Positions 1 to 47,868 of a stretch of DNA of 47,868 nt are shown piece by piece. The notes beneath the pieces were generated by a model. That model ran no database searches. It was not told the DNA's origin and saw only the letters and a program-made list of their open reading frames with translations. The translations under genes and the position numbers were made by a program. Position 1 is the first letter of the stretch; every line of letters starts with the position of its first letter. This DNA is from an uncultured Spartobacteria bacterium. GTDB taxonomy: Bacteria; Verrucomicrobiota; Verrucomicrobiia; Chthoniobacterales; Chthoniobacteraceae. Location: NCBI GenBank assembly GCA_903933715.1, contig CAIZLD010000042.1, positions 1 to 47,868 of the forward strand. The letters are read 5' to 3'.

Positions 1-15
1 CCCATGGTCGCGCGC

Positions 16-64
16 AAGCGTGAACTTCCGCTCCGGGCTACGCCCTCCGCTCCAGTTCACGCTT
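16..64. repeat. Inverted repeat at the window's left edge
   Basis: AAGCGTGAACT at 16-26 is mirrored by AGTTCACGCTT at 54-64, giving an 11-bp perfect stem. The loop contains two further CCGCTCC motifs. The rest of the 1-400 stretch holds only the terminator at 261-304; I see no convincing gene in it. It resembles the other dispersed palindromic repeats in this window but has no second copy here. Confidence 0.5.
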
Positions 65-260
65 TCCAAATCAACCCAAACCAGTAAAACACACCCCTCA
101 GACTCTCATTCAATTCTGTCCAGTACCAGGGGCCCGATCAGATTCAGCCTAAGCCATGCCGACCGGGAGGGGGGAGCGATGGCCTCAAGGAGGCACGGGT
201 GAGCCCGTTCATTGTGTAAAATCCCTCGGAATCCCGAGATGGAATGAAATCTTTAGGGCT

Positions 261-304
261 TAAAAAAATTGAGCCCCCCGCGACCGAATGGCCGCGAAGG
301 GCTC
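261..304 (-). terminator. Rho-independent terminator
   Basis: Read on the minus strand, a GC-rich hairpin (GAGCCC...CGCG paired with CGCG...GGGCTC, 271-304) is followed by AATTTTTTT (261-270). It lies about 100 bp downstream of the sugar transferase gene that ends at 402 and is the only terminator-like structure there. Confidence 0.7.
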
Positions 305-401
305 ATGTTCCCCCCAGAACATCTTTAAAATTGATAAGTCAAAACTACCGTTTTTACAAAGCGTTGCAAGAAAAAAGATCGGCTTCGGTTCCAAAAACCG
401 G

Positions 402-1790
402 TTAGTGGGCTCCTGAACCAAATAGCACGGCGGGGATTGTTTTGAAAAGAATCTTAAAATCCAGCCAGATCGACCAGTTGTCAATATAGCGCAAATCAAG
501 CTCCACCCATTCTTCAAAACTTTGGACTTTGCTGCGTCCGCTGATCTGCCAAAGGCAGGTCAGGCCCGGTTTGACGCTCAAACGCCGACGCTGGGCGTCG
601 TTTTCGAAATTCTCCACCTCATAAAGCGGCAGGGGACGGGGGCCGACCAGGCTCATGTCCCCGGCCAGGATGTTGATGAGCTGGGGCAGCTCGTCCACGC
701 TCGTCTTGCGTATCCACCGGCCAAACGGGGTGATCCGGGGATCATCGCCGACTTTGAATACCGGGCCTTGCATTTCGTTGAGGGCCGCCAGCTCCGCGCG
801 GCGCATTTCCGCATCGGTGCTCATGCTGCGGAACTTGTACATCGTGAAGGGGCGCCCGTTTTTGCCGCTTCGCTGTTGCCGGAAGATCACCGGGCCCGGC
901 ATGGTCAGTTTAATGCCGAGAAAAGCCATTAGGAAAAGGGGCGAGGCCAGGATGATGAGGGTGAGAGCCCCCACCCGGTCAATGACTCCCTTGACCAGCA
1001 GCGCCCAGGAAAGGGCGGGCGTCGTGCGGAAGACCAGCATCGGCGTGGAGCCTAGAACATCGAAACTAGGCTGCGCGATGGAGGTTTTGATGAAATCGGC
1101 CACCATCCAGGCTTCCACCCCTTCGGTTTCGCAGGCGGCAATGGCTTGCTGGAGGCGGTTCATGTTGGAGTTCGCGCCAGCCAGGATCACCCGGTTCACC
1201 GAATGCCGGTGCATCACCTCGACCAGTTCGGAAATCGGGCGACTTTCGATATCGACTTCTCCCACGATATCCATCTCGATTAACTGGAGCGGATTGAGCT
1301 TTTGGCGGAGCGCCTTGACGTCTCCCGGGCATCCTGCCAGCAAAACCGGCTCCCGGCCCGCGCCGGTGCGAGCCCGCGAGCGGAAATAACCGATGGTCAT
1401 CCGTTCCCGGGCGATCAGCAACAACGCGGCCAGGAAAGCAAATAACATGGCCACCCCCCGGCTCGGGGGCGTCAGGTGAAAGAACAACACGCAGCCGCTT
1501 AAAATCAGAGCCAGCCAAAAACCGGCGGCGGCCATTTGCCTCAAGGAGGAGCCGACCCCCTTTTGGAGCGGGTGCCCGTAAAATCCCTGAAGTTCCAGGA
1601 GAATGGGCCCAAAGGGGAGCACGATGATAACCATCCATTGGCTGTGAGAAAACGGGCCGATATCAATCAGCGGCAGCCATCGCGAACAGACGGCTCGGAG
1701 CAGGTAAGCGGCGAATAAGCCAATGCAAAGCAGGATCCCGTCAACAATCTGAAAGAGCTGGGAATTAAATTCTTGTTTTCGCCCGGTCAT
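402..1790 (-). CDS. Exopolysaccharide polyprenyl glycosylphosphotransferase (WcaJ/CpsE type)
   Basis: This 462-residue membrane protein probably transfers the first sugar-1-phosphate to undecaprenyl phosphate in exopolysaccharide synthesis. The N-terminal third has four or five hydrophobic segments. The middle (about 140-250) resembles the nucleotide-binding-like domain of this family. The C-terminal bacterial sugar transferase domain begins near residue 265 and shows FRQQRSGKNGRPFTMYKFRSM, a PxFGRWIRKTSVDELPQ stretch, LVGPRP and KPGLTCLWQISGR, all family hallmarks. Length is normal. It is divergent from aroD with about 40 bp between starts. PEP-CTERM bacteria often couple such transferases to extracellular matrix synthesis, and a PEP-CTERM protein lies 3.6 kb away, but no adjacent EPS cluster is visible. 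The sugar specificity cannot be told. Confidence 0.92.
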   Translation of the reverse strand: MTGRKQEFNSQLFQIVDGILLCIGLFAAYLLRAVCSRWLPLIDIGPFSHSQWMVIIVLPFGPILLELQGFYGHPLQKGVGSSLRQMAAAGFWLALILSGCVLFFHLTPPSRGVAMLFAFLAALLLIARERMTIGYFRSRARTGAGREPVLLAGCPGDVKALRQKLNPLQLIEMDIVGEVDIESRPISELVEVMHRHSVNRVILAGANSNMNRLQQAIAACETEGVEAWMVADFIKTSIAQPSFDVLGSTPMLVFRTTPALSWALLVKGVIDRVGALTLIILASPLFLMAFLGIKLTMPGPVIFRQQRSGKNGRPFTMYKFRSMSTDAEMRRAELAALNEMQGPVFKVGDDPRITPFGRWIRKTSVDELPQLINILAGDMSLVGPRPLPLYEVENFENDAQRRRLSVKPGLTCLWQISGRSKVQSFEEWVELDLRYIDNWSIWLDFKILFKTIPAVLFGSGAH

Positions 1791-1831
1791 CGTTGTGGGA
1801 AAGTATCAGTAATACGCCTCATAAATCCATC

Positions 1832-2539
1832 ATGTTTTTTTCCAAGCAAGTTCTTTCCTTGATTCCCGGCGCTGTGGTCGGAACCGTTTGGAGTGCCTCA
1901 TCATTGGCCTTGGGTCTCAAGTTGCGCAACGGGGCTCTGGATTTTCTGGAATTGCGCGTAGATGCTTTCGCTGCCGAGGGGGTCGATTTGGACCGCCTGG
2001 AACAACAGGTGGCCCGGTTAAAAATCCCGCTCATTGTCACAGTTCGGCATCCTCTCGAAGGTGGGGCCGGGGCTCTTAAAATTGCGGAACGCCGCGCGCT
2101 TTTTGCCCGCTTTTTACCGTATGCAAGCCTCGTGGATCTGGAGTTGCGCTCCGTGGAAGCTCTCCGGGAACTGATGGCCCAGGCTCATGCGCAAAAGGTC
2201 GGTGTGATTTTGTCACATCATGATTTCCTGAAAACGCCGTCCCTGGCCCGGCTTCGGGAGTTGCGGCGCAAGGCCACCTTCGCGGGGGCTTCCGTGTTCA
2301 AGTTGGCTTGCACGGCTCAGACGGCGCGGGATCTGGCGGTGCTGGTTGATTTCATTTCCAACGCCCGCCCTGCTTCCCCGGCCCTTGCGGTGATGGGAAT
2401 GGGGGAATTTGGAAAAATCTCCCGGCTGACGCTCGGCCGGGCCGGGTCGGTCCTGAATTACGGTTATCTGGACCAGGCGCAAGTGCCCGGGCAATGGCCC
2501 GCGCAGCTTCTTAAGGAACGGCTCGCGGAATTGGCGTAA
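1832..2539 (+). CDS. aroD: Type I 3-dehydroquinate dehydratase
   Basis: Catalyses dehydration of 3-dehydroquinate to 3-dehydroshikimate in the shikimate pathway. The class I TIM-barrel signatures are present: ELRVD (residues 40-44), the general base in SHHDF (His130), the Schiff-base lysine in FKLACTA (Lys157) and the substrate-binding GEFGKISR loop near 191-198. I chose the ATG at 1832, giving 235 residues. The frame stays open 13 codons further upstream to 1793, but that extension is unlike the family. No clear Shine-Dalgarno sequence is seen. The gene converges on rimO with only 3 bp between stop codons, so there is no room for a separate terminator. Confidence 0.93.
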   Translation: MFFSKQVLSLIPGAVVGTVWSASSLALGLKLRNGALDFLELRVDAFAAEGVDLDRLEQQVARLKIPLIVTVRHPLEGGAGALKIAERRALFARFLPYASLVDLELRSVEALRELMAQAHAQKVGVILSHHDFLKTPSLARLRELRRKATFAGASVFKLACTAQTARDLAVLVDFISNARPASPALAVMGMGEFGKISRLTLGRAGSVLNYGYLDQAQVPGQWPAQLLKERLAELA

Positions 2540-2542
2540 TCT

Positions 2543-4012
2543 TTATTCCGCCACGAGATCGTAATCTTGCGTGGCACCAATTTTGACCGTGGCGAACTGG
2601 CCCACCGGCAGTTCGCGCGGGAGAAGCACCCGGCAATCGACGTCCGGGGCGTCCGCGGAAGTGCGGCCCACCAACGGTTGCTCGACCAGCACCCGCACGG
2701 TTTGGCCGACGAACAGCTCCGCCACTTCCCGGGCAATGCGCTGTTGCAGTTTCATCGCTTTGCGGAACCGGGCTTTTTTGGTGACGGTGAGAACCTGGTT
2801 CGGAAGCTTGGCGGCCAGCGAACCTTCCTCCTGGGAGTAGGTGAAGATGCCCAGCCGCTCGAAGCGGGTCGCCTCAATAAAATCCAGGAGCGCCTGGAAA
2901 TGGGCCTCGGTTTCGCCGGGGAACCCGACGATGAACGTGGTGCGGATGGCGATGCCGGGAATGCCGGCCCGGATGCGCGCGATGAGATTCTCGATATGCT
3001 CGCGGGAGGTCTCCCGCTTCATCGCCTTGAGCATCTCCGGGTGGATATGCTGGAGGGGAATATCAATGTAGCGCGCCACTTTGTCGTTCCGGGCAATCGC
3101 GGCGATCAACTCGTCGCTCCAATGGGCCGGATGGGTGTAGAGGAGCCGAATCCAGAAGTCGCCCTTGATCTTTTGCAGTTCGTCGAGGAGAGCGGCAATC
3201 GTCGGGCCGCGCGAGGAATCGACCGGCTGGTTGGCTTTGGGGCGGGCTTCCCACCGGTCCATGCCAAAATAAGTCGTATCCTGGCTGATCAAATTGATCT
3301 CGCGCACTCCCTGGGCGACGAGAGATTTCACTTCGGCAACGACACTTTCAATCGTGCGGCTGCGGTGGCGTCCGCGCATTGCCGGGATGACGCAGAATGA
3401 GCACGGGTGGTTGCACCCCTCGGCGATTTTGACATAGGCGGAATGGGCCGGGGTGAGCCGGAAGCGCGGGGTGTCGTAGTCGGGAATGTAAACCGGCTTG
3501 CGCGTGACCAGGTCGAGCGGTTCCCAAGCCTCGTCCGCGCCGACTTCAGCGAGGACGCGCTCGATCACCGAGGCTGCATCGGCAATCTGGTCGATGCCGA
3601 TGAAGGCGTCCACCTCCGGCATTTCGGTGGCGAGTTCCTTTGAAAAGCGTTGGGCCATGCACCCGGCGACGATCACCTTCTGGCTTGCCTTGCTGCGCCG
3701 CATCCCCCGGTGCTGGTGGGCCTCAAGGATCGCGCCGATCGACTCCTCCTTGGCCGAATCGATAAAGGAGCAGGTATTTACGATGATCACATCGGCCTCG
3801 TCCGCATTGGAAGTGATTTCCATCCCCCGCGCCAGGATGCCGCCCAGCATCACTTCGGCGTCGGACAGGTTCTTGGCGCAGCCCAGGCTGATCAGGCCGA
3901 CTTTGACCGGGCTGGCGGGTTGGAATGGCTTGCGAGGCGATTTTTGAGTTGAGTGATCCACAGGGGGGCTACTTTGCCATAGGTTGATCGTTTCACAAAC
4001 CAGGAAAATCAT
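2543..4012 (-). CDS. rimO: Ribosomal protein S12 methylthiotransferase RimO
   Basis: A radical-SAM enzyme that methylthiolates an aspartate of ribosomal protein S12. The N-terminal MTTase domain carries three cluster cysteines (Cys45 in SLGCAKN, Cys81 in NTCSFI, Cys118 in AGCMAQ). The radical-SAM CxxxCxxC is Cys200, Cys204 and Cys207 in EGCNHPCSFC. A TRAM-like C-terminus ends the protein. The SLGCAKNLSDAE and CNHPCSFCVIPAMRG contexts distinguish RimO from MiaB. About 35 residues precede the first domain, so the true start may lie downstream of 4012. Confidence 0.95.
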   Translation of the reverse strand: MIFLVCETINLWQSSPPVDHSTQKSPRKPFQPASPVKVGLISLGCAKNLSDAEVMLGGILARGMEITSNADEADVIIVNTCSFIDSAKEESIGAILEAHQHRGMRRSKASQKVIVAGCMAQRFSKELATEMPEVDAFIGIDQIADAASVIERVLAEVGADEAWEPLDLVTRKPVYIPDYDTPRFRLTPAHSAYVKIAEGCNHPCSFCVIPAMRGRHRSRTIESVVAEVKSLVAQGVREINLISQDTTYFGMDRWEARPKANQPVDSSRGPTIAALLDELQKIKGDFWIRLLYTHPAHWSDELIAAIARNDKVARYIDIPLQHIHPEMLKAMKRETSREHIENLIARIRAGIPGIAIRTTFIVGFPGETEAHFQALLDFIEATRFERLGIFTYSQEEGSLAAKLPNQVLTVTKKARFRKAMKLQQRIAREVAELFVGQTVRVLVEQPLVGRTSADAPDVDCRVLLPRELPVGQFATVKIGATQDYDLVAE

Positions 4013-4094
4013 ACGGGGGCGAAATCGGGCACCAGAGCGGAAGGAGCGTGGATCACCGGCGGACCACCCCGCAAGGTGGAGCCCGCGAACACGC

Positions 4095-4123
4095 TTGTCA
4101 TGGGGAGTGTGATTTTATCTAAT
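4095..4123 (+). promoter_or_regulatory. Sigma-70-type promoter, probably giving a near-leaderless transcript
   Basis: TTGTCA (4095-4100) and TCTAAT (4118-4123) are each 5/6 matches to consensus, separated by exactly 17 bp. The predicted start of transcription is near 4130, only about 8 nt before the ATG at 4138. This agrees with the lack of any Shine-Dalgarno sequence before that gene. Confidence 0.55.
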
Positions 4124-4137
4124 GCTGTTTTGCAGCC

Positions 4138-4884
4138 ATGACAAAATTCTCCCGCGCCATACTGACCCAGCTTGCCGGGTTATCGTTACTCGGGTTGGCG
4201 ATCGTGGCGTTAGCCCGGGTGTTGCCGCTGGTCGAGTGGATCAACGAGCTTCAAGCCCGTATCCTGGCGATGCAGGTCTGGGGGGCGGTGTTGTACCCGC
4301 TGCTTTTTGCCGCCTGCAATATCCTCCTTTTGCCGGGAGGGGTCGTGGCAATGGGGGGCGGGCTTTTCTTTGGACTTTGGTGGGGGAGCTTTCTGGTACT
4401 CTTGGGAAACCTGCTCGCCGCCGCCGTGGCGTTCACGATCAGCCGCACTCTCGGCCGGAGCTGGCTGGAGCACAAATTTCAAGGCAGCCGTCGCTGGCGC
4501 GCCCTCGATGCAGCCATCGCGGAACAAGGCTGGAAAATCATCTTTTTGAGCCAGCTTCACCCCCTTTTTCCCACGAGCCTGCTCAACTATCTCTATGGCG
4601 TCACCAGCATCCGGTTTTGGCCGTGCATGCTATGGATTGGCCTGGGGCAGCTTCCCGGGTTGTTTTTGTACGCCTATTTGGGCACCCTCGCCCAATTGGG
4701 CATCAAGCTCGTTGAAGGAAAAACCCACCCCGTTCTGGCCGAGTATGGCGTCTGGTTTGGCGGCCTGTTGCTGGCCATCGCGATTACCACGGCGTTGGGC
4801 CGGATCGCGCTCCGGCTGCTGGCCCGGGTTGAAAAAGAAGAAGCGGAGGATCACGCGGAAATTTCCACAAAGTCTGCGCTTTGA
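4138..4884 (+). CDS. TVP38/TMEM64-family (VTT domain) membrane protein
   Basis: A 248-residue integral membrane protein. The central VTT/SNARE-associated segment shows the glycine-rich re-entrant motif GGVVAMGGGLFFG followed by GNLLAAAVAFTISRTLGRSW and, later, a second helix pair (PTSLLNYLYGVTSI). Five or six hydrophobic stretches are visible and the C-terminus is charged (EKEEAEDHAE). Relatives of this DedA-like superfamily are linked to membrane lipid or undecaprenyl-phosphate transport, but the substrate here is unknown. No partner gene is obvious. Confidence 0.85.
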   Translation: MTKFSRAILTQLAGLSLLGLAIVALARVLPLVEWINELQARILAMQVWGAVLYPLLFAACNILLLPGGVVAMGGGLFFGLWWGSFLVLLGNLLAAAVAFTISRTLGRSWLEHKFQGSRRWRALDAAIAEQGWKIIFLSQLHPLFPTSLLNYLYGVTSIRFWPCMLWIGLGQLPGLFLYAYLGTLAQLGIKLVEGKTHPVLAEYGVWFGGLLLAIAITTALGRIALRLLARVEKEEAEDHAEISTKSAL

Positions 4885-4977
4885 CATCGCCCGGCCCGGT
4901 GATAGCATGGTTCGAAATGAGACGAGCGCCTTAAAAACGAGCGTCCGCGTCCCTCTCCAGGAACGTTCATCCCCCCC

Positions 4978-5310
4978 ATGTCACCCCCTTCCACCCTTCA
5001 GCCGTCCATTTATTTGGATTACGGAACCGACGCCGTCACCGCCGAGGATGCTGCATGCGAAATCTGCGAGCGCGGCATGCGTTTTAACTCCCATTGGCAA
5101 TTCGAAATCGGCTCGGTTTTGCAGATCGCTTTTGCGTTTGAAAACGATCCCCGGCGGCGGATCGAGGCGGAGGGGCTTGTCATCGAATGCTGCCGCACGG
5201 GAGAACGGGAATACCTTTCCACGCTCGCTTTTGTGGATATTTCCAAGGAATTGCGCGATTCGCTTGGGCAGGTTTCCCGACGGCTGCATTTCCGGCCCAT
5301 CGGGAGTTAG
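4978..5310 (+). CDS. PilZ-like domain protein
   Basis: A 110-residue soluble protein. The pattern CEICERGMRFNSHWQFEIGSV, a hydrophobic strand (LQIAFAF), a charged turn, IEAEGLVIECC and STLAFVDIS follows the PilZ beta-barrel layout (xxSxGGxxxxS...G..l.l....V.w......G..F). The usual N-terminal RxxxR for cyclic-di-GMP binding is absent, so if it is a PilZ domain it is probably of a non-binding type. The call rests on fold pattern only. It is convergent with the PEP-CTERM gene. Confidence 0.5.
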   Translation: MSPPSTLQPSIYLDYGTDAVTAEDAACEICERGMRFNSHWQFEIGSVLQIAFAFENDPRRRIEAEGLVIECCRTGEREYLSTLAFVDISKELRDSLGQVSRRLHFRPIGS

Positions 5311-5378
5311 TGCCCAGTATTGGCTGGCCCTGGCTCTTGCAATCCCAGGTTACGCGAGGTGTATCCGCCCGCTTTATC

Positions 5379-5999
5379 CTACCCGATTTGCCAGGCAGTC
5401 CGGTTGCCGAGCATTTTCCGAGTCAAAAGCAACACGGCAAATCCCGCCGAAGCCAGACCCCACATGGAAGGTTCCGGCACCGCGATGATTTCGAGCATGT
5501 TGATGTTGCTGCTGTCCAAGGCCGAAACCGAGTCAGTCGGGAACAGAACGATATTGCCCATATCGAAAAATGGGTCGGTAGGGGCGAAATTTGAACTACT
5601 GTCCGGCACGGTGGAATTAGTGGCTGGCAGATCAAGAGCGAGTGCGACTTTGTCGAAGGCCGGGTCGGTCTCTGTAGAAGAGGTGGACGAAGCCTCAATC
5701 AAACTGGAGGAACTGGAAGTTGTCGTGGAGCCTCCGAGAGTCAAATCGCCTGTAAATGTCTGGTCCTGAATTGGTTCTGACGAGCTGGCCGTTAGAGAAC
5801 CGCTGACGACCAACGAGATATCACAGCCCGAATCGATGGGGGAAGGGATGCTTGTCCACTCGGAAACGACTGCTTGGGCGGGCTGAAAACCCCAAACAAG
5901 AAACATTCCGGCCAACAGAAATAACAGCCTGCCACGAAGCGGCGCACTGTTTCCCGGGGCTTTATCCCGAAATATTAGGTTATTTAAAAGGTTTTTCAT
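5379..5999 (-). CDS. PEP-CTERM sorting domain protein
   Basis: A 206-residue exported protein. The N-terminus has a basic stretch and a long hydrophobic core ending in QPAQA, a plausible signal peptidase site near residue 43. The middle is a low-complexity Ser/Thr-rich region (for example STTTSSSSSLIEASSTSS near 115-130) with no recognisable domain. The C-terminus has the tripartite sorting signal: VPEPSMW, a hydrophobic helix (GLASAGFAVLLL) and a basic tail (TRKMLGNR). Such proteins are exported and processed by an exosortase, usually with exopolysaccharide production. No exosortase is in the window. Confidence 0.85.
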   Translation of the reverse strand: MKNLLNNLIFRDKAPGNSAPLRGRLLFLLAGMFLVWGFQPAQAVVSEWTSIPSPIDSGCDISLVVSGSLTASSSEPIQDQTFTGDLTLGGSTTTSSSSSLIEASSTSSTETDPAFDKVALALDLPATNSTVPDSSSNFAPTDPFFDMGNIVLFPTDSVSALDSSNINMLEIIAVPEPSMWGLASAGFAVLLLTRKMLGNRTAWQIG

Positions 6000-6005
6000 C
6001 CAACT

Positions 6006-6686
6006 TCACGATAGCTGGGTGGAGGCCATCGGCCCCAAATGTAAGAAATTGGGTAGGCTGAAGTCAACCAATTTTAAATAGATCCGCTCAATGCAGTAAT
6101 CGTTGCCTGAAAAAGCGCACCTGCAACCGCCAAAAAGAGCCACCGGGATGCGACCCCGGGCGGGCGCGGTTCGCTGGGATGAAGTGCATCCGCTACTTTG
6201 TATCGCCAATATCGGCCCCGTCACCCCCGGGCCGCTGCTTAAACGTGCCTGGGCCAGCGCGGCGCGGGCGTTTGCGGTCGGCGTGAAATCGCCGCGCAAA
6301 AGGCGCAGGGCGTCCCGCTCCTCCTCGATTTCCGCCTGAGTGCGAAAACCAAGCCGCCGCAAGATCGGCACTGGAGGAGCCCAGCCATGGAGCGCTTGCA
6401 GCAGAAGGAACCCGGCCACCAGGCCGGACCAGGAATACCAGCGCCGGTCAACGGAACTCCCCAGGGCGAGCCCCAGCAAAATTTGTCCCGCCGCGCCGGT
6501 CTGGATCGCCCGTTCGATGTCCCATTCGCGGTCGAGTTCGTCCAAACGCCGCGCAAGGGTTTCGCGATCCGAGCCGCAAAACCGCTCCACGTTCTTCTGC
6601 GTCTCCTTTAGAATTCGCTCGTTGACTTTCCGGGATGTATGTTGCGAAACCCGGCTCGTCGTTTTCGGTAAAGTGATGGCTGCCAT
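6006..6686 (-). CDS. DUF2892/YgaP-transmembrane-like protein with odd C-terminus
   Basis: 226 residues preceded by a perfect AGGAGG Shine-Dalgarno 8 nt from the ATG. The core RRLDELDREWDIERAIQT, then a hydrophobic segment (ILLGLALGSSVDRRWYSWSGLVAGFLLLQALHGW), PPVPILRRLGFRTQAEIEEERDALRLLRGDF (to about residue 155) matches a family of small proteins with a DUF2892-type transmembrane hairpin. Relatives usually have WCPP where this one has WAPP. The last 70 residues are unlike the family (Cys/Ser/Pro-rich, no domain) and may be a frame-shifted or read-through tail. Function is unknown. Confidence 0.7.
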   Translation of the reverse strand: MAAITLPKTTSRVSQHTSRKVNERILKETQKNVERFCGSDRETLARRLDELDREWDIERAIQTGAAGQILLGLALGSSVDRRWYSWSGLVAGFLLLQALHGWAPPVPILRRLGFRTQAEIEEERDALRLLRGDFTPTANARAALAQARLSSGPGVTGPILAIQSSGCTSSQRTAPARGRIPVALFGGCRCAFSGNDYCIERIYLKLVDFSLPNFLHLGPMASTQLS

Positions 6687-6762
6687 TATTTAAACCTCCT
6701 CCCCTGTTTTCGGAAATGGAGCGGCAGCCAAGCGCAAGAAATCTCCCCCCAGAACGTGTTGG

Positions 6763-7021
6763 GCTGAATCGACATTCAAAAGCCGCCGCAACCCGGAGGG
6801 TTGCCAGCGAATAGCCGGTGGTTGAGCGTTAGCGACACCACCGGATGAGGTGTTTGAAAGAATTCACCCCAAAGGGGTGCAGAGACGATCGTCTCGTTTT
6901 CTGCCACCCCTTGGGGGTGAGGCGCGGTTTTACATTGAACCGGTGGTGTCGCTAACGCTCAACCACCGGCTATGGGCTTCAAACCCTTTGGGTTTGGCTC
7001 CGATCTGAATGTCGATTCAGC
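6763..7021. repeat. Palindromic MITE-like element, copy 1
   Basis: 259 bp bounded by GCTGAATCGACATTCA and its inverse. Inside are nested palindromes: tip A (GCAACCCGGAGGGTTGC), a CCGGTGGT...ACCACCGG hairpin on each side, a central CACCCC...GGGGTG hairpin and tip B (AAACCCTTTGGGTTT). Order is tip A, centre forward, tip B. The right end is flanked by TA, which is part of the stop codon of the sigma factor gene. The left end is flanked by TG rather than TA. Confidence 0.9.
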
Positions 7022-7693
7022 CTAAATCTTGTGTTTAATCCCGCGAATCGATTCGGAAAGCTTCCTTAACCCGAGTTCCAGCCGCGTTTTGATCGTGCCC
7101 AGCGGCGTTTGGGTTTCCAGGGCGATCTCGCGCTGGCTCATCCCTTTGAAGAACGCCATTTCGATCGCCTGCCGCTGGAACGGGGGCAGGACTTCGATTT
7201 TGGCCTTTAGGAAGGCCCGCATGTCCTCGAGGTGAATATCATTTTCGATCCGGTTATGCACCCACGATTCCGGCTGGCGGTCGGTCGTCACCTCAAACCG
7301 GTCCTTGGCCCGGCAATAAGCCTGACGTTTGCGGAGCCGGTCGATGGCGCGCCGCCGCGTCAAAGTGACAATCCACCCGAGCGGTTTGCCCTTATCCGAC
7401 GAATAGTTCTTGGCCTGGTGCCAAACCTGCAAAAACACTTCCTGCAACAGATCGTCGGCTTCGGCTTCATCATGGACCACCCGGATGGTCAGCGCCTTGA
7501 GGATCGAAGCATACCGGTCGTAGAGGGTCGAGAGGGCGGCAGCATTGCCTTGGGCGATCGCTTGCATGAGGGCTTCGTCGCTGATGGCTCCTTGCTCGAC
7601 GGCCGGAGCAGGGAGGGGGAGGGCGGACTCGTTTTCAGCAAGCACATCGTCGAGAGTTTCGACTTCAGAAAAATCATGAATAGTCTCTAGCAT
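7022..7693 (-). CDS. ECF-type RNA polymerase sigma factor
   Basis: 223 residues from the ATG at 7693, chosen because AAAGGA lies 6 nt upstream; the frame is open 17 codons further. Region 2 is seen in LYDRYASILKAL...DEAEADDLLQEVFLQVWHQA, with the tryptophan-containing 2.3-2.4 stretch PLGWIVTLTRRRAIDRLRKR. Region 4 (LPPFQRQAIEMAFFKGMSQREIALETQTPLGTIKTRL) has the helix-turn-helix. It resembles SigK-type ECF factors, which usually pair with an anti-sigma gene; none is adjacent. The TAG stop codon is formed by the end of the MITE-like repeat, so the C-terminus abuts that insertion exactly. Confidence 0.92.
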   Translation of the reverse strand: MLETIHDFSEVETLDDVLAENESALPLPAPAVEQGAISDEALMQAIAQGNAAALSTLYDRYASILKALTIRVVHDEAEADDLLQEVFLQVWHQAKNYSSDKGKPLGWIVTLTRRRAIDRLRKRQAYCRAKDRFEVTTDRQPESWVHNRIENDIHLEDMRAFLKAKIEVLPPFQRQAIEMAFFKGMSQREIALETQTPLGTIKTRLELGLRKLSESIRGIKHKI

Positions 7694-7896
7694 TGAAGGT
7701 CCTTTCGGTTGACCCCAAGCGTAGAGACCCCCTTCAACTCGCACAATCGGAGCCCCCCTGTTGACCTGCGGGGGTGGAAGATGAGAACCCGTTACGTGTT
7801 GACCCGGTACAAAAAAAGCCTGTGAATAAGTTGTGAACTCCCTGTGTTTTCTCTGGGGAAAACCCCGGCAAAAAGGAGTAATTTCGAGCTAGTCCA

Positions 7897-10128
7897 ATGT
7901 CGAAAATCGGATCATTTTGGGTCCAGCACTTCATGTCCATCTCTCCATCCAGCTCTTCTGGGAAAAATAAATCGCCGCAGGTTTCCGCCGGTTTGGATCA
8001 CCTTGAGACCCGCCTGAGCGACTTGGGATGGCTGCCGTCCCCAAGAGTTCGTTCCCTGAACCGTTTTGGGCTGAATACGTTGGAGGATTTGCTCACCCAT
8101 TTTCCCCGCCGGTATGAGGATCGGCGCGAGTTTGACCGCTTCCCGCGCGACGAAACCGAAAAACCGGTTTGCATCTGCGGCAATGTCATTAAAACCGCCT
8201 CCAAGCGGTTCCAGGGGTGGCGCTTTCTCTTTGAGGTGACGCTCCAGGAGACCGCCGCCGACGGCTCGGCCAATGTATTGAGCGGCCAGATCGTCTGCCG
8301 TTGGTACAACGTCCATTTCGTCAAAAAAATGATCGCCGAGGGGCAGCGGCTCGTCGTTTACGGACGGCCCCGGCGGCGCGGCCGGACGCTGGTGATCGAG
8401 CATCCGGAGTTTGAGGTGGTCGAGCCGGATGCCGAAGCCTCGATTCATTTGCGCCGGATTACGCCAATCCATCCCGCCACCGAGGGGATCACCGCCCGGA
8501 TGCTGCGCGGCTGGATACACCGCCTGCTGGCCGATCTCCCGGACCTCCCCAGCCCGCTGCCGCCCGGTCTCGCCGGGGTTCCGTATGCCGAGGCGTTGCG
8601 GGCGATCCATTTCCCGGAAAACTGGGAGGAGCTTCACCGGGCCCGGCGCGATCTCGTGCTGGCGGAGTTTTTTCAAATGCAGCTTTTCGTGGTTGCAAAA
8701 CGGGCCGAGGTCGTCCTGCGTCCCGGGTTGTCCCATTGCGGGCCGGGTCGGCTGGTCGAGGCGTTCCAGCGGCAGTTGCCGTTCCCGCTCACCGGAGCGC
8801 AAGCCCGCGCCATCGGCGAGATTCGGGCCGATCTCGCCGCCCCCCGGCCGATGAACCGGATTTTGCACGGCGATGTCGGCTCCGGCAAAACGGTGGTCGC
8901 GCTTTCCGCCATGTTGCTGGCCGTGGAGGCCGGGTTCCAGGCGGCGATCATGGCTCCCACGCAGATTCTCGCCGAGCAGCATTATCTCCATTTCAAACAC
9001 TGGCTGGAGCCGCTGGGCATCCGCGTGGCGTTGCGCACCGGCTCGCGCAAGGAAGAAAGCGCTCTACCGCTTTTTGACGAGCAGGCATGGAATACGGCCG
9101 TGCGCGAAGGGGACCACGCCCGTCGCGCCGAACTGCTCAAACGCAGCGGCGGCGATGAACCGCAAATCGTCGTCGGCACCCACGCTTTGCTTTATGAGGG
9201 GGTTTCCCTCCCCCGGCTCGGCCTGGCTGTGATCGACGAGCAACACAAATTTGGCGTCCTCCAGCGGGCGGCGCTCACGCGGCATGCTTCCGTCCCCGAC
9301 GTGCTGGTCATGACCGCCACGCCGATCCCGCGCACGCTCACGATGACGCTCTTTGGCGATCTCGATGTCTCCACGCTCGACGAGTTGCCCGCCAACCGGG
9401 GCAAAATCATCACCGCCGCGCGGGACGCCTCCAAGCTCCCGGACGCCATCGAGTTTATCAAAAAATACCTCGCCCAAGGGCGGCAGGCATACGTCGTTTA
9501 CCCGCTCATTGATGAGTCGGCCAAAATGGAAGCCAAAGCTGCCGCCGCCGAGTTTGAGAAATGGCAGGCGGTGCTGTCTCCGCACCGGTGCGAACTCCTG
9601 CACGGCCGGATCGCCCCGGAGGAGAAAGACGCCATCATGGAACGGTTCCGGCGCAATGAGAGCCAGGTGCTCATCGCAACCACCGTGATCGAAGTTGGCA
9701 TCGACGTCCCCAATGCCACCCTCATGCTCATCGAAAATGCGGAGCGGTTCGGGCTCGCCCAGCTTCACCAGCTCCGGGGGCGCGTGGGGCGTGGCAGTCA
9801 CAAATCGTATTGCATCTTGATCCACGCCGCCGATACCCCTGAAGGCTTGGAGAAAATGAAAACGCTCGAAGCCACTTCCAATGGATTTGAGATCGCCGAG
9901 GCCGACCTGCGATTGCGGGGGCCGGGCGATCTGCTGGGCACCGATCAAAGCGGCCTGCCGCCATTGAAAATCGGCGACGTTCTGGCCGACACCGAATTGA
10001 TGCAGCTCGCCCGCACCACGGCCCAGCAACTCTTTGCCGCCGATCCCGAGCTGGCTTGGCCCGAGAACCTGCGCTTCCGCAAAAGCCTCGCCGAAAAGCG
10101 CAAACTCGCGCTCGCGCATGTGAGTTAG
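7897..10128 (+). CDS. recG: ATP-dependent DNA helicase RecG
   Basis: A branch-migrating superfamily 2 helicase that remodels stalled replication forks and Holliday junctions. The N-terminal wedge/OB region is in the first 290 residues. Helicase motifs follow: GDVGSGKT (325-332), DEQH (447-450), MTATPIPRTL and QLRGRVGRG. The C-terminal TRG-like helical hairpin region and LRGPGDLLGTDQSG are typical. Total length of 743 residues is close to the norm. The start could also be the ATG at 7933; a GGAG lies about 18 nt before 7897. A repeat cluster follows the stop codon. Confidence 0.96.
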   Translation: MSKIGSFWVQHFMSISPSSSSGKNKSPQVSAGLDHLETRLSDLGWLPSPRVRSLNRFGLNTLEDLLTHFPRRYEDRREFDRFPRDETEKPVCICGNVIKTASKRFQGWRFLFEVTLQETAADGSANVLSGQIVCRWYNVHFVKKMIAEGQRLVVYGRPRRRGRTLVIEHPEFEVVEPDAEASIHLRRITPIHPATEGITARMLRGWIHRLLADLPDLPSPLPPGLAGVPYAEALRAIHFPENWEELHRARRDLVLAEFFQMQLFVVAKRAEVVLRPGLSHCGPGRLVEAFQRQLPFPLTGAQARAIGEIRADLAAPRPMNRILHGDVGSGKTVVALSAMLLAVEAGFQAAIMAPTQILAEQHYLHFKHWLEPLGIRVALRTGSRKEESALPLFDEQAWNTAVREGDHARRAELLKRSGGDEPQIVVGTHALLYEGVSLPRLGLAVIDEQHKFGVLQRAALTRHASVPDVLVMTATPIPRTLTMTLFGDLDVSTLDELPANRGKIITAARDASKLPDAIEFIKKYLAQGRQAYVVYPLIDESAKMEAKAAAAEFEKWQAVLSPHRCELLHGRIAPEEKDAIMERFRRNESQVLIATTVIEVGIDVPNATLMLIENAERFGLAQLHQLRGRVGRGSHKSYCILIHAADTPEGLEKMKTLEATSNGFEIAEADLRLRGPGDLLGTDQSGLPPLKIGDVLADTELMQLARTTAQQLFAADPELAWPENLRFRKSLAEKRKLALAHVS

Positions 10129-10170
10129 AGCTTGTTCACAAATTCGTTCCCAAGCCCCTGTATTTTTAAT

Positions 10171-10300
10171 TTCTCGCAAAGGCGCAAAGAAGGAAGAGGC
10201 TTGTCTTTCCTTTGCGTCTTTGCGAGAAACAAATTCCTTCCCCTTGTTCCCAAGTCAAACTTGGGAACGCACCTTCTTGCGAAGTTGCTTCGCAATCGAG
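10171..10300. repeat. Cluster of three hairpin repeats after recG
   Basis: Three palindromes in a row. TTCTCGCAAAGGCGCAAAG (10171-10189) pairs with an imperfect inverse ending at 10228. GTTCCCAA...TTGGGAACG spans 10246-10269. TTGCGAAG-ttg-CTTCGCAA lies near 10282-10300. The first belongs to the CTTTGCG family seen again at 18.97, 43.3 and 45.5 kb, the second to the GTTCCC family at 33.4-33.6 and 45.3-45.5 kb. The 10129-10495 gap contains these and one GGTGGATCGCGA repeat; no gene is seen. Confidence 0.7.
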
Positions 10301-10382
10301 CCATCACAACGCAGCCCAGCGTTTACGGCCCTTCGATTTGTTAAATCCCTGAAATTTTTCAAATCTCTCGCAATTTGCAAAA

Positions 10383-10429
10383 AGGTGGATCGCGATCTCC
10401 GAGCGCGATCGAGAGTGCGCCAGCCATTT
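10383..10429. repeat. GGTGGATCGCGA-family dispersed repeat
   Basis: AGGTGGATCGCGATCTCCGA continues as GCGCGAT...GCGCCAGCCATTT. Nearly the same sequence stands at 46918-46965, and variants occur at 41823, 43322 and 29145-29305. All are intergenic. The core GATCGCGATC is itself palindromic. Confidence 0.7.
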
Positions 10430-10494
10430 GTAGCTGAAACCTATCAGGTGGTTTGAGAAAGATTGAATCACGCCGAAATAGCGTGAAATAGCCT

Positions 10495-10905
10495 TTAGAT
10501 CAAGGGCTTACGCAAGTTTGAATCGCTCGCGGTCGGTTTGAGAACTTTTTGGGGCGAAACCCCGGAGTTGTCAAAGGTTTGAGAAGACTTTAAAAGCCTG
10601 ACTGAATCGCGCGGACCTTTCTGCAAGGGTTTTGCATCCGCAAATAAATCGGGCTGCAAGGCGGGTGCAGGTGCCTTGCGGCGGCCCCCTTTGCTTGCCC
10701 CAAGAATCCGCAGGGCTTCCGCTAGGATCGGCACGGTCTGATCAGCGCCAGAATGAATCTCCGCGCCTTTCACGCGGGGCTGGAGGCCACGCATGATGTC
10801 GTCCCGGGTGCGCTTGCCGACATTATAGTAATCCTCGCCGTGGTGCTTCATGTGCTCCTGGACGGCATGTAGTAAATAGCGGCCAACCGAGTCGGCGGGT
10901 AACAT
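10495..10905 (-). CDS. Hypothetical protein, possibly fused remnant
   Basis: An open frame of 136 residues, basic, with a Lys/Pro/Ala-rich second half and no recognised domain. The first 70 residues (HMKHHGEDYYNVGKRTRDDIMRG, VPILAEALRILG) look protein-like. The region after residue 85 is weaker. It overlaps, in another frame, the end of a truncated gene that starts at 10960, so its own start may be lost in a rearrangement. Function unknown. Confidence 0.35.
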   Translation of the reverse strand: MLPADSVGRYLLHAVQEHMKHHGEDYYNVGKRTRDDIMRGLQPRVKGAEIHSGADQTVPILAEALRILGASKGGRRKAPAPALQPDLFADAKPLQKGPRDSVRLLKSSQTFDNSGVSPQKVLKPTASDSNLRKPLI

Positions 10906-10960
10906 CCTTTGATCGGTCGCGGATCTGGCGCTTGGTAAGGGTGCAGGAAATGTGGCGCAT
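10823..10960 (-). pseudogene. Truncated small phage-type gene (ASCH-like N-terminus)
   Basis: The ATG at 10960 opens a frame beginning MRHISCTLTKRQIRDRSKDV and continuing TRRLGW. From memory this matches the start of a family of phage-associated proteins with an (M)R.I(S)..LT..Q(I).D..K.VTRRLGW signature. After the tryptophan the frame runs into unrelated residues and stops at 10823, so only about 26 residues of the gene remain. The break is near 10882. The assignment rests on the N-terminal signature alone. Confidence 0.45.
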
Positions 10961-11023
10961 GGGGTTAGTCGAGGTTGATGTCTTGGTGGTCCCCGAACGC
11001 CAAAAAGAAGGCGCAGAGGGCGA

Positions 11024-11116
11024 TCAGGCTTGTGCCTCGCGGCCTTCGAGGGCGAAGTTGGGGTCGCTCAGAGGGTGGGGCACTCCGGCGCGCTGGGTGG
11101 AAAGCTCGCAGATCAT
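11024..11116 (-). pseudogene. Short open frame, probably mobile-element remnant
   Basis: 30 codons starting MICELSTQRAGVPHPLSDPN and ending soon after in ALEGREAQA. It lies in line with a second mini-frame at 11119-11181 (MALHLDLLNEVIAAKQSQRH) and the truncated gene at 10960. The three tightly packed minus-strand frames look like the small-gene string of a prophage or integrated element. Either could be real but they are too short for certainty. Confidence 0.3.
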
Positions 11117-11210
11117 GGCTAGTGGCGTTGGGATTGCTTGGCGGCAATGACCTCATTAAGGAGGTCGAGGTGGAGCGCCATTTCGTCGCGCAGATGGTAG
11201 GATTGACGGC

Positions 11211-11717
11211 ATGATCTCCGAGCTTGCTTCCGCCGTTTCTGCCGCCGCCAGTGTCGCAAAACTTGCGCATGGCGCTTTGAAGCTCGCCAAACAAGCCGGC
11301 CTCCAGCAGGTGTTGCTCGATTTCAACACTCAGGTCATTGAGCTTCAGGGAAAAATCATGGCGGCAAGTGCCAAGTATGAAGAGCTGGCCAAGATTAAAG
11401 ACGAGGCAGTAAAGAAGCTGGTAGCTTACGAAAACTGGAATAAGAAGGCCGCGCGCTATCTGCTTACAGAGCTTGCTCCGGGAATCTTGGTTTACGCGCA
11501 AAAGCCGGATGTAAAAAACACCGAGCCGCCGCATTATCTTTGCCCCTATTGCTTTGAGAAGCTCAAGCGCTCGATACTCCAGCGCCCCAGCGCGGACAGC
11601 ACGAATTACGTGTGCCATGAATGCAAGTTTCAGGCACATCCAAGCGCCACGCCTCCCCATTTACACCGCATTTTCAAACTTTTCTCTGTTTTCTCTCCTG
11701 AGTTTTTCTTGATTTAG
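11211..11717 (+). CDS. Phage-associated zinc-ribbon protein
   Basis: 168 residues. The N-terminal half is helical with coiled-coil character (IELQGKIMAASAKYEELAKIKDEAVKKL). It then runs KKAARYLLTELAPGILVYAQKP, and a four-cysteine ribbon follows: CPYCFEKLKRSILQ (about 110-124) and CHECKF (about 139-144). This layout, a helical stalk followed by a CPxC...CxxC ribbon, is common in proteins of unknown function on prophages and genomic islands. The last 15 residues are hydrophobic (FKLFSVFSPEFFLI) and may be a replaced tail. It is divergent from the remnants to its left. Confidence 0.65.
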   Translation: MISELASAVSAAASVAKLAHGALKLAKQAGLQQVLLDFNTQVIELQGKIMAASAKYEELAKIKDEAVKKLVAYENWNKKAARYLLTELAPGILVYAQKPDVKNTEPPHYLCPYCFEKLKRSILQRPSADSTNYVCHECKFQAHPSATPPHLHRIFKLFSVFSPEFFLI

Positions 11718-11890
11718 AGGAACTTACAAAACTCGAATCCCTTTCGGTTCGGACTTTCCCTTTACGGGGAATCGTTCTCCCCGCTTTTTCGATATCTCTC
11801 ACCACCCATGGGTGGTGCAGCAGGCAGGGAACCGACAGGAACGATTTGCACGATAATGCTGCGTGGAACTGCCCCTTCCCTCCTCGCCCC

Positions 11891-12793
11891 ATGAATAGAT
11901 TCAGGCAACTCAAACCGGCTCTCAGCGCAGGCATTGCGCTGTTATCCGCCCTTCTCGCGCAACCGCGGCTTGCAGTAGCCCAAGTCCCCCGCAGCACCAA
12001 AATGGAACCGAAGTTTGTGCCGACCGGGAAATCCGTTTTGAGCGGTGATCTGGGCATCGATTTTGTCTCACAATACATCTCGGCGGGGATCGTTGCCGAG
12101 AATCAGGGGGTGATAGCCCAACCCTATCTCAATCTTTATCTCAGGCTTTATAAGGGAGAAGGGTGGATCAACTTGATCACCCTAAACCTCGGCTTCGGGG
12201 CGAGCCTTCACTCCAAGCACACCGGGGCGCCCCCCCACAGCCGATACCCGGCCTATTTTGAACAAGATCTTCTGCCTGGGTTTTCCGTGGTGTTTGCCAA
12301 GAACTTTACCCTCAAGACGACCTATGGCTGGTTGCTCAGCCCAAGCGGCGCATTCCAGACGCCTACGGTATTAAAACTGCGCCTGGACTACAACGATGCG
12401 GATCTTCTCGGTCGCTTCGCCCTTCACCCCCATGTGCTGTTCCTTAGGGAGTTGGAGAATAAAATAAGCAATGGCAGAGACCAAGGGAATTACTATGAAG
12501 CGGTGCTCTCCCCCTCTCTCCCTCCCTTGGGGCCAATTCGCATCACCTTTCCGCTGACCGCCGGTTTTGGCTCGCACAATTTCTATGCAAAAAACCAAGG
12601 CTTTGGATTTTTCTCCGCCGGGGCAAACGCTCTGGTGGCGCTATCCTTCATTCCCCGGAAATACGGTTCCTGGGTGTTAAAAATGGGAACGACACGCTAT
12701 TACCTCAACAAAACGCTCGCAGCCCCCACGGTCATCCGCGCAAGGGGGCACTATGAGACGGTCTTCAACGGCGGCATCGGCGTGGAGTTTTAA
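11891..12793 (+). CDS. Outer-membrane beta-barrel protein
   Basis: From the ATG at 11891 the protein has 300 residues with a clear signal peptide: MNRFRQLKP, a hydrophobic core and LAVA-Q near residue 30. An upstream TTG at 11846 would bury this signal, so I reject it. The mature part alternates polar and hydrophobic residues in aromatic-rich strands, starting LSGDLGIDFVSQYISAGIVAENQG and ending NGGIGVEF. A terminal Phe is the usual recognition feature of BAM-assembled proteins. It resembles small porin-like proteins; the solute is unknown. The giant kinase starts 104 bp downstream on the same strand, so co-transcription is possible. Confidence 0.75.
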   Translation: MNRFRQLKPALSAGIALLSALLAQPRLAVAQVPRSTKMEPKFVPTGKSVLSGDLGIDFVSQYISAGIVAENQGVIAQPYLNLYLRLYKGEGWINLITLNLGFGASLHSKHTGAPPHSRYPAYFEQDLLPGFSVVFAKNFTLKTTYGWLLSPSGAFQTPTVLKLRLDYNDADLLGRFALHPHVLFLRELENKISNGRDQGNYYEAVLSPSLPPLGPIRITFPLTAGFGSHNFYAKNQGFGFFSAGANALVALSFIPRKYGSWVLKMGTTRYYLNKTLAAPTVIRARGHYETVFNGGIGVEF

Positions 12794-12897
12794 CCTGAGA
12801 GCGAAGCGGTTCGGGGCGATCTGACGGCATCGGACGCTTTTAGTTGCGGCGTTGCGGCGGCGTTTGCTTAACGCTAGGGTTGAGCAGATATTGCCGT

Positions 12898-15800
12898 ATG
12901 GAAAATCTTGCTGGTTACGCGGTTACAGCATCGATTTGCAAGGGGGGAGATTTTGCAGTTTACCGGGCTATAAAAAAGGGGGATTTCACAGGCAGGGAGG
13001 TGCTCGTCAAAGTTCCTGCCTCCAAGCTCCCGGGCCCCTCAGACATCCGGCAACTTGAGCACGAATACCAAACCGCCCATGATTTGGACCCGGCGCTTAT
13101 CGTGAAACCGATCGGGCTGGAGCGGAATAATGGGGGGCTGATTCTGGTTATGGAGGATGGGGGCGCCACCAAAACGCTTGAGGATTGTTTGGCAGGCCCG
13201 ATGCCTGTGGGGGTTTTTCTTAAAATTGCCATCCGTACAGCCGCAGCCCTCGTTGAGATTCACCGGCACGGTCTCATTCACAAAGATGTCAAGCCAGCGA
13301 ATCTGCTCGTGGATGCCGACAGCAACGTATGGCTTACCGGGTTCGGGATTGCTTCCCGGATTGCGAGCGAGCGCCAGATGCCTGAGGCGCCGGAAACCAT
13401 CGCCGGGACGCTTGCCTACATGGCTCCCGAGCAGACCGGCCGCATGAACCGCTCGATTGATTCCCGCTGCGACCTTTACGCCCTCGGTGTCACCTTTTAT
13501 GAGATGCTTGCCGGAGCCCCCCCCTTCACCGCCGCCGATCCGATGGAGTGGGTTCACTGCCATATTGCGCGGCAGCCGACGCCACTCGCGCAGCGTGCCA
13601 TTGTGCCCGGCCCTCTTTCTGACATCATCATGAAGCTTCTCGCGAAGCCCGCCGAGGAGCGCTATCAAACGGCTCTGGGTCTTGAGGCCGATCTCCGGCG
13701 ATGCCTGGCGGATTGGGAGTTGCGCGGGCGCATCGCCCCGTTCCCGATTGGCGCGCACGATGCGTCGGACCGGTTGGTGATCTCAGAAAAGCTTTACGGA
13801 CGGGAACGCGACATATGCGTCCTGCTCGCTGCCTTCAACCGGGTTGTTGCGCACGGCGCCTCGGAGTTCGTGCTCGTGTCGGGCTATTCGGGCATCGGCA
13901 AATCCGCTGTCGTGAACGAGCTGCACAAGGCGCTGGTCTCGCCACGCGGCCTTTTTGCCTCAGGGAAGTGCGACCAATACAAGCGGGATATTCCCTATGC
14001 CACCCTGGCCCAGGCATTTCAGACTTTGGTGCGTATTATCCTGGGCAAAAGTGAAGCGGAGGTGAATTCGTGGCGGGACGCCCTTCGGGAGGCGCTGGGC
14101 CCGAACGGCGGACTCATCGTCAATCTCGCCCCCGAGATGGAACTTATCATCGGCAAACAGCCTCCTGTGCCGGAGCTCGCGCTGAAGGATGCGCTGTATC
14201 GTTTCCAGGGGGTGTTACGGCGGCTCATTGGAGTGTTTGCCCGGCCCGAGCACCCGCTCGCGCTCTTCCTCGACGACCTGCAGTGGATCGACACCTCCAG
14301 CCTCACGCTCCTTGAGGACCTCGTCACCGACCCCGAGACGCGCCACCTGCTGCTCCTGGGGGCCTATCGCGACAATGAGGTGAGCCCGACCCATCCCTTG
14401 AGCTTAAGTCTGGACCGCATTCACAAAGCCGGAGCTTCGCTCAAAGAGATCGTCCTGGCGCCCCTTGACCTGGATGATGTGGGGCATCTTGTCGCCGACA
14501 GCTTGCATGCAGATGTTATTCAAAGCGCGCCCCTGGCCAGGTTGGTTTATGCGAAAACCGGCGGCAATCCGTTCTTTTGCATCCAGTTTCTCAAAGATCT
14601 CCACAAGGAAGGCTTGCTGCGTTTCGACCAGGACGTGGCACGCTGGACCTGGGATCTCGCAGAGATTGCAGCCAAAGGCTACACCGACAATGTGGTCGAG
14701 TTCATGGCGGGCAAATTGAAGCAACTGCCGACGGCAACCCTGCACGTCCTGCAACGATTTGCCTGCGCCGGGAATGAGATCGATCTGGGGACTTTGGCGG
14801 CGATTTGCGAGGAGCCGCCGGAGCAAATCGAAGCTGATCTCAGAGAGGCGCTCGATCAAGGGCTGTTGCTTTGGAAGGGCAAGGTCATCGAGTTTTTCCA
14901 TGACCGCGTCCAACAAGCCGCCTATTCGTTGATGTTGCCACAGGAGCGGGGCAGGCTCCACCTGAAGATTGGCCGCTTGCTATTGGCGCGACGGTCTGCG
15001 GAGATTGTGCCGGAGCATGTATTCGAGATCGTCAGCCATTACAACTTCGACCTGAATCTGATCGACACTCCCGGCGAGCGGAGGCAGGTGGCGGCTTTGA
15101 ACCTCCTGGCGGGACGCAAAGCCAAGGCTGTCACAGCCTATGCGTCAGCCCTGGCGTATCTGAACTGCGGCAAGGTTCTGCTGGGGCCGGAGAGTTGGGG
15201 GAGCGACTACGGCGTAGCGTTCGGCTTGAATGTCGAGGCTGCTGAATGCGAATTGCTGCAAGGCAAGCCCCGGGAAGCGCACCAGCTTTTCCTTGAGCTT
15301 CTGGCCCGGGAAGAAGTTTCCCGGCTCGATCGCGCCCGGATTCATCGCGACATGATCGAAGTCCACACCCTCCAAGGCAGGATGCTGGAGGCGGTTGGGG
15401 AGTGCCAGAAATGCCTTGCGCTCTTTGGCTTGGAGCTGCCTGCCGCTCCGAGCCGGGAGCAGATTCAGGAGGAATTTAACAAAATCTGGCAACTCCTGGG
15501 CGAGCGTCAGATCGAGGATCTGCTGGAGCTCCCCCGCCTGGCCGATGCCGAGGTGGAAGCCACAATGAACGCGATGGCGGTGACCGTGCCGGCGGCGGTC
15601 TTCACCTCCGAGGCATTCTCAAACCTGTTGCTCTGCCGGATGGTGTGCCAAAGCATCCGCCACGGCAACGGCGAGGCATCGCTGGTCGGCTACGTCTATT
15701 TTGGAATGATTGCGGGAGCAACTTTTGGCAACTACCAGGCCGGTTACCGCTTCGGCAAGCTCGCCTACGATCTGACGGATCGCGGCTTTCTGGTTTGGAA

Positions 15801-18800
15801 AAGCCGTGTCCTGGTGATCTTTGGCAATGTCATCAACTTCTGGACGCAGCACATGCGAAGCAACATCCCCTATCTTCATGCCGCCTTCACCGCGGGTCTC
15901 GAATTGGGCGACATTGCCTGCGCCTGCTACAGCTGCAACCACCTGATCACCGCGATGCTCGCCGTGGGCCTTCCCCTAAACGAGGTCTTGGAGGAATTGC
16001 AAAAACGCTTGGCCTTCGTCCGAAAGGCCCACTACGACGATGTTGCCGATCTCCTCGCGAGTCAGCAGCGCTTCATCCTGAACATGCAGGGGCGAACGAT
16101 CTCGTTTTCGAGCTTCAGCGATGCCGACTTCGATGAGGATGCCTTCGAGGAGAAAATCTCCAGGAGTCAAATGACCCTTCTCCCGTTCTGGTACGACGTG
16201 CTCAAGCTCCAGGCCCGCTTCCTTTCCGGCGACTTGGAGCAAGCGCTCGTTACCGGAAAAAGGGCCGAGACGCGCCTTTGGAGTTCACCCAACCATATTG
16301 AGGTCACGCAATTCCACTTTTTCTACGGACTCACGCTCGCCGCCGCTCATGACAGGGCGCCCGAGGGGCAGCGTGAGGAATTGAGGAAGACCCTCGAAGC
16401 CTATTGCGCCAAGTTACACGACTGGGCGTCCAACTGCCCGGAGAACTTCCAGCACAAGCATGATCTGCTCGCTGCTGAATACGCGCGCATCACCCACCGG
16501 CTGCCCGTTGCAGAGGAACTCTACAAAAGCGCCATCCTGCTGGCCCGCGAAACCGGATTCATCCAGAACGAGGGCATCGCAAATGAACTGGCCGCAAGGT
16601 TTTACATGGAGGGGGGAATTGAAATCATCGGCCACGCCTGTCTCCAGGAGGCTCGAAACTGTTACGCGCGTTGGGGGGCGGAAGGCAAGGTGCGCCAACT
16701 CGAAGCGCGCGATCCATGGCTGGCGGAGGCCCGTTCGCTGGATGTAGCCGGGACCATCGCGGCGCCTCTAGAGCAGTTGGATTTACTGGCGGTGGTCAAG
16801 CAGCAGCACGCCATCTCCGGAGAGATTCTCCCGGAGCGGCTCGCAGAGACCTTGCTACGGATTGTATTGGAGAGTGCCGGAGCCCAAAAAGCGTACCTTT
16901 TTGTGGCCCCCGACGCTGAACTGCTGGCGGTGGTCCGGCCCGGCCTGGGAGAGTTGTCAGTGGAATTCACTCGCGCCTCGTTGTCGGGCGCTCCCTGCGT
17001 GGCTGGCTCGATTCTCAATTACGTGAAGCGCTCCCGGGAAACGGTGATCCTGGGAGATGCGAGCTCCGACGCGGGCATTTTTTCCACCGACGAATATCTG
17101 CAGCGCGCCAAGCCCAAGTCGGTGTTCTGCATGCCGATCAGCCGGGGGGCAAAGCTCCTCGGGGTGCTTTATCTGGAAAACAACCTGGCTGCCGACGCCT
17201 TCACGCCCGCCCGCCGCTCGATGCTCGAAATGATCGGCTCCCAGGCGGCGATCTCCCTGGAAACCGCCACGATCTATTCGGACCTGCAACGCTCGGAAGG
17301 CGACTTGCAAAGCCAAACCCGCATCCTGCGATCCATCCTCGATAGCATGGGCGACGGCGTGGTGGTCGTCAACGAACGCGGCGAATTCTTGCTCTTTAAC
17401 GCGGCAGCCGAGAAAATACTCGGCGTCGGCGCCAATTCGGGTGGGCTCGAGTCTTGGGCTAAACAGTCCGGGTTCTATTTGCCCGATCAGGTGACCCCGT
17501 ATCCGGCCATGGAGCTGCCTCTGGCGAAAGCCATCCGGAAAGGGGAGTGGGTGCGTGAAGCGGAAATATTTGTGCGCCATTCCAAACGCCCTCAAGGGCT
17601 TTGGCTCAGCGTGTCCGCATCACCACTTCGTTCAGAAAATGGCCCCATCTACGGGGGCGTGGCGGTGTTAACGGACATCACGGCGCGCAAGGAATTCGAA
17701 CAGAATCTGCGCGTTGCAAAAGAGGCGGCGGAAGCGGCCAACCTCACAAAGGATCAATTTCTGGCTATGCTTTCCCACGAACTGAGAACCCCGCTTACGC
17801 CCATTCTTGGCGGCATCAACGCCTTGGAGGGGGAGGCCCCAGCAGAGTCGCGAGACACTCTGGAGATGATGCGGCGCAATCTCATCCTGGAAACGCGCCT
17901 CATCGACGACTTGCTGGACATCAATGGCATTGCAAAAGGGAAACTTCAGTTCCAATTGAAGCCGATGGATGCCCACCAAGCCATCCTAGGGGCCATGGAA
18001 ACATGCCGTCAGCAGCTTTCCAACCACCAGGTCACGCTTGCCCTGGACGCCAGCGAACATTTCGTCAACGGAGACTCAAACCGCATGGAGCAGATTGTGC
18101 GCAACCTCTTGCTCAACGCCGTGCGATTTACGCCCTCCGGTGGAGCGATCGAGCTTCGCACAACCAACCCCACCGCAGGCACTTTTCAATTTTCCTGCCG
18201 CGACAATGGCCAAGGGATTGAAAAAAACGATTTGACGCGCATATTTAACCCTTTTGAGCAAGCCGGACGCTCCGTCAAACAGGGCTACGGGGGACTGGGA
18301 TTGGGACTCGCCATCTCAAAGGCGATCGTGGAAGCCCTCGGCGGAACCATCGCCGCCCACAGCCCCGGTCGGAACGCGGGAACTACGTTTGAAATAACAC
18401 TCGATGCTCTTCCGGTTGCCGTTGCGCAGCCGAGCCCTGGCAGCAAACCGAAGCCCACCTCCACAACTCTTCCCCCTCGTTCTCCAACCAGCGCCCAGGC
18501 GCCGCTCCATATCCTGCTTGTCGAAGACCACGTGGACACGCGCGAAACGCTCGCGCGCCTGCTCCACCGATACGGCTACCAAGTGGATACGGCCCAAGAC
18601 GCAAAAACCGCTCACGAAAAAGCCGCGCGCAACCAATTTGACATGTTCATTAGCGACATTGGATTGCCAGACGGCAGCGGCTACGATTTGATCCAGACGT
18701 TACTCAGGCACCAACCCATCCCATCCATCTCTCTCAGCGGCTTTGGCATGGAGTCTGACTTCCAGAAGAGCCGTGCAGCCGGCTTTTCGGAACACTTGGT

Positions 18801-18858
18801 AAAGCCGCTCGACTTCAAACTGCTCAAGGAAACTATCGAACGACTGCGGGCTGCGTGA
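12898..18858 (+). CDS. Trifunctional Ser/Thr kinase-like / AAA ATPase / hybrid histidine kinase
   Basis: 1986 residues from the ATG at 12898. Domain order: protein-kinase-like domain (about 5-270); AAA/STAND-type ATPase with Walker A GYSGIGKS (329-336) and Walker B LALFLDDLQWID; a long helical TPR-like region (about 550-1290); GAF (about 1310-1465); PAS (about 1475-1590); HisKA with phospho-acceptor His1627 (SHELRTPL); HATPase with RNLLLNAV, DNGQGI and GLGLGLA; and a receiver domain with Asp1920. The kinase-like part has Lys38 (LVKVP) and Asp130 (HKDVKPAN), but the DFG aspartate is replaced by Gly148 (LTGFGIAS). I believe this substitution recurs in related multi-kinases, so that domain may be a pseudokinase or ligand-binding scaffold. 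The protein should be cytoplasmic; no membrane segment is seen. The signal is unknown. Confidence 0.93.
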   Translation: MENLAGYAVTASICKGGDFAVYRAIKKGDFTGREVLVKVPASKLPGPSDIRQLEHEYQTAHDLDPALIVKPIGLERNNGGLILVMEDGGATKTLEDCLAGPMPVGVFLKIAIRTAAALVEIHRHGLIHKDVKPANLLVDADSNVWLTGFGIASRIASERQMPEAPETIAGTLAYMAPEQTGRMNRSIDSRCDLYALGVTFYEMLAGAPPFTAADPMEWVHCHIARQPTPLAQRAIVPGPLSDIIMKLLAKPAEERYQTALGLEADLRRCLADWELRGRIAPFPIGAHDASDRLVISEKLYGRERDICVLLAAFNRVVAHGASEFVLVSGYSGIGKSAVVNELHKALVSPRGLFASGKCDQYKRDIPYATLAQAFQTLVRIILGKSEAEVNSWRDALREALGPNGGLIVNLAPEMELIIGKQPPVPELALKDALYRFQGVLRRLIGVFARPEHPLALFLDDLQWIDTSSLTLLEDLVTDPETRHLLLLGAYRDNEVSPTHPLSLSLDRIHKAGASLKEIVLAPLDLDDVGHLVADSLHADVIQSAPLARLVYAKTGGNPFFCIQFLKDLHKEGLLRFDQDVARWTWDLAEIAAKGYTDNVVEFMAGKLKQLPTATLHVLQRFACAGNEIDLGTLAAICEEPPEQIEADLREALDQGLLLWKGKVIEFFHDRVQQAAYSLMLPQERGRLHLKIGRLLLARRSAEIVPEHVFEIVSHYNFDLNLIDTPGERRQVAALNLLAGRKAKAVTAYASALAYLNCGKVLLGPESWGSDYGVAFGLNVEAAECELLQGKPREAHQLFLELLAREEVSRLDRARIHRDMIEVHTLQGRMLEAVGECQKCLALFGLELPAAPSREQIQEEFNKIWQLLGERQIEDLLELPRLADAEVEATMNAMAVTVPAAVFTSEAFSNLLLCRMVCQSIRHGNGEASLVGYVYFGMIAGATFGNYQAGYRFGKLAYDLTDRGFLVWKSRVLVIFGNVINFWTQHMRSNIPYLHAAFTAGLELGDIACACYSCNHLITAMLAVGLPLNEVLEELQKRLAFVRKAHYDDVADLLASQQRFILNMQGRTISFSSFSDADFDEDAFEEKISRSQMTLLPFWYDVLKLQARFLSGDLEQALVTGKRAETRLWSSPNHIEVTQFHFFYGLTLAAAHDRAPEGQREELRKTLEAYCAKLHDWASNCPENFQHKHDLLAAEYARITHRLPVAEELYKSAILLARETGFIQNEGIANELAARFYMEGGIEIIGHACLQEARNCYARWGAEGKVRQLEARDPWLAEARSLDVAGTIAAPLEQLDLLAVVKQQHAISGEILPERLAETLLRIVLESAGAQKAYLFVAPDAELLAVVRPGLGELSVEFTRASLSGAPCVAGSILNYVKRSRETVILGDASSDAGIFSTDEYLQRAKPKSVFCMPISRGAKLLGVLYLENNLAADAFTPARRSMLEMIGSQAAISLETATIYSDLQRSEGDLQSQTRILRSILDSMGDGVVVVNERGEFLLFNAAAEKILGVGANSGGLESWAKQSGFYLPDQVTPYPAMELPLAKAIRKGEWVREAEIFVRHSKRPQGLWLSVSASPLRSENGPIYGGVAVLTDITARKEFEQNLRVAKEAAEAANLTKDQFLAMLSHELRTPLTPILGGINALEGEAPAESRDTLEMMRRNLILETRLIDDLLDINGIAKGKLQFQLKPMDAHQAILGAMETCRQQLSNHQVTLALDASEHFVNGDSNRMEQIVRNLLLNAVRFTPSGGAIELRTTNPTAGTFQFSCRDNGQGIEKNDLTRIFNPFEQAGRSVKQGYGGLGLGLAISKAIVEALGGTIAAHSPGRNAGTTFEITLDALPVAVAQPSPGSKPKPTSTTLPPRSPTSAQAPLHILLVEDHVDTRETLARLLHRYGYQVDTAQDAKTAHEKAARNQFDMFISDIGLPDGSGYDLIQTLLRHQPIPSISLSGFGMESDFQKSRAAGFSEHLVKPLDFKLLKETIERLRAA

Positions 18859-19620
18859 CTGAGGCGGACCCCATCTTCTAGCCAGAAGCTGTTAAAAATA
18901 AGCTATGGCGGAGGGGGGTAGGGTGAGAGTCAGCTAAGAGTAAAGTCGGAGTTCGGCGCGCTTCTTTGCGCCTTCTCTTCGCGTGGAATCCTCTTCTTTG
19001 CGTCCTTTGCGCTTTGCGTTTCTTTGCGCGAAACTATTACGTTGCGGCTGCCACTGCTTCCGGCTTGCCGCCCACGATCTCCCAGGCCCGATCCAGCGAG
19101 GCGTCGATGTCGGCGCAGATGTTCTCCAGCTCCCCATGCACAACCCCCGTCGAACCAATGTTGAAGGGTTTTCGGAGAACGGTTTGTGTTAAATAGGGCG
19201 GTTTTTTGAAGCGATTTATTTTCATCGCGACACGCCTTCGCTCTCGTAACCCATTCTTGCAAGGATACTTCCGAGAATTCTTCTCACCTGGAGTCCGTTT
19301 CTATTTTCGAGAATCTCAATTCAGGGTGGGCATACCCCATCATTCTGCAATCGGGCCATGAATCCGGAATTATTGGGTTCTCTTCTGACCCGTGGGTTAA
19401 CGCCCCGCATGTCGTAAAAAGCCTCAAATCTGCTTTCGAATGAATCCCAAAGATCGTTATCGGGAGGCGGTTGCGGCGGAGCGGAATGCACCTGCTTTTG
19501 AGCGGGGTGCAAATATGTTGCTCCACTCCCGCGTTCCCTCTGTAAATCCGTTTTTTCGAGGGTGGTGATTTTCCTATCGGAAAATGCGCAAATTGGCCAT
19601 CTTCTTCGCCCCATTTTTCC
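18859..19620. other. Gene-poor gap with CTTTGCG repeats and a possible remnant
   Basis: Between the giant kinase and the transposase I see no complete gene. 18966-19035 holds repeated CTTTGCG motifs (CTTTGCGCC, CTTTGCGTCC, CTTTGCGCTTTGCG). A minus-strand frame at 19037-19225 ends HGELENICADIDASLDRAWE then IVGGKPEAVAAAT, which looks like the C-terminal piece of a real protein whose upstream part is missing. The remaining 400 bp before the transposase may include its left end, but no terminal repeat was identified. Confidence 0.4.
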
Positions 19621-20694
19621 ATGTCTTTCGCCCGCCAGAATCCGCTCCTCGTTTTCCTGATCCACATGACCCAAAGCATCATGTTGCGCCAGATTGCCTA
19701 CCTCAAAGCTGAGAACGCCGTCCTGCGTTCCCGGTGTCCCAAAAACGTCCAGACGACCCCGGCAGAAAGGTCGTTACTGATCCGCCTCGGAAAACCGCTG
19801 GGAAACGCGATCCAGGAATTGCTTTCGCTGGTTCATTACAAGACGTTCCAGCGATGGGTGCGAGATGAAGCAAAACCGCTCAGCGAAAAGGCAAAGCGCC
19901 CGCCGGGTCGCCCGCCAATCCCGCAAAACATAGAGGAGCTGATCTTGCGGTTGGCTAAAGAAACGAGCTGGGGATACGCGAGAATTCAGGGCGAACTCAA
20001 AAAGCTCGGGATCACCGTCGCTGCCAACACGATCAAGAAGATCATGATCAAGAACGGCTTTCACCCGAGCCCAAACCGCACGAAGGGTGATTGGGATGTT
20101 TTCATCAAACGCCATATCGACACGTTATGGGCTACCGATTTCTTCACGAAGGACGTCTGGACCGCCTTTGGGAAGGTGACCTATTACGTTTTGTTCTTTA
20201 TCCACGTGGGGACCCGGCGGGTGAAGATCGGAGGCATGACAGTTCAGCCGAATGGGCCATGGGTAGAACAGCAGGCTCGGAATTTCGCTTACGAACTGGC
20301 TGAGCGCGGCGAGCAGGCCACCTACCTGATTAAGGATGGCGACACCAAGTTTACAGAGAAATTCGACGAGGTTTTCAAAAGCGAAGGAATCAAGGTAAAG
20401 AGGATTCCCTACCGTTCGCCTAACCTAAACGCTTTCGCAGAGAGGTATGTTCAGAGCGTAAAGCAGGAGTGCCTTGACCAGTTCATCGTGTTCGGCGAGA
20501 GCCATTTGGAATATCTGCTCCGAGAATACGAGGACTACTACAACACCGTCCGGCCGCACCAGGGGATTGAAAACCGGACCATCGGAATAGTCGTAGTGCC
20601 GCCGCTGGATTCGAGTCCACCGGATGCTTCGGAGATCGAGTGCGAGTCCCGTTTGGGCGGGCTTTTGCGGCATTACTACCGACGGGCAGCTTGA
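19621..20694 (+). mobile_element. DDE transposase with integrase core (rve)
   Basis: 357 residues. The N-terminal part (QIAYLKAENAVLRSRCPKNV) and a following helix-turn-helix region (KTFQRWVRDEAKPLS, GYARIQGELKKLGITVAANTIKKIM) precede a retroviral-integrase-type catalytic core. The acidic triad is Asp173 (WATDFF), Asp239 (LIKDGDTKF) and Glu274 (NAFAERYVQS), giving D-34-E spacing. The end has DYYNTVRPHQGI, typical of rve transposases. The frame looks intact and may be active. In-frame starts at 19666 and 19681 are also possible. No terminal inverted repeats or target duplication could be assigned. It lies directly upstream of a gene that has lost its 5' end. Confidence 0.9.
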
Positions 20695-20742
20695 TCGGGG
20701 GGCTCCGGCGGGACCGCACGAATCAAGCCCAGAAAATGACGT

Positions 20743-21106
20743 CGTGTTTGGTGAAAGCGCCGTTCGTCGCGCCTATTGCACTTACGATTTGACGGACCGT
20801 GGCTTGTATCTAGCAAGGCTGGCAATCCGGACGAACGGGGACATCTACCCTGCCATCCATGGCGTTTGTGGCCGTCCTGAATCCTCATATGGTGCCTATG
20901 TCTATGAAAGACTAAAAATTCCAATCTCGTATACCGGAACGATCATCATGGGAACGAGGGCAATCACGAGAATTGCCCAGGCTCTCGGGTTACCTGATCC
21001 GCCTTCCTATACAATAGTTTTCCAAGTCGAGTTGCAAAAAGGTCGCCCCAAATCCGCAAAGGAGATCGAAGAAGTGGAGAATCCTCCATGGTGCATATTT
21101 TATTAA
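20743..21106 (+). pseudogene. Gene fragment lacking its 5' end
   Basis: About 120 residues are protein-like (RRAYCTYDLTDRGLYLARLA, PAIHGVCGRPESSYGAYVYERLKIP, FQVELQKGRPKSAKEIEEVENPP), but no ATG or ribosome binding site fits. The frame remains open leftwards into the transposase coding sequence. The GTG at 20743 is only a nominal start. The likely history is loss of the 5' part through insertion of the transposase unit. It ends 7 bp before the DUF932 gene, suggesting the two once formed an operon. No family recognised. Confidence 0.45.
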
Positions 21107-21113
21107 GATTTCT

Positions 21114-22046
21114 ATGAGAAACACAGACCTCTCCCGTGTAATTTTCCCCGTGGAAATGCGGCCCTTGCAATATCGAGATGGATCGGGCCGTCCGGTTCAT
21201 CTCAACTCCCATCAAGTCGTAATCGACAGGAACATGGATGCCCCTCTTGGCGTGGTCGGTTCGAGCTACCAACTGATCCCAAACGAAGAAGCGCTCAAGT
21301 TTGCCCGGGACTGCGCCAGCCAGCTTTTTGAAACGAATCCGTCCGATCTGGAAGTGTTCAATATTATTACCCCCCATCGCCGATGGTTTTGCCACATCGA
21401 CCTCGTGCATCGGGGTTACGAGGTCAACATTCTGAAAAACGAGGTTTACCTGCCATTCGTCCGGGTTACCAACAGCTACAACGCCACGCGGGCGTTGCGG
21501 TTTGACGTGGGTTACTGCCGGAAGCTCTGCCTCAACGGGGTAATCTTCGAGAAGCACTCTATCGAATTCAATTTCCCCCACTCTTCCCGTGGAATGTCCA
21601 ACCGAGTCGATTTTCAGATCGCCAAGGGGAAACTTCAGGCGCTGAGGACCGAGTTCGAGTCTGACGTAGAGCGGCTCCACTCATTCCAGTTCCCACAGTG
21701 CAGCGCTGTGCCGTTGGTTTTTCGCGCACTCCAGCTTCCCGTGCCAAAATCACCGGAGGATTGGGAAAAGCGAAAGAATGACTTCTACCTCCCACTCAAA
21801 GAACGGGTGGAAGAGTTGGCGGACCGCTACGTTGGGACCATGGGGCAAAATGCCTACGCTGTCCTGAACGCCGGGACAGAATTCGCCACGAATCCCCCAG
21901 AAAAGCCAAATGTGCGTCGCCAGCACCACGCGATGCAAAGCCGGATGGGGCAATGGGCACACGAATTCAGTGAGGCAGTGGGCGAGCCGAATTTCAACCT
22001 CCCTGCCTACATCGGCGATTACGGGGCAGTTTCGGGGTGGGTGTAA
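21114..22046 (+). CDS. DUF932 (phage/plasmid-like) protein
   Basis: 310 residues. The arrangement GVVGSSYQLIPNEEALKFARD, a beta-rich stretch with VRVTNSYNATRALRFDVGYCRKLCLNG and a helical second half is that of the DUF932 family found on plasmids, prophages and islands, often near antirestriction and recombination genes. The R-C-x-N segment (CRKLCLNG, near 143-150) is the strongest signature. Biochemical role is unknown. It follows the truncated gene at 20743 by 7 bp and precedes a scarred recombinase module. Confidence 0.8.
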   Translation: MRNTDLSRVIFPVEMRPLQYRDGSGRPVHLNSHQVVIDRNMDAPLGVVGSSYQLIPNEEALKFARDCASQLFETNPSDLEVFNIITPHRRWFCHIDLVHRGYEVNILKNEVYLPFVRVTNSYNATRALRFDVGYCRKLCLNGVIFEKHSIEFNFPHSSRGMSNRVDFQIAKGKLQALRTEFESDVERLHSFQFPQCSAVPLVFRALQLPVPKSPEDWEKRKNDFYLPLKERVEELADRYVGTMGQNAYAVLNAGTEFATNPPEKPNVRRQHHAMQSRMGQWAHEFSEAVGEPNFNLPAYIGDYGAVSGWV

Positions 22047-22106
22047 CCTGAAATTTTAAAGGTTGAGTGTTGCTTCTCCCTGGGAAACGGTGCGTAATGG
22101 TGCGTC

Positions 22107-22256
22107 ATGAAGCCACGCCCCCTCAGATCACGCCAGCCTGTCCCTGGTGAATCGGTTGAGCGTCTCTCAATCAGCATCTCCGCAGAGGACAAGGCCGGGC
22201 TCGAACGGATCGGCATCGTTCGCCAACTCCAATGCTCGCTGCCGGGCCCGCTCTGA
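22107..22256 (+). pseudogene. Fragment of a ribbon-helix-helix-like gene
   Basis: The ATG at 22107 opens MKPRPLRSRQPVPGESVERL followed by SISISAEDKAGLERIG, the start of a CopG-like strand and helix. From about 22205 the sequence is antisense to the conserved part of the opposing DUF2924 gene and the frame stops at 22256. The fragment therefore ends at a junction where two unrelated genes were joined. Confidence 0.4.
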
Positions 22257-22424
22257 AAGGCCACCCTCTGCGAGCGCCTGAATCCGCCATGCGATGCGCT
22301 TGCGCAGGAAATCCTTGTGGCGGGAACGATTCTCTTCGCCGAAGAGAATCCGGTGTTTTTCCCGCAATTCATCCACAGTCATCCGCTCCAGCGCGGACAG
22401 TTCCTTTTTCAGCAGAGCGTTCAT
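22167..22424 (-). CDS. DUF2924 protein, 3' end replaced
   Basis: 85 residues: LKKELSALERMTVDELREKH, LFGEENRSRHKDFLRKRIAWRIQALAEGGLSERARQRALELANDAD. This is the DUF2924 signature (start-helix, FGE, L.RRIAWR.Q, GGLSERAR). In typical loci it lies between a very small gene and a site-specific serine recombinase. Here the last residues after ANDAD are not family-like and the recombinase gene is absent. Its ATG overlaps the stop of the upstream small gene by 4 bp (ATGA), so the pair is translationally coupled. Confidence 0.75.
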   Translation of the reverse strand: MNALLKKELSALERMTVDELREKHRILFGEENRSRHKDFLRKRIAWRIQALAEGGLSERARQRALELANDADPFEPGLVLCGDAD

Positions 22425-22585
22425 TGGTCGGTCTCCTTCTGTTCAGGGTTCACCTTTTCCATCTCGGGCAGTGGCGGGATGGCGGAACCGTCGAGGCGGA
22501 AGCGGAGATATGCGCGGGCGAAGACACGGGCGATTTCGTCGAGACGCTCTTCGGGCGTCATGGTCGGGGATTGAGATTCTGGCAT
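22421..22585 (-). CDS. Small protein of the DUF2924-recombinase module
   Basis: 54 residues beginning MPESQSPTMTPEERLDEIAR then VFARAYLRFRL and an acidic tail. The pattern TPEERLxEIAxxxAxAxLRxR is what one expects for the short protein upstream of DUF2924 in recombinase modules. The ATG at 22585 fits the family; the frame is open further upstream to 22693. Coupled to the next gene by a 4-bp overlap. From 22586 to 22892 I see no gene. Confidence 0.55.
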   Translation of the reverse strand: MPESQSPTMTPEERLDEIARVFARAYLRFRLDGSAIPPLPEMEKVNPEQKETDQ

Positions 22586-22892
22586 GGTGATCAGCGAGTT
22601 GTGCGTCCCATGCCGACCTGAGCCATACTCCGGGCCAGACATCCAGTCGCTTGTTGCGGGAGCTTCTCCATCGTGAAGAGGGTCCCTATACAATTGTCCG
22701 TCACGCTGGTTCGGAGGGTTCCATTGTTTTTTGCCCCCAAGGAGAATTTTTGCGTTAACCAGCGAGGTTTATTAAAAAAGAGAGCGAGAGAATTTCTCTC
22801 GGTTCTCTCGCGGGAGGCAACGCGATGAGCTCGATTGGGCGTGCTGACAGATACAAAACGGCTTGAACAGAGAAAGGGGAGGCCGTGCCCCG

Positions 22893-22928
22893 AAAAACAG
22901 AAAACCCGCAACGACAAAGGGTTGCGGG
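22893..22928 (-). terminator. Rho-independent terminator downstream of tRNA-Asn
   Basis: On the minus strand CCCGCAAC (22928-22921) pairs with GTTGCGGG (22912-22905) around an 8-nt loop and is followed by TTTTCTGTTTTT. It is 70 bp after the tRNA 3' end and is oriented to end the tRNA transcript. Confidence 0.75.
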
Positions 22929-22982
22929 CAGTTTGGAAATCAGATAGGAAACGGGGTGCAGTTAACCCCGCACTGTGCAGTT

Positions 22983-23006
22983 TCGAGCCAGAGAAAACTG
23001 GCTCGA
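22983..23006. repeat. Perfect hairpin overlapping the tRNA-Asn 3' end
   Basis: TCGAGCCAG (22983-22991), a 6-nt loop and CTGGCTCGA (22998-23006) form a 9-bp perfect palindrome. One arm is the tRNA acceptor end plus CCA. It may be a processing structure, or a duplicate of the tRNA end left by an integration event. Confidence 0.5.
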
Positions 23007-23073
23007 GCGGGAGGATTCGAACCTCCGACCAATCGGTTAACAGCCGATCGCTCTACCACTGAGCTACGCTCGA
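22999..23073 (-). tRNA. tRNA-Asn (GTT)
   Basis: The cloverleaf is complete on the minus strand: acceptor TCGAGCG/CGCTCGA, D-arm GCTC...GAGC, anticodon loop CTGTTAA with anticodon GTT, T-arm GGAGG-TTCGAAT-CCTCC, discriminator G and an encoded CCA. Upstream on the same strand TTGCAA and TAGTAA with about 16 bp between form a plausible promoter. The tRNA bounds the accessory region at 18.9-23.0 kb, and tRNA genes are common integration sites. Confidence 0.96.
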
Positions 23074-23205
23074 TTCACTGCTAATGGGAGGCGTATTACT
23101 ATGCGCAATTTCGCCTTTTGCAAGCGTTTTTTGATGGTTCCAAATTTTCTGAATCCACTCCCCCTCCCTTCTATACTCGATTTCTAAAAAAATTGCGCGT
23201 TCGCG

Positions 23206-23235
23206 TTGACAAATCTCTCTTTTAAAGACATGGTT
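23206..23235 (+). promoter_or_regulatory. Probable promoter of tRNA-Lys
   Basis: A perfect -35 hexamer TTGACA stands at 23206-23211. The -10 is weak (CATGGT near 23229, 3/6) with a 17-bp spacer. The tRNA starts at 23254, at a suitable distance. Only the -35 box is strong evidence. Confidence 0.4.
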
Positions 23236-23253
23236 CACGCCCCTGATTTTAAT

Positions 23254-23329
23254 GCATCCTTAGCTCAATTGGTAGAGCACGTGACTCTTAATCACTAGGT
23301 TCTGGGTTCGAGTCCCAGAGGGTGCACCA
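23254..23329 (+). tRNA. tRNA-Lys (CTT)
   Basis: Acceptor GCATCCT/AGGGTGC (one G-T pair), D-arm GCTC...GAGC, anticodon loop CTCTTAA with anticodon CTT, T-arm CTGGG-TTCGAGT-CCCAG, discriminator A and encoded CCA at 23327-23329. It is divergent from tRNA-Asn, 180 bp away. Confidence 0.96.
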
Positions 23330-23343
23330 TATGTCTCAACCGG

Positions 23344-23646
23344 TTATTCGAAAATTAGCCCGGATCCCTCTATATCGTCAAATAGCGCAAAAGGTGCTGG
23401 ATTATGAAACCAGGCAGGAAGATTGCTCGGGTCTTGCTCACCTTTTCCGAACCCTGCATGGGTGAATACAGGGGCCGGCAGCAATTCGGAAACTTGTATT
23501 TCCTCGACTCTCTTGTGGAATCCATTACGTTGGCACCAAGGTGGTGAACCACAAATATGGCATGCGCTTTCCTGAAAAACCGTAAGATTTTCCGACTTTC
23601 GGATTCGCCGGGCAACAGGGAAGACGCATTTCCCATCCTGTTTCAT
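23344..23646 (-). CDS. Small CxxC protein of unknown function
   Basis: 100 residues from the ATG at 23646: MKQDGKCVFPVARRIRKSEN, then a cysteine cluster CHICGSPPWC with a further His nearby, and an acidic C-terminus (LFDDIEGSGLIFE). The cysteine spacing suggests a zinc site. The start is 48 bp from the divergent hybrid kinase start, so a shared control region is possible. There is no Shine-Dalgarno sequence and no known family; the frame also continues upstream antisense to the kinase. A tentative call. Confidence 0.4.
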   Translation of the reverse strand: MKQDGKCVFPVARRIRKSENLTVFQESACHICGSPPWCQRNGFHKRVEEIQVSELLPAPVFTHAGFGKGEQDPSNLPAWFHNPAPFALFDDIEGSGLIFE

Positions 23647-23694
23647 TTGATAAGATGATGTAGGTGAACCCAATTCGAGAACCCATTTGTGCTT

Positions 23695-26250
23695 ATGACC
23701 AGCAAGGAACGCACCCACAAAAAAGAGCGCTATGATCAGCAAGATTCGGAACTGAAACTGAGCGCATGGATGGACTCGATGCCAGACTTCCTTTGCTTTA
23801 AAGACGGGGAGGGCCGATGGCTTGAGGCCAATGCGTTCGCCCTGAAGGTGTTCCAGTTGGAGAATCTCGATTTCAAGGGTAAAAAGAACACGGAACTGGT
23901 ATCCCCTGGCCATCTCTTCCATGAAGCCCTCAAGGAGTGCGATATCTCCGACGCAGCAGCCTGGCAAGACGGCGCAGGTTGGAGAGGAGAGGAAATCGTA
24001 CCGCAGCCGGACGGGCGGATGTTTGTTTTTGACGTGATAAAAATGCCCAGCTTCCATCCCGACGGCAGCCGCAAGGCACTGGCAGTTGTGGGGCGCGATA
24101 TCACCGAGCGCAAACGGGTGGAGCAGATGCTTGCCCGTGAGCGGATCATTCTCTACAACCTCCAAAAGAACATACCGAATTTCGTGTATATCAAGGATCG
24201 GGAGGGTCGCTTTTTATGGATCAACGAAGCGAAAATCCGGCATTTAGGCTTCCGCGATGCGGAAGAAGTGAACGGCAAAACAGACTTCGATTTTTTTGCT
24301 CCTGAGCACGCCAAAGCCTCTTACGCCGACGAACAGCAGATTATCGCCACAGGCGTGCCGATTTTGGGCAAGGAGGAAAAGGAAGTCTGGTCTGACGGTC
24401 ACGTAACCTGGGTTTCCACCTCCAAGGCGCCGCTGACGGATGCCGCGGGGAATATTGAGGGGATTATGGGTATTTCCTGCGATATCACTCAGCAAAAGGA
24501 GACCGAAGTTGCCTTGGAAGAGAGTGAAAAAAAAGCCCGCCATCTCAACGAACTTTTGCGGGCCATGTATGACATCCAGCACCTGATCCGGAATGAAAGT
24601 GATGAGGGGAAACTCTTCGAGGGAGTTTGCAATGTTCTCGTGGAGACGCGGGGTTACCTGGCGGCGTGGATCGGCGTGCCACAGCCCGATTCCAAGCTGG
24701 TTCGCCCCGTGGCGCAAGCGGGCCAGGCACAACGGATTTTGCGAGAAGCGCCGATCCCCTGGGACGATACACCCAACGGGCTGGGGCCGTGCGGAACGGC
24801 GGTTCGAGAGTGGGCTCCCTGCATCATTAATGATATCGACACAGATCCACGATTTGACCTTTGGAGGGACAGAGCGCTTGCAGCCGGGTGCGGCTCCATT
24901 GCATCGTTCCCCATCCTCACCGAAAAGCGCCTTTGGGGCGTCATCACCATCAAGGCGGCCCAGCCCTCCGCATTTAGTGAAGAGGAAATCGATCTGCTCG
25001 CCGATTTGGCGAATGAAGTCGGACAGGCCGTGGAAAACATTCACAACCGCATCCATAGCGAGCGTTTGGAAGAGGCCTATCGTCAGGAACAGAAAATGGC
25101 GGCCATTGGCCAGTTGGCTGGCGGCGTGGCCCACGACTTTAATAATATTTTAGGAGCCAGCATGCTGCAGATTGGCCTCCTGATGGAACGCCCGGACCTG
25201 ACGCCGGAGCTACGAAAAGGATTGGAAGAACTGGAGCAAGGAGCTTTCCGCGCATCGAATTTGACGCGGCAGCTTTTAATGTTCAGCCGCGAGCAGGGAG
25301 TGCAAATGAAGACTCTGGACATGAAAGTTGTCGTAGACGCCGTCAAGGGGATGGTTTCGAGACTTCTTGGCGAAACCGTCCTGATGAAGGTGGAAACCGA
25401 TATGGAACCCATGTGGGTCAAAGGGGACCACGGGATGATCGAGCAAGTCATTGTCAACCTGTGCGTCAACGCCCGGGACGCCATGCCGGATGGCGGCAAG
25501 CTTACGATCCGGGTGGAAAAAGTTGAAATAGAAGCGGGAAACGACCCCGTCCACCTCAATATCCATCCGGGAAAGTTCGTCTGTTTATCCGTGATCGACA
25601 CAGGAACAGGGATTGCTCCTGAAAATATCAAACACATTTTCGAGCCGTTCTTCACCACGAAGGAAGTCGGCGAAGGCACGGGGTTGGGATTGGCCACCAT
25701 TCACGGAATCATTCAGCGGCACGGCGGCTGGGTCGAAGTCGAAAGCAAGGTGGGCGCGGGAACCGTATTCCGTGTTCATCTCCCCGCCTTTGCCGAGGAG
25801 CAGGCAACGGCCGCCGAACGCAAGATTAACCGCCCTCCGAGGGGCAGGGAGACGATTCTTCTCGTCGAGGATGACAAAGTATTATTGCGTTCGGTCATCG
25901 GCGGCCTCCAACTTTTGGGCTACCGTGTTATCGAAGCAGTTGATGGAGTGGACGCGTTGCTCAAATGGCAGGAGCACGGCGAGGAAATTGATTTAATACT
26001 GACCGATATGGTGATGCCTGGAGGGATAAGCGGGCTGGAATTGGCCCAACAAATCCAGAACGCGAAGCCGGGCTTCAAAATCATCATTTCCAGCGGCTAT
26101 AGCGATGCCTTGATCAACTTCAACCCGGAGTTGTGTTCAGGGATCACGCTGCTCCCAAAACCTTACGGCATCCCCGGATTGGCCAGAACCATCAGGCAAT
26201 GCCTTGACTCGGGTGACATGCCGAATCCGGTCCAAATCCCGCATCATTGA
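23695..26250 (+). CDS. PAS-PAS-GAF hybrid histidine kinase
   Basis: 851 residues from the ATG at 23695. Two PAS domains (about 20-150 and 150-275, each ending in a DITxxK linker), GAF (about 290-450), HisKA with His480 in GGVAHDFNNIL (the NtrB-like subgroup), HATPase with NLCVNARDAMPDGG, DTGTGIAPEN and GEGTGLGLATIHGI, then a receiver domain with Asp771 (LTDMVMPGG). No transmembrane segment, so a cytoplasmic sensor; PAS/GAF ligands cannot be predicted. There is no adjacent response regulator, so output is through its own receiver or a distant partner. A MITE-like element starts 4 bp after the stop codon. Confidence 0.94.
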   Translation: MTSKERTHKKERYDQQDSELKLSAWMDSMPDFLCFKDGEGRWLEANAFALKVFQLENLDFKGKKNTELVSPGHLFHEALKECDISDAAAWQDGAGWRGEEIVPQPDGRMFVFDVIKMPSFHPDGSRKALAVVGRDITERKRVEQMLARERIILYNLQKNIPNFVYIKDREGRFLWINEAKIRHLGFRDAEEVNGKTDFDFFAPEHAKASYADEQQIIATGVPILGKEEKEVWSDGHVTWVSTSKAPLTDAAGNIEGIMGISCDITQQKETEVALEESEKKARHLNELLRAMYDIQHLIRNESDEGKLFEGVCNVLVETRGYLAAWIGVPQPDSKLVRPVAQAGQAQRILREAPIPWDDTPNGLGPCGTAVREWAPCIINDIDTDPRFDLWRDRALAAGCGSIASFPILTEKRLWGVITIKAAQPSAFSEEEIDLLADLANEVGQAVENIHNRIHSERLEEAYRQEQKMAAIGQLAGGVAHDFNNILGASMLQIGLLMERPDLTPELRKGLEELEQGAFRASNLTRQLLMFSREQGVQMKTLDMKVVVDAVKGMVSRLLGETVLMKVETDMEPMWVKGDHGMIEQVIVNLCVNARDAMPDGGKLTIRVEKVEIEAGNDPVHLNIHPGKFVCLSVIDTGTGIAPENIKHIFEPFFTTKEVGEGTGLGLATIHGIIQRHGGWVEVESKVGAGTVFRVHLPAFAEEQATAAERKINRPPRGRETILLVEDDKVLLRSVIGGLQLLGYRVIEAVDGVDALLKWQEHGEEIDLILTDMVMPGGISGLELAQQIQNAKPGFKIIISSGYSDALINFNPELCSGITLLPKPYGIPGLARTIRQCLDSGDMPNPVQIPHH

Positions 26251-26254
26251 GAAC

Positions 26255-26517
26255 TAAGCTGAATCGACATTCAGATCGAGCCAAGCCCAAAGGGTTTGAG
26301 GCCCATAGCCGGTGGTTGAGCGGAGCGACACCACCGGATGAGGTGTTGGAAAGAATTCACCCCAAAGGGGTGGCAGAGACGATCGCCTCGTTTTCTGCCA
26401 CCCCTTTAGGGTGAGACGTGGTTTTGCATTGAAACCGGTGGTGTCGCTCCGCTCAACCACCGGCTATGGGCTTCAAACCCTTTGGGTTTGGCTCGATCTG
26501 AATGTCGATTCAGCTTA
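26255..26517. repeat. Palindromic MITE-like element, copy 2
   Basis: 263 bp including flanking TA, with the best terminal repeats of the four: 28 bp perfect at each end, beginning TAAGCTGAATCGACATTCAG. Both tips are type B (AAACCCAAAGGGTTT-like), and the centre is in the forward orientation (CACCGGATGAGGTG...). Flanks read acTA|AGCTG on the left and CAGCT|TAaac on the right, that is, a TA duplication. It fills the space between the hybrid kinase and the PBP gene. Confidence 0.92.
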
Positions 26518-26571
26518 AACCGTCGATAGAAATAGCGGCAAAAAGGCCCATCCTTTTTCCGGTGGGTCATT

Positions 26572-29088
26572 CTACTCGAATTTGAGCGGGGCGGGGGCGT
26601 CAAGCTGGCCGCTCGAGGGATCTTCCTCGGGAGCCACGTCCAAGGGGCGCGCAGGCACCGCCTGGATGACGCGCGGCTCTTGCGAATCGCCGCTCGGGGC
26701 CGGGGTCGGCGTGGGGGTCGAATTGACTTTCGGGTCGCGAACGACCGTCGGATCGACCGGCTCGGCGGGGGCAACCGTGGTGTTGGTGACGGCATTGAAC
26801 GGATCGTCCCCTTTCACGGTGGCCGATTTTACATGCACCGGCTGGAATTTATTCAAATCGAGGGCCAGTTCCGCTCTCGGAATATCGGCCTCCGGGGCGA
26901 TTTCCCGCACGAAACTTTTCACGCCGCTGTGCAGCTCACACGCGACTTTGGGGGCTTGCAGCGCGGTCCCCCATTCATAACAAACCGTGGAATGCTCGAC
27001 CGGATCGCCCCCGTCCGGGTTGGGGCGGCTCTCGACGCATTTGGGCGTGGCAAGCTGGCCGCTTTGCGAGCAAATTTCAAATTTCTGCAACCCGGAGGGG
27101 CGGGGCAGTTCGCGGGCCGGGAAAGAGGCGAACGTGGCGTTCATGAAATCGACCCAGATCGGGAGGGCGATGTCGTTGGAGAATGCGCCGGGATAAATCG
27201 TCTGCGGGCTGTCGAACCCGGCCCAAACGCCGCAGGTAACGGCGCTCGAGTAGCCGACAAACCAGACGTCGGTGAAGTTGTAAGCGGTGCCGGTCTTGCC
27301 GCCGAGCGGGTTTTTCTTCAACCCATACCGGTTAAACGCTTTTTCGGCGGGGCCGCGCTCCAGCGACTCGGCCAGGGCGCTGTGAACTTCGTAAGCGGTA
27401 TTGGGGGAGATGACGCTCACCCGGCGCGGAGTCGGCTGCCGGTAAATGACGACGCCGTCTTTTTGCTCCACCTGCATCACAATGAACGGTTTTGTGGGGC
27501 GTTCGCCTTGATTGGGAAATAAAGTGTAGGCAAGCGTCAGGTCTTCGAGCGTCACCTCGCTGCTGCCGAGATGGGTGGCCGGGAAGCGTCTCAATTCGCT
27601 ATCGATCCCGGCTTTTTTGGCGAGCGCAAGCACCGGTTCAATCCCGGTGGCGAGACCGAGCCGGACGGTGGCGGCGTTTTTGCTTTTGACCAGCGCGTTG
27701 TGGGCGGTGATCGGGCCTTCGTATTGATTGTCGGCGGACTCCGGCCCCCACTCGCCGAGAATCCCGGTCATCCCGCCAATCATGACGAGGCGGTTATCGA
27801 TGGCGCTGTCCTGATAAACGCTGCCGGGGAAGATCCCTTTCTCAAACGCCGCCGCGTAGACGATCGGGAGGAAGCCGGTCCCGGCGGGCCGGTTGGAGAA
27901 CATGGCGCGGTTGTATTGATTATGGGAAAAATCGCGGCCGCCGACCAGCGCCAGAACCCCCCCGGTGGTGTTGTCGAGCGCGTAAAGCGCCCCCTGGAGG
28001 TAAGTGGGCGGGGGAAGGGGATCGTTGTCGGGCCGTTTGCGCCGGGCCTTATAGAGGGCGTCGTATTGGGTATAAGTCGGGTGGTTGTAGCCGCTCCGCA
28101 GTTCGATCTCTTCGAGCCGCGCGTTAAGGGCATCTTCGGCTTTTTTCTGGAGCTTGGCGTCGAGGGTGGTGTGAATGCGGAAGCCGTCGCCGTAGACGCT
28201 TTCGTCCTCCCCAAGCAACCCGGCGACCTGCTGGCGGACAAATTCCACGGCGTAAGACTCACTATAAATCGACCCTTTCGTTTTAACCGCGAGATTTTCG
28301 GCCAAGGCAGCCTCGTAAATTTTATCGCTGATCTGGCCGAGTTCGTGCATCCGGCCCAGGACGAAGTCGCGGGATTCCAGGCACGCTTTGCGGTTGCGCC
28401 AGGGGGAGAGCTTGTTGGGGCTGCGCAACATCCCGGCCAGCGTGGCGCACTCGGACAACGTCAACTGCTTGGCCGGCTTGCCAAAGTAACCGCGCGCGGC
28501 GGCTTCGACCCCGTAAAAGCCGGAGCCGAAATAGACCCGGTTCAAATAGGCTTCGAGGATCTGGACTTTGGAGTAATTCTGCTCGATCCGGAGCGCCACG
28601 AACGCTTCGAGCAGCTTGCGCTGGAGGCTGCGGTCGCTGCTGGGGAGCACGTCGGGATAGCTATTGCGGGCGAGCTGCTGGGTGACGGTGGAAGCCCCCT
28701 GGCGAATCCGCCCCGCCTGCCAGTTCTTGATCGAGGCCCGCGCCATGCCGATGAAATCGACGCCGTGATGCTGGTAAAAACGGTTATCTTCGGCGGCGAC
28801 GAGGGCTTGCGCCATGTCAAAGGGCATCTCTTTAATGGAGATGGTGTCCCGGTTTTGAATGTAAATTTTCCCGAGCTGCTGGCCGTTGCGGTCGTAGACG
28901 ATGCTCGCCGACTCCATATCCTGAAGCTTTTTGAGATCAATGGTGGATGCCTTCGACCCGTATTCCGCCTGGAGATAGAACAGCCCTCCCCCGACCGCGA
29001 GCGCCCCCAAGAAGGCAAGCGTCACCAGCATGAGAAACCATGCGCGGAGATAAAACGGCTTTTTAGGAGGTGCCCACATTCTCCTCAT
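26572..29088 (-). CDS. PBP1A-family protein with intact glycosyltransferase and degenerate transpeptidase
   Basis: 838 residues from the ATG at 29088; longer reading upstream only translates intergenic repeats. A basic N-terminus and one membrane anchor (about 15-38) precede a GT51 peptidoglycan glycosyltransferase with Glu100 in EDNRFYQHHG and RQGASTVTQQLARN. The penicillin-binding domain has SKN (469-471) and KTGT (598-601). At the SxxK site the sequence is RPAGTGFLPIVYAA, Thr404 and Leu407 replacing the nucleophilic Ser and the Lys. Related PBPs have GSxFKP here. So it probably polymerises glycan but does not cross-link. The C-terminal tail is Pro/Thr/Ser-rich, likely periplasmic. Not a short or broken frame. 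Confidence 0.9.
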   Translation of the reverse strand: MRRMWAPPKKPFYLRAWFLMLVTLAFLGALAVGGGLFYLQAEYGSKASTIDLKKLQDMESASIVYDRNGQQLGKIYIQNRDTISIKEMPFDMAQALVAAEDNRFYQHHGVDFIGMARASIKNWQAGRIRQGASTVTQQLARNSYPDVLPSSDRSLQRKLLEAFVALRIEQNYSKVQILEAYLNRVYFGSGFYGVEAAARGYFGKPAKQLTLSECATLAGMLRSPNKLSPWRNRKACLESRDFVLGRMHELGQISDKIYEAALAENLAVKTKGSIYSESYAVEFVRQQVAGLLGEDESVYGDGFRIHTTLDAKLQKKAEDALNARLEEIELRSGYNHPTYTQYDALYKARRKRPDNDPLPPPTYLQGALYALDNTTGGVLALVGGRDFSHNQYNRAMFSNRPAGTGFLPIVYAAAFEKGIFPGSVYQDSAIDNRLVMIGGMTGILGEWGPESADNQYEGPITAHNALVKSKNAATVRLGLATGIEPVLALAKKAGIDSELRRFPATHLGSSEVTLEDLTLAYTLFPNQGERPTKPFIVMQVEQKDGVVIYRQPTPRRVSVISPNTAYEVHSALAESLERGPAEKAFNRYGLKKNPLGGKTGTAYNFTDVWFVGYSSAVTCGVWAGFDSPQTIYPGAFSNDIALPIWVDFMNATFASFPARELPRPSGLQKFEICSQSGQLATPKCVESRPNPDGGDPVEHSTVCYEWGTALQAPKVACELHSGVKSFVREIAPEADIPRAELALDLNKFQPVHVKSATVKGDDPFNAVTNTTVAPAEPVDPTVVRDPKVNSTPTPTPAPSGDSQEPRVIQAVPARPLDVAPEEDPSSGQLDAPAPLKFE

Positions 29089-29144
29089 TAGAACATCGGA
29101 CGGGAGGAAGTTCCATGAAAAGCTGTCGCGGAATCGCCGCGGGC

Positions 29145-29305
29145 AGGTGGATCGGCCGCTCCGAGGACGATTGGGACGGGGCTCCGATTTGAAATGGCTG
29201 GCTTGCTCCCATCTCGCCCGGAGGTCGCGATCCACCTGCGCGTCAACCTGCGCGTCAACCTGCGCGCGTCAACTTGCTGGTGGATCGGCCGCTCCGAGGA
29301 CGATT
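29145..29305. repeat. Compound repeat: two 27-bp direct copies, an inverted copy and 12-bp tandem units
   Basis: GGTGGATCGGCCGCTCCGAG plus GACGATT occurs identically at 29146-29172 and 29279-29305. Between them lies an inverted variant (TCGCCCGGAGGTCGCGATCC at about 29209) and three tandem units of CCTGCGCGTCAA (about 29234-29272, the last with an extra CG). It belongs to the GGTGGATCGCGA family and fills the gap between the PBP start and the ArsR-methyltransferase stop. Confidence 0.8.
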
Positions 29306-29339
29306 TCCAAAACAACTCGAGCGCAAGCGAGCAAGATTC

Positions 29340-30260
29340 CTACTTCACCCCGGTTGCCAGCACGGTTTGGAAATGCGGGCTTTCCGGCTCCCGGTCCACC
29401 ACGGCGATGTCGATTTCGCGGAACCCGGCCTCGCGCAACATCGCTTCGAGTTGCACCTCGCTAAACCCAAGCCAAAGATCGGCATACAGGTCGCGGGCGC
29501 TTTCGAACTGGTGCAAGAGCAGGTCCAGGATGGCGACCCGGCCTCCCGGCTTGAGGATACGGTGGGCGGCGGTGATGGCCCGCGCCGGATTGCCCGCGTG
29601 GTGCAACGCCTGGCTCAAAAGCGCGAGATCGACCGAGTCGGCGTCAATGGGCGGGTCTTCGATGTCGCCCAGGCGATATTCGAGATTATGAAACCCGTGT
29701 TCGCGGGCAAGGTTGGAGCCGAATTCCACCATTTTTTCCGAGTTGTCCACTGCAATCACTGTCCGGGCCCGGCGCGCCATCAGTTGCGAGAGCGTCCCTT
29801 CCCCCGCGCCGAGATCGGCGACCGTAATCGGCCCCATTAACGCCAGCAACATCTGGGCAAACCCTTTCCAGGACCGTCCCGGGCAGTAGCTGCGCCCGAA
29901 CGTCCCGGCCAGCTTATTGAAATATTGGCGCGCCTTGTCCTGGCGTTTGTGGCGGATCAAGTTGAGAGCCGCCCGGTCGTGGGCCGCTTCGGGAAGTTCG
30001 TCGGCGCTGGCTTTGATGATCGCCTCAAACGGGTCGCTCGGATGATCGGCTGCTCCGTAATAAATATTCTTCCCGGCCCGCCGATCGCATACCAGCTTGG
30101 CCGCCTTAAGCTGAGCGAGATGGCTGGAAATGCGGCTCTGCCCCATTCCCAGGATTTCCTGGATTTCCGCCACTGAAAGTTCTTCCGCCCTCAAGAGCAG
30201 CAGCAGGCGCAACCGGGTGGGATCGGCCAGGAGCTTCAGCGATTTAACAATGGCAGCCAT
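29340..30260 (-). CDS. ArsR-family regulator fused to a SAM-dependent methyltransferase (SahR-like)
   Basis: 306 residues. Residues 1-85 are an ArsR winged helix (DPTRLRLLLLLRAEELSVAE; recognition helix GMGQSRISSHLAQLKAAKLV, 39-58). The usual metal-binding cysteine motif is absent. Residues 120-306 are a class I methyltransferase with motif I TVADLGAGEGT (146-156). The gene is divergent from metK and ahcY. ArsR proteins of this two-domain type, and the SahR regulator known from Proteobacteria, control the SAM cycle in response to S-adenosylhomocysteine. I infer the same role: the methyltransferase fold would sense SAM/SAH rather than, or as well as, catalyse. The intergenic region carries twin sites. 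Confidence 0.85.
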   Translation of the reverse strand: MAAIVKSLKLLADPTRLRLLLLLRAEELSVAEIQEILGMGQSRISSHLAQLKAAKLVCDRRAGKNIYYGAADHPSDPFEAIIKASADELPEAAHDRAALNLIRHKRQDKARQYFNKLAGTFGRSYCPGRSWKGFAQMLLALMGPITVADLGAGEGTLSQLMARRARTVIAVDNSEKMVEFGSNLAREHGFHNLEYRLGDIEDPPIDADSVDLALLSQALHHAGNPARAITAAHRILKPGGRVAILDLLLHQFESARDLYADLWLGFSEVQLEAMLREAGFREIDIAVVDREPESPHFQTVLATGVK

Positions 30261-30287
30261 GGATTTATGAACTTATCAGGCTAACTT

Positions 30288-30298
30288 GATTGGTCAAT
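30288..30298. promoter_or_regulatory. Candidate operator site 1 (GATTGGTCAAT)
   Basis: GATTGGTCAAT with inverted ATTG/CAAT arms, 28 bp upstream of the regulator start codon. An identical 11-mer lies at 30372-30382, exactly 84 bp away (eight helical turns). Similar TTCC follows both. Position suggests autoregulation. Confidence 0.5.
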
Positions 30299-30330
30299 GT
30301 TCCATCAGAGGGATTGGGCTCGCTTTTAGA

Positions 30331-30359
30331 TTGACTTTGCGCTGTTTTCGAGAGATAAA
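30331..30359 (+). promoter_or_regulatory. Candidate metK promoter
   Basis: TTGACT (30331-30336, 5/6) and GATAAA (30354-30359, 4/6) with a 17-bp spacer. The predicted start is near 30366, leaving a leader of about 75 nt. The two identical operator-like sites lie on either side. Confidence 0.5.
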
Positions 30360-30371
30360 TCAACGCATCAC

Positions 30372-30382
30372 GATTGGTCAAT
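30372..30382. promoter_or_regulatory. Candidate operator site 2 (GATTGGTCAAT)
   Basis: Second exact copy of the 11-mer, just downstream of the predicted metK transcription start, where a bound repressor would block initiation or early elongation. I looked for a SAM or SAH riboswitch in the same leader and saw none. Confidence 0.5.
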
Positions 30383-30439
30383 ACTTCCCCGGGAGTCGGG
30401 CCAGACGCGCTTGCGGCTTAACGTCAACCTCCATTCACC

Positions 30440-31615
<1,176 letters not shown>

Positions 31616-31622
31616 GACAGAC

Positions 31623-31717
31623 GATAGAGGGGGAGACTATAGATTATAGTCTCGGCGATTTGTCGCCACGCCCGCCACCGGCTCCGCCTCTATAATCTAT
31701 GATCTCCACCCTCTATC
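31623..31717. repeat. Long inverted repeat between metK and ahcY
   Basis: GATAGAGGGGGAGACTATAG (from 31623) pairs imperfectly with the segment ending CTCCACCCTCTATC (31690-31717), about 27 bp per arm. The left arm also contains a local palindrome GACTATAGATTATAGTC. It fills nearly the whole intergenic space and could attenuate or stabilise the metK-ahcY message. Confidence 0.65.
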
Positions 31718-31727
31718 ATCTCTTTTT

Positions 31728-33137
31728 ATGACCAACCAAGACTTCAAAGTGCGCGATCTTTCCCTGGCCGACTGGGGACGCCGGGAACTCAACATCGCCG
31801 AGCAGGAAATGCCCGGTTTGATGGCCATTCGCGAGAAATACGCCGCCGAAAAACCGCTCGCCGGGGTCCGCATCATGGGCTCGCTGCACATGACCATCCA
31901 GACGGCGGTTCTCATTGAGACCCTCGTCGCGCTCGGCGCGCAAGTTCGCTGGTGCAGTTGCAATATTTTCTCCACGCAAGATCACGCCGCCGCCGCCATC
32001 GCCGCTGCGGGCGTTCCCGTCTTTGCCTGGAAGGGGGAAAGCCTCGAAGAATACTGGTGGTGCACCGATAAAGCCCTCTCCTTCCCCGGGGGCTTGGGGC
32101 CGCAACTGATCGTGGACGACGGCGGCGACGCCACGCTTCTCATCCACAAAGGCTACGAGCTGGAAAACGGAAGCAACTGGGTCAACACCCCGTCCGGCAA
32201 CCACGAGGAGCAAGTCATCAAAGATTTGCTCAAGTCGATTCACGCCTCCGCCCCGTGCCGCTGGCATGAGGTCGTCAAGGAATGGCGGGGCGTCTCCGAG
32301 GAGACCACCACCGGCGTTCACCGGCTCTACCAGATGGTTGAAAAAGGGGAGCTTCTCGTCCCCGCCATCAACGTCAACGACACCGCCACCAAGAGCAAAT
32401 TCGACAACCTCTACGGCTGCCGCCATTCGCTCGTTGACGGGATCAACCGGGCGCTCGACGTCATGCTCTCGGGCAAAATCGCCGTCGTGTGCGGCTATGG
32501 GGACGTCGGCAAAGGGTGCGCCCAATCGCTCAAAGGCCAGGGGGCTCGCGTCATCGTCACCGAAGTCGATCCGATCAACGCGCTGCAAGCCGCGATGGAA
32601 GGGTATGAAGTCACCACCGTGGAGGATACACTCGGGCGCGGAGACCTTTACATCACCACCACCGGCAACGTCGATATCATCACCTTCGAGCACATGCAGG
32701 GGATGAAAAACCAGGCCGTCGTCTGCAACATCGGTCACTTCGACAACGAAATTCAGGTCGATCTTCTCAACAACGCTCCCGGCGTCACGCGCACCAACAT
32801 CAAGCCGCAGGTGGATAAATACACCTTCGCCGACGGGCATGAAATCTTCCTCTTGGCCGAAGGCCGCCTGGTGAACCTCGGTTGCGCAACCGGTCATCCG
32901 TCGTTTGTGATGAGCGCGAGTTTTTCGAACCAGACGCTGGCGCAGCTTGATCTCTGGAAGAACCGCGACACCAACAAACCGGGCGTTTATATCCTTTCCA
33001 AGAAGCTCGACGAAGAAGTCGCCCGGCTGCATTTGGAGAAAATCGGCGTCAAGCTGACCACCCTCACGCAGAAGCAGGCTGACTACCTCGGGGTGCCTGT
33101 CGAGGGGCCATACAAGCCGGATCACTATCGGTATTAG
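31728..33137 (+). CDS. ahcY: Adenosylhomocysteinase (SAH hydrolase)
   Basis: 469 residues; cleaves S-adenosylhomocysteine to adenosine and homocysteine with bound NAD. Seen: [21 protein letters not shown] near the start, VTKSKFDN-like [15 protein letters not shown], the NAD-binding loop [20 protein letters not shown], and the conserved C-terminus PYKPDHYRY. The TAG stop codon is made of the target TA plus the first G of MITE-like copy 3, so the element sits exactly at the end of the gene without altering the protein. Confidence 0.97.
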
Positions 33138-33382
33138 GCTGAATCGACATTCAAAAGCCGCCGCAACCCGAAGGGTTGCCAGCAAATAGCCGGTGGTTAA
33201 GCGGGAGCGACACCACCGGTTCAATGCAAAACCGCGTCTCACCCCCAAAGGGGTGGCAGAGACCATCGCCTCGTTTTCTGCCACCCCATTGGGGTGAATT
33301 CTATCAAACACCTCACCCGGTGGTGTCGCTAACGCTCAACCACCGGCTATGGGCTTCAAACCCTTTGGGTTTGGCTCGATCT
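33138..33382. repeat. Palindromic MITE-like element, copy 3, right end missing
   Basis: Starts GCTGAATCGACATTCA immediately after the ahcY stop codon TAG (flank TA). Left tip A, right tip B, but the centre is inverted compared with copy 1 (TTCAATGCAAAACC... instead of ATGAGGTG... after the left ACCACCGG). The element stops at GGCTCGATC, where the right terminal repeat should begin, and runs into another TA-bounded element. Confidence 0.88.
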
Positions 33383-33383
33383 A

Positions 33384-33643
33384 GTGGGTTGTCACGCGGG
33401 AAATAGATGGTAGAGCGAAGATTTGCTCTCTTGCTCTCGTTCCCAATCTCCTGATTGGGAACGCCCCTGTCTGTGAATCCGATTCGAAAACCGCGAGTTT
33501 ACAGATCAAGCCTTCTGGATCAATTTTTTACGCAATCCGCGATTGTCGAAACAGAGTTTCGCGGACACTTGCGTTCCCAATCGGAGATTGGGAACGAGGC
33601 TGGGCTTGTTTCTTTACCCATCGCTTAACGTGTGACAGCCCAC
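33384..33643. repeat. Second type of TA-flanked inverted-repeat element
   Basis: GTGGGTTGTCACGCG at the left end mirrors CGTGTGACAGCCCAC at the right end (two mismatches), and TA stands outside both (33382-33383 and 33644-33645). It contains two hairpins of the GTTCCCAATC family (33439-33463 and 33573-33596) and no gene. This suggests a small non-autonomous element, or a remnant, that ended up inside copy 3 of the other family. 33646-33686 is empty. Confidence 0.6.
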
Positions 33644-33686
33644 TAATTATTTTTCCGTTCCGCGCGCTATTTCGGGTTTCAGGCGG

Positions 33687-35870
33687 CTATTTTTTCTTCC
33701 CGTTGCCCGATTCGCTGCGGGCGTTGGATTGCGAGCCGGTGTGCAGCCGCAACAGGCAGATGGAGCGGTCGATCAATTCGAGCGCGGCACCCGCTTTTAC
33801 GACAGGCCCGGACTCGATGCACCCGGTGTCGGCGCGCGTGTCCAGGATCAGCTCCCATTGAACGTCGCGGCGGCCCGGCAGGGTGAATTTCACCGATTCG
33901 TAATGGGCGTTGAGCAGCAGCAGGAACGTGTCGTCATGGATCACCTCGCCGTGGGCGTCGCGCACGTCCATCGTGTCGCCGCTCAAGAGCATCGCCAGGC
34001 AGCGGATGTAATCGTAGCGCCATTCCTCGTCGCTCATCTCGCGGCCCGCCGGCGTGAACCACATGATGTCTTTGATCTCGGAACCGCGAATCTTGCGGCC
34101 TTGGAAGAACTTGGGCCGCCGGAAGATCGGGTGCTCGTTGCGCAAGCGGACGAGGCGGGAAGTGAACTCCTCAAGGCGTTGCGCCTCAGGATCGCGTTTC
34201 CACGTCAGCCAGCTCAATTCGTTATCCTGGCAGTAGGCGTTGTTGTTGCCGTTTTGCGTGCGGCCAAACTCGTCGCCTGCGGTAAGCATCGGCACCCCCT
34301 GGCTTAGAAACAGCGTGGCGAGAAAATTGCGGCGCTGACGGGCGCGCAGGGCGTTGATCGCCGGATCAGAGGTCGGCCCTTCGACGCCGCAGTTCCAGGA
34401 GCAGTTGTGGTTATCGCCGTCCCGGTTGTTTTCGCCATTGGCCAGATTGTGTTTCTCGTTGTAGGAGACGAGGTCGGCCAGCGTAAAACCGTCGTGGGAG
34501 GTGACGAAGTTGATGCTGGCGTAGGGCCGTTTTCCGGTCGATTGATACAGATCCGGGCTCCCCGCGAGCCGATGGGCGATCTCCCGGACGTGCCCTTCGT
34601 CCCCTTTCCAGTAACGGCGCAACGCGTCGCGGTATTTGCCGTTCCACTCGGCCCAGAGGACGGGGAAATTCCCCACTTGGTAGCCGCCTTCCCCGACGTC
34701 CCACGGCTCGGCGATGAGCTTGACCCGGGAGAGGATCGGGTCCTGGTGGATGATGTCGAAAAAGCCGGAGAGTTTGCTGACGCTGTGCTCCTCGCGGGCA
34801 AGCGTGGAGGCGAGGTCGAAGCGGAAGCCGTCCACGTGCATCTCGGTGACCCAGTAGCGCAGCGAGTCCATGATGAGCTGGAGAACGCGCGGGTGCATCA
34901 CGTTGAGCGTGTTGCCGCAGCCGGTGTAGTCGGTGTAAAGGCGCGGGGTGCCGGGGGCGAGCCGGTAATAGGAGACGTTGTCGATGCCCCGGAAGGCGAG
35001 GGTCGGCCCCAACTGATTCCCCTCTGCGGTGTGGTTATAGACGACGTCCAGGATCACTTCGATCCCGGCGGCATGCAGCGCCTTCACCATCGATTTGAAC
35101 TCTCCGACCTGCTCGCCCGCGACCCCTTCCGCCGCGTATTTTGCTTCCGGTGCGAAGTAGCCGATCGTGTTGTAGCCCCAGTAATTGACGAGACCCCGGT
35201 CGGCCAGCACTTTGTCATCGACGTGCTGGTGGACGGGCAAAAGTTCCACCGCCGTGACCCCTAATTTCTTGAGGTAATCGACCACCACCGGGCTGCCGAG
35301 TCCGGCATAAGTCCCCCGGATTTCCTCCGGCAACGCCTCGCACAACTTGGTGAACCCTTTGACGTGAACCTCGTAAATCACCGACTCGTGAAGGGGCGTG
35401 CGCGGAGCCGAATCTTGTCCCCAGTCGAACGCCGGATCAATCACCACCGATTTGGGCACTCCCCAGGCGTCGTCGCGGTAATCGCGGGAAAGGTCGAGCT
35501 CGGGCGAGTGGCCGTCGTAGCCGAGCATCTCGTCCCCCCAGTTGACCTGCCCCGCGATGGCCTTGGCGTACGGGTCGATCAGCAATTTGGAGGAGTTGAA
35601 CCGCGCTCCCCGGGCCGGCTCGTACGGGCCGTAAACCCGGTAGCCGTAAAGCTGGCCGGGCCGGATTTCAGGCAAAAAGACGTGCCAGACCTGATCGGTC
35701 TGTTCGGTCATCCGGATGCGGATCTGCTCGTGGGGGGCATCCGGGCTGTCAAAGAGGCAGAGATCGACCCCGGTGGCGTTCTCGGAATAGAGGGCGAAGT
35801 TGACGCCGTTGCCGCGCCAGGTTGCGCCGAGGGGGTAAGGTTCACCAAGCCAGACTTTCAGCGGGGTCAT
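33687..35870 (-). CDS. glgX: Glycogen debranching enzyme GlgX
   Basis: 727 residues of the isoamylase-type GH13 family, hydrolysing alpha-1,6 branches of glycogen. An N-terminal CBM48-like domain (PLGATWRGNGVNFALYSENA) precedes the catalytic barrel: nucleophile in DGFRFDLAS, acid/base in LIAEPWDVG and the transition-state residues in FVTSHDGFTL. The strings VGNFPVLWAEWNGKYRD and GDEFGRTQNGNNNAYCQDN are typical of GlgX. The start codon is 8 bp from the stop of the ACT gene on the same strand, so the two may be co-transcribed. No glycogen synthesis genes are in the window. Confidence 0.95.
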   Translation of the reverse strand: MTPLKVWLGEPYPLGATWRGNGVNFALYSENATGVDLCLFDSPDAPHEQIRIRMTEQTDQVWHVFLPEIRPGQLYGYRVYGPYEPARGARFNSSKLLIDPYAKAIAGQVNWGDEMLGYDGHSPELDLSRDYRDDAWGVPKSVVIDPAFDWGQDSAPRTPLHESVIYEVHVKGFTKLCEALPEEIRGTYAGLGSPVVVDYLKKLGVTAVELLPVHQHVDDKVLADRGLVNYWGYNTIGYFAPEAKYAAEGVAGEQVGEFKSMVKALHAAGIEVILDVVYNHTAEGNQLGPTLAFRGIDNVSYYRLAPGTPRLYTDYTGCGNTLNVMHPRVLQLIMDSLRYWVTEMHVDGFRFDLASTLAREEHSVSKLSGFFDIIHQDPILSRVKLIAEPWDVGEGGYQVGNFPVLWAEWNGKYRDALRRYWKGDEGHVREIAHRLAGSPDLYQSTGKRPYASINFVTSHDGFTLADLVSYNEKHNLANGENNRDGDNHNCSWNCGVEGPTSDPAINALRARQRRNFLATLFLSQGVPMLTAGDEFGRTQNGNNNAYCQDNELSWLTWKRDPEAQRLEEFTSRLVRLRNEHPIFRRPKFFQGRKIRGSEIKDIMWFTPAGREMSDEEWRYDYIRCLAMLLSGDTMDVRDAHGEVIHDDTFLLLLNAHYESVKFTLPGRRDVQWELILDTRADTGCIESGPVVKAGAALELIDRSICLLRLHTGSQSNARSESGNGKKK

Positions 35871-35878
35871 ATCGCAGA

Positions 35879-36295
35879 TTACGGGAGGGGCGGGACAAGG
35901 TTGGTGGCGGTGAGGATTTGCAGCGCTTTTTTGACATTATTGACTCGCAAAATGAGCAGCCCTTTCTTGGAACTGGGGCTCGTGGCCAGGTAGGCGTATT
36001 CGATATTGATCTTGTGGTCGGCCAACTTGGCGGCGAGCTTCGCCAGCCCGCCCGGCTTGTTGGTGTTGTCCACCATGATCACCTCGTTTTCCACCACCAG
36101 CACCCCGCGTTCTTCAAAAAGGTGAAGGGCGCGCCGGGTGTCGCTCACGACCATGCGGACCACGGCGTGATCGACGCTGTCGGAGATCGTCAGCGCGTAG
36201 ATGTTGATATTGGCCCGGGCCAGCGCGTCGCAAACTTCTCCGAGAGTGCCGGGCTTGTTGGCGAGGAAAACAGCGAGTTGAGTGACGATATCCAT
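35879..36295 (-). CDS. Tandem ACT-domain protein
   Basis: 138 residues made of two ACT domains: VFLANKPGTLGEVCDALARA (about 9-28) and NTNKPGGLAKLAAKLADHKI (about 77-96). The N-P-G-L/T-turn is the usual amino-acid binding site. Proteins of this sort bind an amino acid and regulate an enzyme or transporter; the ligand is unknown. It lies immediately upstream of glgX in the same direction, but the functional link is not obvious. Confidence 0.88.
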   Translation of the reverse strand: MDIVTQLAVFLANKPGTLGEVCDALARANINIYALTISDSVDHAVVRMVVSDTRRALHLFEERGVLVVENEVIMVDNTNKPGGLAKLAAKLADHKINIEYAYLATSPSSKKGLLILRVNNVKKALQILTATNLVPPLP

Positions 36296-36481
36296 GGGGC
36301 GAGGTGGGATTCGCCCTTATTCTGTGCCCGGAATTGCCCCCGCTCAATGAGTAAATTTTCGATATGGCTTTTTCTGTTTTTGGCCTTGAACTCATTCGAC
36401 GCACGATTGACTCTGCCTTTTTTGAAAAACTCCCTCCCCTTGCGGATGGACGAATTTAAAAAACACCCGACCTCCCCAATT

Positions 36482-38539
36482 ATGAAGCTGCCTTTTCTCC
36501 TTCTCCTTGCATTGACGGCCTTTCCCGCATGGGCCAACGTCAGTTTGCCCGCGATCATTTCCAACCACATGGTTTTGCAAAAGAGCGCAAAGGCTCGCGT
36601 CTGGGGCAAGGCTGATCCAGGCGAGCAGGTCTCCGTGGCTCTCGACTTGGCGACCGGCAAGGCCACCGCCGGGCCGGACGGCAAATGGGCCGTGGAACTG
36701 AACCTGAGCGAGAGCAAGCAGGGTCCGTTCGAAATGATTGTGCAGGGGAAAAACCGGATCGCCATCGCCGATGTCGTCGTGGGAGAAGTCTGGGTCGCCT
36801 CCGGGCAATCCAATATGGAATTTCCGATGAAAGGCCGGGGAGACGCCATCGGCGCTGACCAGGAAATCGCGGGTTCGGCCAACCCGATGTTGCGCCAGTT
36901 CAGCGTTTGGAAAGCAGTCTCTTTCGAGCCGCTCGACCAGTGCAGGGGCGAGTGGATCGTTGCCGGACCCGATGCGACCGGGAAGTTCACCGCGGTCGGC
37001 TATTTCTTCGGCAAGAAGCTGCAAAAAGAACTGCAAACGCCGGTCGGCATTCTCCATTCCAACTGGGGCGGCACCCCGGTGGAAGCCTGGACGAGCCAGG
37101 GGGCGCTCGCCACGATTCCCGATTTAAAACAATCCAGCGACCGGCAAATTGCGGAGTTCAACGCCTATCCTCAAACAAAAGCCGCCTGTGCGGCCGCGTT
37201 CGGTCGGTGGCTTGCGGATAACGCCCGCGAAGATAAACCGAGCGCGGATGCCCCCGCCTACGCCGGGACTGGCATCGCTGCCGATGGCTGGGTCAAAATC
37301 CAGCTTCCCGGTCCCGTAGCCGCCCAAGGGCTTCCGGCCAATGGGGTGATCTGGCTGCGCAAGGAGATCCCGATCGATGCAAAACAGGCCAACGCGCCGC
37401 TGAATTTGAGCCTTGGCTCCATGGAAGGGTTCGAGTCGATCTACTGGAACGGCCAGTTCATCAAAGCCACTACGGTCAAAGATTTCCCGGAGCAGAATGC
37501 GGGACGCAATTGCACGATTCCCGCGGAGTTGGTCAGGGAAGGCAAAGCCGTTATCGCGGTTCGCATCTACGCCCCGGTATCCACGCCGAAATTCACCAAC
37601 GGTGGCAGCCTTCGCGCCGGCTCGTTGTGGATCGGCGGAGAATGGCTGGCCAAGGCCGAGCTGGAATTCCCCGCCCTGACCCCGGAAAAATTGGCTGCTG
37701 CTGCGCCGCAAACGCTTCCCGCCCGCATGCTCCAGCAATTCCTCCCCAGTTCCCTCTTTAACGGCATGATCAGTCCGCTGCTTGCGTATTCCATCCGGGG
37801 AGCCATCTGGTATCAGGGGGAATCCAATGCCGTGCGCGCCTGGCAATACCGCACCGCATTTCCGCTCATGATTCAGGATTGGCGCGCGCGATGGAAGCAG
37901 GGCGATTTCCCATTCTATTTCTGTCAATTGGCGAACTTCGGCGGCAAAAATAACCAGCCTGGCGAAGCGGCTTGGGCGGAATTGAGGGAAGCGCAAGCTG
38001 AAGCGCTGAAGCTGCCCCAGACCGGCCAGGCTGTGTTGATCGACATCGGCGAGGCGGCCGACATCCACCCCCGCAACAAGCAAGACGTGGGGGATCGGCT
38101 GGCCGCCATTGCTCTCGCAAACGACTACGGCAAAGCGATCCCGTTTTCCGGCCCCGTCTACCAATTGGTGAAAATCGAGAACGGTAAGGCCCGCCTGAAC
38201 TTTGCCTCAGTCGAAGGCGGTTTAGTCGCGCATCCGGTTCCGGCCACTTATGTGATGAGATCGTTGCAAAACGAAACCGCGCCGATGGTCCGCAACAGCC
38301 CGCAAAGCGAACTGGAAGGGTTTGCGATCTGCGGCGAAGATAAAAAATGGGTCTGGGCTGACGCCAAAATCGAGGGCAACACCGTGCTCGTGTGGAACAG
38401 CAACGTGCCCGCGCCCGTGGCCGTCCGCTACGGATGGTCGGGCAATCCGACTTGCAATCTCTACAATAAAGCCGGTTTCCCGGCCTCTCCCTTCCGCACC
38501 GACGACTTCCCGGCTTCCACGCTGAACGTCAAATATTGA
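36482..38539 (+). CDS. Secreted sialate O-acetylesterase (SGNH family)
   Basis: 685 residues from the ATG at 36482, chosen for its signal peptide (MKLPFLLLLALTAFPAWA before NVSLP). The frame is open much further left but only antisense to the ACT gene and glgX. The SGNH esterase core has the nucleophile Ser110 in ASGQSNMEFP, NWGGTPVEAW and WYQGESNA. A jelly-roll-like domain is inserted in the middle (WLRKEIPIDAKQAN...YWNGQFIKA). It probably removes O-acetyl groups from sialic acids or other acylated glycans outside the cell. It shares a terminator with the convergent typA. Confidence 0.9.
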   Translation: MKLPFLLLLALTAFPAWANVSLPAIISNHMVLQKSAKARVWGKADPGEQVSVALDLATGKATAGPDGKWAVELNLSESKQGPFEMIVQGKNRIAIADVVVGEVWVASGQSNMEFPMKGRGDAIGADQEIAGSANPMLRQFSVWKAVSFEPLDQCRGEWIVAGPDATGKFTAVGYFFGKKLQKELQTPVGILHSNWGGTPVEAWTSQGALATIPDLKQSSDRQIAEFNAYPQTKAACAAAFGRWLADNAREDKPSADAPAYAGTGIAADGWVKIQLPGPVAAQGLPANGVIWLRKEIPIDAKQANAPLNLSLGSMEGFESIYWNGQFIKATTVKDFPEQNAGRNCTIPAELVREGKAVIAVRIYAPVSTPKFTNGGSLRAGSLWIGGEWLAKAELEFPALTPEKLAAAAPQTLPARMLQQFLPSSLFNGMISPLLAYSIRGAIWYQGESNAVRAWQYRTAFPLMIQDWRARWKQGDFPFYFCQLANFGGKNNQPGEAAWAELREAQAEALKLPQTGQAVLIDIGEAADIHPRNKQDVGDRLAAIALANDYGKAIPFSGPVYQLVKIENGKARLNFASVEGGLVAHPVPATYVMRSLQNETAPMVRNSPQSELEGFAICGEDKKWVWADAKIEGNTVLVWNSNVPAPVAVRYGWSGNPTCNLYNKAGFPASPFRTDDFPASTLNVKY

Positions 38540-38552
38540 GTTTGCGCAGGTA

Positions 38553-38585
38553 CAAAAAAACGGCGCTCCCTGGTTGGAGCGCCGT
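38553..38585 (-). terminator. Rho-independent terminator of typA
   Basis: ACGGCGCTCC (38560-38569) and GGAGCGCCGT (38576-38585) form a perfect 10-bp stem with a 6-nt loop; on the minus strand seven Ts follow. The convergent esterase gene ends 14 bp away and may use it from the other side. Confidence 0.88.
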
Positions 38586-38603
38586 CTTGAATTGATTTGC
38601 TGC

Positions 38604-40424
38604 TTAAGCGGTCACCTTGTCCTTCGCCCGCTTGCGGGCGTTGGCGTCGAGGATCTTCTTGCGCAGGCGAAGGCTCTTGGGGGTCGCCTCGACGTATTCG
38701 TCCGGGGCGATATATTCGAGCGAGCGTTCGAGAGTCATGGTTAACGGCGGCGCGAGTGCGATCCCTTTGCCATCGCCGGTGGAGCGCATGTTGTTGAGCT
38801 TCTTGGCCCGGCACGGGTTGACCGGCATGTCGTCGGGGCGGGCGTTTTCGCCGATGATCATCCCTTCGTAAATATCGATCTGCGGCCCGATGAAGAGCCG
38901 TCCGCGTTCCTGGATGGTTTCCAGCGCGTAGGCCGTCGAGATGCCGCCTTCCATCGAGACGAGCACGCCGTTGTAACGGGTCGGGATTTCACCCTTGTGG
39001 GGGGCGTATTCCTTGAACAGGTGGGACATGATGCCGTGGCCCTTGGTGCAGTTGACCAGATCGGTTTCGAAGCCGATCAAGCCGCGCGTGGGGACTTCCG
39101 CCTCGACGGTAACGCTCGTGGCCTGGTGGTTCATGTTGATGATGTCGGCTTTGCGGCCCGCGAGACTTTGGAGAATGTCACCCAGGTTTTCGTTGGGCAC
39201 ATCGACGTAAACGGTCTCGATCGGTTCGAGCAGGGTGCCCGCTTCATCGCGTTGGAAGATGACTTCCGGCCGGGAGACGAGCACTTCAAATCCTTCGCGG
39301 CGCATTTGCTCCACCAGGATGGCGATTTGCATTTCGCCACGGGCCTGGACTTCAAAGTGCCCGGCCGTATCGGTATCGCTGAAAATGATCGAGACGTTGG
39401 TGCGGGTTTCGCGCACGAGCCGCTCGCGGACCTGCCGGGCGGTGAGCAGTTTGCCTTCGCGTCCGGCCAGGGGGCCGTCGTTAATGCAGATCTGCATGGT
39501 GATCGTGGGCGGATCGATGTCCACGAAAGGCAGCGGGAGGCGTTCTTCGGTATCGGTGAGGGTCTCGCCAATGTAAATTTCCTCAAACCCGCAGAGGCCG
39601 ATGATGTCGCCCGCGCTGGCGTGTTTGATTTCGACTTTTTGCAGCCCTTCATGGCTGAAGAGGGCGGTGACGTTGGAGCGTTCGCGCCGTCCGTCCTGGT
39701 GGATGCAGACGATCGAATCGCCGACGTTCACCCGTCCGCTGACGATGCGCCCGTAGGCGATCCGGCCCAGGTAATCGGAGTAATCCAGATTAGAGGCGAT
39801 CATCTGGAAATAGGAGACATTGGAAGTTGCGGGCGGCGGGATGTGCTTGACGATCGCCTCAAAGAGCGGCTGCATGTTGTCGGATTTTTCACCGACCTCG
39901 TTCATCGCATAGCCGTCGCGTGCGCTGGCGTAGACGACCGGGAAATCGAGCTGCTTGTCGGTGGCGTGAAGCTCCAGGAACAGCTCAAACACCATATCGA
40001 GCACTTTATGGGGACGGGCGTTTTCGCGGTCGATCTTGTTGATGACAACGATCGGCTTGGCTCCGTTCTGAAGCGCTTTTTTCAACACAAATTTGGTTTG
40101 CGCCTGGGGGCCGTCATGGGCGTCCACAACGAGCAAGACCCCGTCCACCATCTTCATGATGCGTTCGACCTCTCCGCCGAAGTCGGCGTGCCCGGGAGTG
40201 TCGACGATGTTCACATGGTAGTTGTGCCACTTATAAGCGGCGTTCTTCGCCCGGATGGTGATGCCTTTTTCCCTTTCGAGGTCCATGGAATCCATGATGC
40301 GCACCTCCTGCGAGATGGCTTGATTGGCGCGGAAGGTGCCCGACTGCTTGAGCAGCTGGTCCACCAGGGTGGTCTTGCCATGATCAACGTGGGCGATAAT
40401 GGCGATGTTGCGGATGTGATCCAT
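38604..40424 (-). CDS. typA: Ribosome-binding GTPase TypA/BipA
   Basis: 606 residues from the ATG at 40424 ([20 protein letters not shown]); extending 48 codons upstream is not family-like. The G1 motif AHVDHGKT, the switch region [13 protein letters not shown]3 [11 protein letters not shown] and G4 NKIDREN are present, followed by domain II, EF-G-like domains and the TypA-specific C-terminal domain. TypA is a 50S-assembly and stress-related translational GTPase. Length is normal. Confidence 0.97.
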
Positions 40425-40615
40425 ATCTGTACTCGTGGGCTTCTCGTTCAAAAAGGCCGGGAATATGGAGGCAGAGCGGCTCATAGTCAACGGATTAGAG
40501 TAAAGTTTACAATATCTCTCGATTCGGCCGGATGCGCAAACCGGCTTTGTTTGGCTCGCAAGCAGCACAAAACGAGAGGGTTACACAACAGGAGGAGGGG
40601 TAAACCGTTCCGATT

Positions 40616-41776
40616 TTAATTCTCGACAGGAGCAGGGGAAATTTCCAACCCCAGGCTCCGGTGCGGCTCGGCGGCCAGCTCGAAGCCCCGCAACGCCGCC
40701 GGGACTCCTTTTGCCAGCGCGAGGAACTGGAATCCCCGGCCCATCAGTGTCGGGTGCATCAATGTGGCAAAGGCGCGTTGTTGTTTCTGGCGTTCCGGGG
40801 TGAGCTGCCCGGGGCTCGTGATGTCCGGGAAGATCGATCGCCCCAGCGCCACGAGAAAATGATGCTGATCGGTGAACCCGGCCAGCTTTAGCCCGGCGGT
40901 TTGCGCCGCTTGGGCGAGCGTGGTGAAATCGACATGCGCAGTGAGGTCTTGCCCGCCCGGATCGGCCAGCGGATTTTCGCAAACCCGGTGTTGCCGGTAA
41001 GCGGCGAGCGTCCCCTCCCGCCGGTCCGGCAGGTAATAGTCGTCCCGCGAAAAACCGTAATCCGCGACCAGCACGTAGCCCCGCTCCAGTTTTGCCGCGA
41101 GCGCGGCCATCCAAACGGGGGCTTCCCGGTTGACCTCGGTCTGGTAGCCCTCGATTCCAGGCAAATGCGCGAAAAACGGCGTCAGTTGCGGGTTGGAAAT
41201 CGGGCCGTCGCTCCACACAAAAGAGCCGTTTGCCCCCTGCGCCACGTATTGTTCCCACCATTTGCCGTTCCGGTAAACGACCCGGTGAACCGGGAAGGCG
41301 TCCACGAGTTCGTTGGAAAAATGGACGCCGGTGAACCGGGGGAGCGCATCCAGAGCATCATGCCAAGTCACTTTGCCCGCAAATGGCTCCAGCCGCGCTT
41401 CCTGCCGTTCCCGGTTCACGGCAAACGGCTCAATAATAAGATAGTGCAACGCCGCGAAAAACGCGGGAGACGATTGCGCCGCGCTCAAGACATCGTGGGC
41501 GAACTCTCCCCGGTTGGCCCCTTGTTCCACCAAGTCGAACCGGGTTGGGCGGTCAAGCCGCTCCCAGATCTCTTCAAATTGCGTCGCCAGCAAGCGTCCG
41601 AAAAGCGGGCCGACGCTCACACTCGTCATAAAATCGCCCTCGCCGCCAATGGCAGCCCGGCCCGAAGCGTAATAACCGTGGGCGGGATCATAGAGCGCCC
41701 GTTCCATAAAACGCCGGAACGGCATCGGGCCGGTGCGGGCGATTTCTTCGGCAATGGATTGGGCCAGGGAAGGCAT
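40616..41776 (-). CDS. MidA/NDUFAF7-type SAM-dependent methyltransferase
   Basis: 386 residues from the ATG at 41776 (MPSLAQSIAEEIARTGPMPF); the frame is open 12 codons more. Signatures of the DUF185/MidA family: FMERALYDPAHGYYASG near the start, DLVEQGANRGEFAHDVL in the SAM-binding site, HFSNELVDAFPVHRV and VLVADYGFSRDDYY. The eukaryotic homologue methylates an arginine of a complex I subunit; the bacterial substrate is unknown. A GGTGGATCGCGA repeat lies just upstream. Confidence 0.88.
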   Translation of the reverse strand: MPSLAQSIAEEIARTGPMPFRRFMERALYDPAHGYYASGRAAIGGEGDFMTSVSVGPLFGRLLATQFEEIWERLDRPTRFDLVEQGANRGEFAHDVLSAAQSSPAFFAALHYLIIEPFAVNRERQEARLEPFAGKVTWHDALDALPRFTGVHFSNELVDAFPVHRVVYRNGKWWEQYVAQGANGSFVWSDGPISNPQLTPFFAHLPGIEGYQTEVNREAPVWMAALAAKLERGYVLVADYGFSRDDYYLPDRREGTLAAYRQHRVCENPLADPGGQDLTAHVDFTTLAQAAQTAGLKLAGFTDQHHFLVALGRSIFPDITSPGQLTPERQKQQRAFATLMHPTLMGRGFQFLALAKGVPAALRGFELAAEPHRSLGLEISPAPVEN

Positions 41777-41822
41777 GGTGTCAATTATCGCCGGGCAGTT
41801 CTCGAGGCGCAATGCACAATTC

Positions 41823-41872
41823 CGGGTGGATCGCGACCTTGCTCCGGGCGCGATGGGGGATGCGCCACCATT
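41823..41872. repeat. GGTGGATCGCGA-family dispersed repeat
   Basis: GGGTGGATCGCGACCTTGCT, then CCGGGCGCGATGGGGGATGCGCCACCATTT, aligns with the copies at 10383 and 46918. It fills the gap upstream of the MidA gene, with CGCC-CTTTTTGCGG motifs of the CTTTGCG family to its right (41886-41911). Confidence 0.65.
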
Positions 41873-41908
41873 TATCCTCTGTCTAGCGCCTCCTGCGCCT
41901 TTTTGCGG

Positions 41909-42790
41909 CTACTCTTTATCGGAGGGGAGCGCGTCCCGGAACGACGGGTAGATCGGCACCCAGCCGAGCGCGCGCAGTTTGGCGTTGCTCACCGCCTTGT
42001 GGGTCCAGCCGCGTTTGCGTTCGAGATGGGGCGGAGCGAACGGGGGGAGCGGAGAATGGAAATGCCCGGCCAGAACCGCGTAGACCTCCCGCTGTGAAGT
42101 CGGCGTGTCATCGACGACGTTGTAGATGCCGGGCGGCTGCGTGAGCAGGAACCGGATCGCCGAAGCGGCATCGGCCCGGTGAATGGCGTTAACGAAACGA
42201 GAACCATCCCCCTCAATCACCGCCCGGCCCTCGACGAGTTTATCCCGCAACGCCCAACGTTCCGGCCCGTAGATGCCGCCCAGCCGCGCCACCGTCCCCC
42301 CCGCGGCCAAGATCAATCCCTCGGCGGCTCGCAAAATCTGGCCGGTCTCACGCGCCGGTTCCGCCGGGCTTTCCTCGTTGACGGTCGCCCCGTCCTCCTG
42401 CGCGTAGACCGACGTGCTGCCGCAAAAGACCAACCTCGCGGCGGGGAAGGCCGCGATCAAATGCCGGGCTCCCTCCAGGTAAACCCGGCGGTAAGCGTCG
42501 GCTCCGCCCCGGCTCGAACTGGCACAATGGATCACCGCGTCGAAGCGGCCCAGCTTTATCAAAGCGTCCGCCTCTGCCAGATCGCAGGCAATCACGCGGA
42601 ACGGCTCGATCCCCAACGCTTCGGCTGAGGCTTGCGTCCGGGTGATCGCCACGACCTCCCAGCCTTGCGCGTGGAACAGCCGCGCCACGGCGGTTCCCAG
42701 GTAGCCGCATCCGGCGACGAGTACGCGCCGTTGCATGCGCACGGCCGTCTCGCAGGAAAACTCGTTATCGGGTGCAGGGAGCCGGTTCAT
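41909..42790 (-). CDS. NAD(P)-dependent epimerase/dehydratase (extended SDR)
   Basis: 293 residues. The Rossmann motif is GCGYLGTAVARLF; FCGSTSVYAQEDG carries the family's Tyr-containing strand, and ARLGGIYGPER a later landmark. Substrate is unknown, though the size and layout resemble YeeZ-type proteins. The ATG at 42790 overlaps the Nudix stop (ATGA), which argues for this start and for coupled translation; the ATG at 42736 would place the Rossmann motif right at the N-terminus and is an alternative. Confidence 0.82.
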   Translation of the reverse strand: MNRLPAPDNEFSCETAVRMQRRVLVAGCGYLGTAVARLFHAQGWEVVAITRTQASAEALGIEPFRVIACDLAEADALIKLGRFDAVIHCASSSRGGADAYRRVYLEGARHLIAAFPAARLVFCGSTSVYAQEDGATVNEESPAEPARETGQILRAAEGLILAAGGTVARLGGIYGPERWALRDKLVEGRAVIEGDGSRFVNAIHRADAASAIRFLLTQPPGIYNVVDDTPTSQREVYAVLAGHFHSPLPPFAPPHLERKRGWTHKAVSNAKLRALGWVPIYPSFRDALPSDKE

Positions 42791-43278
42791 GGCAGCAATT
42801 CGATTCGTTGGCCGAGCATCGTATCCCCTTCAAAAACAAAATAGCCCCGGAATGGCCGCCGTTCCAAAAGGAGCGGCATCCAAAGCAGATCGTCGGCCCA
42901 CATCGCCTCGTAAGGGATGGCGTCGAGCGGCGTCCAGATCGGCACCGCTTCACCGGTTTCCACCGCCGTCCCGTCACACCCTTCCGCCCGAAAAACGGTG
43001 CAATGGATGCGAAAGCCGTCGGTGAACTCAAAAAAAAGCTCGCCCGAGTAGCGGGGATCGTGCGGGGTGAGCCCGACCTCCTCCTGCGTCTCCCGGATGG
43101 CGGCTTGAACCGGCGATTCGCCCGGCTCGATCTTGCCGCCCGGGGCGTTGATCTTCCCGTTACCGAGCCCCCGTTTTTTTAAAATAAGCAGTACCTCGCT
43201 TTCCCGGAAAATAAAGCAGAGGACGCTCCGCTCCTGCGGCGTCCAGCAATTCCAGTCGATCTCGGCAAAGGTCATCAT
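42787..43278 (-). CDS. Nudix hydrolase, MTH1-like
   Basis: 163 residues. The Nudix box is GGKIEPGESPVQAAIRETQE followed by EVGL, matching GX5EX7REUXEEXGU. C-terminal to it, AMWADDLLWMPLLLERRPFRGYF resembles the part of human MTH1 that binds the oxidised base (MWPDDSYWFPLLL...FHGYF), including the Trp and the Asp pair. An 8-oxo-dGTP or related oxidised-nucleotide sanitising role is therefore likely, acting in the cytoplasm. Coupled to the SDR gene by a 4-bp overlap. Confidence 0.87.
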   Translation of the reverse strand: MMTFAEIDWNCWTPQERSVLCFIFRESEVLLILKKRGLGNGKINAPGGKIEPGESPVQAAIRETQEEVGLTPHDPRYSGELFFEFTDGFRIHCTVFRAEGCDGTAVETGEAVPIWTPLDAIPYEAMWADDLLWMPLLLERRPFRGYFVFEGDTMLGQRIELLP

Positions 43279-43321
43279 TTATTTAACCGCAAAAAAGCGC
43301 AAGAGGCGCGAAAAAAGAGAG

Positions 43322-43420
43322 ATGGCGGGTTTCCCAATCGCGCCCGGAGGTCGCGATCCACCTAGCGTTCCGAGGGGGATCGATCGCTTCGCAGACGATT
43401 TCGGATAAGCCAGCCATCTT
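43322..43420. repeat. GGTGGATCGCGA-family repeat, inverted
   Basis: ATGGCGGGTTTCCCAATCGC, then GCCCGGAGGTCGCGATCCACCT (inverse of the family core), followed by GGGGGATCGATCGC...AGCCAGCCAT. Flanked by CGCAAAAAAGCGC and CTTTTTGCGGC motifs of the CTTTGCG family at 43289-43310 and 43439-43465. It occupies the gap between the Nudix and FAH genes. Confidence 0.65.
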
Positions 43421-43467
43421 AAATTTTGCGCGTTTTGTGCCTTTTTGCGGCTCCTTCTTTTTGCGGC

Positions 43468-44268
43468 TCACACCTCTTCGACCACCGGGTTGGTCAGCGC
43501 GCCGATGCCGTCGATCTCCACGGTCACCGAGTCGCCGGGCTTCAAATAAACCCGCGGACGGCGGGCCATCCCGACCCCGTGCGGCGTGCCGGTGAGGATC
43601 ACCGTGCCGGGGAGGAGGGTCGTGCTGCCGCTCAAAAATTCGATCAGCGTCGGGATATCGAAGATCATGTCGTTCGTGTTCCAGTCCTGCATCGTTTCGC
43701 CGTTGAGGATCGTGCGGATGCCGAGCTGGTTTGGGTCGGCGATTTCGTCACGCGTTACCAGGCACGGCCCGAGCGGGGCAAACGTGTCGAACGTCTTGCC
43801 CCTGCACCATTGGCTCCCGCCTTTCCGGATTTGCCAATCCCGCGCGCTCACGTCGTTGGCGCAGGTGTAGCCCAGCACGTAGTCGAGCGCGTTGGCGCGG
43901 CAGACGTTTTTGCATTTCCTGCCGATGACGACGGCCAGCTCGCATTCGAAATCGACGCTATCGCTGGGGAGATGGCGGGGGAGGGCGATCGGCTCGCCCG
44001 GATGCTGGAGCGCGTTGGGACCTTTGAAAAAGAGCACCGGGTATTCGGGGATTTGCGCCTTGGTTTCCTCCGCATGGCGGCGGTAGTTAAGGCCGATGCA
44101 CCAAAAAGCGGACGGTTCCACCGGCGCGAGGAGTTTCGTGATCCCGGCCGGTTTACCGGTCGGCTGGAGATTGAACAAACCGCCGGAGAGCAATTCGTAA
44201 GCGCCGTCGGCCTGTTGCGATGCGTAATGCACCGCGCCTTGGAAATCGAGAAAGCGAACGATCTTCAT
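43468..44268 (-). CDS. Fumarylacetoacetate hydrolase (FAH) family protein
   Basis: 266 residues. FWCIGLNYRRHAEET, the metal-binding FECELAVVIGRKCKNV, YTCANDVSARDWQ, and the loop TGTPHGVGMARRP with LKPGDSVTVEIDGIG are the usual FAH landmarks. Members act as acylpyruvases, hydratases or decarboxylases of aromatic-degradation intermediates; the exact substrate cannot be read. No catabolic neighbours. Length normal. Confidence 0.9.
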   Translation of the reverse strand: MKIVRFLDFQGAVHYASQQADGAYELLSGGLFNLQPTGKPAGITKLLAPVEPSAFWCIGLNYRRHAEETKAQIPEYPVLFFKGPNALQHPGEPIALPRHLPSDSVDFECELAVVIGRKCKNVCRANALDYVLGYTCANDVSARDWQIRKGGSQWCRGKTFDTFAPLGPCLVTRDEIADPNQLGIRTILNGETMQDWNTNDMIFDIPTLIEFLSGSTTLLPGTVILTGTPHGVGMARRPRVYLKPGDSVTVEIDGIGALTNPVVEEV

Positions 44269-44359
44269 GTTTCCCCATCAAAGCCGATACCGGGTTGCGA
44301 GAGAAGCACGAAGAATGAAGTTGCGAGCCGTCCGCCCGCATCGGTCCGGCTGGAAAATA

Positions 44360-45436
44360 TTATTCCAGGAACAGGCGCTTTTCGCGGCGTCGGGCGTGCC
44401 GGTTTCCGGGCAGATTGACTTTGGCGGGACCGCCCCGCTCCAACATCGAACGGACGGTTTCCACTTGCTCAAACCCGCAATCGGGAACGGCGTTACGACG
44501 GAGCCAGGCGAGGATGCGGCGGCGTTGTTGGGCCGGCGGCTGGGAGCGCAGCTCCGGCACGGCCAGTTGCACGCCGGTTTCCGCTTCGCCCGAGAGGGCG
44601 GCGAGCCAGGCTTCCTCATCGCGCAAAATGAGCGCCGTGCGCCAGAGCGATTTTTTCACGTCGCGCCCGAACACCCGTTCCAGAGCGGGTAGCAAATCGT
44701 GCCGGACCCGGTTGCGCGTGAATTCCGCGCTGGCGTTGCTTTCGTCCTCCCGGAACCGGAGTTTGCGGCTGTGCAGGTAAGTGTCGATCTCCTTGCGCCA
44801 GACGCCCAGCATCGGGCGCAGCAATCGCAGGCGAACCCCCGCGACCGTCCGCACGGAATCCCGGCTCATCCCCCCCAATCCGGAGCGGCCCGCTCCCCGG
44901 AACAGGTTGAAAAGAAACGTCTCGGCTTGATCGTCGGCGTGGTGGGCCAAAAAAACGGCGCGGCAGCGGACCCGGCGGGCAATGCGGGCGAAGAAATCGT
45001 AGCGCACTTGGCGGGCCGCCGTCTCCAGCGAAAGCCCCTGTTTTTTGGCCCATTGGGCGACATCGACCTTTTCCGTAATGCATCCCAACCCCAGCTTGGC
45101 GGCCAGCGCGGTGACAAACCGGGCATCGGCAGCGGCGGCGCGTCCGCGTAAACCGTGGTTTAAATGGCAGACGACAAGGCGACGGAACCCGGCTTCAACC
45201 AGCGCGTGCAATAACGCCACCGAATCGCGCCCGCCGGAGACGGCGATCAGGTAGCGAGCCGTGCGGGAAAGCCCGCCGAGTTCCAGATTCAGCCCGGCAA
45301 TCTTCTCGTTCCCAATCTCCCGATTGGGAACGGGCGATGTCCCCGAAGCTCCAGCTTCGCAAACCGTGGAAAGGCGTTTGGCGCATCCAAGGCGGGAGGC
45401 AGAGTTCGAATTTTTCATTTTAAGACCACGCTTCAC
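44360..45436 (-). CDS. tilS: tRNA(Ile)-lysidine synthase TilS with rebuilt 5' end
   Basis: 358 residues; modifies C34 of the AUA-reading tRNA-Ile to lysidine. The PP-loop is SGGRDS, followed by CHLNHGLRGRAAAADARFV, LETAARQVRYDFF and LAHHADDQAETFLFNLFRG. Only the core domain is present. The first 45 residues read through a GTTCCC hairpin and repeats and are not family-like. The frame's first start is a GTG at 45436 that overlaps the stop of an upstream mini-frame (45433-45534) as GTGA. Next are an ATG at 45418 and an ATT at 45301 that aligns with the mini-frame's own ATG. The real start is uncertain. Confidence 0.9.
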   Translation of the reverse strand: MKRGLKMKNSNSASRLGCAKRLSTVCEAGASGTSPVPNREIGNEKIAGLNLELGGLSRTARYLIAVSGGRDSVALLHALVEAGFRRLVVCHLNHGLRGRAAAADARFVTALAAKLGLGCITEKVDVAQWAKKQGLSLETAARQVRYDFFARIARRVRCRAVFLAHHADDQAETFLFNLFRGAGRSGLGGMSRDSVRTVAGVRLRLLRPMLGVWRKEIDTYLHSRKLRFREDESNASAEFTRNRVRHDLLPALERVFGRDVKKSLWRTALILRDEEAWLAALSGEAETGVQLAVPELRSQPPAQQRRRILAWLRRNAVPDCGFEQVETVRSMLERGGPAKVNLPGNRHARRREKRLFLE

Positions 45437-45487
45437 GAGGCTGGAGCCTCGCAGACAAGGGCGTTCCCAATCAGGAGATTGGGAACG
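45308..45487. repeat. Pair of GTTCCCAATC hairpins with GGAG-type palindromes
   Basis: GTTCCCAATC...GATTGGGAACG occurs at 45308-45332 and 45463-45487. Between them are GCGAAGCTGGAGCTTCGGGG-type and GAGGCTCCAGCCTC palindromes (about 45342-45361 and 45435-45453). The same hairpin family is at 10.25, 33.44 and 33.57 kb. It separates the two copies of the tilS start region. Confidence 0.8.
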
Positions 45488-45534
45488 AGAACGGAAAGCC
45501 CGCCGAGTTCTAATTTAAGCTCGGCGGGTTTCAT
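45433..45534 (-). pseudogene. Duplicated tilS start acting as a leader mini-frame
   Basis: The ATG at 45534, after AAGAAG, opens MKPAELKLELGGLSVLVPNL and stops 33 residues in. Residues LKLELGGLS match LNLELGGLS just before the PP-loop of TilS, and 18 bp (GAACTCGGCGGGCTTTCC) are identical. This looks like the ancestral tilS start, now cut off by the inserted repeat pair. Its TGA overlaps the GTG of the present tilS frame, so translation may re-initiate. The CCCGCCGAG...CTCGGCGGG palindrome in it could also end serS transcription. Confidence 0.55.
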
Positions 45535-45570
45535 CTTCTTTGCTTCTTTGCGTCTTTGCGTGAGAATAAA

Positions 45571-46842
45571 TCAGCGAATTTCCGCCGCGCCGAAGTAGGG
45601 CTGCAACGCTTCGGGGATTTGGATGCTCCCGTCGGCTTGCTGCCAGGTCTCGACCAGCGCCACGAACAGGCGCGGCATCGCCGTTCCCGAACCGTTGAGC
45701 GTGTGACAGAACCGGTTTTTGCCTTCGGCGTCCTTGAATTTGAGGTTCATCCGGCGAGCCTGGAAATCGGTGTAGTTGGAGCAGCTCGAAACTTCAAGGT
45801 AGGCGTTCTGGCCGGGCGCCCAGACTTCGATATCGTAGGTCTTGGCCGAGCCGAACCCCATGTCGCCGGTGCAAAGCTCAATCACCCGGTAGTGCAGCCC
45901 CAGCATTTGCAGAACGCGCTCGGCGTTGGCGGTCAGTTTTTCGAGTTCGTCCCACGAGGTCTCCGGGGTGGCGAGCTTGACCAGCTCCACTTTATCAAAT
46001 TGGTGGACCCGGATGATGCCGCGGGTTTCGCGGCCCGCGGAACCGGCCTCGCGCCGGAAGCACGGGGTGTAGGCGACGAACCGCTTGGGCAGTTCGGAGA
46101 GCGCGAGAATTTCCTCCCGATGCAAATTGGTGACGGGAACCTCGGCGGTCGGCGCGAGGAACACTTCCCCGTTTTCAAGCCCATACATGTCGTCCTCAAA
46201 TTTCGGGAGCTGGCCGGTGCCGACCATCGCGTCGCGGCGGATGAGGAACGGCGGGCTGACTTCCAGGTAATCGTGCTGGCGGGTGTGGAGGTCGAGGCAG
46301 AAATTGATGAGCGCCCGTTCCAGCCGCGCCCCCTGGCCGGTGAAACAGACAAAGCCGCTGCCGCTGATTTTGGAGGCGCGTTCCGGGTCAAAAAGGCCCA
46401 GTTTGGCTCCCAGCGTCACGTGATCGGCCAAAGAAAAATCGTAGCTCGGCTTCTGACCCCATTGCCGGACTTCCGGGTTGTCGGCGGCATCTTTGCCGAT
46501 CGGGTTCTCGTCATGGGGCAGATTGGGCAGTTGGAGCAGCAAATCGCGCTGGGTCGCGTCGGCCTGGGCGGTTTGCTCGTTCAGGCTGGAAATTTCCATG
46601 CCGATCCCGCGCACTTGCTCCTCGATCTCCCCGGTCGGTTCCCCCTTGGCGCGTTTGCCGCCGATCTCTTTGCTGAGACGTTTGCGGTCGCCGTTGAGCG
46701 CCTGGAGACGGGTTTCCAGCTCCCGGCGTTGCCGGTCGCATTCGAGAATCTCGTCGATTTTAAGGTGGGCATCGCCTCCGCGCGTGGCGAGCCGTTCGCG
46801 GACGTAGTCGGGGTTTTCGCGGATGAGCCTGATGTCGAGCAT
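45571..46842 (-). CDS. serS: Seryl-tRNA synthetase
   Basis: 423 residues from the ATG at 46842 (MLDIRLIRENPDYVRERLAT); the 60 codons further upstream only translate repeat DNA. The N-terminal coiled-coil tRNA-binding arm spans about 30-100. Class II motif 2 is TPCFRREAGSAGRETRGIIR and motif 3 LNGSGTAMPRLFVALVE. C-terminal IQIPEALQPYFGA is typical. Charges tRNA-Ser and tRNA-Sec with serine. Confidence 0.97.
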   Translation of the reverse strand: MLDIRLIRENPDYVRERLATRGGDAHLKIDEILECDRQRRELETRLQALNGDRKRLSKEIGGKRAKGEPTGEIEEQVRGIGMEISSLNEQTAQADATQRDLLLQLPNLPHDENPIGKDAADNPEVRQWGQKPSYDFSLADHVTLGAKLGLFDPERASKISGSGFVCFTGQGARLERALINFCLDLHTRQHDYLEVSPPFLIRRDAMVGTGQLPKFEDDMYGLENGEVFLAPTAEVPVTNLHREEILALSELPKRFVAYTPCFRREAGSAGRETRGIIRVHQFDKVELVKLATPETSWDELEKLTANAERVLQMLGLHYRVIELCTGDMGFGSAKTYDIEVWAPGQNAYLEVSSCSNYTDFQARRMNLKFKDAEGKNRFCHTLNGSGTAMPRLFVALVETWQQADGSIQIPEALQPYFGAAEIR

Positions 46843-46917
46843 CCCGCCACCATAACGGTTTGGCGGCGGGGAACAAACCGGAAAATGCAGTGGGGATATG
46901 AAGAGCGCAAACCGCTC

Positions 46918-47014
46918 AGGTGGATCGCGATCTCCGAGCGCGATGGGAGTGCGCCGGCCATTTTTCGCATCCACGCGCCATCCCGGATCGCTCACGGAGT
47001 GATCGATCCACCTA
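46918..47014. repeat. GGTGGATCGCGA-family repeat, tandem with an inverted copy
   Basis: AGGTGGATCGCGATCTCCGA...GCGCCGGCCATTTTT (46918-46965) is nearly identical to the copy at 10383. It is followed by an inverted arm GATCGATCCACCTATCGCCC (to 47014). It sits upstream of serS and gives the false N-terminal extension of that frame. Confidence 0.7.
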
Positions 47015-47046
47015 TCGCCCACGGGAGTGTTCGATGCGCCTGCCTG

Positions 47047-47409
47047 TCAGCGCCCTTCCAGCGCCTCCCGGGCGGCGACTTGGTCGGGGAAAATGCGGAA
47101 GACCTGATCGAGTTGGGCAATATGGAAAATCGCCGCCACGGTATCATGAATTCCAAAAAGGGCGAGGTGTCCCCCGTAGGCGTTGATCTGCTGCATCGCC
47201 TCGATCAACGTGGCCAGGCCGGAACTGTCGATATAGGTCACCCGCGAAAGGTCGATATAGACGCGCGGCGGGCGATGTTTCAGCAACTGGTCGATCCCTT
47301 GCTTGACCTGGGGGGATTCGTGCAGGTCGATTTCCCCCCCTAGAACGAGCAGGTTCGGCTCCAAACTGGATACGCTGGCCATCACGGTAAAATAAACGGG
47401 GGTCTCCAA
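47047..47409 (-). CDS. STAS-domain protein (anti-sigma factor antagonist type)
   Basis: 120 residues, single STAS domain. LVLGGEIDLHESPQVKQGID is the first strand and helix, YIDLSRVTYIDSSGLATLIE carries the phosphorylatable serine (Ser63 by alignment with SpoIIAA). Such proteins bind an anti-sigma kinase in partner-switching. No kinase or phosphatase is adjacent, though an ECF sigma factor lies elsewhere in the window; that link is not shown. A second possible start is Met10 (47382). Confidence 0.88.
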   Translation of the reverse strand: METPVYFTVMASVSSLEPNLLVLGGEIDLHESPQVKQGIDQLLKHRPPRVYIDLSRVTYIDSSGLATLIEAMQQINAYGGHLALFGIHDTVAAIFHIAQLDQVFRIFPDQVAAREALEGR

Positions 47410-47452
47410 TGGTTTAACCGGAAGGAGAGCCCGCTCTGGCCGTGGCGGGCCT

Positions 47453-47717
47453 TAAACTGAATCGACAATTCGGATCGAGCCAAACCCAAAGGGTTTGAAG
47501 CCCATAGCCGGTGGTTGAGCGTTAGCGACACCACCGGTTCAATGCAAAAGGCGCCTCACCCCAAAGGGGTGGCAGAGAGTCTCGCCTTGTTTTCTACCAC
47601 CCCTTTGGGGTGAATTCTTTCCAACGCCTCATCCGGTGGTGTCGCTAACGCTCAACCACCGGCTATTCGCTGGCAACCCTCCGGGTTGCGGAGGCTTTTG
47701 AATGTCGATTCAGCTTA
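47453..47717. repeat. Palindromic MITE-like element, copy 4
   Basis: Left end TTAAACTGAATCGACAATTC (diverged), right end TGAATGTCGATTCAGC followed by TTA. Flanks TA on both sides. Order is tip B, centre reversed, tip A, which is copy 1 in the opposite direction. It lies 43 bp from the STAS start codon. Confidence 0.9.
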
Positions 47718-47757
47718 GGTAGTGTCGTCACGAGAGTCGCATGACAGGCACAAAGGA

Positions 47758-47838
47758 TTTTTGATGCCATTTTTCGCCAATTTTTTGGGCAATATTGGTG
47801 AATATTGACCCAAAAATTGACGCAAAATGGCGCAAAAA
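47758..47838. repeat. Long AT-rich hairpin at the window's right edge
   Basis: TTTTT-GCCATTTTTCGCCAATTTTTTGGG-AATATT on the left pairs imperfectly with AATATT-CCCAAAAATTG-CGC-AAATGGCGC-AAAAA on the right, around a GGTG centre near 47797. The segment just after copy 4 starts TAGTGTCGTCACG, similar to the end of the element at 33384 (TAGTGGGTTGTCACG), and could be the edge of another mobile unit cut by the window. Confidence 0.55.
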
Positions 47839-47868
47839 GCCGAAGTGGATGGCGTGCAAATCTCGTGA

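Follow-up and report, generated by a model that had tools for sequence, protein, structure and literature searches.

Class A penicillin-binding proteins (PBPs) are described as bifunctional, and an enzyme without the Ser and Lys of the SxxK motif should not be acylated. The closest described parallels come from Escherichia coli, where PBP1C (PbpC), which keeps SxxK, is said to have been found by Schiffer and Holtje in 1999 to be mainly a transglycosylase that binds few beta-lactams. The role of PBP1C is still termed unclear (PMC6456298). The S510A mutant of PBP1b, altered at the serine of its transpeptidase (TP) domain, retains lipid II polymerisation, and in the presence of ceftriaxone it can sustain growth that relies on the L,D-transpeptidase YcbB (PMC5089857). 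The protein reported here would resemble that mutant as a class A PBP working only through its glycosyltransferase (GT) domain, in a wall that we propose is cross-linked by another enzyme; S510A is a laboratory mutant, however, whereas the present protein belongs to a naturally fixed lineage, and its partnership with L,D-transpeptidases is putative. With PBP1C it would share a role as chiefly a polymerase, but it lacks the SxxK of PBP1C and falls far below the PbpC/PBP1C models (432.4 against 900 for NF051885; 309.3 against 494.2 for TIGR02073). Its predicted activity, polymerisation without transpeptidation, is that of the monofunctional MGT/MtgA enzymes, from which it differs in retaining a full-length, constrained TP domain that is confidently folded in the predicted structure. 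We suggest that it is quite probably a natural, fixed glycan polymerase carrying a pseudo-transpeptidase, the latter a probable scaffold or non-covalent ligand partner, with the strands cross-linked by other enzymes.

The gene lies in the 47,868-nucleotide stretch of DNA analysed here (the window), contig C42 of a 2.8 Mb genome that is 97% complete, and its features are the following.

26572..29088, minus strand: divergent class A PBP gene, 838 aa, with membrane helix, GT51 domain, pseudo-transpeptidase and a C-terminal tail (Cys residues, low-confidence stretch)
28945..29043, minus strand: putative N-terminal membrane helix, residues 16-48; a helix in the model, with a membrane role suggested by the hydrophobic sequence
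28345..28884, minus strand: Transgly PF00912 (glycosyltransferase, GT), residues 69-248; E 1.2e-62, catalytic E100 and E161 kept
27241..27990, minus strand: Transpeptidase PF00905 (TP), residues 367-616; 63.5 bits against a cut-off of 22.1, structural match to PBP1a/PBP1b, catalytic Ser and Lys missing
27865..27882, minus strand: GTGFLP, residues 403-408, with T404 in place of Ser and L407 in place of Lys, at the start of the catalytic helix (helix 403-416 in the model)
27676..27684, minus strand: SKN motif, residues 469-471, kept (sequence alignment)
27286..27297, minus strand: KTGT motif, residues 598-601, kept; followed by A602-Y603, against T-N/D in canonical copies

A GT51 domain and a transpeptidase-fold domain, each scoring above its Pfam cut-off, on a single chain with a predicted membrane anchor make up the architecture of a class A PBP. 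The frame, counted from the ATG at 29088 on the minus strand, is open throughout, as the original prediction had stated; translation and alignment likewise bear out its reading of GTGFLP, with Thr404 and Leu407, where bifunctional enzymes have GSxFKP, down to the residue numbers, and its statement that SKN, KTGT and Glu100 are kept. The codon of T404 occupies 27877-27879 and that of L407 27868-27870, and the interval 27868-27891 encodes residues 400-407 (RPAGTGFL). The protein thus has the SxN and KTG motifs of acyl-serine transferases and lacks the nucleophile and base of SxxK, a loss common to its genus. Its nearest NCBIfam family is TIGR02074 (PBP1A), with which it shares domain order, GT51 residues, TP fold, KTGT and SKN, yet its 494.2 bits fall below the cut-off of 508.75.

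The window comes from one MAG contig, and an error of sequencing or assembly at 27868-27880 was therefore considered. Four other MAGs of the genus, whose proteins share 70-75% identity with this one, carry GTGFLP (three) or GTEFLP (one) in this position, so that TxxL is present in all five genomes of the genus; such an error is therefore excluded for practical purposes. In an AlphaFold2 model built from a 79-row alignment (mean pLDDT 88.2; TP mostly 94-99, weaker near 431-460), GTGFLP begins its helix, SKN is placed between two helices and KTGT on a strand, which is the arrangement of active PBPs. The best matches among solved structures are PBP1a (4oon), at Z 47.8 and rmsd 2.2 over 383 residues with 31% identity, and PBP1b of E. 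coli (5hlb), at Z 43.0.

The second, canonical PBP1A that the original prediction had proposed to look for was found on contig C60. It is the only other class A PBP of the genome, reads GSTFKPFVYA, SRN and KTGTTN, and passes the TIGR02074 cut-off with 533.9. The genome also encodes three class B PBPs (GSVFK, GSTFK and GSTFK, all with KTGT), two SEDS proteins, and ten clear and one weak YkuD L,D-transpeptidases, the SxGC motif being readable in seven of the eight YkuD loci scanned; among its class A and class B PBPs, SxxK is lost solely in the window protein. We posit that the divergent protein would act as a membrane-anchored polymerase of glycan strands, with a bifunctional class A PBP as its ancestor, while its cross-links would be supplied by the canonical class A PBP, the three class B PBPs or the 10-11 YkuD enzymes. 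Its TP domain would be a pseudo-enzyme, for which no acyl-enzyme with stem peptide or beta-lactam is expected because both nucleophile (Ser) and base (Lys) are missing; still folded, and retaining the strand with KTG as well as the last two residues (K-N) of the SxN motif, it would probably serve the GT domain as scaffold or non-covalent ligand partner. What is known of the family would predict both the GT activity and the absence of acylation; the beta-lactam insensitivity and the role as structural or regulatory partner that the original prediction suggested are likewise putative.

Of 147 genomes of the order, 130 have an orthologue (match at E <= 1e-180); we take the order to be Chthoniobacterales because the named relatives are labelled Spartobacteria or Chthoniobacteraceae. 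Outside the order, a Thr-bearing orthologue occurs in families f35 and f15, the latter (genus g31) probably the family of Akkermansia, and a Ser-bearing one in two named Verrucomicrobiota MAGs (L042 and L049); in a draw of 194 genomes from the phylum, matches at E <= 1e-90 were found in 26, all within the source class. A tree of 133 class A PBPs places the divergent proteins in one group of 99 and the canonical paralogues in a separate group (SH-aLRT 100 for each), although it was built quickly and has some long branches, so that finer placements within the divergent group are less sure. Since the loss is common to the whole order and to a second lineage, the divergent PBP looks like an old and stable specialisation rather than a broken gene. 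No published description of it was found in the open-access literature, and a paper devoted to bacteria that lack class A PBPs names Verrucomicrobia but, in the passages available, not the divergent PBP; as far as that literature goes, the family is an undescribed class A PBP variant. Within the order, two very small genomes (0.9 Mb), which probably belong to endosymbionts, gave no match to a class A PBP and 0-1 matches to YkuD. We also note a class A PBP-like protein of family f39 (L132, G138:C23), which shows GAVLQP, GNT and MNGF at the positions expected for the three TP motifs and whose TP domain is apparently more degenerate, in a different lineage.

Loss or variability of the nucleophile, base and proton-relay residues is what one would see if the TP domain had become relaxed and dispensable after duplication and were simply decaying. 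Across the 17 genomes with both paralogues, however, the median ratio of TP to GT protein distance is 1.08 for the divergent and 1.02 for the canonical protein, so that the divergent TP domain outpaces its canonical counterpart in these genomes by no more than about 9%; and in all ten genus pairs the dN/dS of the TP domain is 0.05-0.31, like that of the GT domain and of the canonical paralogue, these values being rough because dS is often near or above 1, that is, near saturation. The ratio and the low dN/dS argue against decay, as do the breadth of retention across the order and the absence of premature stop codons inside full-length orthologue matches. Decay is hence very unlikely, and the earlier judgement that the altered site is not simple decay is upheld.

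Conservation at the motif columns shows what is constrained and what is not. The alignment that the original prediction called for, to see whether Thr and Leu are conserved, gave a divided answer: both are fixed across the genus and Thr prevails in the order (position 404 is T in 102 and S in 11 of 113 orthologues), but position 407 is variable (T42, K35, L19, V9, I4, G1, S1 and Q1). In the same 113 sequences, residue 469 is S in 69, G in 43 and A in one, 470 is K in all and 471 is N in 112; K598, G600 and Y603 are invariant, and T601 is present in 110. All 19 canonical paralogues have S404, K407, SRN at 469-471 and KTGT at 598-601, with N or D at 603. Over all 129 divergent proteins, Thr stands at the nucleophile position in 116, Lys is kept in 37 and SxxK is present in 11, and the GT residues E100, D101, H107, G131, S133, Q138, K158, E161, K174 and N183 are found in every row. 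The motif combinations are TxxX-GxN (43), TxxX-SxN (34), TxxK-SxN (26), SxxK-SxN (11), TxxX-SxI (11), SxxX-SxN (2) and others (2). SxN is intact in all 37 proteins that keep Lys, and the S or N of SxN is also changed in 56 of the 92 that have lost it, although the tree offers few independent pairs for this comparison.

These columns bear on two further readings. Thr404 could itself be the nucleophile of a working transpeptidase, with another residue such as K470 or K598 as base, and the prevalence of T404, the invariance of K470 in the order, the retention of KTGT and the 26 orthologues combining TxxK with SxN and KTG would all fit. Against this, position 407 is unconstrained and S469 has become Gly in 43 of 113 proteins, and therefore the proton-relay residues drift; active PBPs commonly have Lys as the central residue of SxN (e.g., L045 and L047); and a change of Ser to Thr at an acyl-serine nucleophile is generally expected to be very damaging. 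We consider this reading unlikely for the family at large, though the 26 TxxK orthologues, their other motifs intact, may have weak Thr-based activity in those lineages. The other reading makes the TP domain mainly a regulator, binding stem peptide or beta-lactam non-covalently and switching on the GT domain or partner synthases. The near-invariance in the order of the ligand-positioning residues K598, G600, T601 and N471, when the catalytic residues are not so kept, agrees with it, as does a TP constraint about as strong as that of the canonical paralogue, and there is precedent for PBPs with non-catalytic roles in Clostridioides difficile, which can complete division when its class A PBP has no TP activity and can still form a septum through a class B PBP mutated at the catalytic Ser (PMC12539705). 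Fold stability alone could give the same conservation, however, and N471 is often Ile in the second lineage; we regard a mainly regulatory domain as possible but doubtful. The reading that we prefer is the one originally predicted, in which a polymerase of glycan carries a penicillin-binding fold that is not acylated. It fits every comparison (Thr/Leu across the genus, Thr across the order, invariant GT residues, a constrained TP fold, a canonical second PBP), although Ser and Lys stand together in 11 of the 129 proteins.

Such Ser/Lys orthologues had been named in advance as evidence against the prediction, and they turn out to be a minority found at three places in the tree, with codons indicating re-acquisition at two of them. 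They carry complete SxxK, SxN and KTG motifs and are probably active, judging by these motifs, and the family is therefore not uniformly inactive. Genus g4 has Ser404 in all ten members sampled (L031, L052, L057-L059, L062, L066, L068, L072 and L182); outside that genus, the residue is seen in L023, a single species of genus g9, and in L042/L049. Parsimony counts on a tree built with the motif columns masked give a minimum of three changes inside the clade at 404 and at least seven between Lys and non-Lys at 407, and a history in which Ser is never regained requires it to have been lost 13 separate times. The Ser404 codon is AGC in all 11 proteins of g4 and L023, and TCN in L042/L049 and in the canonical copies checked; that of Thr404 is nearly always ACG or ACC. 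As ACC to AGC is one step and TCN to AGC is not, the Ser of g4 and L023 would most simply have come from Thr, an apparent return from the pseudo-enzyme state. L042/L049 may never have lost Ser, in which case Thr would have had at least two origins. Two g4 members, branching together at the base of that genus, have SxxL, and the Ser/Lys pair is thus not restored in all.

The distribution of L,D-transpeptidases bears on which enzymes may cross-link the strands. Among 141 genomes of the class, YkuD matches have a median of 9 (5 to 17) in the 42 carriers of the divergent PBP, against 2 in the 99 others, carrier status being assigned by family from searches and alignments. The family medians are 10 and 2 (Mann-Whitney p 7e-7), but families are not independent, and the contrast is therefore consistent with coupling and not proof of it; it may come down to one or two events in the phylogeny, and family f20 has 6-8 L,D-transpeptidases yet no strong match to the divergent PBP. 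A division of labour with the L,D-transpeptidases is a tentative proposal. For Akkermansia, a review gives the wall chemistry as A1-gamma, the fraction of 3-3 cross-links not being among the passages available. We would tentatively extend these observations to a scenario, less likely than not, in which an ancient paralogue of the Chthoniobacterales and two further Verrucomicrobiae families gave up D,D-transpeptidation to become a dedicated polymerase for a wall cross-linked largely by expanded L,D-transpeptidases, Ser later coming back via Thr in one genus and one species and possibly re-activating the pseudo-enzyme. Routine annotation would label the divergent PBP a transpeptidase. The order-wide loss of the catalytic pair beside an intact paralogue allows one to ask, in a natural setting, whether a single chain must carry both polymerisation and cross-linking, and is relevant to the beta-lactam response of the Verrucomicrobiota, including the family that is probably that of Akkermansia.

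The neighbours of the gene in the window (an ArsR-methyltransferase, metK, ahcY and a histidine kinase) were not found beside orthologues in the available flanks, and we therefore propose no operon-based function. Adjoining the PBP gene at 29340-33137 are an ArsR-methyltransferase fusion on the minus strand and then metK-like and ahcY-like genes on the plus strand, which together look like a SAM-cycle cluster. An open reading frame at 40901-42097 on the plus strand was considered as a conserved upstream gene and rejected as an antisense reading of a PF02636 (Methyltransf_28) methyltransferase gene at 40616-41809 on the minus strand, about 12 kb from the PBP gene in the window. Across the order, many genomes have a relative of this PF02636 gene next to the divergent PBP gene, the two apparently being oriented oppositely.
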